Shown here: positions 1-64,000 of the stretch, piece after piece
Layout: every line of letters starts with the position of its first letter
How positions within the stretch are numbered: position 1 is the stretch's first letter
DNA from: Spinacia oleracea
Taxonomy: Eukaryota; Streptophyta; Magnoliopsida; Caryophyllales; Amaranthaceae
Reading direction: 5' to 3'
DNA length: 64,000 nt
NCBI RefSeq assembly: GCF_020520425.1
Contig: NC_079492.1
Span: forward strand, 145,359,861-145,423,860
Position numbers and translations under genes: made by a program
Notes under the pieces: model-generated
What the model was told of the DNA's origin: nothing
The model's input: the letters and a program-made list of their open reading frames with translations, nothing else
Database searches by the model: none

Positions 1-703
1 TTCATCCTCTCCAATCCCAAAGCTTGATTACTCAGTCAACACTGAGCTATATAATTAGAAGAGGATCACCATGCTTGTTGGGAAAGTATTTGAAAAGAAA
101 GGTATATTGTTTATATTAATCAAATCTAACTGCACAATATAGTCCAAAGGATCAAATGGTATTTGTATGTTGTACAAACTAAAATGTACAAACTAAAATG
201 TATTAGTAGAAAACAAGCATGGAGTTGACACACTCTGTTTCTAACAGTCTAACCTATGGTTCTTTGTTTACTACAAAAGCGCATTCTATCTGTTTCATTT
301 TACTTGCCACATTGGGCTGTTTTTGAGAGTATATTGGCTCAAATGGGGCAAAAAAAAAGTGTGACAGAGAGAATATATATGTTCCAATAATTTCAGAAAA
401 GATAAGTTCAATTAAGATTTGTTTAGCATAAGCAAGTTCAGATAAGTCAAAATCACTTGAATAGAACACATCTATAAAAACTATAGAACACATATAAAGG
501 TGTATTTTGTTACATATAAAAAGTATGACATCGATGTTTGTAGGTATGACAAGGGGCCAACTTTGGCCTACGCCCGTGTGTGCATCTAGACTTTGCTTTC
601 TTCTCTCTTTATTCACCAAATATGTGACTCTTGTGTGTCTTCTCTGTTTGATGGTTATTTATAAAACTTTGATTAGTAACAACGTTTTTTATTTGGTTTG
701 CAG

Positions 704-3700
704 AGTTTGCGCAAACATATGCTTGAGGAGCTTGATGAAGCTTTTCCCTCTGAAGTGGATGCGTACAGAGATATACGTGCCTCATCTGCCGCTGTAAGTT
801 TGGATATTGTTATGTGTATGCAAACCTTTTTTTTTAAAAATAATTCTTAAATCATTTATGGTGACTAACTTATTGCACAAACTATATTGAGAACTTGTCT
901 GTCTATAATAGCTAGGATGGTAGCTTCATGCCTGTCTTGCTACCAGTATATCTGACCATCTTTTAAATAATTAAGAACTCTATTGAAGGGTTAATGTTTT
1001 TATCAGCAATCTGACTGCTAGGCTTCATACAGGAGATGAAAAGGTTGGCCCAAGCCCAGAGTGCACTGCCTAATGGAGATGTGAAGGTCAAGGGTGAGCT
1101 ATAGGTTCTGATATCTGCAAGCAATCAGGTTTCTTTGTCAGTTACTTTACAATCTGTGTAGCTTTAAGCTGTGTATTTGAGTATCTCCATTCACAATATG
1201 GGTGGCAGTTGTATAATGAAGGTTTTTTTTAGCTTAATTGCATCCATTATTTTACTTTTTTTACACGTGATTGCCTGTATGTTGTATCCTTTGCTGTCAA
1301 TGTCATGTAGTCTTCAACTAGGTCTTCTGTGCATAATACTTGTTAGGAGATGTTAATGAATTATAATATACAATTGTAAGACTGAAACAAGATTAAGAAT
1401 TATGAGTGCACTTGATTGCTCACATGTTTTATACTGAAGCTTGACATGGTCTTGTGGGAGTTCTAGCATTTGATGTTTTCCTGGTCTGTCTATGATTGAG
1501 GTGGATTAAGAATTTTTTTCTTATTTTTTTAAGGGTTTACTTTAAAGTTGCAACAACTTTAGGTCTGTTTGATGTTTATATATTTGTTAAGTATAGTGAG
1601 ACAAGTGGGGAATGTGAGTGAACCAGGTTGGTGAGGTTAGCTTAGTATCTTGTAGTAAGCCTGTAAGAGTAGAAATTGGGAAAGTTGTTTCGGGGTTTAT
1701 GAAGGATAGGCTTGTGCATCCCTACACGTTGTTCGTTTTTGGGTAAAACGATAATCTGTTCTATGTGATATAGAATCTTCTTGAGTAACTTGAGGTGTAT
1801 TTGAGATCTTTACTTCAATTTTTGGTTGTCGCAAGAGTTTTAAATTTAGTAATAATGTAACTGGGTTAAATAATAGTTATGATCCTTACACACTTTGTGG
1901 GCATGCTTGTGAGATTGAATACTGTATGGATTACTCAAAGCGGCAATTTTTCCTCAGGTTAGTTATGCAATGATTTTCTTCTTGGCATGCTGGAATAATG
2001 TCCTTGTTGCCTCATTGGGTCACTCTATGAATTTTTGAGAATCATATATTGTATTCATTCGATTGGGTTAAGAATGTGTTGAACTGGTTATTAGGATACT
2101 TAAAAGTTCCAGTATGGACATTAGGACTCTAAGGCATAGAGTGCTTCTGTTGTCACTGAGATTGTGTTTTGAAGTTTTCTGTGAACAATGCATGAGCTGG
2201 GGATAAAATGATGCTTTTTTAATCCAAACTAGCTCTTGACCCCGTTCAAAGAACGACAATTATATAGTGGTTGTTTAGCCGTCTTTTAAAGTTCTAATTT
2301 TATTGACGACGTGTGATTTTAGTGGGAAATATATGGTTTAATAGAAGTTGAATTTGAAGGTTGAAAGAATATATAAATTAAATGATGAATTAATGTTAGT
2401 GTTAAAGGGGGAGATGGAGTGGAAGAGACTGACTGAATATATTGGACTATCGGTGAATTGATTTTGAATGAGAAAGATGGAAGTAGAAGATCGAGGCGTA
2501 GGAGCTGTAAAATATAGTGTAAAAATATAGTAAACAGCAAAAAGAAAAATTGAAAAACAAACCAAGTTGATGAATGAGAGGAGGGGATGACACATCACAC
2601 ATGTCATCTAATCATCCATGGTTCGCTTTTAAAATACTAGGTAGAGATAAAAGATCTTTCATGAGGATGTTGATGATTGATTACAGCTAGTAAATGAGAC
2701 CTCTGGACATTGGTATGGCTTTGCATGATGGAACTGGGGAACAGATAGAAAGAGATAGGTGAGAGAGAAATCGTCATGAATATTATTGAGGATTTTATTT
2801 AGCTTTATTTTTCATTTTGGGAGAGAACAAGCCTCTCGAGTCTTATATTTCCAGTCCTTGTTCTGTTTTCCAGAACTATCAATAAAAATCATCGTCTTCT
2901 TTGCTTTAAATATGTCCAAGCTATATCAATTTTTTACAAGATACTCCATTACACACTGTCTCTATAAACCGTCTGATTTCCTGGATTCTAGCATGAAAGA
3001 ATGTGGAAACAAGGTAACTGAGAAAGCTCATACTTTATTGCTGCGAAGTGGAGCTACATCAAAGAAGAAAATGAAGTAAGTGATATTTCTTTATCCTTCA
3101 ACCAAGTGCTAGCGCCTACTGATTCTGACAAATTTATAACAAAGCATTCAGTGGTTGTAACAACTTGGCCACAGTGGATTATGCGTTAAGTTTGCCTGTG
3201 TTGATGTGTTCTCCTTTGGTGCTGCCATGAGAACTGACGATTAATAACTGTTCTGAGGGAACTTATTCAATGTTTTATGGAAAGCAATATGTAGTAATAT
3301 GTTTGTTCCTCTCTTGATAAGAAATAATCTTTTTGTCTCAACTCTTAAGCAGTTCTATTGTGAGAGAACCTAGTAGTCGGAAATTCAAAAGGTATTTCTA
3401 GAACCTAAGAACTGAATAAGATATCTGATCTAAACAGCTTAGAGCTGGTGGTAAGATAGTAAATTTACAAATTCATTATCTGCGAAGGCGGTAATTTCTC
3501 TAGATTGCATGGGCCTTAACTTACTGAAAATTCTCTCGTGCTTGTTAAAATGAGCTTGGTACAGAAAGGAAGGAACATAATCTGTAAAGAAGTATTGAAC
3601 GACCACATGGCTGTAAAAGGGGAAATGTCAGGGTCGGTCACGTGACTGCATGGCATGCAGGGCGGAAGAAAGAAAGGACATTATATACAAATGACAAGTT

Positions 3701-5902
3701 TGAGTTTTGCCATTGTTTCCCGAGGAGCCGTACAAATAAAATTCTCGCCTCCTTGGGCCTAGATCGAGGATAGTGAGACGCCTATTATATCAGATGACGA
3801 TATTTATCGCTCTTGGTTATTGGACCTGGGTGAAAAAGAGATTAGGAATGTGATCATTTATTGAAAAGAAAAAGGTCATCTCTCTCAGCAAGAAAAGAGA
3901 GCAGAGCAAGATGTTACTGAAACTCAGATATAATAGCTACTTTTGATAAGGTTAGAGTGAGAACACCGAGGAGGAAAGAGGTGGAGTTTTTGTACTGATA
4001 ACTAGCAGAGTAAAAAAAATAAGCCAGGTGAGAAATATTTCTCTACCTTTAAACAGACTTGGAAAAAAGACCACCTCTAAGAAGGAAAAAGCACTCCCTT
4101 AGAAATTGTGTTTGGTTATATAGAGTATGTTTGGCCAATCTTCTTAAAAACTTTTGTTTCCGTTAAGTAATTTTCTAGAAACAGTTTCAAGAAACAAAAA
4201 TGTTTGGCCACAAAATTCTAGAAGTGCTTCTAAAAAACGGAAATAGTTTACCTTGTTTTGCCCATTATATTTTATAACTATTTTAAACCATTATCTATAT
4301 TATTATTTATTATTATAATTATATCATCATCATCTTATTTCCTCAGCCCTTTGATATAATATAGATGGCTCTGATTACGTTAATCAATTTAAGATATAAT
4401 TTCCCTTTTTTTTCTTTTTAAAATCATGTTCAAATTCTCATCTTTCTCTCTTCTCTAAGAATCCAATCCCACACAGTTCTTGGTTGATAATAGTCTCTTT
4501 AATTTTCTTTGTTTCTCTCCATTTTACCATATTTACTGACCACCGTATGGAACACAAGTTTCCAACTAATGGATACCCAAAATTAACCTTCTTCATTATC
4601 ACGAAGAAGAATTATAGTAGATCCATATTAGATCGACAAAGAGGATAGCTAATTATAGACCAGTTGGTGCATGGTTGTGGCGGAGCGCGGTCGTAGAGTG
4701 ATTGGATTCTGATTACTGGGTCGGAGTTTACAAGGAAAAGCAAGAGTTGCCGACGTTGAGGTCCCCAATGAAATTGAGGAGCAAACAAGGTTGGTGGTGT
4801 TCAATCTCGGAAGAGATTTGGTGGTGACAATGGAGGGCGTAAGGGGAAAGGTAACAGTACCATGGTTTTAGGTGGGATGTAGGGTCATTTCTAAAACATG
4901 AAGGGTATTATGGCACATAGAAAATGATGCATTAAGTTAAATGGCTCCTTGAGAAACAGCTAGAGAAGCTTCAGTTTAGATCTTTTGTTTCTGAGCCCAT
5001 TAGAAGCTATCTTGGGCTTCTTGAGAATCAGAACTCTTTTTACTTTACCCCCTGTTTGGCCTATTATTTGTTTCTCAAGTGGAGAAGCTGTTCTAGGAGC
5101 TTGGCCAAACCTCAGAGTAACCACTTGTCACTTACTCACTTTGGAATTTGGGATATTTGTCTTCTTTTACAGGTCTACTATGTTACAGAATTTTGCATTC
5201 CAGGATATATATATACCACAAATTATATAGTGTAATCACTTCAACAACAATGTTATTTGTCATTTTTGTAGGATTAGGTTGTGATCTTAGCTTCTTTTTA
5301 GATCCATAAGTCTAGAAGCTTTCCGCGAATTGTCTTTCTCAGATGTAACATTTGATTGATCCTCTGTCTCCCCCCCCCCTTCCCGTAACTGGTGGTCTTG
5401 TAGTACCGTAGACTTGTTTGGGATGAGAATAAAAAATAGTTTCGTGTAATGTCAGCAAGATAAATAGCATGTTGAAACGTATCACAATCAGAGAAGGATC
5501 TGGTTACTTGGATTTTCTTCCTTGTCTAGAGTGTGTTTTCTACTATTCTAATGGAGTACAAATTTGGTTGCTTGTGTTTTGTGTGAGATCTAATTTTTTT
5601 TTTTGTAATATTGTAGCTACCCTTAGGTTAAATATTTGTGACTAATTTGTAGTTAGGTGTAAGATGAGAACAGAGAATTATGGAGCTTTTCTTTTGTATG
5701 TTTATTTACAATTACCTTGCTTTTTGATGATGTTTTACTTTGAGTCGTTATTTAGTTTGTTGCATACATGCTGGAAACACGCTGACAAGGGTATATATTT
5801 CCTACCCGACACTTCAATTCTCACACAGATACTTCAATTGCTATTGAACCATATATTTGTAGAGGAAAAATTGAAGAAGAAAAGGAACAGGAAGAGAAAT
5901 AA
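704..5902 (+). CDS. Unrecognised multi-exon host gene (3' part)
   Basis: Several exon-like blocks share codon-like sequence and good splice sites. Exon 704-793 has acceptor TTTGCAG and donor GTAAGT and encodes 30 residues ending RDIRASSAA. Exon 1033-1093 encodes EMKRLAQAQSALPNGDVKVK plus one base. Exon 2992-3075 contains ECGNKVTEKAHTLLLRSG and TSKKKMK; it begins at CTAG/C or, to keep frame with the previous exon, at the AG ending at 3000, or an exon between them was missed. Exon 5863-5902 encodes a charged tail KGKIEEEKEQEEK and a TAA stop. An AATAAA near 6041 could serve polyadenylation. The start lies before the window. The product is small, hydrophilic and probably coiled-coil or lysine-rich at its C-terminus; I do not recognise the family. 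Intron 2 holds a Helitron and intron 3 a MITE. The splice sites and preserved frames are visible; the gene model is inferred and uncertain. Confidence 0.5.
2229..2647 (-). mobile_element. Small non-autonomous Helitron in an intron
   Basis: On the minus strand it begins TCTCTACCTAGTATTTTAAA, ends with a CGTTC/GAACG hairpin followed by CTAG, and sits between A (2228) and T (2648). These are the Helitron hallmarks: 5' TC, 3' hairpin, CTRR end, A/T target. It has no coding capacity and lies in intron 2 of the 5' gene. Confidence 0.7.
4128..5113. mobile_element. MITE-like element with GTTTGGCC ends
   Basis: The termini TGTTTGGCCAA and TTGGCCAAACCTC are inverted, and subterminal regions rich in TTCTAGAA and AGAAGC motifs face each other. 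AGAGTA flanks both sides (4122-4127 and 5114-5119), a possible short target duplication. No protein is encoded. The superfamily is uncertain (hAT or PIF-like). Confidence 0.45.
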
Positions 5903-6089
5903 TGTGATATATGCTCAGAAAACGGGTTTCGCATCAATGTTTTAACAAGAACTACCAAGCAAGTCAAAAGGAAATGTTGATTTATGTATTTTTAATGTGA
6001 AAAGCACATGTAAGCAGTCTGTTAAAATCAAGAATATGTTAATAAATGTCGTTTCTTGCAACCGTGTCTAATTTTAGGACTTCTCTTGT

Positions 6090-6165
6090 GTCTGACATAT
6101 CGAGCTCCAGTGTGTGCCACATACCCCAATCATTTTGGGACTAAGGCTTGGTTGTTGTTGTGTGT
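6090..6165 (+). mobile_element. SINE 3'-end fragment
   Basis: The stretch CCCCAATCATTTTGGGACTA followed by AGGCTTGGTTGTTGTTG resembles the conserved 3' end and TTG-repeat tail of plant Au-type SINEs. No tRNA-like head was found, so it looks 5'-truncated. It lies just downstream of the proposed polyadenylation region of the 5' gene. Confidence 0.45.
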
Positions 6166-6417
6166 ACCACATACATATCTCTCATATTTGTGTTTGAATA
6201 ACTTAGTGTTGAAGGCTCTTTTCTTTGTTCTGTTTTGGGGCTGGGCCATGTGGCATGTTGGCAGTTTTATTGGATAGATAGGAATTCTACGTATCATAGA
6301 ACCGTTTCAAATTTGTAATAGAGGTAGATGCCCAATCACTATTTATATTGGCTGAAAGCTGCTGAACATAAAACTAAAATTATGTATATAGTAAAAGCTC
6401 CACGTTCGCAGACTGTA

Positions 6418-7170
6418 TCAGACCCATAATTCCCACCAGTTTGGGATACAATTATGTTCCATAAGATAGGTTGGTTCTACACTGCTGTAGTTTCTAGATG
6501 ATGCTAATGAGTCATCTGCTGATTCTATCATGTAGAAGTTTTCTTGGTTGTTTGTCTCCTGCTCAAAACTCTTAAATTCTTCAAATTTATCATTGCACAA
6601 AATCTCATCCTGAGTGTAATAATCTTCTGGCTTAGCTATGAGCTTCTCTGGTGAGCTTAAAGAAAAAGATTCTCCGTTACTGCTGCATGTAGCTGGAGCT
6701 GAGTCACTTGTGCTGTCTTTAGGTCTTTCTTTTAAACCCCTTAATCGCTGCACCTGCTCAAAAGAGAGATGAAAAACGTGAATACTGGATGTTAGAAACT
6801 TAGAACAAGAACCCTTTATCTTTGAAGATTAAGTTCAATTGACTGGTTGACACTATACCTCAATTATCAAGGTCTGATTCTCTTTTTTAAGAACCTCAAA
6901 CTTAGAGGCAAGACTGTCATAATGAGCTTTCAAGATGCTGTAATCACGCTCTGTCTGTTTTGACTTGCTTCGAGCTCTCCTGTTCTGAAACCATACAGAA
7001 ACCTGTCGAGGATGAAGTCCGAGCTGGTTAGCAATCCGCTGCTTTGTTTTCGACCCTGGTCTTGATTCTGAATTGAACATCAATTCCAAGGATTTAATTT
7101 GCTCGTCACTAAATCTTCTCTTGTTGCAGTTCTTATTTGTTTGCTCCGATGCTACAGGATCAATATCCAT
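6418..7170 (-). CDS. HD-Zip class I transcription factor, ATHB-7/ATHB-12-like
   Basis: Nuclear homeodomain-leucine zipper protein predicted to bind pseudopalindromic AATNATT sites as a dimer. Two exons, 7170-6859 (104 codons, ATG at 7170) and 6753-6418 (ends TGA), flank a 105-bp phase-0 intron with GT donor and CAG acceptor; the acceptor could shift by three bases. The 215-aa product has the homeodomain at about residues 17-72 (KRRFSDEQIKSLE, then WFQNRRAR at 60-67). The zipper follows directly, with leucines at 80, 87, 94, 101 and 108, so the heptads run unbroken across the splice junction, which supports the model. The acidic, serine-rich C-terminus ends IPNWWELWV; aromatic C-termini are typical of class I members. 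ATHB-7 and ATHB-12 are somewhat longer (roughly 235-260 aa). Relatives in this clade are ABA- and drought-inducible; that regulation is inferred from the family. Class assignment is secure, exact orthology less so. Confidence 0.93.
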
Positions 7171-7405
7171 ACCTGTGGTTCATGTGTGTTTGTGTGTATG
7201 TTTTTTCTTTGGCTTTGCAGTTGGCATATAGAATTCTGCTGCTGACAGCAATTTATAGGCTTTTGAGATGGGTGATGCTTTTGGATTAGGAGAGTGTTAG
7301 TTCGAGGAAATTTTGGCTCTGATGGATATAGCTGTACTCTTTTACACAAGCAGTAGAGTTTGTGTTTGTGATTGGGTGTGAACCTGTGAAAATAAGGTTT
7401 CTCAG

Positions 7406-7414
7406 TTAAATATA
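7406..7414 (-). promoter_or_regulatory. Possible TATA box of the HD-Zip gene
   Basis: The minus strand reads TATATTTAA about 236 bp upstream of the HD-Zip start codon, which would leave a 5' UTR of roughly 200 bp. The motif is common in AT-rich DNA and no initiator was verified. Confidence 0.3.
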
Positions 7415-7770
7415 TGTATGCCAAATGGATTTCACTAAGATGTTGGGCCCCTGTATTTGATTATGATGTTGGTGCCGTGTCATAGGAGATTCTAGTGGAG
7501 TAGGAGAATCTTGTTTGGGACTCCATTAATACACTGTGGCAATCATTTGTGTTGGATAACTCAGAAGTTGGAGAAAACCTTAGCTAAGAGAGTCGATTGT
7601 CAATTTTAACACCCCCTATCCTCCTGTTTGTGACGAATGATCCGTGACCATTCACTTCTCGGCCATTTTAGAGATCAAATTATGGAAGGTCCTGTTTGTA
7701 ACGAATGATCCTTGACCATCCACTTCTCTGCTATTATTCAAAAGATTTTACGGTGTATTTATCTGTTGTT

Positions 7771-7845
7771 GTAGATCAATTCAGTTCAGTTCAGTTCAGT
7801 TTCAGTTAATTTCAGTTTAGTTCAGTTCAATTATTTCAGCTCTAA
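7771..7845. repeat. Imperfect TTCAG microsatellite
   Basis: About ten tandem TTCAG/TTCAGT units, with slips such as TTTCAGTTAATTTCAG, lie upstream of the HD-Zip gene. Confidence 0.8.
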
Positions 7846-7849
7846 AGAA

Positions 7850-9270
7850 CAAGGCCTTAGTTCTGGTTTGTTGTTTGCGGAGTTGGAGTAACATAATACT
7901 TGTTGCCTTGCTTTTTTTGGGTCGTATCGCTAACTTGCACATTTTCATCATATTGTGCTCTGTCCACATATTTTCATCATGTACAGGATTAAATTGAGCA
8001 AAGGAAAACGGCTTGGTTACTACTGTTTGAGTTACTGATTATGAGCCCTAATTACGCTTCGGTATGTCTCTATCTCTTAAATAGAAGAGGTCAAGAAATG
8101 GTCATGTCAAGTTTTAAAAGAAAAATTCATACAGCATTTTTATTTTTGGAAAGCAAAGGCAGGAGAAGCAAGAAGGGTCATTATATATAGTGAATTGACA
8201 GATTTGACAAAGACCTTATCTGGTTGAGCTGTCAGGTTAACTGTGTTTTTTCTGGGTTATTGACACTTGTTCCTTGTGACCCAACAACAAATTTGGCTCC
8301 CACCTTCATCTTCATCTTTCATGGTCCTCTTTAGCTTATGAATTGGCATTTTACCATATGGCAATTAGTCATTTTAGTGATTACGTTTCTCATGCTTTTT
8401 GCTTAATCAAGATTCAAGACACATAGCTTCCAAATGATGAGGTTTTTGTTCGTATCTATCCAAAGTACTTGGATTTTTCATGCCTTTAAACGCGTTGTGT
8501 ACAGTTAATAAGGTGGAACATCGCGGTCTATGCACACGGGTCATCTTGAAATAAGTTTGCGTGATTTTATTATCCCAAATAATTTTCGTAGTATAAAAAC
8601 ACCGGATATAATGTACTTCGTATATGGCGTTTTGAGACTTTAAGGTGCTCCGTACTTCATAGCGTTGTTGGTCTAAGTGTACAATTTGCCAATGACACGC
8701 ACAAGTGCACACGGATTCACCTCTTCCTATTCGTGGTGACGAGTTTGTGCTTGTTTTAGCTCATTGACAACGAGTTCACTTATACCTCCGTAGATGACGT
8801 TACCTTGTTGGAGTATTTTTTTTGAGAAGAAAGATTTACGTTTCACACTTGATACTTGATAGTAGTGTAATTAGATTGTTGAGTAGACTAGTTTCTAAGT
8901 CTTTTTAAAAAGGAAAAAAGAAAACACACTTGTTTAAAAGCAATTTGATGGTCATGTTACGTGGAAAAGATGATTCTTTACTCTATTTTTCTTCATCGTG
9001 AGATACAAGATTACATTACGAACTAGTTTCTTGTCTGTGGGGCTTAGCCTTGACTTCTGAATAAAGGTTTTCGATATTTTGTGAGGTCATACTTTAAAAA
9101 ATAAGAAAGATTTTTTTTTTAAAAGGGAGCATTGTCCAATTTGTTATCCAGCTGATTGTTTTTTTGTGGTTATAAAGGAAACATGGATTTGTTAAATATA
9201 TTTTCAAGCGCGGGCAAAGACCCCTTTCTCTATACAAGTGTACAACAAGTCTTTGTAAGATGTATTCGAT
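7850..9270. other. Intergenic stretch, nothing recognised
   Basis: Read on both strands: only short shadow ORFs, no convincing splice-linked exons, no terminal repeats and no tandem array. The one 101-codon minus-strand ORF (8407-8712) has no recognisable motif. Confidence 0.5.
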
Positions 9271-9639
9271 TGTACATTGGAATTGTTGAGTTACTCGATC
9301 CGGACTTGGCTCACACCAGAGACTTACCGATCCAGACTAGACCTTAAAATTTATTCAATTTAGGTATTAACCCGGATAGTAAACCAGTCGAAATTATACC
9401 CAATGATGACATACATTAGAATCAAACTTGACCTGAACCAAATTAAATCAATACCAAACCATTTTTAATCCGAACCATCTCAAACCGAATCCTATAATCA
9501 GTGTATGACCCAACTGCATTTGAATAAGTCATCTGAATTGACCAAATAGAAACGTTAACCTGACAATATCTGATTTTGACGTGACCTGAACTATTTGTAA
9601 TCTTCTGAAACTGAGTCGATGAAACAATTTGACGGCCCT

Positions 9640-10540
9640 ACTCATGGGGTCCATGGAAAGTATTTGAGCCTCTAATGTTTTTGGATCCAAAAAAGTCGCA
9701 ATTTTTACATATATGAAGGTTACAAAAACACAATTTTTAACTTAATTTGGAGATTACAAAGACCAATTCTCGAAAGCTCTCAAATTTTGACGAAATGCAT
9801 ATGTGGTTGTATGAAGTTATTCGGGACAACACAATCCAACTAGTTTATTATATTTACGCTAGGGCGATGGCATTGATTTAACAAAAAACCGGCTAAAATG
9901 TCACTTTGGTGGATTGCATTTGGAGGTCGTATAGAGTTATTTGTAACCATAAACACGAATTATTTTGTTACATAAAGGTTCACAATAGCATTGATTTAAC
10001 AAAATGAGTTTTGTGAAAAAAAATCGTCTAAAGTTTCACTTAAGAGCCGAATTTGATAGTTCAAATGGCCAAATATGCCTCTTGAGGCCTCATGGAGTCC
10101 TTGGAAAGCATCTGGGTCTTTAACATTACCGGGTCCAATAGTCATAATACTCTGATTTGGACCAAAATTGGAGACTCTCATGATCTTGTTTCGAATATCA
10201 CCACAAAAAAAATGGTCTTGATTCAACAAAACAACTTCTGTAGGAGAAAACCGTATGAAATGTCATTTATGAGGTGAAATAGATGTTTATAAACACTGTT
10301 ATGCCTCTCTGATCCTCATGGGATCCATGGAAAACATTCGGGCCTTTAACTTTTCTGGGTCTTAAAAAGTCACAACTATCCTAAATAATACATTGTTTTG
10401 GACTAATTTGGAAAATTTCGTGACCCAGTTTTGAAAACTCCCAAAATTCGGGAGAATACATCTGGCGGCCATATAAGGTTGTTCACAACCATAAATACTA
10501 CTCCGTAACTAATTTGTCACATAAAGATCCGTAATGGACT
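9640..10540. repeat. Three diverged tandem repeat units
   Basis: A block beginning near CCATGGAAAG, followed by TTTAAC, GGGTC, AATTTGGA, CATATAAGGTTGTT and ACATAAAGG-type landmarks, recurs three times with many changes, starting near 9645, 10090 and 10315. Unit lengths differ through internal insertions or deletions. This looks like an old tandem duplication or degraded satellite. Confidence 0.5.
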
Positions 10541-10548
10541 AATACATG

Positions 10549-10660
10549 CAGTGGCGGAGACAAAGGTGTGTCAAGGATGGGCGGTTGAAGACTCGATTTT
10601 CTAGGGCACGTGCCCCACCATGCACAACACCAGGTCGGCCAATGGTTCTAAGTTCTAACA
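10549..10660 (+). mobile_element. hAT terminal fragment
   Basis: CAGTGGCGGAGACAAAGG followed by a G-rich stretch and CACGTGCCCCA matches the left end of the CAGNGGCGGA hAT family found elsewhere in this window. An opposing end lies at 12099, but the flanking 8-mers differ, so the two may be separate relics. Confidence 0.45.
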
Positions 10661-11060
10661 ACAAAAAATACCTCATGGTGCCTCATAGTAGCAACTACAT
10701 CAACATCATATCCCCAGAGGGACAATGTTTGAAGGTGATCCATATATTTACTTGAAGGCCATTTTGTGCATTAATACAGTAGATGAAATTTGACCTGGAC
10801 GTACGTACACATTGATGACTCTTGCAAGTTGCAGCCATAATTAAGCTGATAAGCCCACCAATCTTAACTACACCGTCTATTGCAATTTGTTTTGACTATG
10901 TATTATAGTTGGAGGCTATTCTTTATGCTGATATTCACTCTTACTACCTGTCTACCTTCAATTGGGAGATTGCTGGGTTGTGTTAGTTGCCCAATATTTT
11001 TGGTTTGAAAAGGCGGTTCTTGCTGTTAGATGTGAAATCCTCTATATGGAACATGCCATG

Positions 11061-11065
11061 TATTG

Positions 11066-11123
<58 letters not shown>
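11061..11123. repeat. AT microsatellite, left of a SINE
   Basis: TATTGAAC is followed by about 26 AT dinucleotides ending directly at the SINE tail. It pairs with the array at 11290-11367, which also starts TATTGAA. Confidence 0.9.
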
Positions 11124-11127
<4 letters not shown>

Positions 11128-11289
11128 TTGGTGTTAGTACCCGGTTTAACTTTAGGGCTAATCCGGATTCGGGGCGAGTTCTAGGTGGTTAGGTTCCATT
11201 CCCCTCCCAATTGTTGTTGCGGGGGATCGAACACGGGTTCTCCCTACCAAGTTCAGCCCCAATCACCACTGAACCAACAAGCAATTGGT
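11124..11289 (-). mobile_element. tRNA-derived SINE, minus strand
   Basis: On the minus strand: a head with GGTTCAGTGGTGATTGGGG (A-box region), B box GTTCGATCCCC, a body with CTCGCCCCGAATCCGGATTA and ending ACCGGGTACTAACACC, then a short A tail. It is the same family as the copy at 41242-41411, in opposite orientation. The flanking TATTGAA plus AT stretch appears on both sides and is probably the target duplication. Confidence 0.75.
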
Positions 11290-11290
11290 T

Positions 11291-11367
<77 letters not shown>
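11290..11367. repeat. AT microsatellite, right of a SINE
   Basis: TATTGAA followed by about 36 AT dinucleotides, ending before GACATTATGACAT. Confidence 0.9.
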
Positions 11368-11369
<2 letters not shown>

Positions 11370-11505
11370 CATTATGACATATAACACGTAATATTGATGT
11401 CTTATCATTCTTAACTTACCATTCGATATGCTTTTTATTGCACAATATGCTTGTATAGTTGTATATAATTTGGAACATCTAAATGTACTCCACAATCTAT
11501 CCATA

Positions 11506-11852
11506 TCTATACTATATATTAAAAGGCGTTTACAATTAAGTTTATCTTCCACGTGGTGCCTTTCCTCTTTCTTCTTAAAGGGTGGTACTCCATTCATTTA
11601 CATACAATAAAAGAAATAGAAATATCGTTTATGTAAGACTCGAATCCTTGACCTTAGTTTTCAAACAATAAGGACTTATCCACCAACCTATATGTCATAT
11701 TTGATTTCTTTCTTTCCAAACAAAATATAACAAATGACAAAATAGTGAAGAAGAAAAATAATATAAGCATTTAATCACGTTCTTCGTATGTAATGGCATA
11801 AATATGGATTTTCATGTAATGACCCGGGGCATCGTCCGGGATCAAAAATTAG
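11506..11852 (+). mobile_element. Small non-autonomous Helitron
   Basis: It starts TCTATACTATATATTAAAAG after an A and ends with the hairpin CCCGGGGCATCGTCCGGG, then TTAG followed by T. The canonical CTAG end is changed to TTAG. It is 347 bp, non-coding, and the same family as the element at 17920-18412. Confidence 0.7.
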
Positions 11853-11869
11853 TATGATATTCAAAGTAG

Positions 11870-12099
11870 TAATTTGGAGTCTTGGCCTAATACTGGTTGA
11901 GTATTATATTGATTGTTATGCATTGCAAGTTGGAGAGAAATGTAGGAAACGGTGGGCTTGTATTCAACATCAATGGAGCTAAGAATTGAACAATTAACCA
12001 CTTGAGCTATATTAGACATGTGACTTTACAGTGCATATTTAATATTCAAACATATAATGAGGGGCCATGGCTCCGCCAGCCCACCTAATTCCGCCCCTG
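11870..12099 (-). mobile_element. hAT terminal region with tRNA-like segment
   Basis: The minus strand starts CAGGGGCGGAATTAGG, then GGGCTGGCGGAGCCATGGCC, the same order as the hAT end at 60016. About 90 bp inside is TAGCTCAAGTGG, like a Pol III A box, followed by a degenerate B-box-like GTTGAATAC. The other end was not assigned with confidence. Confidence 0.5.
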
Positions 12100-12554
12100 T
12101 TTTCAATGTGTGGTGTGTCATCTCTTCTAATCTTGTTTTAAGAATTCCCGTCTTACACATTTTCCAATCCCTCCCTTGCAAATATTTAACGGAAAATTTA
12201 AGTACAATTAAGATGTAAGGGTACATAGTACAATTTTTTGGTGTTGTAAAACTTTCGTCTTTTTTTTTGGTATATATTTTTGTTTAAAATACGGTAAATC
12301 ATGTAGTAAGAAACATAATATATTGGCTGTAATCCATAAGCACAATTAGAATAAAAGAATAATAACTCACCAAATACATGCATCATCTCCTTCCTCGTGA
12401 TTAACGTGCTTCAACACTAAAAATACAATGGAAATTATGGACATCTTTAACGGTAGTGTTTTGATTTATTTAAAATGCTACTTTAGTGTTTAGCAAGTTA
12501 GCAGTTAACAGTATATGTATACATAGTGGTTGAGTAGTTTTTCTCAAACATATA

Positions 12555-12813
12555 CTTCCTCCGTATTTTAATACTCACAACGTTTGTTAGATTTACGCAT
12601 GTCAATGCACAACTTTGATCATTTATATCTTAAATTCTCTTTATGCAAAAATTATAAAAAGTTGATATTTTAAAAATACACATTGAGACGAATCTAACAA
12701 GACCTCACATGACTATGTTTTATCTTATATAAAAAACACTACGAATAGGCAAAGTAGATTATATGAATAGTGACAAAAGTCCAAACGTTGCGAGTATTAA
12801 AAGACGGAGGAAG
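12555..12813. mobile_element. Stowaway-like MITE
   Basis: Ends CTTCCTCCGTATTTTAATAC and GTATTAAAAGACGGAGGAAG are inverted and flanked by TA. 259 bp, non-coding. Confidence 0.85.
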
Positions 12814-12815
12814 TA

Positions 12816-13836
12816 TCATATATGTATAGAAAAGTTTTGAATCATATACTTCCTTCGTTTTTTTTACTTGTGCCGCTAGTAAATGCTAGCGTGAATCAGT
12901 AGGCAGAGAGGAGACCGGGAAAGAAGATGACATAACTTGATGGTTAAGTTTTTAGTGTAGAAATTTGAAAGTAAATGAGATTGGTTAAATATATAAGTGA
13001 GATAGCAACGTAACACGTGGCTCATGGGGAATGGTATAATTAGGTCATAAACTCATAATAAACTCATAATGAATGAATGATGGACTCGATCAGGAAACCC
13101 ATCTATAAAAGTGCATAGGATGGAAAGGGAAGCATATACTACCTCTTCCATTCTTCTATAAACAACCCAAAATATAGAAAAAGAAAGCATGTCTATATAT
13201 CATCACTTAGTTTTGTTGAGGAGAATGTTGTCTGGCTCGACGACACCGGTCGAACTGTCGCTCATTCCGGCCATAATATTATATTAATTATGGGTTAATG
13301 GAATGAGATTGATGATGATTCGATGGCGTCGGACCAGGCTTCATTCCCCCCAACTGTTAGTTGTTTCATTCCTTTCTCTGATCCACAACTTTATCTTACG
13401 GAGTATTATTTACTGTTGAGAAGATTAACCCACATGTGAGTTGAAACTAATTATCCCACATGGAAGAAATAGAGCGAGATTGACTAGCATTTAAAATTGG
13501 TAGGCCACTCCAACTATCACCGTTTGGTTTTAGGATGGAACCCTGTCGAATTTATATGTGGTCACATGTACGAGCTTGTGTATGGCCCAGTAGAATACTA
13601 GGTTAAGTGTTTAATTGGAAGTTACATGATTTCCCGACCATCCGAGGGTAATTATCAGTTTAACATCACTTTTTTGTGGTTCAATAATATTTGCATTGAT
13701 CTAATCCAGATCAGGATTCTTAATTTCTATTTTCATCATGCCCCTGATATCTAATTACAATATCATGATTCATCTCCTACAATGATATCCTTATCATGAG
13801 TACATTATTCAATCAACTGCTAAACGTTACCTGTTA
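12816..13836. other. Intergenic stretch, nothing recognised
   Basis: Only a lone Stowaway-like end (CTTCCTTCGT near 12850) without its partner, and AT-rich single-copy-looking DNA. No coding signal on either strand. Confidence 0.45.
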
Positions 13837-14229
13837 TTAGACCTAGTTATTGGACAGGGTAGTCCAATGGATATAGGGTTAGGGTCAAGTTAATAGGGCT
13901 TTTATTGGACAGGGCTTTTATTGGACAGAGCCTTTATTGGACAGGGTCATTATAGGGTCAAACTTATACTACAATTATTTTGAAAATTAAAATAGTAATG
14001 ATACAAAAAAATTACGTGTATAGCTTCGTATTTACTTGTACTTGCACATGGCTCTTTTGTTTTTCATTTTTCATTGCTCGTTTATTGACCCGCCCACTAA
14101 TGACCCGCTAATGACCCGCGACCCGCTTTTGACCCGCCCATTATCGACCCGCTAAAAATGACCCTTTCAATACCCGACCCTCTTTTGACCCGCACCGACC
14201 CTGACCCGTCCCGCCCGATAACCAGGTCT
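13837..14229. mobile_element. hAT-type MITE (TTAGACCTGG family)
   Basis: Ends TTAGACCTAGTTATTGGACA and GATAACCAGGTCT are inverted, flanked by ACCTGTTA and ACCTGCTA (8-bp duplication, one mismatch). The interior is full of TTGGACAGGG and TGACCCGC repeats. Same family as 59604-59961. Confidence 0.75.
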
Positions 14230-14536
14230 ACCTGCTATAGATAGTTTTGCCTAACATACAGAGTCGTGTAGGACAGCTTCTTATTCTTTTTCACTATTTA
14301 ATTACATAATATATTATTTTTCAATTATAAACTGTTTGTTCAATCAGTTACTTTTCATAATTCTTTATGCAATGGTTTTACGATTATGTCCATAAAATTA
14401 TCAAGAACTTATTACAAAAGCCAAGTTAATTAAAGACTACTCCGTAATAAAACCTAGCCTTGAATTGCTCCAATACTCCTGTTAGTCTACCGTGCTATAA
14501 TAGGCGTACTACAGTTTCGATCAGGTCGAAGCCCAA

Positions 14537-14805
14537 TCCGTGGACTATGGACCGTGGTGTACATAAAGCATAGTGCACCAAAAGAACATATGTGCATAAG
14601 CAAAAGAACATGACACTACGGCAAAACAACATGCGATATAATATTTCACTTTTTTGTTATAAAAATAATATATTATTTTACTATTTATTAAAAACTTAAA
14701 TAAAAAAAAATACTCATGTTCTTTTCTCGTAACCAGATGTTCTATCAATTATATACTAGTGTTCTTAAGGTCCACCATGCTCTATGTGCACCATGGTCCA
14801 CCTTC
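14537..14805. mobile_element. Palindromic MITE with GTGCACATAGAGCAT ends
   Basis: The left arm (GTGGACTATGGACCGTGG, then GTACATAAAGCATAGTGCACC) is the inverse of the right arm (GGTCCACCATGCTCTATGTG, then CACCATGGTCCACCTTC). A related arm recurs alone at 19490-19560. Exact ends and superfamily are unresolved. Confidence 0.55.
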
Positions 14806-15043
14806 TAAATTGTGTCATGGTTATTAATAGAAGTATATAAATACGTCCCCCCACTTTCATCATTTTCGTTTTTTTTTTTTTAACTTTTTATTAGTACGTA
14901 ATTAAAGAGATTAGAGACCGCCCATAAGAGAAAAATAGTACATTGCATGAATGATTTCAAAGGAATTTGAATGGTCGATCTTTCTTGTGTTGTCCATAAT
15001 TTACATCATTGAGGTTTTGTACTTTGTAGCACTTCTTTTTTTA

Positions 15044-15358
15044 CTCCCTCCGTATTTTTTTAAGAGATACACTTGGTTGGGCACGGGTCTTAAGAAGAAT
15101 AAAAGAAGTGGGGTTGGGATAGATATTTTAATAAATAAGTACATTGGGGACCATGTCCTTTTGAACAAGTGGAGGTGGGGGTGGGGTGGGTGTAGTTGTA
15201 AAATTATTTTTTAATTGGAATGGTGGGTCATAAAGTGTAGTAGATATATTATTTAATTAGATGGTGGGGTTGATAAGTTACCAAAAATGGCAAGTGTATC
15301 TTTTAAAAAAATACGGTCGAAAAAGGCAAGTGTATCTCTTAAAAAAATACGGAGGGAG
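15044..15358. mobile_element. Stowaway-like MITE
   Basis: Ends CTCCCTCCGTATTTTTTTAA and AAAAAATACGGAGGGAG lie between TA dinucleotides. The right end carries a local duplication of GGCAAGTGTATCT. Confidence 0.85.
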
Positions 15359-15359
15359 T

Positions 15360-16365
15360 ATTAATTAACCAAATAAATATTGTTGTTTTTAACAAGCTAC
15401 ATATATGTACGTACTAACAACCATTTACATTTAATTAAAGATCAAGTGTCTTACCGAAATCGGATTTCTTTTCCAGGCATTTTTCTTGATCAAGGAAGAC
15501 CAACTCGTCTTCTTGTTACCGGTAAGAGTAGGTCGAACCGGACCGAGACACGGGCCGAGCGGTTCCTGTTGGAAGTTTTTGTTGGGAAACACAAAAGAAA
15601 AGAGGTGAAAATAAGATTAGTAGTTTTGTCCCACATTGAGAGAGCTTTTCATATTCTCTTTCCTTATATATTAGGGTGTGGGAGTAATTCTTGTTTGAGT
15701 CTTTGAGAAAGTGTGATAGTGGTATGGGTGGACAAATGACACACGTGAGTGCCGACCAGGTCGGGGCCGGTTTTGACAGTACCGGGAGATAACACGAAAT
15801 CGTCTTTTAGGATAGTGGGTCTGTGGGTGTCCACGAAGCAATAGTTATTCATCAATCAGATAAGTTTGTTCTATTTTTCGTATTATCACAACAATTCCCA
15901 CCCCTAAACCTAGCTACTACGTACGACGGTATTAAAAAAAAAAAAAAACGAGTACACACCAACTCACCAAGTCGAATCATTAGATACTTTGCTACGGAGT
16001 ATATGATTAAAGCAAGAGGGACTAGAAAGTTACATAAGTTTGGACCAAATGATTAATGATATGATTAATATGATATAACTCATATATGTACGGTAGTTTG
16101 TTTCATTAGTTAGAAAAACAATTAATTTGATGATAAGGCAAATAAGTGCCCAATATTTGCCAGCTTGTTTTGTACTTAAATACCATTTATCGAGCAATAC
16201 ATTGCTACACCTATCCACTAGAGTAGATAACCCACCAAAAATAGAAAGCATAAACATAATTACTAAAACTGATGTAGATTTCAGTAAAGATCTACAATTA
16301 GTGGTGGGTAATTTATTCGGTGAATTTCTAGATGACGCTAATGTTACAAAAAAAGTTACAAAACT
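15360..16365. other. Intergenic stretch, nothing assigned
   Basis: Contains a GTCCCACATTGAGAGAG motif and TATATATT near 15630-15670, reminiscent of a promoter or LTR, but no partner repeat was found. ORFs here lack recognisable domains. Confidence 0.4.
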
Positions 16366-16367
16366 AC

Positions 16368-16968
16368 TAGTAACTCCTTCCCGCCGCTCCTCTTTTTTCC
16401 TCTCCTTTTTCTCTCTTCCTCTTTTAAAACCCTAATTTTCTAGGGGCTAATGGTTGGTGGTAAGCACTTTTTTCTTGCTTTTCCTAGTTTTTGATTTCAT
16501 GTCCGGAATAAAAACTTCATTCTCTTCCTATTGGAGAGTTTTTTTTACCTATTTATTGGGTTATCTCTACCCATTTATTGGGTTTTATCTCTCTCCTTGT
16601 GAAAGTTTGGGGCCATTTTTTAATTTCGCAGAAAAAGTTGATTTATTGATGAAGATTTGTGCGGGTTTACAACGGATGTTTTTCTTACGTATTCAATCAA
16701 TTGAATCGAAGTTAATTCAATACCAAAGCTACAACAGATCAAAAGACCCCCTCGTTGAAGGTTGTATCAAACAACGATGTGAAAGAGGGTATTCATCATT
16801 GTCAGATCTCATCAACAACGATCGTAGTTTTGCCGGATTAGAATTTTATTTGATCCAAATTATTTTATATTTGTTAGTTTTGATTTACATTATAGATGTT
16901 GTGTGACTATTTTATCAATGAACTAAACTTTTACCTTCAATATTTATTTATTTATTTATTCTGTGAGT
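16368..16968 (+). repeat. Dispersed retroposon-like repeat, copy 1
   Basis: From about 16540 to 16950 it is near-identical to 25195-25590: both have GTTGATTTATTGATGAAG, CTACAACAGATC, CGTTGAAGG and a 3' end near TTTTATCAATGAACTAA and TTTTACCTTCAA. Copy 2 ends in an A run, this copy in ATTT repeats. The form fits a LINE 3' region or a retroposed transcript. An ORF of 150 codons crosses it but is not preserved in copy 2. Confidence 0.55.
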
Positions 16969-17286
16969 AGATAAAGTTTTCTTCCTACCAAGCCAGGTTG
17001 ATTTGTTTCAAAATTGGCAAAGTTTGAATAAGACAAAAAAAATTAATTAATAAACGGCATATTAGGGTTGGTGTGCAGCAAATTTAAGGCTAATTCAAAT
17101 AAATGCGAATATTATTGCAAGAATTTGTCAATTAAAATGCTGGTAAGATTTGAATGGAATGATTATATAATGAACGGACGTACATAACATTGTCAGCTGA
17201 TTTTACCACGTATAGCTTCTTATTTATTTTGTCTCGCACACCGGAACTGCAGATGACAGCACCGGTACTATAAACTGTAAACATAC

Positions 17287-17435
17287 AAGGTTTTAATGTA
17301 ATTTCACAGGAAACAGCATTCTTCCTTGAAATTACATTAAAATTTAAAACCTTACATTAAAACCTTTTTGAATAGAAGGTTTTAATGTAATTTCAAGGAA
17401 GGATGCTGTTTCATGTGAATGATTTTATCACTACT
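17287..17435. repeat. Fold-back repeat
   Basis: AAGGTTTTAATGTAATTTCA occurs near 17290 and 17378 and in inverse near 17325-17360, and GGAAACAGCATTCTTCC is the inverse of GGAAGGATGCTGTTTC. The segment can form long hairpins; probably a small decayed MITE. Confidence 0.6.
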
Positions 17436-17565
17436 TCACAACCGTCGTCTTCTGACACCCCGTGTACAATGAATTGAGTGCGCATCTGGAAAACTTTTTT
17501 ATCTAACTTAAAAACATGTTTGATTATTTTTTTAAATTTTTAAGGAATTTTGTTAATTATTACAT

Positions 17566-17916
17566 GGTAAATTTGTCTAAAACACCTTATAAAAATATTA
17601 TTGTAAGTAACTACCTTATAAAATAAATTATGTTGTAAATAATTTCCTTTAAAAAATATTATGTTGCAAATTACTGTTTTTTCCCGGATTATGAACGTTA
17701 AATCAAAATTATGGAATTGACTTTGAAATATGTATCTCACGGACTATTTAATTACCTTTTTACCTTGAGATGCCACGAGATGTACCTAATAGAGTCAACC
17801 CTGAAATTTAATCAATGCTCATAATCCGACCTAAGGTAGCATCTTACAATAATTTTTTTATAAGGTAGTTTCTCACAAAAACACAATTTTATAAGGTAGT
17901 TTTCGACAAATTTGGC
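17566..17916. mobile_element. Mutator-like MITE, copy B
   Basis: Ends GGTAAATTTGTC and GACAAATTTGGC. The 9-bp target duplication TTATTACAT is intact at 17557-17565; on the right it is split into TTA (17917-17919) and TTACAT (18413-18418) by the Helitron that follows. The interior matches copy A at 18577-19312. Confidence 0.75.
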
Positions 17917-17919
17917 TTA

Positions 17920-18412
17920 TCTATACTAATATATTAAAAGGCGTTTTGAAGAATGTATACGTGTCACGTAGATCTCTCCTTATTACGCCACGTCATCACT
18001 TATTAGCATCATTACACGTTATTACATCAAAAAACATCTAACAAGGATCGAACACCAAACCCCTTTGCTAAAAGTTACACTTCTTACCATCTTAACCAAT
18101 TACAACTTATGTAATATCTTTCCATATAATCCTATATATTCTTTTTACAATAAAAAATACATTGAATAAAAGTGAATGCAAAAAAATGAATGATTATTTA
18201 ATTCATAAATGTTCAATTATTACTTTGAAGAAAAGGATCCGACTTTGTTTAGATTTTTTGATGTGGGGTTTAATCTGGGAGGTTGTTGATCGGTCACTAA
18301 TCTTATGTCACCACCGTAATTTGATAATGACACCATCTCTACGTGCACATATTTTATAAAAAAAACCCGAATAAAAGTTAAAACCCGGGGCAACGCCCGG
18401 GTTACATACTAG
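17920..18412 (+). mobile_element. Small non-autonomous Helitron
   Basis: Starts TCTATACTAATATATTAAAA, ends with hairpin ACCCGGGGCAACGCCCGGGT and CTAG, between A and T. It lies inside the 9-bp target duplication of the MITE at 17566-17916, which fixes both of its borders. 493 bp, no transposase. Confidence 0.85.
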
Positions 18413-18576
18413 TTACATAGACTAAAAAACGTTGTCATTTATTACCTTGTTTTACCAGACGTGGTGCCAATTGCTATTTGAATCTGTTTTCTGGCCAATT
18501 ATGTCAATAAATGACATCATAACTACCCTAATTACAGTTAAATTATTTTAATACTCTGTACATAATATAAAAATTA

Positions 18577-19312
18577 GGAAAATTTGTCAAAAACTATCTT
18601 GTAAACTCAATTTTTTGCGAAAACTACCTTATAATAAAAATGTTGTAATGAACTACATTATAAAAATTTATGTTGTAAGATACTAGCTTTTTGCGAGTTA
18701 TGAACGTTGAATCAAAATTCTGGGACTGACTTTACCATATGCATTACACGTGTCATTTAATTACCCCTTTTCCCGTTAGATACCACGTGAGATACACCTA
18801 ATAAATTCAATCCTGAATCTTGAATCAATGTTATAATCCAACCAAATGTAGTATATACAACATAACATTTTTATAAGGCACTCCCTCCATCTCTTTTTGT
18901 TCTTTACGTTTTCCTTTTTGGATGTCCCATAATGTTTTTTACATTTCCTTTTATATTATCACATAAATGCTTTAATATTCTATCCAAATTTGTGTCAAAT
19001 AATTATTTTAACCAATTAAATTTATTGGGTCATTTAATCTCTCACACTTTTCGATTGGGACATTAAATATTTCTTATTTTCCCAATATCAGAATTTTGAT
19101 AAAAGTGAAAACATTATAAATAAATGTAATTTTTCTTATTTAAATAAAAAATAGAGGGATCTCAATGCACATTAATTAGTCGTTAAAACGCGTGTAAAAT
19201 ACCAAACGTAAAGAACAAAAAGAGACGAAAGGAGTAGTTAATTACAACATTTTTTATATTGGTAAATTTTCAAAAAAATCGATTTTATAAGATAATTTTT
19301 GACAAATTTGCC
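18577..19312. mobile_element. Mutator-like MITE, copy A (carries a Stowaway)
   Basis: Ends GGAAAATTTGTCAAAAAC and TTTTTGACAAATTTGCC are inverted, with a perfect 9-bp target duplication TAAAAATTA on both sides. A Stowaway at 18881-19234 is nested inside; the element itself is about 380 bp. Confidence 0.85.
18881..19234. mobile_element. Stowaway MITE nested in a Mutator-like MITE
   Basis: Left CTCCCTCCATCTCTTTTTGT and right GACGAAAGGAG ends with inverted CTTTACG/CGTAAAG subtermini. It is flanked by CA on the left and TA on the right. Same family as 62758-63112. Confidence 0.8.
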
Positions 19313-19489
19313 TAAAAATTAAAATTCCACTCAAAGATAATAAAATGGTGATGTAAGGGTAATTATGAATTTATGATATCATTTGTCGGCATAATTGGTC
19401 GGAAAACGAATTAAGGGAACGATTTGCATCAGGTAGTGTAGAAAACTAGGGAGTAAATGTCATTTTTTTTAATCAACGTAGTAATTGAC

Positions 19490-19560
19490 CAACGCAATTT
19501 AGAAGGTGGACAATGATGCACATAGAGCATTATGCACCTTAAGAACACTAGTATATAATT
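19490..19560. mobile_element. Solo arm of the 14537-14805 MITE family
   Basis: AGAAGGTGGACAATGATGCA, then CATAGAGCATTATGCACCTT and AAGAACACTAGTATATAATT, match the inverse of the right end and flank of that element. No opposite arm was found. Confidence 0.45.
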
Positions 19561-20425
19561 ACTATGTACGTAGTAGGTACAATAGTAATTAACAATTTTT
19601 CTTAGATTTTTCTACAAGAATGTGGTGCCATGCCATATTTGATAAGAGTGTAACATGTGGCAAGGTAATATGTGTTATGAATCTTTGTGTTTCATGAATC
19701 TGGAGGGTAAATCAACACTTGAAAATTTTGAAATCCAATTAAAATTTCATACATATGAACTATTTTTTTATGCATTATTTTAATTTTACTTTTTTCAAGA
19801 AGTACGTACCTTCAGTTGCACGGTTGTATTTTCTTCGAATCTAAATGTTTTTTCCATTTCCCTTTTATACACATGTCAATGCACATTTTACATCGTTAAT
19901 ATCTCTATTTACGTGTTATTAAAAGTTATAAAATTTTTATATTGTTACTATACTCATTGAGACTAATCAAACAAGAACCCACATTGTAAGCCAGATTTTG
20001 AGTTCTTCGATACACACATATCGGTAGTACCGTAGTACTAGTACAGTAGTACCCTTACTCAATAGCCAAATTTGAGTTTTTCGTCGTACACATATTGGTA
20101 GTACTAGTAGTCTAGTAGCCTTACTCAATATGAAGGACAAAATATTTTACGGAGTAATTGTTAAAAAGTATTTAAGTGTTACAGCATTACTTGCATATAA
20201 AACTTGGTAGCACATCAATTAGCAAGTCATCCTCTTTCAAGTTTCAACGACAGTTGGTCACATACAACACTTCAAAGTTCCAGATTGCCTATGTCAAAAA
20301 AAAAAAAAAAAAAAAGTTTCAGATTGCGCAAGTATTACTTATACAACATTCTGGAGCACATGGGTTCTAGTTCGAACTAATCACCTTTTTAAGCTGACGT
20401 GGAATAATTCGACTAGTAGTTTCTA

Positions 20426-20690
20426 TTTCCTCCGTTCTTATTTACATGACACAATTGGGTTTTGGACACTATTCATACAAACTTCTTTGACTTCCTTTTG
20501 TGGTTTATAGTTTATACTTGAGAAAAAATATAGTCGTGTGGGGTCTTGTTAGATTCGTCTCAATAAATATTTTTTAAATATTAACTTTTTTAAAAAAATT
20601 CTTATCCATAATTAAAGATATTAATGTTTGAAATCGTGCGTTGGCAAACGTGTCTAAATAATTGTGTCATTTAAAAAAGAACAGAGGAAG
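20426..20690. mobile_element. Stowaway-like MITE
   Basis: Ends TTTCCTCCGTTCTTATTTAC and GAACAGAGGAAG, with internal ATGACACAATT/AATTGTGTCAT pairing, flanked by TA. Confidence 0.75.
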
Positions 20691-20809
20691 TATAATTTAG
20701 GGGTCTGATCTTTTGACATACCAAACTGCTAATTTTATGTTGATATAAGCTCTCCATTTGCATGTTAAAAAAAAATATATTTAAAATGTACGTATCCATC
20801 AATGATTTG

Positions 20810-21108
20810 GGATCCTACTACATGTACACCTAGTGTACAAGCAGGGAAGTGATAAATCCAAGGAAATTTTTACTTCTTCCAAGGAAATCCACATTTTTTC
20901 AAAGATGATTTCCTTGGAAGAAGTGAATTATTCCTTGGATTTATCATTTCCCTGTACAAGCATCTTGTACACCATGCTTTTCTATTGGTTGAATTGACAT
21001 ATTTATTGTCTTTCATTCTCATTTTTTAGTGAGTTTGATGATGTGTCAACAAATTAATTGTGGTGTTCAAGAAAATCTTGTACACTAGGTGTACATGTAG
21101 CTTTTCCC
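20810..21108. mobile_element. MITE with CTACATGTACACCTAG ends
   Basis: CTACATGTACACCTAGTGTA (20818 on) is the inverse of TACACTAGGTGTACATGTAG (to 21100). GGGA-type termini and an imperfect 9-bp flank (ATCAATGAT, ATTAATGGA) suggest a Mutator-like MITE, but its borders are approximate. A second MITE is inserted at 20844. Confidence 0.65.
20844..20952. mobile_element. Nested 109-bp MITE
   Basis: Ends GGGAAGTGATAAATCCAAGG and CCTTGGATTTATCATTTCCC are inverted, the rest folds on itself, and TGTACAAGCA (10 bp) is duplicated perfectly on both sides. It sits in the left arm of the 20810-21108 element. Confidence 0.85.
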
Positions 21109-21144
21109 ATTAATGGATACGGAGTATATATTTGATTATTTGTA

Positions 21145-21399
21145 CTACCTCCGTTTCAAAAAGATCTTTACAGTTACTATTTGCACGGATTTCAATGTAA
21201 TATTTAACTACTCATATATCCAATTTCGTATGTGAAAAAATTATAAAAATTTGATATTCTGAAAATACATCCCGAGACCAATCTAACAAGATTTTAGATG
21301 TAACGTTTTGATGTATATAATGGTGAGAACTTACGGTCAAAGTTTTTATATTTTGGACACATTTTCTAAAGCGTAAAGAACTTTCTGAAACGGAGGTAG
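21145..21399. mobile_element. Stowaway-like MITE
   Basis: Ends CTACCTCCGTTTCA and TGAAACGGAGGTAG are exact inverses between TA dinucleotides. 255 bp. Confidence 0.88.
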
Positions 21400-21976
21400 T
21401 ATATGGTAAGTCAATGTGTATGGGCCTGACTTATTTAATTGGACTTGAAATTCATGAATGATATGACTTATTATATTTCATAACTTAGCCAACTCATAAA
21501 ATAGACCCAATTAAGGAATTAAATTAGGTTACATGGTCCCAAAATATTTGAACCAAAAATAACATGGTCCCAAAAATGTTTGAACCAAAAATAACATGGT
21601 CCCAAAATATAGTTTTTGTCCATATTAGACTTGATTTTAGTTAATCATCCAACTGTAATATTTGACTTATTTCTGACGTGGTAACTATACTTACGTGTCT
21701 CTGTCTACAGGCTTACCTTAAAGGAAGAAAACCATAATTGGGCTAGGCTCATTATGGGAAATGGGCCAAACAAGCCCAATTATCCTTAGCAGATCCAATG
21801 GAAGAGAGGCCCAAACACATTGCTTGCAATTTGTTTTTGGTTTAAAAGAAACAGAAGAGGTAGCGAGCAATAGCGCAGTTTGCAACTCTCGACGCCACTT
21901 GTCGTCGAACACCCCCCTCCCTGTCAGTCCCAGGTGAGAAGGGTGAGATATGGGTTGGGTTGGGTTGGGTTGGGAG

Positions 21977-22470
21977 TAGACCTGTTAAAAGGATCGATCG
22001 GGTTATAATAAATTATTTTGGGTTGGGTTAAATCAGTTCGGTCACGTTTGGGTTAGAATTTACAAATGGTTGCTCATGGTCCAAAATTTTTGGGTTCGGG
22101 TCGACTCAAAGGGTGAGAGATTAAGACGCGTATTATATTTACAATGATATATGTAATAAATATAACCATATACCAATAAAGAAAATATACAAAAATCTGC
22201 ACACTTATTAACAAATTATCATCCACAAAGTCTTATGTAGTCAAATTCAACTGTAAAATGTTGTATAATTCAAATCAAAGTCATATAATACCCAATAATA
22301 GTAACAACAACATGTTTATAGTGATTAAAGTTCCTGATAATCTCATTTATTCGTATGAGTACAACGATTTTGGGTTTTGACCCATACTCTTCGGGTTGTT
22401 CGGGTTCGGATAAAATCGGGCTACATAACACATAATTTTGTTCAAGTCGGATCAATTTTTGACAAGTCTA
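21977..22470. mobile_element. hAT-type MITE (TAGACYTGT family)
   Basis: Left end TAGACCTGTTAAAAGGATCG and right end ATCAATTTTTGACAAGTCTA are imperfect inverted repeats. Flanks GTTGGGAG and GTTGGTTT agree at six of eight bases. A GGTTGGGTT run lies just outside the left end. Confidence 0.6.
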
Positions 22471-22710
22471 GTTGGTTTAACATTGATAGAGTATAACCTG
22501 ATTTTCCTTCACTAAATACAGACGCTTTTAAGAAACGCGAGCCTTATTTAACGATATTATTATTATTGCAAATCGTATTATAGTAGTACGAACTATTAAG
22601 TCATTGACTCTTTCAAAAATCTCAATAATTTTACTATTATTGGCATAATGGCATTATTTGACTTCATATTGACCTAATATACGTGTTGAACTGATTTTCT
22701 GATGCATTAT

Positions 22711-23120
22711 CATTGGCGGATCTAGTGTATAGGGAAATCTTTCTAGCTGAAACAGACTTTTCTACTTTTTTTATGGGGTTCGAATATTGAAAGCAGCGGA
22801 TTCTTCCTCAAAATGGCGTCGCCGGTGAACTAAAACGACACTGGGGCTGATCCACCATTCAAGGTTGTTAATATATCCTAACCAGAACTTCACTCGTTGG
22901 TTCAACAAAAAGATTTTGGGCATTGAGAAGGAAGGACGCTTTCAGAGGCAGCTTTCAAAAAAAAAAAAGAGAAAAGGGCTTACCACATGCTTGGCCAAAT
23001 TTTTTGCATAATTTTATTTAATTTTCGACTAATTTGTATTAAAAAGTACCTAATTTAGTTAATTTCTCAGTAATTTTGTAATAGTGACCCCACTTAGTAC
23101 AATTTTTAGATCCGCCTCTG
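22711..23120. mobile_element. hAT non-autonomous element
   Basis: Ends CATTGGCGGATCTA and TAGATCCGCCTCTG are inverted, flanked by a perfect 8-bp duplication TGCATTAT. Inside are TAGCTGAAACAG (22744) and GGTTCGAATATT (22777), which resemble Pol III A and B boxes. 410 bp, no transposase. Confidence 0.85.
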
Positions 23121-23574
23121 TGCATTATGATATTTTTTTTCCCCCTTCGTTCAAATCACTTACGTCTTACGGACAACCAAGAATGTGTGAAATGATAACA
23201 AAAGAAGAAAGAATAGTGAAAAAAGAGAGTAAAAGGAGGGAAATTGGGAGAGAGCCTCTTTTATTTTATTTTATTTTATTATTTTACATTTGGTAGAGTT
23301 TGAACATATCCACCATTAAATAAAAAATTAATGTTTCATATATTATCTTTTTTACCATATCACACATTCACACTCGGTTCAACGAAACTAACTTCGATTA
23401 TATTTGAATCTGGCCTGTATTGTACATCTTATTTATGGTAGGTGAGCCTCCCAACAAAAATTTCTCTGTATGACCAAAAAACAAATCCGTTAGTGAGTCC
23501 AAATTGACCGAATATTTCATAAAAATCTATAGTGAAATTTTAATAGAAAAATGAAAATGTTTTGTAAAATCCAA

Positions 23575-24340
23575 GGAAAATTTGGCAAATACAACCTAAT
23601 AAAGTTTCATAATTCCCAATTACAACCCCAAACTTCTAATTTTGTCAATTACAACCTTAAACTTATACATTCATTTTAAATTACAACCCAAAGTTATTTT
23701 CCGGCAAAAAATATCGAAAAATGATGTCATAATGTTATTAAAAAAAACAATTACATAATCTATAAAGAAAATTAAATCGAAAAATAAGAACTAAAACAAA
23801 AAAATAGAAAAATAAAAATTAAAAATTAAAAAAAATTGAAAAATGACATCATCTTCCGGTGATTTTTTTCGGGAAATAATTTCGGGTTGTAATTTAAAGT
23901 AGATGTATAAGTTTGAGGTTGTAATTGACAAAATTAAAAATTTGGAATTGTAATTGATAAATAGGGAACTTTACTAAGGCTCCGTTTGGTAGGGCGTAAA
24001 ACGTTTTCATGGAAAACGATTTTCCTCTTTTCAATCATTTTACGTTGTTTGGTTGGGTAAGGGATGTAAAACAGTTTTCCATGGCTCCCTCAAAAGTGGA
24101 AAACCTTTTCCATTTAAAAGGGAGGGAAACCATTTTTTCTTCTTTCCTCCTTACCTCCTCTCCTTTCTTCTCCTCAATCTTCACCATCTTCTCCCATTTT
24201 TCTTTAAGTTACTAAACAAAGGAAAACTAGTTTAGAATTGTGTTTTCCCTTGAAAAATGTTTTCCATGGAAAATTATTTTACAATGAAAACGTTTTACGC
24301 TCTACCAAACGGAGCCTAAGTTGTATTTGCCAAATTTTCC
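23575..24340. mobile_element. Mutator-like MITE (GGAAAATTTGGC family)
   Basis: Ends GGAAAATTTGGCAAATACAA and TTGTATTTGCCAAATTTTCC are exact inverses, with a perfect 9-bp duplication AAAATCCAA. A Tourist MITE is nested inside. Related copies occur at 29256, 30549-38981 and 38986-39092. Confidence 0.88.
23978..24316. mobile_element. Tourist (PIF/Harbinger) MITE nested in the MULE MITE
   Basis: Ends GGCTCCGTTTGGTAGGGCGT and CTCTACCAAACGGAGCC, flanked by TAA on both sides. Internal GTAAAACGTTTTC/GAAAACGTTTTAC pairing. 339 bp. Confidence 0.88.
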
Positions 24341-25183
24341 AAAATCCAAAACAACAAAAGTAAAAAATGGAAATAGAACTATAGAAGTGACGTCCATATG
24401 ACTCATTTCTCTTGACAAAAATAAAGAAAAAAAAAAAAGGGGAAAAGGAAAAAGAAAAGAAAAAAGAGAGAACAGTACTTAACGCCTTAACGGCGATCAA
24501 TCATATGTGGGCTCCAGTCTGGCCGAAATAGAATAAGCAAAGCGCTGTTTCTTCCTCTTTTCTTAGAGCATAGTTATCAAACACATTGGTTTTGATTTTC
24601 AACCTAATAAAATATATTATTTTCTTATTTTTCTCTCCCTAATACCAAACTCAACACTAACAATACTTAACAATATTTATCAAACACCAAAAATATCATC
24701 TATCTCCTACATCATCCATACCCCACCAACATTTATCAAACACCAACAAACCTATGTCATAAATCACATTGCAATTTAAAAAAAAATAGAAAACCAATGA
24801 TTTTGGTCCCCATATGACACATGTCAATCTTTCCAAGCAATATTTTGGTGTTCTATTTGGTGTTCATGAACACTAAAATATTTTTGGTTTCAATCTCTCT
24901 CTAACTTTCTCACTCATCTTTCTACCTCTTTTAATATTTTTAATTCACTTATCTCTCCTAAACACCAAACCAATGTGTTTGATAACTATGGTCTTATTAT
25001 TATTTTTTTGTTGATTATTATTATTGTTTTTTTTGTTGATTATTATTATTGTTTTGTTTTTGACATGAAAGCAAAGTGGAAACTGAAAATGAGCACAAGC
25101 CTGTTTGAGTTAGGATTCTCTCTATTTTCTAAAAGAAATATAGGTCTATTTTTAAAACATGAGTTATACACAAATTCTTATTT

Positions 25184-25596
25184 ATAACTCCATTCTCTCC
25201 TTATTGGAGAGCTTTTTTACACTTTTATTGGGTTATCTATACCCAATTATTGGGTTTTATCTCTTGTTTTTAATTTCGCATGAAAAGTTGATTTATTGAT
25301 GAAGATTTGTGCGGAGTTACAACGGATGACATTCTTACGTCTGCAATCAATTGAATCGGATTTAATTCAATACCAAAGCTACAACAGATCGAAAGACCCC
25401 CTCGTTGAAGGCTATATCAAACAGCGATGTGAAGAGGGTATTCATCATTGTCAGATCTCATCTACAACGATCGTGGTTTTGCCGGATTAGAATTTTATTT
25501 GATCCAAATTGTTTTGTATTTGTTAGTTTTGATTTCTATTGTAGATGTCGTATGACTATTTTATCAATGAACTAATTTTTACCTTCAAAAAAAAAA
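25184..25596 (+). repeat. Dispersed retroposon-like repeat, copy 2
   Basis: Near-identical to 16540-16950 through GTTGATTTATTGATGAAG, TACAACGGATG, CTACAACAGATC and the 3' end TTTTTACCTTC plus A run. The A tail supports a retroposon origin. No clear target duplication. Confidence 0.55.
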
Positions 25597-25707
25597 GTAA
25601 AACTTAACTAACTTGCTTATAGGTAAAAGTTATCTACTTTTTAATGATAAAAAATTTCATTTTAAATTTTTACAAAATCACTAATATGGTATAAAATTAA
25701 TCCTTAA

Positions 25708-25926
25708 GGCCCCGTTCGGTGTTGTTTTTTGTTTTCAATTTTTTGTTTTTCACAAAACTAAAATCAAAAATATGAAAACCATAAAAAGTAGTCTCCGATT
25801 TTTTTTGTCAATTTTCAAAATCAATATGATTATTATAAGTATGACTATTTTTAGTTCATGATTCAATCTAAATCACACGACTTTTAAAACCAAAAACTGG
25901 AAACTGGTAGTGATACCGAACGAGCC
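25708..25926. mobile_element. Tourist-like MITE
   Basis: Ends GGCCCCGTTCGGTGTTG and ATACCGAACGAGCC are imperfect inverted repeats. Flanking TAA is clear on the left only. Confidence 0.6.
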
Positions 25927-26120
25927 TTTAACTCTTTAAATTTTTTATAAATTAACTTTTTTTAATAATATAAAAAGTTAATAAAAATATATTAAAAGTC
26001 CCAAAAATAACTGGATAAAAGTTATCTTAGTGTACAATAAATTTATTATACCCCCTTTTCATGCAAGACCTTTTGTTGGTTATAAATGTATAATAAAGGG
26101 GAAAAAATAGGATAATATTA

Positions 26121-29100
26121 TGTAACGCCCGACTTTTCGGTACCTTAATAAACGGTAATAAACTGTACTTAACTGATCATTAGCAGCGGAATTAGGCATA
26201 ATTAATCCTGGGACCTGTGGGTATGGGCCCACAAATAAAACAATCCTTATTAACATTCCTTTAAATAATACAATATTCCCAAAATAAATATAATTCAATA
26301 TTCTCATATTCAAAAACTTAATAACAGGATTCCCATAATAAGTAATTTCTCATCTCGATATCTCCATAATAAATTACCAACTCCAGTAATAACTCTCCTC
26401 TTGAGGAACTCGAGCTCCATAACCGAACCTGTACATCATCATAAAAATAGGAAACAGGAAAAACACAGGAAAAATCCAAAAATGAGTGGAAAACTCAGTA
26501 ATATTACTCCAGCCCGTCAAAACGGTTTTATTTTGAAAATCATTTGGCACATATCAATCATTAGCATTTATTGTTCGGAAATAACTTAATCTCGTTATCT
26601 GGAAAACATGTGTCGGCAGGGAATCATTTCCTTTACAACTCATTGGCAACTAGGGATGGCAATGGGTAGGGTCTGGGTAGGGTCTAGTAATACCCGGACC
26701 CGGACCCTAACTTTTTGATATATACCCATACCCTACCCTTACCCTATAGGGTCTAAAATTATAAGACCCTTACCCGGACCCTATGGGTTCGACAGGGTAT
26801 GGGTAGGGTCTAGGGTCTTATACGGGTCCGCGTAAAACTAAAACTTTTATTTCCTTTTTTGTATGTAATTATATGTAATATGCAAAAATAATACAAGAAC
26901 AACGATTAATAAGGCATTTTAAAACAAATAAATAGCTAGTCTTCAAAAATTATCCTTGTCTTTCCTTAAACACAATACATTTTAAAGTACGAAGCTCATA
27001 ATTACAAAATCCCACATTCTTAACTACACAACATTAATGTTACTAAATAGGCATCCATTTAGTACTTTAGTAGTAGTTATCGTCCATATCATCATCTACT
27101 TCATCATCAAGATCCAACAAAAAAGTGAAGTACATAAAAATAACAAAATTTAAGCGGGTCTAAATATAGGGTATGGGTAGGGTATGGATCTAAAGGGTCT
27201 GCGGGTAGGGTATGGGTAGGGTACGGGTCTGAAAAATTAAGACCCTTACCCTACCCTAAAAAAAACAGCATATGCCCATACCCTACCCTTACCCTATAGG
27301 GTCTAAAAAATAAAGATCCATACCCTAATTTTAGGGTAGGGTCTGATAGGGTCCGGGTAGGGTCCTGGACCCGCTGCCATCCCTTAATGGCAAGTACAGG
27401 CTTTGGCGGGACTTTTCTTACATCTTTTCAGGGGGGAACTGTTTCCCAAACTTTAACTTGCCTCTACCTGTAACTTGCCCATTTACTAGTTCAGTTCACT
27501 TTTCCATGCCGACAAAAGCAATATCGTCTTTCTTTAAAATAACTTTATAAATATCGTAATTATTCCCGAACAACGTCTTTAACATCATGATCATAATCAT
27601 TAACATATATCATCATAAAATAATAAAGTACGTACTTTAACATATCATCATAAAAATACTCATAATACTTCAAATCAAACATCATATCAATTAGCACTTA
27701 AGTCACATAATTACATATTTTCACATACGGACATATAAACTTAAATGTTGGACATAAAAATTACACATTAACATATACGGACATATAAGATAAAATGCTA
27801 GACATAATAATTACCTCGATTGCTAATTCGTATTGCTTAACTCTAAACCCAAGCTCAACTCCCAATTCGTACCATAATCCTTTGATCATCAACATTTAAC
27901 TCTTTAACCAATTTGCATAACCATTACCTCAACAATAATGTAAAATAATAATTAATAATTATGTCACAAATTATATGAAACAACCTTACATGAATAAGAT
28001 CACTTACTTGGGCCCCTTTTTCTTAATTTTCGGTCAATCCCTCCTTGAAGAGGCATATGATACATTCCAAAAATAAATCCCACAATAGTATATTCATTGA
28101 CTTGGCCCAACTCTTACTACAACCCCCTTTTAACTCTTTGGAATTTTGGATTATATTTGATAACATGTATAAGCAGTAGGCAATAGTAGAATAGCAAAGA
28201 CAGAGGTGCCGAGCAACAATGGCAACACCGTAGCAACTAGGCTACAGTGGACGACTCCGACGCCGGAAAGCAAGGTGGCGCCGGTTCTGAACGGTGGGCC
28301 TAAGGTGGTGGTAGCGGCGGTCAGAAGGGATGCGCCGCGGTGGTGAAATATAGGTGAGAGAAATTTTTGACAATTCGAGTTTCGGGTTTTACAATTGGTG
28401 GGTTGAATTGGTGATCTTCTGGGTATTATTGGGGCAAAAATCAGAAGCTCAAATTGGCTGGCTATGGAAGCCATAGCTCACGAAATAGAGAAGAAGAATA
28501 CATTAGAAAAACTCATTCTCTTATGAATTAAAAATCATAATTTCAGATGGGTTTTGAGCTTGGAGATGTCTGAAATATTGAGTGATATTTATAGAGTGAA
28601 AAATGTGTAATAATCGTCACTTATGAGCTCATTGAAATGGTTTATAGAAACCATGGATTTAGAGAAGGAAACAAGGAATTATGGGCATTTGCAATACAAT
28701 GGGTAAAGCAATGACATGTAAATCAAAAGCAAGAACATGTGTCATTGTGTATCATTTCCATCTTACACATATGGAGAGAAAGAAAAATAGGAGTTGCAAA
28801 GTCATGAACTTGGACTCATTGTTGGAACAATTAAGTCAAAGCTTTGAATGCCAAGTTCCTTTAGTCACACGAGGAAGAAGAAGAAAAAAAATTAGAGTTT
28901 GGTCTCTTTAGTCAAGGGAAAAATCGTAATTTTTAAACTCATGATGAAATATCATATTTTGGGTAATAAGTTGGCTTAAAAAAATGGAAGGCTAAACATA
29001 CGTGTGACAATTAAAAATTGGGCTTTAAATAATATGTATCACATCTCAATAAAAAGGTAGACGTAATACAATAATTAAAATAGATCGGAAAAATTTAGGA

Positions 29101-29165
29101 CGTCATTACGTTAATAATCGTAATTACAGAATAATAAAACATGTTTAAAAATACGGGGTGTTACA
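26121..29165. mobile_element. Solo LTR, probably Ty3/gypsy, fossil
   Basis: It begins TGTAACGCCCGAC, ends GGGGTGTTACA, and is flanked by the 5-bp duplication TATTA on both sides. TGTAAC to GTTACA borders are common in plant gypsy LTRs. No internal gag or pol region lies within, so it looks like a solo LTR left by recombination. Net length is about 2.3 kb after removing the nested hAT. The intact target duplication suggests moderate age. Confidence 0.65.
26651..27386. mobile_element. hAT-type element (TAGGGATGGCA) in the LTR
   Basis: Ends TAGGGATGGCAATGGGTAGG and GCTGCCATCCCTTA are inverted. Flanks TTGGCAAC and ATGGCAAG agree at six of eight bases. Both subtermini are dense in GGGTAGGGTCT/AGACCCTACCC repeats. 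736 bp, non-coding. Confidence 0.75.
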
Positions 29166-29255
29166 TATTATGGGAAACAATTTATAATTTGCTTTGGTGT
29201 TGCAGAAGGCGTAGTACGGAGTATTATCTTAACATACAGAAAATGAGTAAAAAAA

Positions 29256-30548
29256 GGAAAAATTGTCAAATACAACTTTCAAATTTGTAACTTACAATAT
29301 TAAACTTTAACCTCACTTTAAATTACAACCCTGTATAATTTTCCGAAAAAAACCATCGAAATATGACGTCATTTATATAGTAATAAAAAAAATACACAAA
29401 AGCTCTAAACAAAAATTAAATGTTTAGAAAAAAACAGAAATTATTTGATTTTTTTAGAAAATTATGTTACTGTGCTTTAATAAGATTAATGACAAGCAAC
29501 TTGTCGGACCTTTGTGTGTACTGGGAAGTCTGGTGCTTCAAAACGAGCTCTTGTTGCATGGGAGACTCTTTGCTTACCAAAGATTGCAGGTGGGTGGAAT
29601 TTAATATGCATTAAGACCTGGAATAAGGCCGCACTCTGCAAGCTTTTTTTGAATTTGGCCCAAAAGAAAGGTAAAGTTTGGGTCAAATGGGTTAGTGAAT
29701 ATTACATCAAGGGGAGAAACCGGCCTTACCACCATTACTGCTCCATCTCAAGCTTCTTGGGTGGTAAGGAAAATTCTGAGTTCTGTAGAGTACTTAAATA
29801 GCTTTCCTGGTGGTTGTGCTCTTCTTCATCAAATGCATTTTTCTATCAGGTATGTCTATAATCAATTAAAGGGAGATATTCCAAATGTGGGTTGGAGAAA
29901 GCTTATTTGTAATAATCCTGCTGCTCCTAAGTGTGTTTTTATAATGTGGTTAACTATTCTGAACAGAATGGTAACTTGTGATAACTTGATTAAGATTGGT
30001 GTGCATTGTAGTTTGCAATGTAGCCTGTGCTCGATAGAAAACGAATCATTTAATCACCTATTCTTTGATTGCGATTATTCTAAAGTTGTTTGGAGTACCA
30101 TTCTTCAATGGCTGGGAATTTGTAAAAGGCCTGTGTAGAACTACAAATTGTTGTTAATCAGTTTCGTTTTATGGTAGCTCGTCAGCAACTCTATAGAATG
30201 GCTCTCGCTACTATTTTGTATGTACTCTGGAAAGAAAGAAACATGAGGAAATTTCAGACTGTTTTTCGAGACCATGCTGTTGTAGTGAAAGAGATCCAGT
30301 TCATGGTTCATGCGAAATGCTTCCTAAAGCCTAAGCTTAATAGTGTATTAGCTTAATTTTGTTTTGGTGGTTTTTTTGTTGTTCTGAAGATTGTTTCAGA
30401 TTTCGTTGGTGTGGTTGTATGAAGTTTGTACTAAAAGTTCATTTGGTGATTAATAAAATCCTATTTTACCAAAAAAAAGTAAGATTAATGACATGATGTT
30501 CAGATGATTTTGCCGAAAAATGACTTGAGGTTATAATGTAAAGTGGGT
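29256..30548. mobile_element. Mutator-like MITE copy interrupted by a LINE
   Basis: The left end GGAAAAATTGTCAAATACAA and following ATTACAACCC blocks match the 23575 family, and matching sequence resumes after the LINE (GCCGAAAAATGACTTGAGG). The right terminus is missing or merged with the next copy. Confidence 0.55.
29495..30479 (+). mobile_element. 5'-truncated L1-type LINE
   Basis: Encodes the end of a LINE pol: SKRALVAWETLCLPKIAGGW, WNKAALCKLFLNLAQKKGKV and, in another frame, PAAPKCVFIMWLTILNRM with CSLCSIENESFNHLFFDC, the zinc-binding region of plant L1 reverse transcriptases. The reading frame shifts near 29700 and stops at 30136. It ends with AATAAA-like sequence and an A run. A perfect 14-bp duplication TAAGATTAATGACA flanks it at 29481-29494 and 30480-30493. 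Confidence 0.9.
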
Positions 30549-33500
30549 AAAAATTTATCAAATAAAACCCAGTAAAGTTGTCTCTTTGTTAATTACAACA
30601 AGTTTCAAATTTGTAAATTACAACCTTAAACTTACCTCTCCATTTTCAATTACAACCCCGATTCATTTTTCGGCGAAATCAATCGCAATATAATATCATT
30701 ATTCTTATTATCACAACATTACATAATTTCCTTAAAAAAAACTTTTTGATTAATATATTATTATTTTTTATGGAATTGTTTAATTTTCGTTTAAAGATTT
30801 TTCGAAATTTTTTTGGATTATTATATTAATGAAATCATATTCCGATGGTTTTTGCCGGAAAGTGACCCGAGGTTGTAACTTTTTGAGCTTGTATTTTTTT
30901 TTTTAAAAATGTAAGAAGAATAATACATAAGGAGCCCCTCCGCACGAGTGATACTCCTAAGTAATCACTATCTAAAATGGAAAGTAACTGAGGACTAGTA
31001 CAAGACTCAATACACATAGTGTTGCTAACTAAATTACCAATATTTGTTATCCAATCTGTTGCTCGATATGATTAGCTTCTTTGTAGACGTGCTTAATATC
31101 CCAATTGTCCAAAAAATTGAGAATATCCTGAATATCTTGAATGATGAAATGGAGATTCCATGGAATTTTCCAAGTTCCATTTACTGCATTGAAGACCATC
31201 AGGTTGTCTCCTTCAATAAGATGCTTGATGTTGAGTTTTTTCGCTTCTTGAAGTCCTTTGTGAAGAGCACAAACTTCTGCCATAAAAGCTTGTGTAATGC
31301 CTGGATTGTAAGTATGAATACTGATAGGGGTGTCGTTGTTGTCGCGAATAATGAAACCAGCTGCTGTTGAAGTTTTGCAAGAGCCGTCGAAATTGAGCTT
31401 GAAGATAGGCACCCTGAGGAGGGGGGTACCAACGAACTAGCACCGGAGGATTGTGAGTAACATTTGTGTGAGTCAGTGAAGTGAGAGGGGTACCCTTAAG
31501 TTGATGCATGTCGATTTTAGTTCAAAACTGCCATTCTTTGAAGGATACAATGGCTTTAAAGAAGACTCTAAAAGCATTAAAAATACCATTGTTGAAAATG
31601 CAGTCGTTCTCTCTTTCCAAAGAGCCCAAATGATGAAAAGAAACTTGCAAATAGTTGTTTGGTAGCATTTTAGATAGCGAATAGTACCAAATAAGTCATA
31701 GTAAGGGTTAGAAAATACTAACCACCGACCTTTTAGTATGGTCAAGTGTCCAGACATGTTTCGCAGTAGGACACTGAATAAAGAGGTGATTAATGTTTTC
31801 AATGTAAGTGTCACAAAGAGGACAGACATTGAAAGGCGGAATATTTCTTTTGAAAAGAGTATCTCTAATAGAGATACTTTCGTGGAAGATTTGCCATAGG
31901 AAAATCTGAATTTTTGGTGGGAGATCAAGCTTCAAAATCCATCCACTACTACAAAAATAGGCAAAGAGACCCGTTCAAAATGGCCTAAGAGACCCCATTT
32001 AAGGGGGTCTCTAGATAGGGGGGTCTCTTTATAAAAGAGACCCCTCATCTAGAGGGGGTCTGTTTGTTAAAAACAAGAGACCCGTTATTTAAGAAAAGGG
32101 GTATGTTACGTTAACCATGTAAAAAATAATGTAGAAGAAGAAGAGACCCCTTATTAGAGATATGGGGTATGTTTGCAAAAATATTCAGACCTAATATTTA
32201 ACCTAGGGGGTCTCTTTGAATTTTTAAATAATATTTTTTCCATCAAACTCAGACCCCATATGTAAGATAAAGGGTCTCTTTGAATTTTTTAATATTATTA
32301 TAATTAACAAATTCAGACCCATATGTTAGATAGAGGGTCTCTTAGAATATTTTACTATATTTTATTATTATACTCGAGAGAGCCCTTTTTATACCTAACG
32401 GGTCTCTTTTCATTAACTTTTATTAAAAAAAAAAATAGCATAAACGACCATTTTTCGGCATAAAAAATCAGCATTTAACCAAATTTTTAATTTCAAACTA
32501 ATTCTTACAATTACCCAATAAATTATTTCCCACTTTACATCAATTGTAATCTTCAAAAATATAAAAATAACAAAATAAAATAAGGCTCAAAAGTTTACAT
32601 AATTGTGACAAGCATCAACAAATTGACAATACTAATTATTAGCCAATGCGGACACAAGCATATGTTCTCCTCCAACACTGTTTGGCTGGTTTCCAAATGT
32701 GAACTTCCCTTACACCTTACCTTCAACAAGAAACAAACCTGCATTAACAACGAAATTAAATTTAGAAAACAAGTAATATCAGTTGGATGTCTCGAAGCAG
32801 AATTACACATTATTAGTTAAAAGAAAGTAAGAAACCATCAAAGCAGTTTTCTGGCAAGTTAGTGCAATACACTCAAGCATACATCTATTCACAATATATG
32901 TCTACCTTTCTAGAAGGTGCAGCAAACTAAAGGTGTTACCATCAGGAACTTTGACGGAGAAAATCCGAGCTTATACGGAAAAAATGTTGTAGTTAATCTA
33001 TGACACGTTTAAACATGCCTTCTGATAAAAGAACACAAAAAAAAGGAAGTTTGATAGAGAGCTCATGTTGCCACCAATACACATTTCAAAAGCTTCGGCT
33101 CCTTTGCTCAACCTATTGGCAACAAAGTCCATCCAATCCCCTCTATCACAAAAGCCCCGTTATTCCTTCTGTACAAGTAAATATAATAAATTAATAATGT
33201 TAATAACTGTTCAATAATTAATGTACTGAGGTCATGCCAGTTGCAAGTAATGATTTTATGTAGCAGTTAACTGCTATTTCTAGTGTGGCATTGTAAATTA
33301 GGAGATGGTAGCAAACTGAGTTTATAAGCTTCATATCTTGAAATCAATATCCTTAAACTAACCAAATATAACCCAAAAGAATGGAAAAAAATAGATCTAA
33401 TCTCATATTCTGGAAAACATGAAATCGCCTCTCAGTAACACAGGTTGCATGTACTACAGATAGATAAGTGTAAACGAACACCAAACAAATACAGAGCAGA

Positions 33501-33611
33501 GTTCAGAAGACTGACCGTATAACCTCTATAATTAAGTTGCTTGGGTCTTCGTAGCACAATAATATTGTTCACTTAACATTGGCTCTGGTATTTTCTATTG
33601 AACAAAACTCC

Positions 33612-33977
33612 TCACATACTGGAACTCAAGTTGATATTGAAGGCTTTTGACAAGGGCTTGCTAGTCAAAGGACCAGAAAAGAATAGTAAATTGAGTTTTT
33701 TGCTACTTGATGCGATCTCAGGCTTAAGCTGCTGCGCTAAAATACTCTCAGTTAAAGGTGGGGGCAGTCTGTTATTAGTGCTTTCTTTCAATATTGAATT
33801 TGAGCTTAGGATGATAGGCCCAGACAAAATTTCAGTTCGTACAAGCTTTTCATACGTGTTCGGCACTTGAGGGGATGAATGATATAAATTTTCAGCAAGC
33901 AAAGGATTTGGCTTGGTGCTTAAAACACGATTCTTGGATCTAGAAGAAATCCTACTCGTACCAACTGGTTTAGGCAA
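33612..33977 (-). CDS. Unrecognised open exon inside the CACTA element
   Basis: A 121-codon open frame rich in Ser, Leu and Pro (SRSKNRVLSTKPNPLLAEN; SGPLTSKPLSKAFNINLSS) ends at a stop. A possible acceptor TTGAG lies at its 5' side, so it may be the last exon of a captured host gene. No family is recognised. The length could also arise by chance. Confidence 0.3.
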   Translation of the reverse strand: MPKPVGTSRISSRSKNRVLSTKPNPLLAENLYHSSPQVPNTYEKLVRTEILSGPIILSSNSILKESTNNRLPPPLTESILAQQLKPEIASSSKKLNLLFFSGPLTSKPLSKAFNINLSSSM

Positions 33978-36005
33978 AGCTCAACTAAGAAAATGGTTTA
34001 TATGTCAGCTGAAAATCTTGACACTTAACTAAAGTTGTGACTTGAACCAGATATACCCTATATAAGACTAGTAGCTCAAAAACTAAACTATAATCCGACC
34101 CTACCACACACACACAACCAAACCAACAAGCCCGACAACCTAAGAACTACCTGCACACTCCCTCCCTTAAATGAACACTCACCTGCACAACATAATTCAG
34201 CCCCCTGCCAATAGTAATCCAGCCAAAAAGATCCTCATCATCCCCAAACACATTCAAACACCTTGATACACCCACACTCACCCACATTCCCTCATATTAA
34301 TAGCACACCTACACAATATAGTACCACTACGAGACTGCCACTGTAATACAAAGAAAGTATACTCCAATTTGATTACTTCCATATATCATATTTCCAAGAA
34401 TTATGGCAAACAATAACAGAATTAACCATGAAAGAAATTTAGGATCAGACACGGTTGTTCAAATTAAATTTCTAAATGATCAAAATTATCTATGAACATC
34501 GAAATATTAAAAGCGAATACCAACAAAAAATTGTAGAAATGAAGGATTTGAACCAACAATTAGAACAATCAGGAAAATCGGGAGAGTATCTGAATGCCTA
34601 ACATATCTTGAAACTCATTCAGAACTGTAATTGCTAAAAGCTTAAAACTGAAACTGAGAAAATTAATCTATTTGGAATTGTAACAGGCATTATTTGTGTC
34701 AGTTACTACTACTTTTTTAAATAACTGGTTATTTATATGCCCATTACTAGTGGTACAGCTGCAGTATCTTTGGATTAGTATTCTCAATGATATGATTCTA
34801 TAAATCTCACAATTAACCTTTCACTAAACTGGTTAAATGGAGAAATAAATGGACATCTCAGAACCTTTCACTAACTGGTCAAATGGAGAAAGATTGAAAA
34901 TATTCATTCAAAGTAATGAAGCACGGATTCAGAACTTGACATAAGCAATTTAGCAGCTTACTATACACACACAACCACATATGAAAGTATAGCTACATAT
35001 CAAGCAGATGTAGCGGAGCTTGTGCACATACCATTATATATCAGCAAGAAAAGAACAAATAAAACAATTTTTGAATTGTTTTAACACTTCATACAAATGA
35101 AAGATATTGATGTGATAAAGATCCAATCATCTCATAGAAGCATAGGAAAATTTCAAGCAATACCTCTGCACAACGAATACCAGCAGATGGATCAATGGGT
35201 AGATCTAGCTAGTAGGCCACCTACAGGGTCATGTGATGAGAACTGGACTCCATCAATCACACCATTGTATCTATTAAACACCTGTGAAGAGGCAAATAGG
35301 ACATGTTTCAAATTATGAACTTACCAAAGTGAGCAAAAATAAGATATAACTTATATCTAGGCAAAATAAAATAAAATATCTACTTAATAGTGAGCAGGAA
35401 CAAAAGTACCACTCTGGGGTCTGGACTTCAACAACATTATCATCTCTAAAACTACTTTCAGTCAGAAACAACGAGTTATTAGAGCGAACATTAAGTAAAA
35501 TATGACGAAAGGGGATGGACAAGAATAAATTAGCTTTACCCTTTACACTTAAATATTATTCAATTAAATCCAGTTGAGTCGAGGGTGGCTATGTATGCAT
35601 CACTTTGAAACAATTTGATGACAAGAAGATGTGCGAATCTACGAGGGTTCTATTTTGGAAAGGGGGAGTCAAAGCCCATCTTCTGTTATGTTACTAGACT
35701 ATTGGACTCGACATTTCCAGTGTCTACATCATATATTTACTCAGATTTGTATCCATCTAGATGCAAAATAGTGGGTTCCCTTGTTCGATACATGATACTC
35801 AAACATAGGTGTGCCTTGATACTTGACACTTCAAACTACAAAATAATAAACACCCAAATCTGGATACCATAAATATGTTGTGGAGGTTTTGAAAGATCAA
35901 ACATATTCAGTGTCTCACTCATGCCAAGAAACTCTAGAAAGGCAGTATTCCAACAAACCATGGCGAAACACTTTCCCATGAAACTGGAAAACCTAACCCC
36001 AAAAT

Positions 36006-36310
36006 TAAAATTACAAATCGCAACAATTGAAATATCAAATTTTTGGGGAAAAACAATTTCAGGAAAAAAACCTAACTTGTAGCAGAAATTACAAATTGAA
36101 ACCGAAAACCACACGAAATTCAGAAATTTCAAACAAGCTATTACATGAACATCTAAACACAAAATCGCATCAATTGAAATTTCAGAAATTCAGAGGGGAA
36201 AACAATTTCAGGAAAAAAAACCCTAAATTGTAGCAGAAATTACAAATCGAATTCCAAAACCGAAAACCACACGAAATTCAGAAATTTGAAACAAATAATT
36301 AAAGAGAAGA
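36006..36310. repeat. Tandem duplication, about 160 bp, inside the CACTA element
   Basis: ACAATTTCAGGAAAAAAACC, TTGTAGCAGAAATTACAAAT and CCGAAAACCACACGAAATTC occur twice in the same order. A second, 47-bp tandem duplication (GGTTGTATGTCCAGGGA) lies at about 36462-36560. Confidence 0.75.
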
Positions 36311-38985
36311 AGAGAGTGATGAGAACAAAAACCTAAATTTGTAGTTTGCTAGCGATTGTGTCGAGGTCGCCAGTGGGAGTGAAGTCGCCAATCGTAACTT
36401 AGTTCTCCGATTAGCCGTTGGTAGTGGTGAGTTCGTCAATGAATTCGTCGATGGTTGCCTTAGGTTGTATGTCCAGGGAAGAAGAAAGAGGCAAAGAAAA
36501 AACCTAGGGGTTGTATGTCCAGGGATGAAGAAAGAGGGAAAAGAAAAACCTAGGGTGAAATTGGGTTTTGCGAAAGTCTTGGCGCCAGGAAATGAATGAA
36601 AATAGAGACCCGTTATGTTAAATGACGGCTCTTTTGCTATTTTCCAATTATTTTTTACGAGAAGTGGTGGGTCCCTTGATACATAAGAGACCCGTTAAGT
36701 AAATAAAGGGTTTATTGCTTCTTTTATTTTATTTTGCACGGCATTTAAATGGCCCCTTTTATACGCTAGAGACCCGTTAAATCAGATAACAGGTCTTTTA
36801 TTTTTCACCCCTCTAATTTTAATGGGCCATTTAACTCATAAGAGAGCCGTTATCTATAATATTAGATCTCTTAAATTAAAGAGACCCTTTACGTCGACCA
36901 ACGGGTCTTTTCTAAAGGGTCTCTTTTCCCATTTTTGTAGTAGTGATCGATACTCCCATTAGGGATGACTGCCAGGGATATCATGGGCTAACCAGGTTGT
37001 TGATTTAACCGAGAAATCCCTTAACGTCGTGGGTCCTCAGATTGGGGTACCGCTTATGTCGAGGATAGGGATTGGAAATCCCTGAATTTTTTGAACCTAC
37101 TTCTGGGGTATAACAGTGAGGAGTTTGAGAATATCCCACTATTTGGAGTGAAGGATAAAATCAGAAACAACAAGGTTCGTATCAACATTATTAATGTTAT
37201 TGTTAAGAAAAGACAGGAGGTCAGTTTGATCGCCCAATTATCAAGCCAGAAGTTGATAGAATTTCCATTCCCAATTTTCCATCGGATTACCTTCCTAAGA
37301 ATATCTCGTTGCTTTAAGATATCGTGCCAAATCTGAGAATGTTGATGATTTGGTTTACAATCAAAAAAGGAAGCGTTGGAAAGATATTTCTTTCTAATAA
37401 TTGAAACCCAAAGACTGTTACTACTTTGGAGAATTTTCCAACCTAGTTTATCTAGAAAAGCCCTATTCTGAGGTCTTGTTTTCCGTAGCCCTAAACCACC
37501 CAAATATTTAGGCTTACAAATAGTGACCCAAGAAATAAGAGGAGTAGAGTTTGACTGGAAAGTTTGTTTCCAGAAGAAGTTTCTATGGGCCGAATCTAGT
37601 TGTACATTGACAAGTCTTGAGGCAATAAAAAAGAGGAGCATACATAAGCCGGGAGAGCTTCAAGATTACTCTGGACTAGAACAACTCTCCCTGCTTTGGA
37701 GAGATAATTAGCATGCCAGGCGTTAGTTCTGCTTTCATTTTTCTGCAGAATAGTAGCAAAATCTCGTCTACTAGGTTTGTATGATGATAAAGAGATTCCA
37801 AGATATCTCCCCAGTGACATGGACTTGTCATAGAGAAAATATTTGCTAAATTATCCTTTCTATGATTGGACACAAGTTTTGAACAAACAATAGATGACTT
37901 GTAAAAATCAACAAGTTTCCCAGAAAGCGAACAGAAATCATTAATAGTATTCCTTAGGGTTTGGCATGCAGAGTTTGTGACTTTGCAGAAGAGGAGGCTA
38001 TCATCTGCAGGAGGCAAGAAATTTTTGGTGTGCAAGGAGAAACTTTGATCCCACCCCATTTGTCGGATTCGTGGTTTTTAAGTTAAGTATAAAAATGAAT
38101 ACCTCTATACACAGAATGAAAAGATAAGGTGAGAGAGGGCCTCCCTGACGTATCCCCGTGAAGGGGAGAAATGTTCTGTAGTAGCACCATTAATTTTTAA
38201 AGAGTAGGAAACCGTTGTGATGCATGCTTTATATCCATTAAGGGGGAAAATCGAAAGCCTCTAAGGTTGCCCAGAGAAAGTCCCATTCAACCCTATCATA
38301 GGATTTTTCCATATCAAGTTTGAGTGCACACCAACCTATTTTGGATTTGGAATTTTGGAATGTATTAAGAACTTCTTGCACAATAAGTAGGTTATCATGA
38401 ATAGATCTTTCTGGGGTGAAAGCATTCTGAAACGAGCTTATATGATTTTGAAGAATCGGATTTAGCCTAGCCACAAGTAGTTTAGCAATAGCCTTGTAAA
38501 TAGTGTTGCACAGACTTAGTGGTCTAAAATGATTAGGATTTTTCGGGTTATCATTCTTGGGGATAAGAGCAATGATTGTATGATTGAGAAATTTTGGAAT
38601 TTTTCCATGATAGAAAAATCCTTGTATTGCTGAAATAACTTCTTTCTCGACTATGGGCCAGTAAACTTGAAAGAATTTAGGGTCGAAACCATCTGAACCT
38701 GGTGATTTATCATGCATGATTCATATCAAAGAACACATTTTTTATCTCCTCGTCAGAGTAGGGGAGAACTAGATTGTGTTGTTCTTGAACGGAAACAAAA
38801 GAAGGAAGGAAGGAGAGGTCTATTGACCTAGGTGAGGGATAGGGTGATTTAAAACGTTGTTTGAATGAAGTTACAAGCTTATCTGAGACAGTTCTTGGGT
38901 AGGATTCCCATAGACCAACATCATTTTGGATTGCAAAGAGACAACTTTATTTAGTTGTATTGGCAAATTTTCCTTAAAGTATAGA

Positions 38986-39092
38986 TACAAGTTTAAATTA
39001 AGTTGCACTCTGTAATTTACAAATTTGAAAGTTTGAGATTTTAATTGACAAAGGTGCAATTTTATTGAGTTGTATTTGGTAAATTTTCCTAA
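38986..39092. mobile_element. Right-half fragment of the GGAAAATTTGGC MITE family
   Basis: ATTTTAATTGACAAAG, then TTTATTGAGTTGTATTTGG and TAAATTTTCC, match the right end of the 23575 element. The left part is missing. Confidence 0.5.
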
Positions 39093-39239
39093 ATACATAG
39101 AGAGTGATAGAGAGTAAAATCCTCTTAAGATATTAAAATTTTACAGATGCGGATTGGGGTGGGAGTCTAGACTCCAGACACCCGCCTGGACACCCTACAA
39201 CCACCCGTTTGGACACCGGCCGATCGACTTCGGGATATA

Positions 39240-39590
39240 TATTGTTATTTTATGTGAGACAATTTAATTTCTTGGTTTGCCAAGCGACAACATGCATTGT
39301 CCATATCTAGTGCAGAAGAAGAATATGTGTTACAAATGTTGTTGTAGAGGCATGCTGGTTTCGTAATCTCTTTCTTGAGCTACATTGTCATTTACGTAAG
39401 GCCACCATTGTTTACTGTGATAATGTCAGTGCAATTTATGTCACTCATTATGTTGGGCCAAGTGTAGGTGCACGCTCCACGTTCCTTCACTATATCAATT
39501 CGCAAATATTTTCATGAAAGGTTTTCCGCGACAATTATATTTGGATTTTAGAAACAAGATTAGCGTATGACCTCCTCCCCATATGCTGCA
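39240..39590 (+). mobile_element. Copia-type RNase H fossil
   Basis: Decayed coding sequence resembling the C-terminal RNase H of Ty1/copia pol, with short recognisable stretches such as ISWF and ISSAEEEY. It is broken in several places and lacks its LTRs and the rest of pol. Likely an old fragment. Confidence 0.6.
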
Positions 39591-39720
39591 AGGTTGCGAT
39601 AGGGAGTAAAATTCTCTTAGGATATTAATTAAAATAGACTTTTAGTCACATTAGATTTACTAATACAATTAGGCTTAACGTTATAACAACCTATCAATAT
39701 TATCAATGGATTACACTTTA

Positions 39721-39989
39721 CACTACAAGAAATTGTACTATTAACGACGGGAAATCCCGTCGCTAAAGGCCAATAATTGTTGATTAACGACGGGATTTTC
39801 CGTCGCGAACCCGTCATAAAAGGGGGCCGTCGTTAATGGAAAATCCCGTCATTAACCCGTCGTAAAAGACATTTGCGACGGTTGTTTCCGTCTTTATTGG
39901 GTTGTTATCCCCGTCGCAAAAACCCTTTTACGACGAGATTTTTATCCGTAGTTATTAGGTTTTCATAAAAGATATAAATTTTTGTAGTG
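39721..39989. mobile_element. CACTA MITE, copy 1
   Basis: Ends CACTACAAGAAATTGT and AAATTTTTGTAGTG with 3-bp duplication TTA. The interior consists of ACGACGGG/CCCGTCGT motifs that pair with each other. 269 bp. Confidence 0.9.
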
Positions 39990-40494
39990 TTAATTCACTG
40001 AATTTTACACAATTTAACGTAGAGAATCTTAACACAAATTTGTCAGGCTGCATCCTTCCTGGCCTAATCCTGTTGCTCTTCCTATTTCTTAATGAGGTGC
40101 CATTTAATTGAGTCTTCCGTACCACGCAAAAGAAAATAGCTTTCAAAATTGAGTATTTCACGTATTCATAAAATTGTCCCCTAAATTCAAGCTTTCAAAA
40201 TTTCAACAATAACAGGCTATCAAATAGAAATTTGAAAGGCTGATATGCATTTCACGTTTTTAAATTCCATGCACTGTTTGACCACTTCTTTCACTACAAG
40301 TTATGTTAACCAGCAATTTCATTATCATATCTGAAGTAGCTAGGTTCACTGTTCACATAAGCAAATAACGCATGTTTAACAATAGATTTGATCAAAACTT
40401 GTCCTAAATTTATTTGCTACTCCCTTTCATAATAATATTTACACTTAATTTGAACAAATATTTTTAAAACCAAGCAAAGAAATTGTACTACTCT

Positions 40495-40763
40495 CACTAC
40501 AAAAAATTGTACCATTAACGACGGAAAATCTCATCGCTAAATACCAATAATTGTTGATTAATGACGGGATTTTTTGTCACCAACCCGTCATAAAAGGGGG
40601 TCGTCGTTAATGGAAAGTCCCGTCGTTAACCCGTCATAAAAGACATTTGCGACTGTTATTCCCGTCTTTGTTTGATTGTTAGCCCCGTCGCAAAAGACTT
40701 TTGCAACGGGATTTTTGACCCGTCGTAATTAGGTTGTCGTTAAAGATATAAATTTTTGTAGTG
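40495..40763. mobile_element. CACTA MITE, copy 2
   Basis: Same family, length and orientation as copy 1. Ends CACTACAAAAAATTGT and AAATTTTTGTAGTG, 3-bp duplication TCT. Confidence 0.9.
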
Positions 40764-41241
40764 TCTATCAAAATTGTATTATTATCTAGCTGTCACCTTA
40801 GGGAAGACAACCCTCTAGAAGGACCTCCTCCCTTAAGGGAAAGCAAAACAAACAGAGGTACACAACCTCAAAAATAGGCCTAACTATACTAAACTACTAA
40901 AGGACACATTAAGCATAGTTGCAAGATTTAAAGCCAAGCTAAATCAGCCTGCTTTACATTCCTCCTTATAAGCTGTACAACTCTATTTTTGACTAAAACT
41001 TGTATATCTTTTACTGTTTTGCTGGTTCGGTACACCTTAATTAAGGTTCTAGAGAGCATCATTCATTGTTTTTTCCATATGATACAAACAATAGCAGCAT
41101 AATAAACCTTCCTTCTGACACTGCTACCCTTGTAGTTTATGTGGATCAAACACATCAATTCGAACAAATATTAAGACAAAAGGATATTGATTATTGTTTT
41201 AAAAGGTGGGTGTGATAGTCATCCAAAAACTATATGGAGCA

Positions 41242-41411
41242 GCCAATTGCCTGTTGAATTGGTTCAGTGGTGACTGGGGATGAATTTGGTAGGGAGAACT
41301 CATGTTCGATCCCCCGCAACAACAATTGGGAGGGGACTGGAACCTATCCACCCAGAACTCGCCCCGAATCTGGATTAGCCCTAAGGGTGAACCGGGTGCT
41401 AACACAAAAAA
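41242..41411 (+). mobile_element. tRNA-derived SINE, full copy
   Basis: The head has an A-box-like TGGTTCAGTGGTGACTGG and a B box GTTCGATCCCC. The body carries GAACTCGCCCCGAATCTGG and ends ACCGGGTGCTAACAC plus an A tail. A 17-bp target duplication AAAAACTATATGGAGCA flanks it (41225-41241 and 41412-41428). About 170 bp; second copy at 11124-11289. Confidence 0.9.
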
Positions 41412-42006
41412 AAAAACTATATGGAGCAAAGGGTACCCGATAACTTTCCTCTTAATATCTTCGTCTCTAAATATATCCTTCAAGGTGACGTTCCCACACA
41501 AACAACTGAACAACACGCCTTTACAGAGAATCATGAGTTGACCCAAGCAGTTAGATACTTAGATACCATCTTTCCACCTTTGCAACGGGGGTTTTATTCT
41601 GACGGTCTCATGCACCGCTTCTTGCAAGGATACTTCATCTTACCTTAAAATAAAAATACATACACACGTCTTCTCCATTTGTCATAAATGCCCAACATTC
41701 CGACCCATTTAACAATACTTGTCTGATAGACTGATACAAAACTATACATGAATTGGAATTTTGTGAAAATTAATTTATTAATAAATACGTAGATAGTACA
41801 TATATAATGCATGGGGCTATTATTGGTTGGGACCAATAGACATTCCCTATTGTAGAGTGATACAATGACAACATGTATGATAAGGACTTTGTGATAATAT
41901 AGTCATTGGACACATGAGCATGCATGGACGTACGCAATGACTTCAATATAATAATAATTAATTCTCAACTTTAATATATTGTCACTATATTTAGTCGATT
42001 ATATAT

Positions 42007-42220
42007 CACTACAAGAATTTGTATCTTTAACGACAACCTAATTACGACGGGTCAAAAATCCCGTCGCAAAAGCCTTTTACGACGGGGCTAACAACCAAAC
42101 AATGACGGGAATAACCGTCGCAAATGTCTTTTACGACGGAATTTTCTATTAACGACGGCCCCCTTTTATGACGGGTTCACGACAGGAAATCCCGTCGTTA
42201 ATAGTAAAATTTCTTGTATG
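42007..42220. mobile_element. CACTA MITE, copy 3 (inverted), in the bHLH promoter
   Basis: Starts CACTACAAGAATTTGT; the right end CTTGTATG has decayed from CTTGTAGTG. 3-bp duplication TAT. The interior runs in the opposite direction to copies 1 and 2 and is about 55 bp shorter. It ends 253 bp before the bHLH start codon. Confidence 0.85.
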
Positions 42221-42229
42221 TATCTTTGT

Positions 42230-42289
42230 CAAAAGTGTGAAGACAAGAAAATTCACACTCAAAAGTGTGAAGACAAGAAGGTTCACACT
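42230..42289. promoter_or_regulatory. Two 30-bp direct repeats with inverted GTGTGAA motif
   Basis: CAAAAGTGTGAAGACAAGAA plus ten bases ending TTCACACT is repeated head to tail with two changed bases. Each unit holds AGTGTGAA and its inverse TTCACACT 12 bp apart, so four half-sites lie about 185-245 bp upstream of the bHLH ATG. A role as a factor-binding site is inference. Confidence 0.5.
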
Positions 42290-42429
42290 ATTATTATGAT
42301 TGGAAAATTCAAGGATGCCAACACTTTCACAGGCTATGCATCTTGGATCCAAATATATGTCATCATTATTTAAGAGTAGTTCCATTTGATAATTAACTTC
42401 AATATAATTCTCCACATATAATTTCCATC

Positions 42430-42437
42430 ATATATAA
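42430..42437 (+). promoter_or_regulatory. Likely TATA box of the bHLH gene
   Basis: CATATATAATTA lies about 44 bp upstream of the ATG at 42474, which would give a very short 5' UTR. Other AT-rich stretches nearby could also serve. Confidence 0.4.
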
Positions 42438-42473
42438 TTATTAGTATTTAATTATAATCATAATATTAAGACT

Positions 42474-43721
42474 ATGGTGCAAACTAGATCACCCTCCACC
42501 TCACCTGATTGGCTCATTAATCCTAATCCACCACCAAACTTCACATCATTATCCCTTAAACAACGCCTCCAAACTATAGTAGAGAGTAAGCCAGGGTTGT
42601 TGTATGCAATATCTTGGCAATTGACATCTAATGCTAAGAACACCATGACGATGGCGGCGAGCCGCCCTGTGTTGGTGTGTTCAGATGGTTATTTGAAAAG
42701 CTCCGTTAGGAGCAATGTAGTTTCGAAACACAATGAGGGCATGGAAGAGCTTGGGGAGAGAGTTATGTCTGAATGGTTTTACGCCGTGTCGTTAAGCAAA
42801 GTCCTAGAGATTGAGGAAAAGGATATGTTAATAGGGAAAGCCATGAGTTCAGGCACCTATTTGTGGCTAATTGGCTACTCTTCAGGGTGTGAACGGGCGA
42901 AGGAAGCTTTATTGCACAATGTTCGTACTCTGGTGTTCATACCTGTTGTTGCCTCAGGTGAAGTTATTGAAGTTGGATCCTTGGATGAGATCAACGAAGA
43001 TAGGAGCTTAATTGAGCTCACCCGCTTAATATTTAATGGTAATGGTAATGATAATTGTAATAGTAATAGTAATAGTAATAGTAATATTTCCTGCAGCAAA
43101 AGTGGCATCAGAGCTTCTGCAGGTGCGCCTGCAGGTGCAGGCGCACCTGCAGGCACAATGCAGCGTAGCAACCATGTAGAGGCAGAGAGGCAGAGGAGAG
43201 ACAAGCTCAACCAGCGTTTTTACGCGCTACGCGCAGTAGTTCCCTACGTCTCAAAGATGGACAAAGCGTCACTTCTTTCTGATGCAGTCACATACATCAA
43301 CGAGCTTAAAACTTCAGTACAAGAATTGGAAGAACAAATCAGAGGACTTCAATCAGCCAAAAATATTACTGCAGTTAGTACTACTCTTAGTAGTACTAAT
43401 AATACTACGCCACGTATGCATGGTCAGCATCATCTTCCTCATGTGAAAACTAGTGTTTGGGCGGTGGAAGTTGAGGTAGACGTGAAACCGATAGGTAAGC
43501 AAGTGGTAATCCGGGTTCAAACATCGGGTTTGGATCACCCGGAAGCAAGATTAATGAATGTGCTGAAAGAATTGCGTCTGGAAATTTGCTACGCAACAAT
43601 ATCAAATGTCAATGAGGTTGTGTTTCAGAATGTTATTGCTACGTTGCCATCTTATCCTGATGAGATAATTAGTACTCAAGAAGGCTTGACTAATGCTATT
43701 CGTGAGAGGCTGCATTATTGA
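42474..43721 (+). CDS. MYC-type bHLH transcription factor, AtbHLH14-like (IIId)
   Basis: Nuclear DNA-binding protein of 415 aa, single exon, which is usual for subgroup IIId/IIIe bHLHs. The N-terminal bHLH-MYC_N region spans about residues 25-188, with [20 protein letters not shown] at 28-47, WFYAVSLSK at 101-109 and [19 protein letters not shown] at 141-159; the acidic middle of this domain is shorter than in MYC2. A low-complexity linker ([16 protein letters not shown], then [12 protein letters not shown]) occupies 189-227. The bHLH domain is about 232-285 with [10 protein letters not shown]234, E238 and R242 are the E-box-contacting triad. The C-terminal ACT-like domain (about 328-414) starts near [20 protein letters not shown]. 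Subgroup IIId members repress or tune jasmonate responses; this is inferred for this gene. A CACTA MITE and a tandem 30-bp repeat lie upstream. Its last third is duplicated at 48277 and a decayed paralog lies at 53090-61107. Confidence 0.93.
43119..43150. repeat. Inverted repeat inside the bHLH coding sequence
   Basis: GCAGGTGCGCCTGC and its exact inverse GCAGGCGCACCTGC are separated by 4 bp. They encode the Ala-Gly-Pro linker just before the bHLH domain. CAGGTG E-box-like cores occur in it. Confidence 0.85.
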
Positions 43722-44134
43722 TCGATGACCTTAATTTATTGCTGCTTAATTAATTAGTTATGTAAAGTTGGTGTTTTTTTTTGTTTTTTTTTTGGCGTGA
43801 AATGGTCATAAGAGCAATGCAAACTGTGTTACAATTGGGGATAAAGGATATGAGCCGGTAAACTATCATACACAGATTCTCAATATTAACCACAAGATTT
43901 CAAGTCTTACTAGTGAAATATCATGATACTACTTCTTTTTTTTTCTCTTTAGTGGTATGCTCTTGATTGTGATAAAGTTATGTCTTTGTACGTGTGATTA
44001 GTTAATCAATTCATGGTATTATTGGTATATGTGAAGAAGAGTCAAACTACTTACAAATTAAAAAAATCATTGTTTTGTTTGAGATCATTTTTAGAAGATA
44101 AGAGTAAAGAAAACCTAACCTAGTTTCTAGAAGA
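43387..44134 (+). repeat. Duplicated segment, copy 1 (bHLH 3' third plus flank)
   Basis: Runs from codon 305 of the bHLH gene through its stop and about 410 bp of 3' flank, ending TTTCTAGAAGA. It matches 48277-50934 (minus the MULE) with about half a dozen substitutions and a few homopolymer length changes, so roughly 99% identical. It ends exactly where the Helitron-type CTAG end begins. Confidence 0.9.
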
Positions 44135-45002
44135 CTAGTCTTATATGCACGCGATGCGTGCGAGTGTATTAAAAATTTATGCTATTACAACACCTTCAGT
44201 ATAATTATCTTTCGCCCAGTTATGACCTGCCCTAAACTGCCCAAAGACGGAGTTATCATGTCAGAAAATCTGCTCAGAACCACAACCAAGTTGGATGTCT
44301 TCAACCAAAAAGATCAGAGTTGCTACCCAACGCCTTAGATTTCATCACAACACAAATAGCAAAGAATAAACTATGAATTGATATGTATAAAAGCCTTTCC
44401 ATGATCATATGACACAAAAGAAACAAAGTCACTGATTAAGATAAACCACATTCCTATAAATTTATCTAGCATCACAGCCATTACACCATAAGGAACATAT
44501 TTTCTCCTACGGAATTGGTATTTGGATGCAACCTAACATTCACATCTATATACAATGAATTAAAGTAAATATGATATTAGTGTATTTAACAAAGTAATTC
44601 TCGGTAGTAGGAGAAGTCGTCTATTTGAAAGGCTCACGCGCGGCAAGACCAATAGATCGACCTACAGAACACTCCCGTGTTCTTTATCTCGTCATAGCAA
44701 GAAACAATATACTTCATGCACATGCATGTAAACAACCAACATTCCGCAACGCTATCATAGTTGGAATAACTATGAAAGAGAGATATAAGAGCTTCAGTGT
44801 GTTTAACAATCAGATCAAGATCATTGATCTCACTGAAATCCTCTAAGATAAGGTAAATTATCATCATCAACTCTAATCAACCCACAAATTAGTCACATAA
44901 AAACATAATTTTTGAGGAAAAATAAAGCTGAAACAATAGTTTTTCAAAGGTTTACTCAGAGTTCCAAAGGTCAGAAACTCTAGTCCACACTAAGTTATCG
45001 GG

Positions 45003-45075
45003 TCCATGAGCACGGCCCGAGGAACGAACCGATCGCAACTCACTTTGGTGTAGTACACATGAAAGATCTAACTCT
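45003..45075 (-). pseudogene. Beta-tubulin-like fragment
   Basis: The minus strand reads ELDLSCVYYTKVSCDRFVPR followed by AVLMD, then diverges and stops. Beta-tubulin has [20 protein letters not shown] at the same place, so the run VYY..-SC.[10 protein letters not shown] is a good match to the end of the first exon region. Conserved E and N of YYNEA are changed and the tubulin sequence stops after LMD, so it is a captured or decayed piece. It lies in the Helitron-type insert. Confidence 0.55.
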
Positions 45076-47538
45076 CCTTCTGCTCCCCGAGCCTCCTGAT
45101 TGTACTTCTCACGGTTTCTGCACTGGCGGTGCTGTTATTCAAACATAGAAAACAAATAAGTAAAGAAATAAAAAGAAAGAAATTATGTATAATTAGCATA
45201 AATGGATGCATAAAACTAATACCCCAATCAACAAAACGTCACAAATGTGAACTACAAACTCAATCAAGCTATTGAGTGGAATCCTTGGTCACTACCAATA
45301 GTTGTTGGAATTTCGAAAGATGCCTTCAGAGTATCTGTGAATCAGAAGCCTAAAAAAGTTTGTTGTTTGACACTTCTACCAGCTCTTAAGACGTTGTATG
45401 GGATCTCAAATCGTATCATATTCATTTGTATCAGACAATCAACTCTAATCTGAACTCTGAAACGCAAGTATATGTATATGAACTGCTGCTAATCTGCTAT
45501 AGACTTTAGTGTTAAGGGATAGAGAATACATTTCATCAATTTTTTCTAGGTCATTTTATGGGTCTAAATATATAAATATTTTGTTTTTATTCTGGTTATA
45601 TTAGGCATCTCCTTCCTCTGTTGTTTTTCTTATTCCATATGAGTGGCGTTGCAATGCTAGTACTTCACCTATTTCTATACATGTATATGTTGACCTAATA
45701 AGGATAATATCACAATTATCATAAGTTGAATGCTGGTATGTTGGTATTTAGACTACTTTCTGTTTATATTAACTGCATGCCAGCTGCAGTGTTGCTGAAG
45801 CAGAATAAACGTTGTATGCAGCACCTTTACCTGATATACATAAATTCAAAGTGGTTGGATAATCATTCTAATAGATTAATAACATTCTTCTTTCTCGTTA
45901 CTTATCATTTTTTCTTGTTCTTCTTTTAATAAATTCCTTCAAAATCAAGGCTTTCTAATCGGCGTTTCAAATGAAAATGATATTCAAGTACTACTGATTT
46001 TACATCTCAAAAATCCATCTATAAATTCAATTTTTTTTTCCACTGATTATTCTGCTGGCCTATTTCAGTTTAATAACCACTATAAAGCATTAAATGAAAA
46101 CATCTCACACAGTTGAATAAGAAAGTATGTTTCACAAAATTTAATCAATTAAGTTGGTAATAAAAAATTATATAAAATAATTATAAGGCAAGAAAAAATG
46201 TTCGTAAAGTTCGTCTAAGGAAAAATTAGACATCATCTCTATTTAAGAACAAAATACAATTTAATACTCATGGCCATACGAAAATATAAATTGTAATACT
46301 AAAGTAAAGAAATCAAACAATGTACGGAGTAATAATCATACCCTTTAAACAATGTACTACGTGATACTTACGCGCATAATTGGTTCTTCTTTTGGCATTT
46401 TCGCGTCCTTTTTGTTACGGGGTGAGTGATTGTCCTTGTTGTCATTTTTTAACCTTCCATCTCAACATTCGATCTTGCATAACTTTATCTTCATTTTCTT
46501 CTATCATAAAACTCCAAAATTACACATTAAATTATCAATATTATTACAATATTTAAATCTCTAATATTATTATAACCTTAAACATATTACTTAACCAAAT
46601 TACTTTTATTATTTTTTCTTAATTAAAGTCATAGAGCATGTAGTCTAAAATACGATTTGACCCGCTCACCTGAAAATAGGGAAGCCTAAAGGTCGTAACT
46701 CGTAAGGGTAGTAAGACCTTTAATCTAAGACAATCATAAGTAATCAAAGACCACTAAAAGAGTAAAAGGCTCTTATCTATCAAAACCTAAACAGTAAACT
46801 CCATTCTCTTATTTGGCATTAACAACAACACCACCAACATCAACGAAGGAGATATAAGTGAAAATGGAGACAATAATCCCCACCTTTCTCTCCTCCCGTT
46901 GTTTCATCTCAAGAGACTCAAATCATCAACTATGTCCTGATTATCTCTCCCTCCATAATTTTATCACCCTTGCACATAAGACTTTCCGCTGAGGCGCCGG
47001 CTATTGGAACCGTCCAATTAACTTATCCATGTTGTTGGAGTTCATGTGGGGTTTATATCGACAAATCTCGAATTCGATTAAGACGACTCTTGGATCACTA
47101 CCCATTTAAATACGACATGCATATCAGGTATCTGCACCTATTGGGGTTTTCGTCGTCGTTTCGCTACCGGTGGTGTGGTGTGGTGATATATACTTTTGTT
47201 TTAGTTAATTTTGAATTCCTTGGTCTTGGGTGTCAGTGAATTTTTTGGCTTGATAATCTTATTGATTTTTAACATTTATTTGAGAATTGTATTTTTTTGG
47301 CTTGATAATCTTATTGTTTTTATTACCAACTAATAAACTACAATTGTAGTCTATCACGATCCAAAACTCAAAGTAATTGGCGTTTTTTTTAAGACATACC
47401 CAGATGAGAAAATGAACCAAATACATGAAGAATTAGAAATAAGAATGTTTTTTTTTTCAATTGATTGACAAAAGATTGTATTTTTCAATCAAATTAGCAA
47501 TTAAACAAAATGGTAAGAGGATATTCATAGTTTCATAC

Positions 47539-47880
47539 CTGATGAAGAAGCCATCGCCTCAGTAAGAACTTCACTCAAAAAAAATCAACGTGAGGGTTTT
47601 GAAACCCTAATTAATCGACCGATGCCGCCTCCTTCTGGTTAATAAAAAATTACACGAAATTGACATAAGTAAAGCAAAATAGAAACCCTAATTAATCGAA
47701 AACAAAAAATTGGGAAACTTAACTGGTTAGATGATGATGAGGGTTTTGATTTTTGAAGAGATTCAACGTGAAAAGGGCCGACCGATGCCGCCTCCTTCTC
47801 CATCTCCATCTCAACCAATTGATGATTAAAAAACCTCAATAACACAAAGATCAAACGAATAAGAACATAAGTTTTAATCC
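47539..47880 (-). pseudogene. Possible 5' UTR and first exon of a captured gene
   Basis: On the minus strand, UTR-like sequence leads to ATGGCTTCTTCATCAG (MASSS) at 47554-47539, followed at once by a GTATGA donor. Further coding exons were not found between here and the left edge of the insert. The short segment CCGATGCCGCCTCCTTCT occurs twice (near 47620 and 47784), suggesting a local duplication. Product unknown. Confidence 0.3.
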
Positions 47881-48276
47881 CAATTTACCGAATCTTTGAG
47901 AAGAGAATAGAACTGAAAAGTGGCGAGTTATCTCACCCGGATCTCCAAAAGATCAGACGTTGATGGTGATGGCGGTGGCGAAGGCGAGAGGCGGAGGAGA
48001 GAGAGTCTGCGTGTGCGGTGAAAGAAACACAAAATATTTAGGGTTTGGAATGGAGGACGGGGTTTGGTGGAAGAGGATTAGTGGAAGAAGATCGAAGAAG
48101 ATGAAGAGGAAGGAGAGAGAAAACGGGAGGGAGGTTGAGGGACGCCGAAGACCTAGGAGAGAGAAAGAGAGGTATGTGCGAGAGTGAAAGGCTGGGGGGT
48201 TTACTTAGGGGGTAATTTCGTCAATTCGCAGGGGGACACGAAAAGTTATTTTACTATTATGCCCTCAGCTGTTCCT

Positions 48277-48611
48277 TTAGTAGTACTAATAATACTACGC
48301 CACGTATGCATGGTCAGCATCATCTTCCTCATGTGAAAACTAGTTTTTGGGCGGTGGAAGTTGAGGTAGACGTGAAACCGATAGGTAAGCAAGTGGTAAT
48401 CCGGGTTCAAACATCGGGTTTGGATCACCCGGAAGCAAGATTAATGAATGTGCTGAAAGAATTGCGTCTGGAAATTTGCTACGCAACAATATCAAATGTC
48501 AATGAGGTTGTGTTTCAGAATGTTATTGCTACGTTGCCATCTTATCCTGATGAGATAATTAGTACTCAAGAAGGCTTGACTAATGCTATTCGTGAGAGGC
48601 TGCATTATTGA
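48277..48611 (+). pseudogene. Truncated duplicate of the bHLH C-terminus
   Basis: Identical to codons 305-415 of the 42474 gene apart from V328 to F, and read through to the same stop. It has no bHLH domain and no own promoter. If transcribed from an upstream start, it could give a free ACT-like dimerisation domain from the ATG at 48306; this is inference. Its 3' flank continues to 48940, is interrupted by a MULE, then resumes at 50867-50934. Confidence 0.85.
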
Positions 48612-48940
48612 TCGATGACCTTAATTTATTGCTGCTTAATTAATTAGTTATGTAAAGTTGGTGTTTTTTTTTGGCGTGAAATGGTCATAAGAGCAATGCA
48701 AATTGTGTTACAATTGGGGATAAAGGATATGAGCCGGTAAACTATCATACACAGATCCTCAATATTAACCACAAGATTTCAAGTCTTACTAATGAAATAT
48801 CATGATACTACTTTTTTTTCTCTTTAGTGGTATGCTCTTGATCGTGATAAAGTTATGTCTTTGTACGTGTGATTAGTTAATCAATTCATGGTATTATTGG
48901 TATATGTGAAGAAGAGTCAAACTACTTACAAATTAAAAAA

Positions 48941-50866
48941 CGGATTTTTCATGAAATACCCCTCAATTTTCACGAAATTCACCAAATGCCCCTCGACTTT
49001 CAGAAATTCACCAAATGCCCCTCACCTTTAATATAATACCCAAACTACCCTTACTAATGACGCGCCGTTAGTGCTCCGTTAGCCAACTTTCAAATTCACC
49101 AAATACCCCTATTTTAATACTAATTTCACCAAATACCCCTTTGTTGAAAAATATTTCACCAAATACTTATATTTTTAAAGAAAAATTTTGATGCAATTAT
49201 TTATGCCCAAATTTCTCCGCCTATATGGTTTATGCCCAAGTTCTAACTCTTTCTCTCCCAATTACCTATATCATTTTTTTTTTGTCTTGATTGAAAGCTA
49301 GCCAATAATATATAGGGACTAGAGAGTATTAGTGTTTTATATTGATGTACAGAATAACCCAGATCATTCAATTACAAACCAAATACAATAGATCTTAAAA
49401 GAGAGTTTAAGCTACTTTATGATACATCCTCAATAGCACCAATGCAAATCTTACTGCTGGAAGGTTTATGAAACCAATCACTGTAATGTTGGTGTGACTT
49501 CGATTAATGGAATAAAAGCAACAAATTATATATCAAAAAAAGACTGTAAAGACCCATGAGTTAGGATCTTGATCAAAGTAACTAAATTTTTTTGCGGCAA
49601 TTGTTCTCAAGAAATCTGAAAACTCGGTGTTTTCAGTCACCAAACCACATAGTCTCTAACGAGCCTCGAAATCTAAGAAAAATAGATAATAGGTGCTCTT
49701 TGAAGAGAAAACAATCACCAAAACAAGAATCAACTTTCTCTAACAAAAAATAAACTTCTAGTCCAAATTACTAAACAAACAATCACCAGCTGTAGATTCA
49801 ATCCCATTTATCCATAGCTACCTCTGTGCAAGGAACCAAAAGCCAAAAAAAAAAGAAAAAATTTTACAGAGCCCTACTGAAAAGATTGAAAGATCTTAAT
49901 TTACATGAACCTGGTTCAAATGTTGTTCAGATTTGTGAAATAAGAAGTAGAACATTGGGATTCAGCAATTGTAAGATCAGCCACCATCTCGCCATTGTGA
50001 ATAGGTAAGACCGGGAAATGGTGAACGCTAAAGACCCAACAAAGCCGCCGCATCCGCCACCGTCGATAGGTAAGATCGGCCCATACACCGTCTTCCTCAC
50101 TCCTCTTGTCACCGCTAAACCCATTTCCGAGCCTCCAGTCGGGAATCACCAGGAATCATAAATTAATTTCTGAAGAAAATTGGGGGATTAAAGATGGGTT
50201 TTCCAGAAGTTTGATGTTGGGTTTGGGTTTCAAATGTTTGCTTTGAGGAATAATTGAAGATGGGTTTCAGATGGGATTAGTGGATTGCTGGTTCGGGAGT
50301 AAGAATAAGATTTGGAGTTGGGCATTAGTTATTTGGTTATGGAGGTGTGTGGTTCCATCAGAGTCGTTGTTGCAGCACGGGAGATTGAGAAGATAGAGCG
50401 GCTATTTAAATGCGGTGGTGGTGATGGTGGATCTGTGGTGGTTCCGAGATAGAGAATTTGTGAACGTTTTGCTATGATTTACCTACTCCGGCTTTACGAT
50501 GGAGTTCTCCAGTGAAACGGGGGAGATGAGAAGAAATGGGAAGATAGAAGAAAAAAGAAAAAGAAAAATTGGATGCAGTTAAGGTTGATGAATGAGGAAG
50601 AAGGCGGGAGAGAGAGGAGCAGTTGAGGATGCAGTTAAGAGAGGAGCAGTCAGCAGTGGTAGGGAAAGGTTAAGGAAAGGTTAAGGCTCCCAAAAGCAAA
50701 ATAAGGGTAAAATAGTAAAGTCATGCTAATGGAGACTTAACGTCCGTTAAGTGTAAGGGTATTTGGGGTATTAAGTCATTTGTGAGGGGCATTTGGTGAA
50801 TTTCTGAAAGTCGAGGGGCATTTGGTGAATTTCGTGAAAATTAAGGGGTATTTCATGAAAAATCCG
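48941..50866. mobile_element. Mutator-like element (MULE) 1, probably Pack-MULE
   Basis: Ends CGGATTTTTCATGAAATACC and GGTATTTCATGAAAAATCCG with a 9-bp duplication ATTAAAAAA (48932-48940 and 50867-50875). Inverted repeats extend about 150 bp and contain repeated TTCACCAAATGCCCCT units. The empty site is visible in copy 1 of the duplication (near 44060), which confirms the borders. The 1.9-kb interior is GC-richer than its surroundings and holds a gene-like ORF at 50018; no transposase seen. Confidence 0.9.
50018..50161 (+). CDS. 47-aa ORF captured in the MULE
   Basis: Starts MVNAKDPTKPPHPPPSIGKI and continues GPYTVFLTPLVTAKPISEPP to a TAA stop. The proline-rich PPPSIGKIGPYTVFLTP run looks like real coding sequence from a small plant protein, but I cannot name the family with certainty. 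It lies within a transposon, so it is probably a captured exon; whether it is expressed is unknown. Confidence 0.45.
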   Translation: MVNAKDPTKPPHPPPSIGKIGPYTVFLTPLVTAKPISEPPVGNHQES

Positions 50867-51051
50867 ATTAAAAAATCATTATTTCGTTTGAGATCATTTT
50901 TAGAAGATAAGAGTAAAGAAAACCTAACCTAGTTTCTAGAAGATGAGTACTCCGTATTAGCCTAATGTACATGCATTGTTTTGAAAAATTATTTTGCAAT
51001 TTTTGCTAGACCATAATATGTACGATGTATCTCCATTTCCAAGACTGTTCT

Positions 51052-52135
51052 TTAAGTGGTATCAAATATCAAATGTAGAGGGAGTTTGAATTCCTTGAAA
51101 ATGACTCTGCTATTAGGTTAATAATTCGCAATAAACAGAACAGTAATCTAGAACCTATGTTATTGTTAAATACGGGTCTGGGCCACGCCCGTCACCATGA
51201 GAGAGAGTCCACTTAACAAGACCGTAGGAGGTTCCACCTTAAAACCATATGGCAATAAGGGGAGTAGCCCTTTGGCCTTATTAAGTGTTTAACTCTCTTG
51301 TCTTTTATCAATGTGGGACTCTCACACGTGATATTTCATGGGTCAGATCTTAACAGTTATTCAGTTTAATGTTACTCCCCCCGTTCCTATTTATGTATCC
51401 ACTTTGGACATTTACGCGGTTTTTAATAAAACTAAATTGTGTGTAAGAGGTAATGATTGTGAGTGTTTTTTTAGGGAAATGCAAAAGTAGATAATTGTTT
51501 GATGTTTAAAGTACAAATAAAAAGGGATGTGGGATTGAAAAGTGGGAAAAGTGTAGAATGTGTAAGAAAAAATAATAATGATTTATAGAAATGTGGGAAA
51601 AGTGTGTGGAAAAGTGGGAAAAATGTATAGAAAAGTGGGAAAGGTGTATGTCCAAAAATGAAAAGTGAACACTTATAAGGGAATTGAACGTTATTTATGA
51701 AAACTGAAAATTTAAATAGAAATGGAGGGAGTAGTTGTCAAATTTCGTGTTCTAAGAATTTCCATATTTGTAGATGAATTTAGTGGTATCAAATGTACAT
51801 GAGGTTTGAAAGTGACTCTGCTCTTGGTTAGTAATTCATAATAAAACACAATAGTAATCTAGCTAGTAGCTTAGCTGGAATTTACGTCAATTAGTTTAAT
51901 GTTAGTTTGTCATTTGTCAAATTAAGTGGTATCAAATGTACAAGGGGTTTGAAAGTGATCGACTATGCTCTTGGTTAATAATTCGCAATAAACATAATTG
52001 TAATCTAGCTAGAATATACTTCAATTAGTTTAAAATTAATTTGTCATTTGTCAAATTAAATGGTATCAATGTACAGGGGTTTGAAAGTGATCGACTAGGC
52101 TCTATTGGTTAATATTTCTCAATAAACACAATAGT
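51052..52135. repeat. Tandem array of about 125-bp units
   Basis: GTGGTATCAAATGTACA, GGTTTGAAAGTGA, TTGGTTAATAATTC and AATTAGTTTAATGTTAGTTT recur in order, starting near 51058, 51785, 51925 and 52060. The first unit is split by about 600 bp including a Stowaway MITE. A partial unit resumes at about 52853 after the next block. Confidence 0.75.
51375..51731. mobile_element. Stowaway-like MITE in the 125-bp array
   Basis: Ends CTCCCCCCGTTCCTATTTAT and AAATAGAAATGGAGGGAG between TA dinucleotides. 357 bp. The preceding 51165-51370 (GGGCCACGCCCGTCACCATG, then a GTGGGACTCTCACACG motif) was not assigned. Confidence 0.8.
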
Positions 52136-52852
52136 TTAGAATCCCAAATTCTTGTATGAGACTGTCCTCACCATCAACTGATTAGTTCACACTTGCGAAT
52201 TTAGGTATGTTACTTTTATAGTTTAGACACGTTACTTTTTTTTATAATTTTAGAGGAGGTTTTTTTTTTTAGTTTAGGTATATTACTTCTATAGTTTATA
52301 CATGTTACTTTTTTTATACGGAGTAGTTTTGGGGGATATACCTTCTTAGTTTAGGTATGTTACTTCCATAGTTTATACAGGTTATTTTTTTTATACGGAG
52401 TAGTTTTAGGGGAGATACCTTCTTAGTTTAGGTATGTTACTTCTATAGTTTAGACATGTTACTTTTTTTTTTAATAATTTTAGAGGAGGTATTTTTTTTA
52501 GTTTAGGTATGTTACTTCTATAGTTTAGACATGTTACTTTTTTTATAATTTTAGATGAGGTACTTTTTTAGTTTAGGTATGTTATTTCTATAGTTTAGAC
52601 ATGTTATTTTTTTTATACGGAACAGTTTTAGGGGAGGTACATTTTTAGTTTAGGTATGTTACTTCTATAGTTTAGACATGTTACTTTTTTTTATATATAC
52701 TTTTAGAGGAGGTACGTTTTTAGTTTAGGTATGTTACTTCTATAGTTTAGATCTGTTACTTTTTTTTATAGTTTTAGAAGAGGTACGCTATTGGTTTCGC
52801 GCTCGTCACACCATCAAGTTGATGGTGTGACTGGTCTCACAGGAGACGTGCT
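52136..52852. repeat. Array of about 80-bp units with terminal palindrome
   Basis: AGTTTAGGTATGTTACTTCT plus ATAGTTTAGACATGTTACTT and an ATTTTAGAGGAGGTAC block repeat about eight times (52200-52790). The block is bounded by GTATGAGACTGTCC on the left and GGTCTCACAGGAGAC on the right, with a 27-bp palindrome GTCACACCATCAA-G-TTGATGGTGTGAC at 52805-52831. It interrupts a unit of the 125-bp array, so it behaves as one inserted element. Confidence 0.7.
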
Positions 52853-55283
52853 GATCTAGAATATATACGTTAATTAGTTTAATGCTAGTTTGTCATTTGT
52901 TAAGTTCCGTGTTCATTTATGCCATCTCTAAGTAACCCAAAAGAATATATGTATTTAGTTAAACGACAAAAATAAAAAGCGGTAATAGGAAATATTCCCT
53001 AAGTTTTGACGTGTTGACAAAGACAACAAGAACACTCTCGTTTCAATGAACACATGCACAAAGAAGTCCATATTACAGAAATCAACTTAGCCAATCAATC
53101 AACGCCGTCGTCAAATTATTGTGGAGAGCAAGCCAACTACAGGTGAGCAAAACTTGTCCGGAAAACAAAAAAATCCGAAACCCGAACGGTATCCGATCTG
53201 AAAAGTGGATACTCGAATCGATATGGGTATCCGATCCGATATGGTTATCGCCTTATCGGTTCGGGTTAACGATCTGAAATTTAGTTATTGGATATGGTTA
53301 TGGATATCGTTTTATAAATAATGGGTACCCGATAATGATCTGATAAGCTCTTTTTTCAAGTTTTTCTCAATTTATATTTTTTCCAAAAAACTCAAAATCT
53401 CAAATGTCAATAATCAATGTACTCCGTATAATTTTAGTAAATTACTAGTATAATTCCCGTGCGATGCACGGTTTATAAACCTAATATTAAATTTGCATGA
53501 AATCTAAATTGCAGTTGCAGACAATCTATAATAAAAAAAACAGAGCTTATAAATATTTTCCCATTTAAAAATTAATGATGAATAAAATATAATAAAATAT
53601 GTTGTTGCCCTATTCGTATAATGTCTTATTTATTTAAAATAAAATTTAAAAATAAGGGTACAAAGATATGTTTGTTTTCGTCCCCTCTCATCACCCATGT
53701 CAAATAAAAAATTATTCTCATTCTCCCTATACTTCGATAGTCATACTCCTCTAACACTCCCACCGTCCATCTATTTTATTCGACTATAAATGACTTTGAA
53801 GCGGGTGAAGCCTCCACAACCGTATCAGGGTAATTTTTTTATCCCCTCCACCAACTGTAGGTATTGTACGAAATCCAATCTCATTCCTGCTCGTATTAAT
53901 TATGAGATACGAAATAAAATTCATCCTTATTAACTACCTCATTATCCGATCACTTAACACATACCCCCACCATTTATTTTATTCAGATATAGATGACTTT
54001 GAGGCGGGGAGGGGCCTCCACACTCGTAACCACCTAAGATCTTATCCCCCTCCTTGCCACCCACGATAGGAACAATATTACCAACCGGGCCACCCCACCC
54101 AATCCCTTTCCTGAAGGGTAAACAATAAAATTCATCCCCGTTCAATCACCCTCCTGTGTATCTACACCAGCCTCAAACCCACCCCTAAAATCAACATTTT
54201 TTGTTTAGGTAAGAGAACTTTGAATTTTAAAACTCTATTCTAGAGACTTCTACAATTTGGTTGTCTGGTTAGACTGTTAGAGTAATCGAGTAAATAAACA
54301 AAACATTATAATATGTAGGTTAGTATTTTTTTTAAAAGATTCACAATAAATTAGTTGAAGGAGAAGAGAAGCGGGCGGGGCTAATAAAAATTCATGCATC
54401 CTCTTCCCGTCACTCGCGGCGAGTACAACTTTTTAACCCCGTCACCCACCAAATTTCCTCCACCCTTCCCACCAAGTGCGGATGCGCGGGCTTATCTCCC
54501 AAAAAAAAACTTGCCCCATTGACAATCTTTCGTCCCTATATTCGTTAAATAAGTCACTTTGTCTTTCATCTATCTTTTGAATATATTGACATAAGTTTAT
54601 TATTAAAATTATTTTTATTCGCTATAATATTGATGAAAATATCTGACATACATAATTAGAATTGGGTGAGGGTGAGGGTTCTCAATCCAATAATTCAAAC
54701 TCGCCCCATCACCAAGGTGGCCTGGTACATGTTATCCTCATATCTGTTCACTAACGCTAAATCTCCATTTATTAGTCAATATTAGTCAATAATTTATCTT
54801 TATTTTCTTCGTTAGAAAAAATTAAGTCCGGACTCGCCCATATCAAGTGCATGTGATGCATAGTTTATATATCAAAATGTTAACTTTACACGAAATTTTA
54901 TATATAAGTGATATTACAATCCTTTACATTAACATAGAAAACTTATTGTTGTCGTTGCAAACATATTAATATTAATTTTGTTATTAATTTAAGATACTAC
55001 TACGTACCATATAAACCCTTAATTATAAAATATAACCATTATAAAGTCTATGTTGACTTATGGAGTTAGTAATTTCAAAATCATATTTGCCCCTTTACCC
55101 CAAGTATGATATAACATGATATATTATTAGTAGATCAAATATGTTACATTATAATGCTCACTCACTTTATTCGACCAAATATTCATTAAAAAATGTCATA
55201 CTCCACCCTCTTAACTCAATTGACCAATTTAAAAATTTATCTTATTCATCAACTTTAAATTGAACTTAATATAATAAAATAAA

Positions 55284-57064
55284 CGGATTTTTCATGAAAT
55301 ACCCCCGAATTATGGCGTAATTCACCAAATGCCCCTCGACTTTCAGAAATTCACCAAATGCCCCTCACAAATGACTTAATACCCAAAATACCCTTACTAA
55401 TGACGCGCCGTTAGTCCTCCGTTAGCCTAATTTTTAAATTCACCAAATACCCCTATTTTATTACTTATTTCATATAATACCCCTATTCTGAAACTTAATT
55501 CACCAAATACACATAACTTAAAATTACCCATTTTGATGCTCAGCGGCTAGTTTTTATGTTTGAAAATTAGCCGTTGCTTATTGTTTGCTTATAAAAACCC
55601 CTTTTCTGACTATTTATTGTAGTTTTTCTATTGTTTTGTTAATTTCATATCATTTTTGTCATGAGTTTTCTTTCAAAATCATCATCCACACCCATGAATC
55701 CACATATGTAAGAGTCCCAAACAATTTCTAATATTATGGGAGGAAATTTCCATCTGATGCTCCGATACAACACTCAGTAAGTTTCAATTATGATCCAATA
55801 AGTTCAGGCCTCATCCAGTAAAGACAATGCACTTTAGCTGAGCAAAAGGCCAAAAAACCCCATTTTCAAAGGGATCTTATGTAAGTGAAGCTGAAGTAAT
55901 CAATCTAAAGCTAACACCTTAATTTTCTTATTGTCCGAATGGTAAAGAAACTAAGAAATCAAGTTCAATAACACATACATTTTTATCACAACCTCGATTT
56001 CAACTTGGATTCATGATGTGAAAATCTTGAGTTTGGAGGCAAATCTTTGTGCCAAGATTCATGTTTTTTCACTGGTTCATGAGCTTTGGAACATACCTTA
56101 GTTTCATTTTTTTTTTCTTGTTCCCTCAAATCCAAAAATAGACATTTGTCCATAAATCTGACCATGTCAATAGGACCTAGCTCAAAAGAAAAGTGGGAAA
56201 ACCTTTATGCCTCGACTGTAAGGTTGAGAGAAAGTTAGGAGATTGAAGAAAGATGTTTGGAGGCAGTAGAGACAGGAGACAAAAGGGAGTTAACGTTAAA
56301 TATGTGGCATGGAAGCAATAGAAGCCGAGGTAGCTGGAACATATGCGTTAGAATAAAATTAATAAGAGCTTTATTTTTAATCTGTTTGCATATGTTAAAG
56401 ATATTTCCCATATTGAAAAAGGAATACCTTCCGATTGCGTGGTAAATATAATTAATTGGTCACATAAAGAATAAGGTACAAAAGAAGTAGCTATTTTCTT
56501 GAAGAGTTGCGACGTTTTGAGGTGTTTTTAGGAGTGTTTTCTGTTTTAGTGTTGTACCGGAGCTTCAGATTGAGTGTTGTATCAGATATTCGGATGTCAA
56601 ATTTTCTCCCATGATAACAAAATTTATTTGGGACTCTTACATATGTGGACTCATTGGGTGTGGATGATGATTTTGAAAGAAAACTCATGACAAAAATGAT
56701 ATGAAATTAACAAATAATAGGAAAACTACAATAAACCGTCAGAAAAAGAGTATTTATAAGCAAACAATAAGCAACGGCTAATTTTCAAACACAAAAACTA
56801 GTCGTTGAGCATCAAAATGAGTAATTTTAAGTTATTGGTATTTGGTGAATTAAGTTTCTGAATAAGGGTATTTGGTGAAATAAGTATTAAAATAGGGGTA
56901 TTTGGTGAATTTGAAAATTAGGTTAACGGAGGACTAACGGCGCATTATTAGTAAGGGTATTTTGGGTATTAAGTCATTTGTGAGGGGCATTTGGTGAATT
57001 TCTGAAAGTCGAGGGGCATTTGGTGAATTACGCCAAAATTCGGGGGTATTTCATGAAAAATCCG
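55284..57064. mobile_element. MULE 2 with inverted repeats of about 500 bp
   Basis: Ends CGGATTTTTCATGAAATACC and GGTATTTCATGAAAAATCCG with a perfect 9-bp duplication TAAAATAAA. The arms pair through the TTCACCAAATGCCCCT units, AACGGCTAATTTTC, ATCATCATCCACACCC-like and CAACACTCAGT landmarks as far as about 55790 and 56550. The 0.75-kb centre encodes nothing recognisable. Same family as 48941-50866, with longer arms. Confidence 0.9.
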
Positions 57065-57157
57065 TAAAATAAAAAATTAGAATTTTACTAAGTTATATGT
57101 ATGTGTATTCTCACCTATCTTATCTTGTTATATCACAAATTAATGTTTTCGTAATAT

Positions 57158-57568
57158 CTAGTTTTGCATGTACAATTGCATGGATATAATATGAAGCAGA
57201 TCAGTTGCGTTGACATATAATCTGTATGTCATAGTAATACCATTTCATGTTTACTAATTTACTAATACATAAATTATAAAAGATATTTTTTAGTTTAGCA
57301 ACAATATCTTTTAAAAATATACTTTGTAATGAAGTATATCCTCCGTATAATTGATTTGTTTAATTAGGAAGGGGAAAAGAGCCGGGAAATATTTTTAATA
57401 TGTTTATTATCAACATAATATTTAAGATTTATAATGAAAATCAATAATATTTTTTCCTTAATTTAAGTATTTTAATTATTTTTGTTTAATAAAGAGAGGC
57501 GAATCAATGAGTGACATTTGTCATCACTACATTGATTTCCTCTCTTTCAGTATAATATATAGATATAG
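57158..57568 (-). mobile_element. Probable small Helitron nested in the larger one
   Basis: The minus strand starts TCTATATCTATATATTATAC, then GAAAGAGAGG with a paired inverted segment, like the 5' end at 58600. A CTAG at 57158 preceded on that strand by a weak GCAT/ATGC hairpin could be its 3' end. The 3' border is uncertain; a third 5'-end-like foldback lies at 57880-57960. Confidence 0.45.
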
Positions 57569-59006
57569 ATTATGTGAAAAGTTAACATGTCTGGAGTATT
57601 ACTGTATGAGTTTTAAACTTTCTATCATGTTATGATTTCTAATTTTGTAATCTACGGAGTATTGCATTTTTATTATCTTTTATAGCTTTGTTAGAGTTTC
57701 TAATTATGTTAAAATTAAATATCAACATATATGACTTAAATATTCTTTGACATATTTGGTCGAAATTTAGTTTAATGAATTCTAATTATGTAAGTTAGTC
57801 TCTTATGAAAGAGCTTACATGGCCACAATAAATATAATTTTAAGAACAATTATAAATTACCCTAGTAAAAAATGTGATGTATTAATTATTTATATTAAAA
57901 GAGAGGGAAATCAAAGAGTGGAAGTTGTCAGCTCCACATTAATTCTCTCTATTAAGCTATGTTCTATTCGATTTATTTGGTTTAAACTTATGTTATCTGA
58001 ATTTATCTGAACTTATCCGAATTTAACCGAACTTATCTTAACTTATCTAAGCTTATTTTATCCGGGAAATAACTTATTTTTGTGTGAAAAAAATGTCTGG
58101 AAAAAACTTAATTTTCTTAACTTATATTATCTAAATTAAACCTAACTGAATCTTTCTAAACTTATTTTGTCTGAAATAAGTCAAACAACACAAAACCTTA
58201 ATATAATCAAATATCTTCCAAATAATTTAGCCACAGCATGATTGTTTGCAAATTGCAAAAGTAATTTTGTGGACAAACAAATACTACGTAACTTCCAAAT
58301 AATATATTCCAAATATTTGGAAGATAATAACTGAGCAACTTTCCATATTAGTTATTCATATAATATCTTCAAAATGATACATGTTTTGTAAATAGTAATA
58401 TCATCGCACATTATGGGAAATATACAGTAATATAGATTGTGCGATTTTTCCATATTCATTATTGTTACAATAAATAAAGTAAGTTAAATATGAAAAAAAT
58501 GTTATCTTATTAATTAATTTATATTAAAAGAGAGGACCAATCATGTGGTGACATTTGTCATCACCACATTGAGTTCCTCTCTTTTAGTATAGTATATAGA
58601 TAATTTTATTAGTAATGTAGTCAACATATGTGCTAATATTGGTATTTAGTGTTGAATAATATTACAATAATCTAGTTATAAAGTCTATTATTTCTAATTG
58701 GATATCATAACGGGTACCCGATATCCGATCTGAAAATTAGGGTACCCGAACTTAACGATTCGGTTCATGGATATCAATTTTTGCATTATTGATTATCGAT
58801 TACCCGATCCAATAATGTTATTGGTTCGGGTATCCGACCCATGCTCACCCCTAACTACATGCCTACAGTAGCCATGTTTTAGTATTTAATGATGGTTAGT
58901 AGCCATGTTTTAGTATTTGATGATGGTTATCCGATAAGCAGCACTACAACGCGCTGCAAATCCGAAACGCCTGCAGGCTGCAGGAGAGGTGGTAGATCGA
59001 AGTCGA

Positions 59007-59456
59007 CAACGGCGGATCTAGGATATTTTTATTGGGTGGGCCAAATTATTTATAATATTTACTTTTATTTATGTCATTTAATTTTTTTAAAATGTTTATT
59101 TTAATAAGAAAAAAACATCTTTTATGAAACCACAATTTTTTTTAAAGGAAATAAATAACAGAACTTTAAAAAATTTATCGTGAAAGGAAGGGAAAAAAGG
59201 CCGACTCAAAAAAAAAAAAAAAAAAAAGAGTGGAGAAAATGTTGGCAGGTGGAAGGAAAATAAAACAAATAAATAAGTGCATGATGGGGAATCGATCCCT
59301 AGTTCAGCTGCATATTAAAACTATGTGCCCACCTTTATGCAAACCAACTGAACTAGAACTCATTTGAAGTCTAACTTTGATAATTTTTTATTAGTAGGAA
59401 TGCAGATCCATGGGGTGGGCCAAGGCTCGGATAGGCCCCCCTTGGATCCGCTACTG
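59007..59456. mobile_element. hAT element with internal tRNA-like segment
   Basis: Ends CAACGGCGGATCTAG and TTGGATCCGCTACTG with flanks GAAGTCGA and AAAGTCGA (8 bp, one mismatch). On the minus strand, TAGTTCAGTTGG (59354-59343) and GGGATCGATTCCCC (59299-59286) fit Pol III A and B boxes at about 43 bp spacing. No transposase. Confidence 0.82.
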
Positions 59457-59603
59457 AAAGTCGAAGGAGTTGATGATCAGATAGTGATGCCATAATGGTT
59501 TTAATTCACACCAATTCTATAAACAAATTCCTAATTAAGACACCAATATGAATTCCATCGTTGAGCAAGCAAATGATTCAGGAACACACTTACACACCTG
59601 TGG

Positions 59604-59961
59604 TTAGACCTGGTTATTGGACGAGTCGGGCTAGGATTGGTGCAGGGCAAATTAGGTCGGATAATGAAAGGGTCGCTTTTAGCCGTTTAATAATGAGCGA
59701 GTCAATGCAGGTTGCAGGTTAATGGCAAGCCTATAGTGAGCGCGTTAGTAAACGGGCAAGGAAAAATGAAAAGAATGAGCCGCATGCGAATCCAATTGAA
59801 TACGGAGCTATACACGTAATTTTTAGTTTTCAAAATTATTATGTTATAATTAAGTTTGACTAACAAAGACCCTGACAAATAAGAATTATACCCAACAAAA
59901 ACCCTATTAACTTGACCCTAAACCTGTGCTTGTTGGGCTACTATGTCCAATAACCAGGTCT
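59604..59961. mobile_element. hAT-type MITE (TTAGACCTGG family)
   Basis: Ends TTAGACCTGGTTATTGGAC and GTCCAATAACCAGGTCT, with a perfect 8-bp duplication ACCTGTGG. Related to 13837-14229. It interrupts the bHLH pseudogene. Confidence 0.88.
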
Positions 59962-60015
59962 ACCTGTGGCAATGCTGATAGGAAGCTCGAGTACTGTAGG
60001 TACGAAAGCCGAAGG

Positions 60016-60795
60016 CAGGGGCGGAACCAAGGGGGGGCTGGCGGGGGCCATGGCCCCCCCTATGATTCCAAAAATAAGTTTTGCAAGTAATAGACAGTAA
60101 TTTTATTTAGCTTAGTTGGTTTGCTGCCCATTCCCAAAGAAAATGGGTCGGGGACGAATCTTAGCGCCGGCATCCTTTCATTTTCTTTACTCTTTTACTT
60201 TTGCAAATATCAACATGCTTAGTAAGTTAGTATACGGACATACGGAACTCTTATTTTTATTTTTATTTTATTTTTATTTTTAGTTTAACATTCATACTCC
60301 GTACAACTTAAAACTTATAAGTGTATTTTAAGAGAAACTTAAAATTTTGTATTTTAAATATAAACGACAGAGTAAACGTTCAAAAATTATTATTGTTTCT
60401 CAAGTACTATAATTCTTATCTAAAATTTACAAATATGTTATATATGTAATATTTTAAGTATTTACGACTACTTTTTGTTTTTCTACTCGTTTTTACTTTA
60501 TTTGATTTTGTTTTTAATCGTTCTTACCAATATAGATGCATTTTATGGAAATGTGTAATATTTAATAAATTTCTTAACCTTTATCTTTCTCCTCCTAAAG
60601 TATTCACATCATTGGTTTGTACGGGGTATAGTATTGAGTATTTTAGTGGAACTTAATAGAAAAAATAAATTGAATATTACTTTAATTTTTGAAAATCATG
60701 TGAAATAAAATGTATAATTATTTTTCGGACAAACATAACATATAGTGTCTTGCTCGGTTGGCCCCCCCAAAGTAAAATTTCTGGTTACGCCACTG
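60016..60795. mobile_element. hAT element with internal tRNA-like segment
   Basis: Ends CAGGGGCGGAACCAAG and TTTCTGGTTACGCCACTG with flanks GCCGAAGG and GCCGAAAG (8 bp, one mismatch). TAGCTTAGTTGG at 60108 and GGGGACGAATC near 60149 resemble A and B boxes about 30 bp apart. 780 bp, AT-rich interior without a transposase. Confidence 0.85.
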
Positions 60796-61118
60796 GCCGA
60801 AAGGGCTAGCTTATAGGGAAGCCAAACATCACAAAATTCAGACCATGGTATTCATACCAACGATTGAGTTCATGAAGAGTCATTATTGAAGTTGGAGCTT
60901 TGGTTGAGTTTAGTAGAGATTGGAGCTTAATTGAGCTCACTTACTCCATATTTCTCGGCGCCAAAAGGTGATGGTAACTTTAACTTCAATATCAATGAGG
61001 TTGTGCTTCAGAATGTTGTTGTTAAGCTGAAACTGATGATTGATGAACACACTGGTACTCAAGATCAGGGCTTAACCAATGCCATATTTCGGAGGCTACA
61101 AACTTGACTTCATAGCTA

Positions 61119-61422
61119 CTTCCGCCGTATTTAATTAAAAGTTACACTTCCATAATCGGTTGTATTTAATTAAAAGATACACTTCATATTTTTAACATGT
61201 CATAATCTCCACGTCCAATTATATTAATCTTTCTCTCCCTCTTATGGTCTCTACACTTATTCACGACATATTTTTACCACATTAAATAAATCACTCAATA
61301 TCAATTTTTTGCAATAATTAATAACTCAATGTCCACTTTTATTTTATTTTTAATAAATTCAACTCACCCTTATAAAATTACGTGCCGGTTAAACTGTATT
61401 TTTTAATTAAATATGCAGGGAG
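61119..61422. mobile_element. Stowaway-like MITE
   Basis: Left CTTCCGCCGTATTTAATTAA and right TTTTTTAATTAAATATGCAG plus GGAG ends are imperfect inverses between TA dinucleotides. It follows directly on the bHLH pseudogene stop. Confidence 0.7.
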
Positions 61423-61424
61423 TA

Positions 61425-62755
61425 TATCAAATATATTTGCCTAAATCTTTTATTTCTGATTCACTTTCATGGTTTAAGGCTTTAATTGTAAGATAGCTTC
61501 TACGGAGTAATATTGCTTCATAATTAAGCTCCTTTTATTTGGGGTTGGATTGTTGTTGACTGATCACTGATGCACACAATATAATTAATCAAATCTCAAA
61601 CTCTGCAATTCCACAAATAAGAAATAAGCGAACAAACATCTCTTTAGTATTTTTTGCAGTAATTATGAGCAAAAGGGAAAGCAACCCTATATATACAAGC
61701 ATACTGTAATGCTGTCATAGCCAATAGGAAGGCTGCAATAATCTATCTACCAATAGGAAAGCAGGAGTAAACCATGCTGTAGGAAAGCCAGCATGGCATA
61801 GATATAACTGAATTCAGTTACAAGAGAAATAATCCTGTGTGAGCAAATCCAACAGCTTTGCTATGCTATGGCTGATTGGCTGTGTGTTTGATTTATCTGA
61901 TCCTGCTGACTCATTATCACCAACAAAGTGTTAGGTGAGTCTGAAGTGAGTCTGGGGATAATGTGTAAAAATAAGGTGAGTTTTGTGTGAGTCTGGATAA
62001 TGAAAAAGTTAGTAGAAAGCTGATGTGGCAGAGTCTGAAGATTGAAGGTGAGTCTGGGATAAACTCACCCTAACATGATGGTCACTAAGTAAAGCCGATT
62101 TTTTGTTCGTATTATGTCATGTATTGATTTCGTCTTGCTCATGATATTAAAAATATTTCATAAATATTCCAAAACAACTCGTTTTATTCTTTACAAATAT
62201 TTTCAAAATTCACATATATATTATAATTCGTTTGATCCTTTATACACTTTAAAAAGCATGGTCTATATGAAATCTTTATAAAAAAAAAAGAGAAAAATGT
62301 TTTGAATAACTTCAAACGATTAAAAAACAAATCTTAATTTTAAAATGAAAAAAAGGGTAGTGTTTCCAACACAAAACCATACTTGTCAGGTCATGTCGGG
62401 TCAGAATAGGTCTGCTCGTCACGCCTATGCCTAATTAAGTTAGCATTATTTTTCATATCGGGCCGAACTGGACCGTGTATTTTCCAAAAAAATTATGGCC
62501 CACTGCCTAGACTTTATGCATGTACCGGGCCGTGCTATTTTCTTGCCCGTGCTAAGTTGGATTTTTTCGTGCTTAATCAGGCCGGGCTGGTTGGCCTGTC
62601 CCTCAACCATCTTAATTTACGCTACACTCAAATACTCGTTTCAAACTTGTTATAGGCCAATGCGGCCCAAAATTATTGTATAGATCGTAGAGGGGACAGA
62701 GAGAATCTGGACGTAAAAAAGGAGCACTAGTGGACTACCAAGAGTCTTTTTCATA
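61425..62755. other. Intergenic stretch, nothing recognised
   Basis: Only local GGTGAGTCTG repeats (about 61934-62055) and AATAGGAAGGCTG-like repeats near 61720-61800. No gene, terminal repeats or RNA gene identified. Confidence 0.45.
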
Positions 62756-62757
62756 TA

Positions 62758-63112
62758 CTCCCTCTGTCTCTTTTTGTTTTTTACGTTTGGTATTTTTCAT
62801 GCGTTTTAACGAATAATTAATTTGCATTGAAATCCCTCAATTTTTTTATTTAAACGAGATAAATTACGTTTATTTATAATGTTTTCACTTTTATCAAAAT
62901 TCTGATATTGGGAAATGAGAAAAATTTAATGTCCCAATGGAAAAGTGTGAGGGATTAAATGACCCAATAAATTTGATTGGTTAAATTAATGATTGGACAC
63001 AAATTTTGATAGAATACTAAGTTATTTATGTGATAATATAAAAGGAAATGTAAATAACATTTTGAAATACCCAAAAAGGAAAACGTAAAAAACAAAAAGA
63101 GACGGATGGGAG
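62758..63112. mobile_element. Stowaway MITE
   Basis: Ends CTCCCTCTGTCTCTTTTTGT and ACAAAAAGAGACGGATGGGAG between TA dinucleotides, same family as 18881-19234 but inserted in the opposite direction. 355 bp. Confidence 0.88.
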
Positions 63113-63178
63113 TACTACCTACAAAGATATCGGTTTCTTCTCGAATAGGCCATTGGATGATATTCCACCTTCTTAATT

Positions 63179-63386
63179 TTTTATTATTTTTTTGGTTCTA
63201 CTATGAGGAGTTCCCTTCCCCATCGACTTCGACAAGTGGGTTAATCTTTCGCGAGAATGTACATGGGTACCTCGATGGAAAACATCCCTTCCAGTTGAGA
63301 TTTTTTCCATACCCGAGGCCCGAACCTGAGACCTTGGTTAAGGAACAAGAGACCCTTAATTAACCACTCATGCCAACCTCAATTGG
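63179..63386 (-). mobile_element. tRNA-derived SINE with perfect 18-bp target duplication
   Basis: TATTCCACCTTCTTAATT occurs at 63161-63178 and 63387-63404. Between them, the minus strand reads CCAATTGAGGTTGGC, an A-box-like GAGTGGTTAATTAAGGG, a B-box-like CAGGTTCGGGCC, a body, and an AT-rich 3' tail. 208 bp; a different family from the 41242 SINE. Confidence 0.88.
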
Positions 63387-63650
63387 TATTCCACCTTCTT
63401 AATTGACTCTTGAGTTTTATTATTTTGGACCTAAGTTTCAAAATGGGTTAAGGACTAGAATATTCAATATTGTCATTCTGAATTTATCAAATTTAAATCT
63501 TGTGAAAGATTTTAATTACATAAAAATCAATCAACATGGAAAATTTGACACAAGTTACTTTTGCGGCTTCAATAGAGAATGTTTAATTTCCTATAGATTT
63601 GATAAATTTCATTAGCAAAAAACCATCAGCGTGTCTAAGAACGTAACTAT

Positions 63651-63770
63651 TTTTTTTTTGGAAAGGTAAGAAGAATACACAATAGGAGCCCCTATGCTCG
63701 AGGGATACTCCTAAGTAGTCATCCTGAAGAATAAAAACTAATTGCGGACTGACTATGTAGATTTTTTTGG
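63651..63770 (-). mobile_element. LINE 3'-end fragment
   Basis: After a T run, GTAAGAAGAATACACAATAG then GAGCCCCT and GATACTCCTAAGTA match the 3' end of the LINE at 30905-31015. It is a short 5'-truncated copy of the same family. Confidence 0.65.
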
Positions 63771-64000
63771 TGCAATTTGACTAAATACTAGTACAATACA
63801 AGTTCGATATAGTTCTATCCTAAATCAATCAGTCATAAGTTGAAAAGTTTCCACCAATTTGTACGTCAGTCATTTCCTATCTCCTTTTCAATGCTACGCG
63901 ACAATGCCTACGTGTTCCAAGAAAAGGAAATACGAGACAATTATTCACAACTCACGTTAATTTATGTTCTCAACATGATTTCAATATGGAATAACGTTTA

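Follow-up and report, generated by a model that had tools for sequence, protein, structure and literature searches.

A spinach Helitron with an exact 3′ joint, an incomplete 5′ joint and a 748-bp target duplication

Results

A Helitron between two copies of a bHLH gene end

The window (the whole 64,000-nucleotide stretch of Spinacia oleracea contig NC_079492.1 analysed here) carries a 748-bp direct duplication around an insert which, judged by its termini, is a Helitron of the non-autonomous kind, nearly complete and lying on the minus strand (44135–48279; Table 1). The 3′ end of this element is joined exactly to its target, and its 5′ end lacks the last 11 nt. Two sister copies carry a similar scar, and the probable explanation is that joining by the transposase succeeded at the 3′ end and failed at the 5′ end, which the host then sealed by end joining with templated, Pol theta-like synthesis.

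Table 1 Features of the duplicated locus (window positions).
Feature	Position	Strand	Basis
Intact bHLH (MYC-type) transcription-factor open-reading frame, 415 aa	42474–43721	+	ORF list; Pfam bHLH-MYC_N 2.1e-20, HLH 6.2e-14
Duplication copy 1: gene 3′ end and downstream DNA, abutting the Helitron 3′ end	43387–44134	+	BLAST, base alignment
Non-autonomous Helitron	44135–48279	-	3′ end at 44135; 5′ end at 48279, without last 11 nt; family comparison
Helitron 3′ terminus, CTAG and GCACGC/GCGTGC hairpin	44135–44161	-	Sequence; fold −6.9 kcal/mol; 26-mer genome matches
Helitron 5′ terminus, truncated	48250–48279	-	Family end CCTTTATATAATAGAGA|T, window orientation
Duplication copy 2, MULE-interrupted; orphan gene end closing with unoccupied AGA|TGAG	48277–50943	+	Alignment
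Later insertion in copy 2, presumed MULE	48941–50866	.	9-bp target duplication ATTAAAAAA; terminal inverted repeats ~142 bp, 87%

The repeats share 97% identity when gaps are counted (BLAST), and the 3′ end of the bHLH open-reading frame falls within the first copy. Base-by-base alignment upheld the ~99% identity given in the original prediction, with 719 of 726 gap-free columns identical, 7 mismatches and three indels of 11, 4 and 1 bp; the aligned columns stop three bases short on each side, leaving out the TTA and AGA shared at the borders. The predicted end of the second copy (50934) had to be moved by 9 positions, to 50943. The rest of the genome gave two weak matches only to the 748-bp stretch (72–73% over ~110 bp), so the pair is not a chance resemblance, and in the stretch aligned the arms have no further common sequence past their borders. 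As predicted, the second copy ends with the empty site AGA|TGAG, and the Helitron 3′ end is joined to the same A, which identifies an A/T insertion site. The insertion in the second copy was called a MULE in the original prediction, a class name kept here.

At the left border, sequence and folding bear out the proposed Helitron 3′ end, in which CTAG is joined to a target T (element sense) beside a 6-bp hairpin at 12 nt from the terminus; its fold energy of −6.9 kcal/mol was matched by 8 of 200 shuffled sequences. The 26-mer 3′ terminus has 2052 genome matches and the 5′ terminus 703, both at two or fewer mismatches, as in a dispersed family with common termini. The right border had been described as having no Helitron 5′ end, which proved wrong: comparison with the family places a 5′ end there with only its last 11 nt missing (family CCTTTATATAATAGAGA|T, window CCTTTA|GTAG), so that the TC end present in the family is absent from the window copy. 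The family reads TTTAT at that place, and the microhomology common to the Helitron and the second repeat is therefore TTA (3 bp, 48277–48279), not the proposed TTAG. No open-reading frame of at least 90 aa was found inside the insert. Helitrons are defined by the absence of target duplications, yet one is present both here (748 bp) and at a sister copy, C5:41.14 Mb (11 bp). On the evidence of its family termini, the window copy is a Helitron by descent, with an aberrant joint.

Truncated 5′ ends recur in a subfamily of six copies

The element belongs to a subfamily of six copies (~99% identical), of which three have canonical 5′ ends (C3, C4:102.66 Mb and C2:66.76 Mb) and three (the window, C5:41.14 Mb and C4:9.61 Mb) have lost 10, 11 or 14 nt. 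Identity and orientation suggest that the two ends of the C2 copy, separated by 34 kb, belong together, and likewise those of the C4 copy, separated by 11 kb. All three truncated copies have the exact 3′ end (CTAG|T), and all three carry local DNA at the 5′ joint. Were truncations uniform over 4142 bp, the chance that all three would fall in the final 14 nt, an interval chosen post hoc, would be 4e-8. Long flanking duplications were absent within 1.5 kb at two canonical subfamily copies; short ones, detectable where they start within 25 bp of the joint, were absent from nine of ten canonical pairs on C1, the tenth sitting in a TA microsatellite.

At C5:41.14 Mb an 11-bp repeat adjoins both joints, i.e. 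an 11-bp target duplication, a length reached by none of 210 mismatched flank pairs (maximum 9). Ten of ten paralogous empty sites examined, seven of them nearly identical to one another, fit one copy over two by 14–20 bits. They read A|T in two cases, G|T in seven and A|C in one, and the C5 target itself was presumably A|T. No microhomology was found at this joint, and the 11-nt copy was probably preceded by a 4-nt false start or stutter. The C4:9.61 Mb joint contains ~93 bp of filler. One 20-bp segment of it repeats exactly, in direct orientation, flank sequence located 49 bp from the 3′ joint (E 1.6e-5); another, 40 bp long and inverted, matches the left flank at 35 of 40 positions and three local repeats 21–83 kb off at 38 of 40. 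A common 14-mer arose in 1 of 500 shuffles of the filler, and no source was found for ~31 bp of it.

Outside the subfamily, 52 of the 57 5′ ends examined were canonical and five were not, a count which omits 17 of 73 places already seen to be canonical in the match list, among them the C2 copy of the subfamily; non-canonical ends thus make up 3/6 in the subfamily vs. 5/57 elsewhere (Fisher P = 0.023). The 5′ terminus of this low-divergence subfamily is identical to that of the family, despite the frequency of its non-canonical ends. Among the five, L045 (C3:81.39 Mb) was rejected as a fourth case because its empty paralogues (5/5) show that the element went into A|T in the ordinary way and that ~10 nt are deleted within its 5′ end; it was retained in the count as non-canonical. 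The remaining four are L046, whose 5′ end joins a CTCCCTCCG repeat that probably inserted later; L063, whose 5′ end directly borders a further Helitron at the 3′ end of the latter; L084, half of a head-to-head pair; and L096, for which 5 kb of sequence contained no 3′ end. For L070, L078 and L091, likewise, the 5–5.6 kb examined did not include a 3′ end. A genome-wide search for 5′ ends with an exact 16-nt core and deviant letters at the next three positions gave three matches (C1, C4 and C5), under rules that do not capture the window copy and are estimated to overlook over half of all such ends; a short 5′ end at C1:66.6 Mb lies inside a TA microsatellite and is uninformative.

Discussion

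Proposed host repair of a failed 5′ joint

In the history we favour, Helitron transposase would have integrated the element between A and T a short way downstream of the bHLH gene, making the joint of CTAG to T normally, as the left border shows. The 5′ joint would then have failed, the target 3′-OH at A not receiving the 5′-TC end of the element, and this 3′-OH would have been extended by 748 nt along the still empty target before the extended strand was joined, via TTA, to a Helitron 5′ end already short by 11 nt. The same failure with other templates would yield 11 nt of target at C5, probably after the false start, and the inverted 40-nt and direct 20-nt local copies at C4:9.61 Mb. The product would be a Helitron whose 5′ joint bears either duplicated target or filler, varying in length from copy to copy. 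The likely agent is host end joining with templated, slipping synthesis, e.g. polymerase theta-mediated end joining, to judge by the scar. The joints show TTA microhomology at the window locus, inverted and direct local copies at C4:9.61 Mb and an 11-nt copy at C5; the lack of microhomology at the C5 joint counts against this agent. This model draws on three events only. The original prediction of a normal 3′ joint and a 5′ end resolved by template switching is supported as to the Helitron, its A/T 3′ joint and a duplication tied to abnormal 5′ resolution with synthesis or template switching, to which the two sister scars are added; its missing 5′ end and its microhomology length are not borne out.

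An identical structure would result if a canonical insertion came first and a later 5′ break in a heterozygote, e.g. through donor nicking by the transposase, was repaired by copying 748 bp of the empty homologue and rejoining the trimmed 5′ end, or if filled and empty homologues underwent unequal exchange. Such a sequence of events would explain C5 too, and the Helraiser transposase cuts at the 5′ TC end in vitro, but we consider it unlikely, as it would take a heterozygous plant and a further event at every one of the three loci. It also predicts a duplication younger than the insertion, and the substitutions lean the opposite way: 7 in 726 repeat sites (two branches) vs. 7 private in 3545 element sites (P = 0.08), or P = 0.02 for the UTR only, with an approximate site count. 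The repeats thus seem, if anything, to predate the insertion, and a single event would accord with these counts only through chance or if the synthesis was error-prone.

A staggered double-strand break closed by patch-type repair, with nicks 748 bp apart, filled 5′ overhangs and the Helitron captured as filler, would account for duplications of any length. Such repair is described for plants; the phrase patch-mediated double-strand break appears in rice and melon papers. Passive capture, however, predicts neither an exact CTAG|T joint in three copies nor a loss of a mere 10–14 nt opposite, which makes this origin improbable. An earlier tandem duplication would be compatible with the substitution counts, and its junction would have read AGA|TTAG, an A|T site; the Helitron would then have had to hit that junction exactly and afterwards lose a short segment between two TTA repeats near its 5′ terminus. 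This history calls for three separate events, one of which had to strike one particular dinucleotide, and it does not account for the sister copies; it is highly improbable. That the arms are a mis-joined haplotype pair is barely credible, for although arms 99% alike could be two alleles, they share nothing beyond the borders in the aligned stretch, one arm holds the MULE and the borders coincide with the Helitron ends.

Implications

The order and independence of the two Helitron strand transfers are, to our knowledge, unsettled. Insertions with an exact 3′ and a repaired 5′ joint raise the possibility, put forward tentatively, that the 3′ transfer can finish without the 5′ transfer, the two being separable, and that after a failed 5′ transfer the target 3′-OH primes a host polymerase, with duplications of 11 bp to 748 bp as the outcome. 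Such events may not be rare in some subfamilies, and would offer a further way to duplicate gene ends and so a route to partial gene duplications. They would evade assays demanding full termini; the TEd-seq pipeline of a wheat Helitron study needed exact matches to the element extremities.

Comparison with known systems

The window copy resembles canonical Helitrons (plant families and bat Helraiser) in its 3′ CTAG and hairpin, its A|T target and its dispersed family termini, and differs in its incomplete 5′ end and target duplication. The Helraiser papers state that Helitrons make no target duplication and give canonical junctions for 10/10 sequenced insertions. In the literature searched, with subscription papers mostly outside its scope, no description was found of Helitrons that combine a target duplication with damage to the 5′ end. 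Imprecisely joined Helitron ends are reported for aberrant Helraiser circles and for circles of a transgenic Helitron in maize, the latter with deletions and, in part, microhomology at the joints; these are circle junctions in which one or both ends may be damaged, whereas the window copy is integrated. Patch-mediated double-strand break repair likewise places long direct duplications around inserted DNA, but in the present case that DNA is a transposon, and one of its ends is joined exactly at the kind of site it prefers. Agrobacterium T-DNA, joined by Pol theta-type end joining, is alike in its 5′-linked nicking protein, small terminal deletions, microhomology and filler copied from elsewhere. 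Unlike the window Helitron, it is at neither end fused to an A|T target with the precision of a transposase, and it loses more sequence from its 3′ end, whereas here the loss is at the 5′ end.

Structure of the insertion

Base-by-base alignment confirmed the direct repeats of the original prediction (copies 1 and 2, the two arms of a 748-bp duplication), with 719 of 726 gap-free columns identical and three indels of 11, 4 and 1 bp between them. Copy 1 is part of an intact bHLH-MYC gene encoding 415 aa; copy 2, an orphan gene end, is split by a MULE. In the 894 Mb genome, of which six large contigs appeared among the hits of our searches overall, the 748-bp stretch has only two weak matches besides these two copies. 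The 3′ end of the insert was also as predicted: it is exact, hairpin included (8 of 200 shuffles fold equally well), and is joined to the A of an A|T site, the empty form of which is the closing sequence of copy 2.

The claim that the insert has no Helitron 5′ end did not hold. Genome searches with both ends of the insert located its family: at ≤2 mismatches, the 26-nt 3′ terminus matched 2052 times and the 22-nt 5′ terminus 703 times. In window orientation the family 5′ end reads CCTTTATATAATAGAGA|T and that of the window copy CCTTTA|GTAGTACT, a comparison that shows the insert to be a whole non-autonomous Helitron from whose 5′ end only the final 11 nt are missing; TTA is common to the element and copy 2 at their junction.

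Features of the window and other Helitron loci in the genome
Feature	Sequence	Position	Strand	Description
Copy 1	window	43387-44134		arm of the direct duplication
Helitron	window	44135-48279	minus	insert
Copy 2	window	48277-50943		arm of the direct duplication
MULE	window	48941-50866		in copy 2; 9-bp target duplication, ~142-bp terminal inverted repeats
Tandem repeats	window	52200-52800		imperfect, ~75-bp unit (self-BLAST)
L045/L101	contig C3	81.39 Mb		inserted at A|T within a high-copy repeat that has many empty paralogues; 5′ terminus with an internal deletion of ~10 nt
L063	contig C3	131104633		5′ end minus its last few nt, directly adjoining the 3′ end of another Helitron
L083/L084	contig C4	4898159-4898213		Helitron 5′ ends head-to-head
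L087	contig C4	137317762		Helitron 5′ ends head-to-head

Sister copies and controls

Six copies, including that of the window, form a subfamily whose compared end stretches are ~99% identical, with a gap lowering the C4:102.66 Mb copy to 91% across its first 300 bp. The copies at C2:66.76 Mb and C4:9.61 Mb are interrupted, and we infer that their ends, 34 kb and 11 kb apart respectively, each belong to one copy. Joints are normal A|T on both sides at C3:76.84 Mb and C4:102.66 Mb, and the C2 copy has a canonical 5′ end.

The remaining two share an aberrant 5′ joint with the window copy. At C5:41.14 Mb the 5′ end is 10 nt short, and the 11-mer TACTATACATA is present at each joint. Because this copy sits inside a dispersed repeat, empty paralogues could be compared. 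Ten were fetched from a larger number of hits, and all ten favoured a flank model containing a single 11-mer over the two-11-mer model by 14–20 bits; seven are nearly identical to each other, so the ten do not count as independent witnesses. Compared with these paralogues, the right side carries an additional CATA ahead of TATTCTATC, which we read as a 4-nt false start preceding the 11-nt copy at an A|T target; the exact target we only infer, because the empty sites are mixed at this position (G|T in seven, A|T in two, A|C in one). The C4:9.61 Mb copy is missing 14 nt, and its 5′ joint holds ~93 bp of filler, including a 20-bp stretch that directly repeats sequence lying 49 bp from the 3′ joint, together with 40 bp in inverted orientation (35/40 against the left flank, 38/40 against three local repeats); a source search left ~31 bp of the filler without a match. 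The original observation stands with its interpretation improved, to a Helitron with one end normally made and one repaired, one of three such among the six members of this low-divergence subfamily, in which failure is frequent.

Ten canonical 3′/5′ pairs on C1 showed no short flanking duplication except one, in a TA microsatellite, in a test limited to repeats starting ≤25 bp from the joint and blind to a long repeat of the window type. Long flanking duplications were absent within 1.5 kb of both canonical subfamily copies with two flanks. Three of 65 candidate 5′-end loci were without the core; the other 62 comprised five subfamily loci (three aberrant, two canonical; the C2 copy was added from the 5′-terminus match list) and 57 others, 52 canonical (≤2 mismatches) and five not. 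The Fisher P for aberrant 5′ ends in the subfamily versus the rest was 0.023, or 0.002 when only L096, the sole case without any explanation, was counted outside it. L045 was rejected as a further aberrant case, being a plain A|T insertion according to 5/5 empty paralogues. At L083/L084 and L087 one Helitron has apparently inserted into the 5′ terminus of another, at an internal A|T (TTATA|TAAAGG).

Timing and proposed mechanism

Comparison at 3545 sites gives 7 substitutions private to the element, and the repeat copies differ by substitution at 7/726. Assuming the same age, the probability of a 7:7 split or more is 0.08 (0.02 with the UTR only, for which the site count is approximate). Of the two, the duplication thus tends to appear the older, a weak argument against a later repair templated by an empty homologue; this older look could stem from a copy synthesized by an error-prone polymerase, or the duplication could have preceded the insertion.

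In published descriptions of the rolling-circle model, transfer of the 5′ end to the target is followed by copying of the element, after which its 3′ end is connected to the target 5′ end. Since all three aberrant copies combine a normal 3′ joint with extra local DNA at the 5′ joint, we propose that the 5′ joint failed, that a host polymerase then extended the free 3′-OH, and that end joining sealed what remained open, up to a 5′ end that had been trimmed slightly. The extension product would be 748 bp in the window, 11 nt at C5 (probably 4 nt before) and a patchwork at C4, and the extra DNA in the window is exactly what a polymerase extending the A along the empty target would make. Each 5′ loss is 10–14 nt of 4.1 kb (4e-8 if uniform, for an interval chosen post hoc), which ties the events to the transposon end. 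Pol theta would be the obvious candidate agent, given the microhomology in the window and the local and inverted filler at C4 (compare the T-DNA literature); as a curiosity and not as evidence, its Arabidopsis homologue TEBICHI is described in available text as affecting expression of genes near Helitrons.

Within the available text of the open literature, including PMC4778049, PMC5876387, PMC13286980, PMC10095026, PMC8395108 and PMC2721414, we found no report of target duplication at a damaged Helitron 5′ end. Aberrant circle junctions are already known there, and the accessible portions of the Helraiser papers state that target duplication does not form and place 46 of 1,751 insertions at sites other than AT. 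They also describe the transposase as cutting, in vitro, the bottom strand of the left end at an internal AT, to which the window shows an only suggestive likeness, its truncation falling likewise at an internal A|T.
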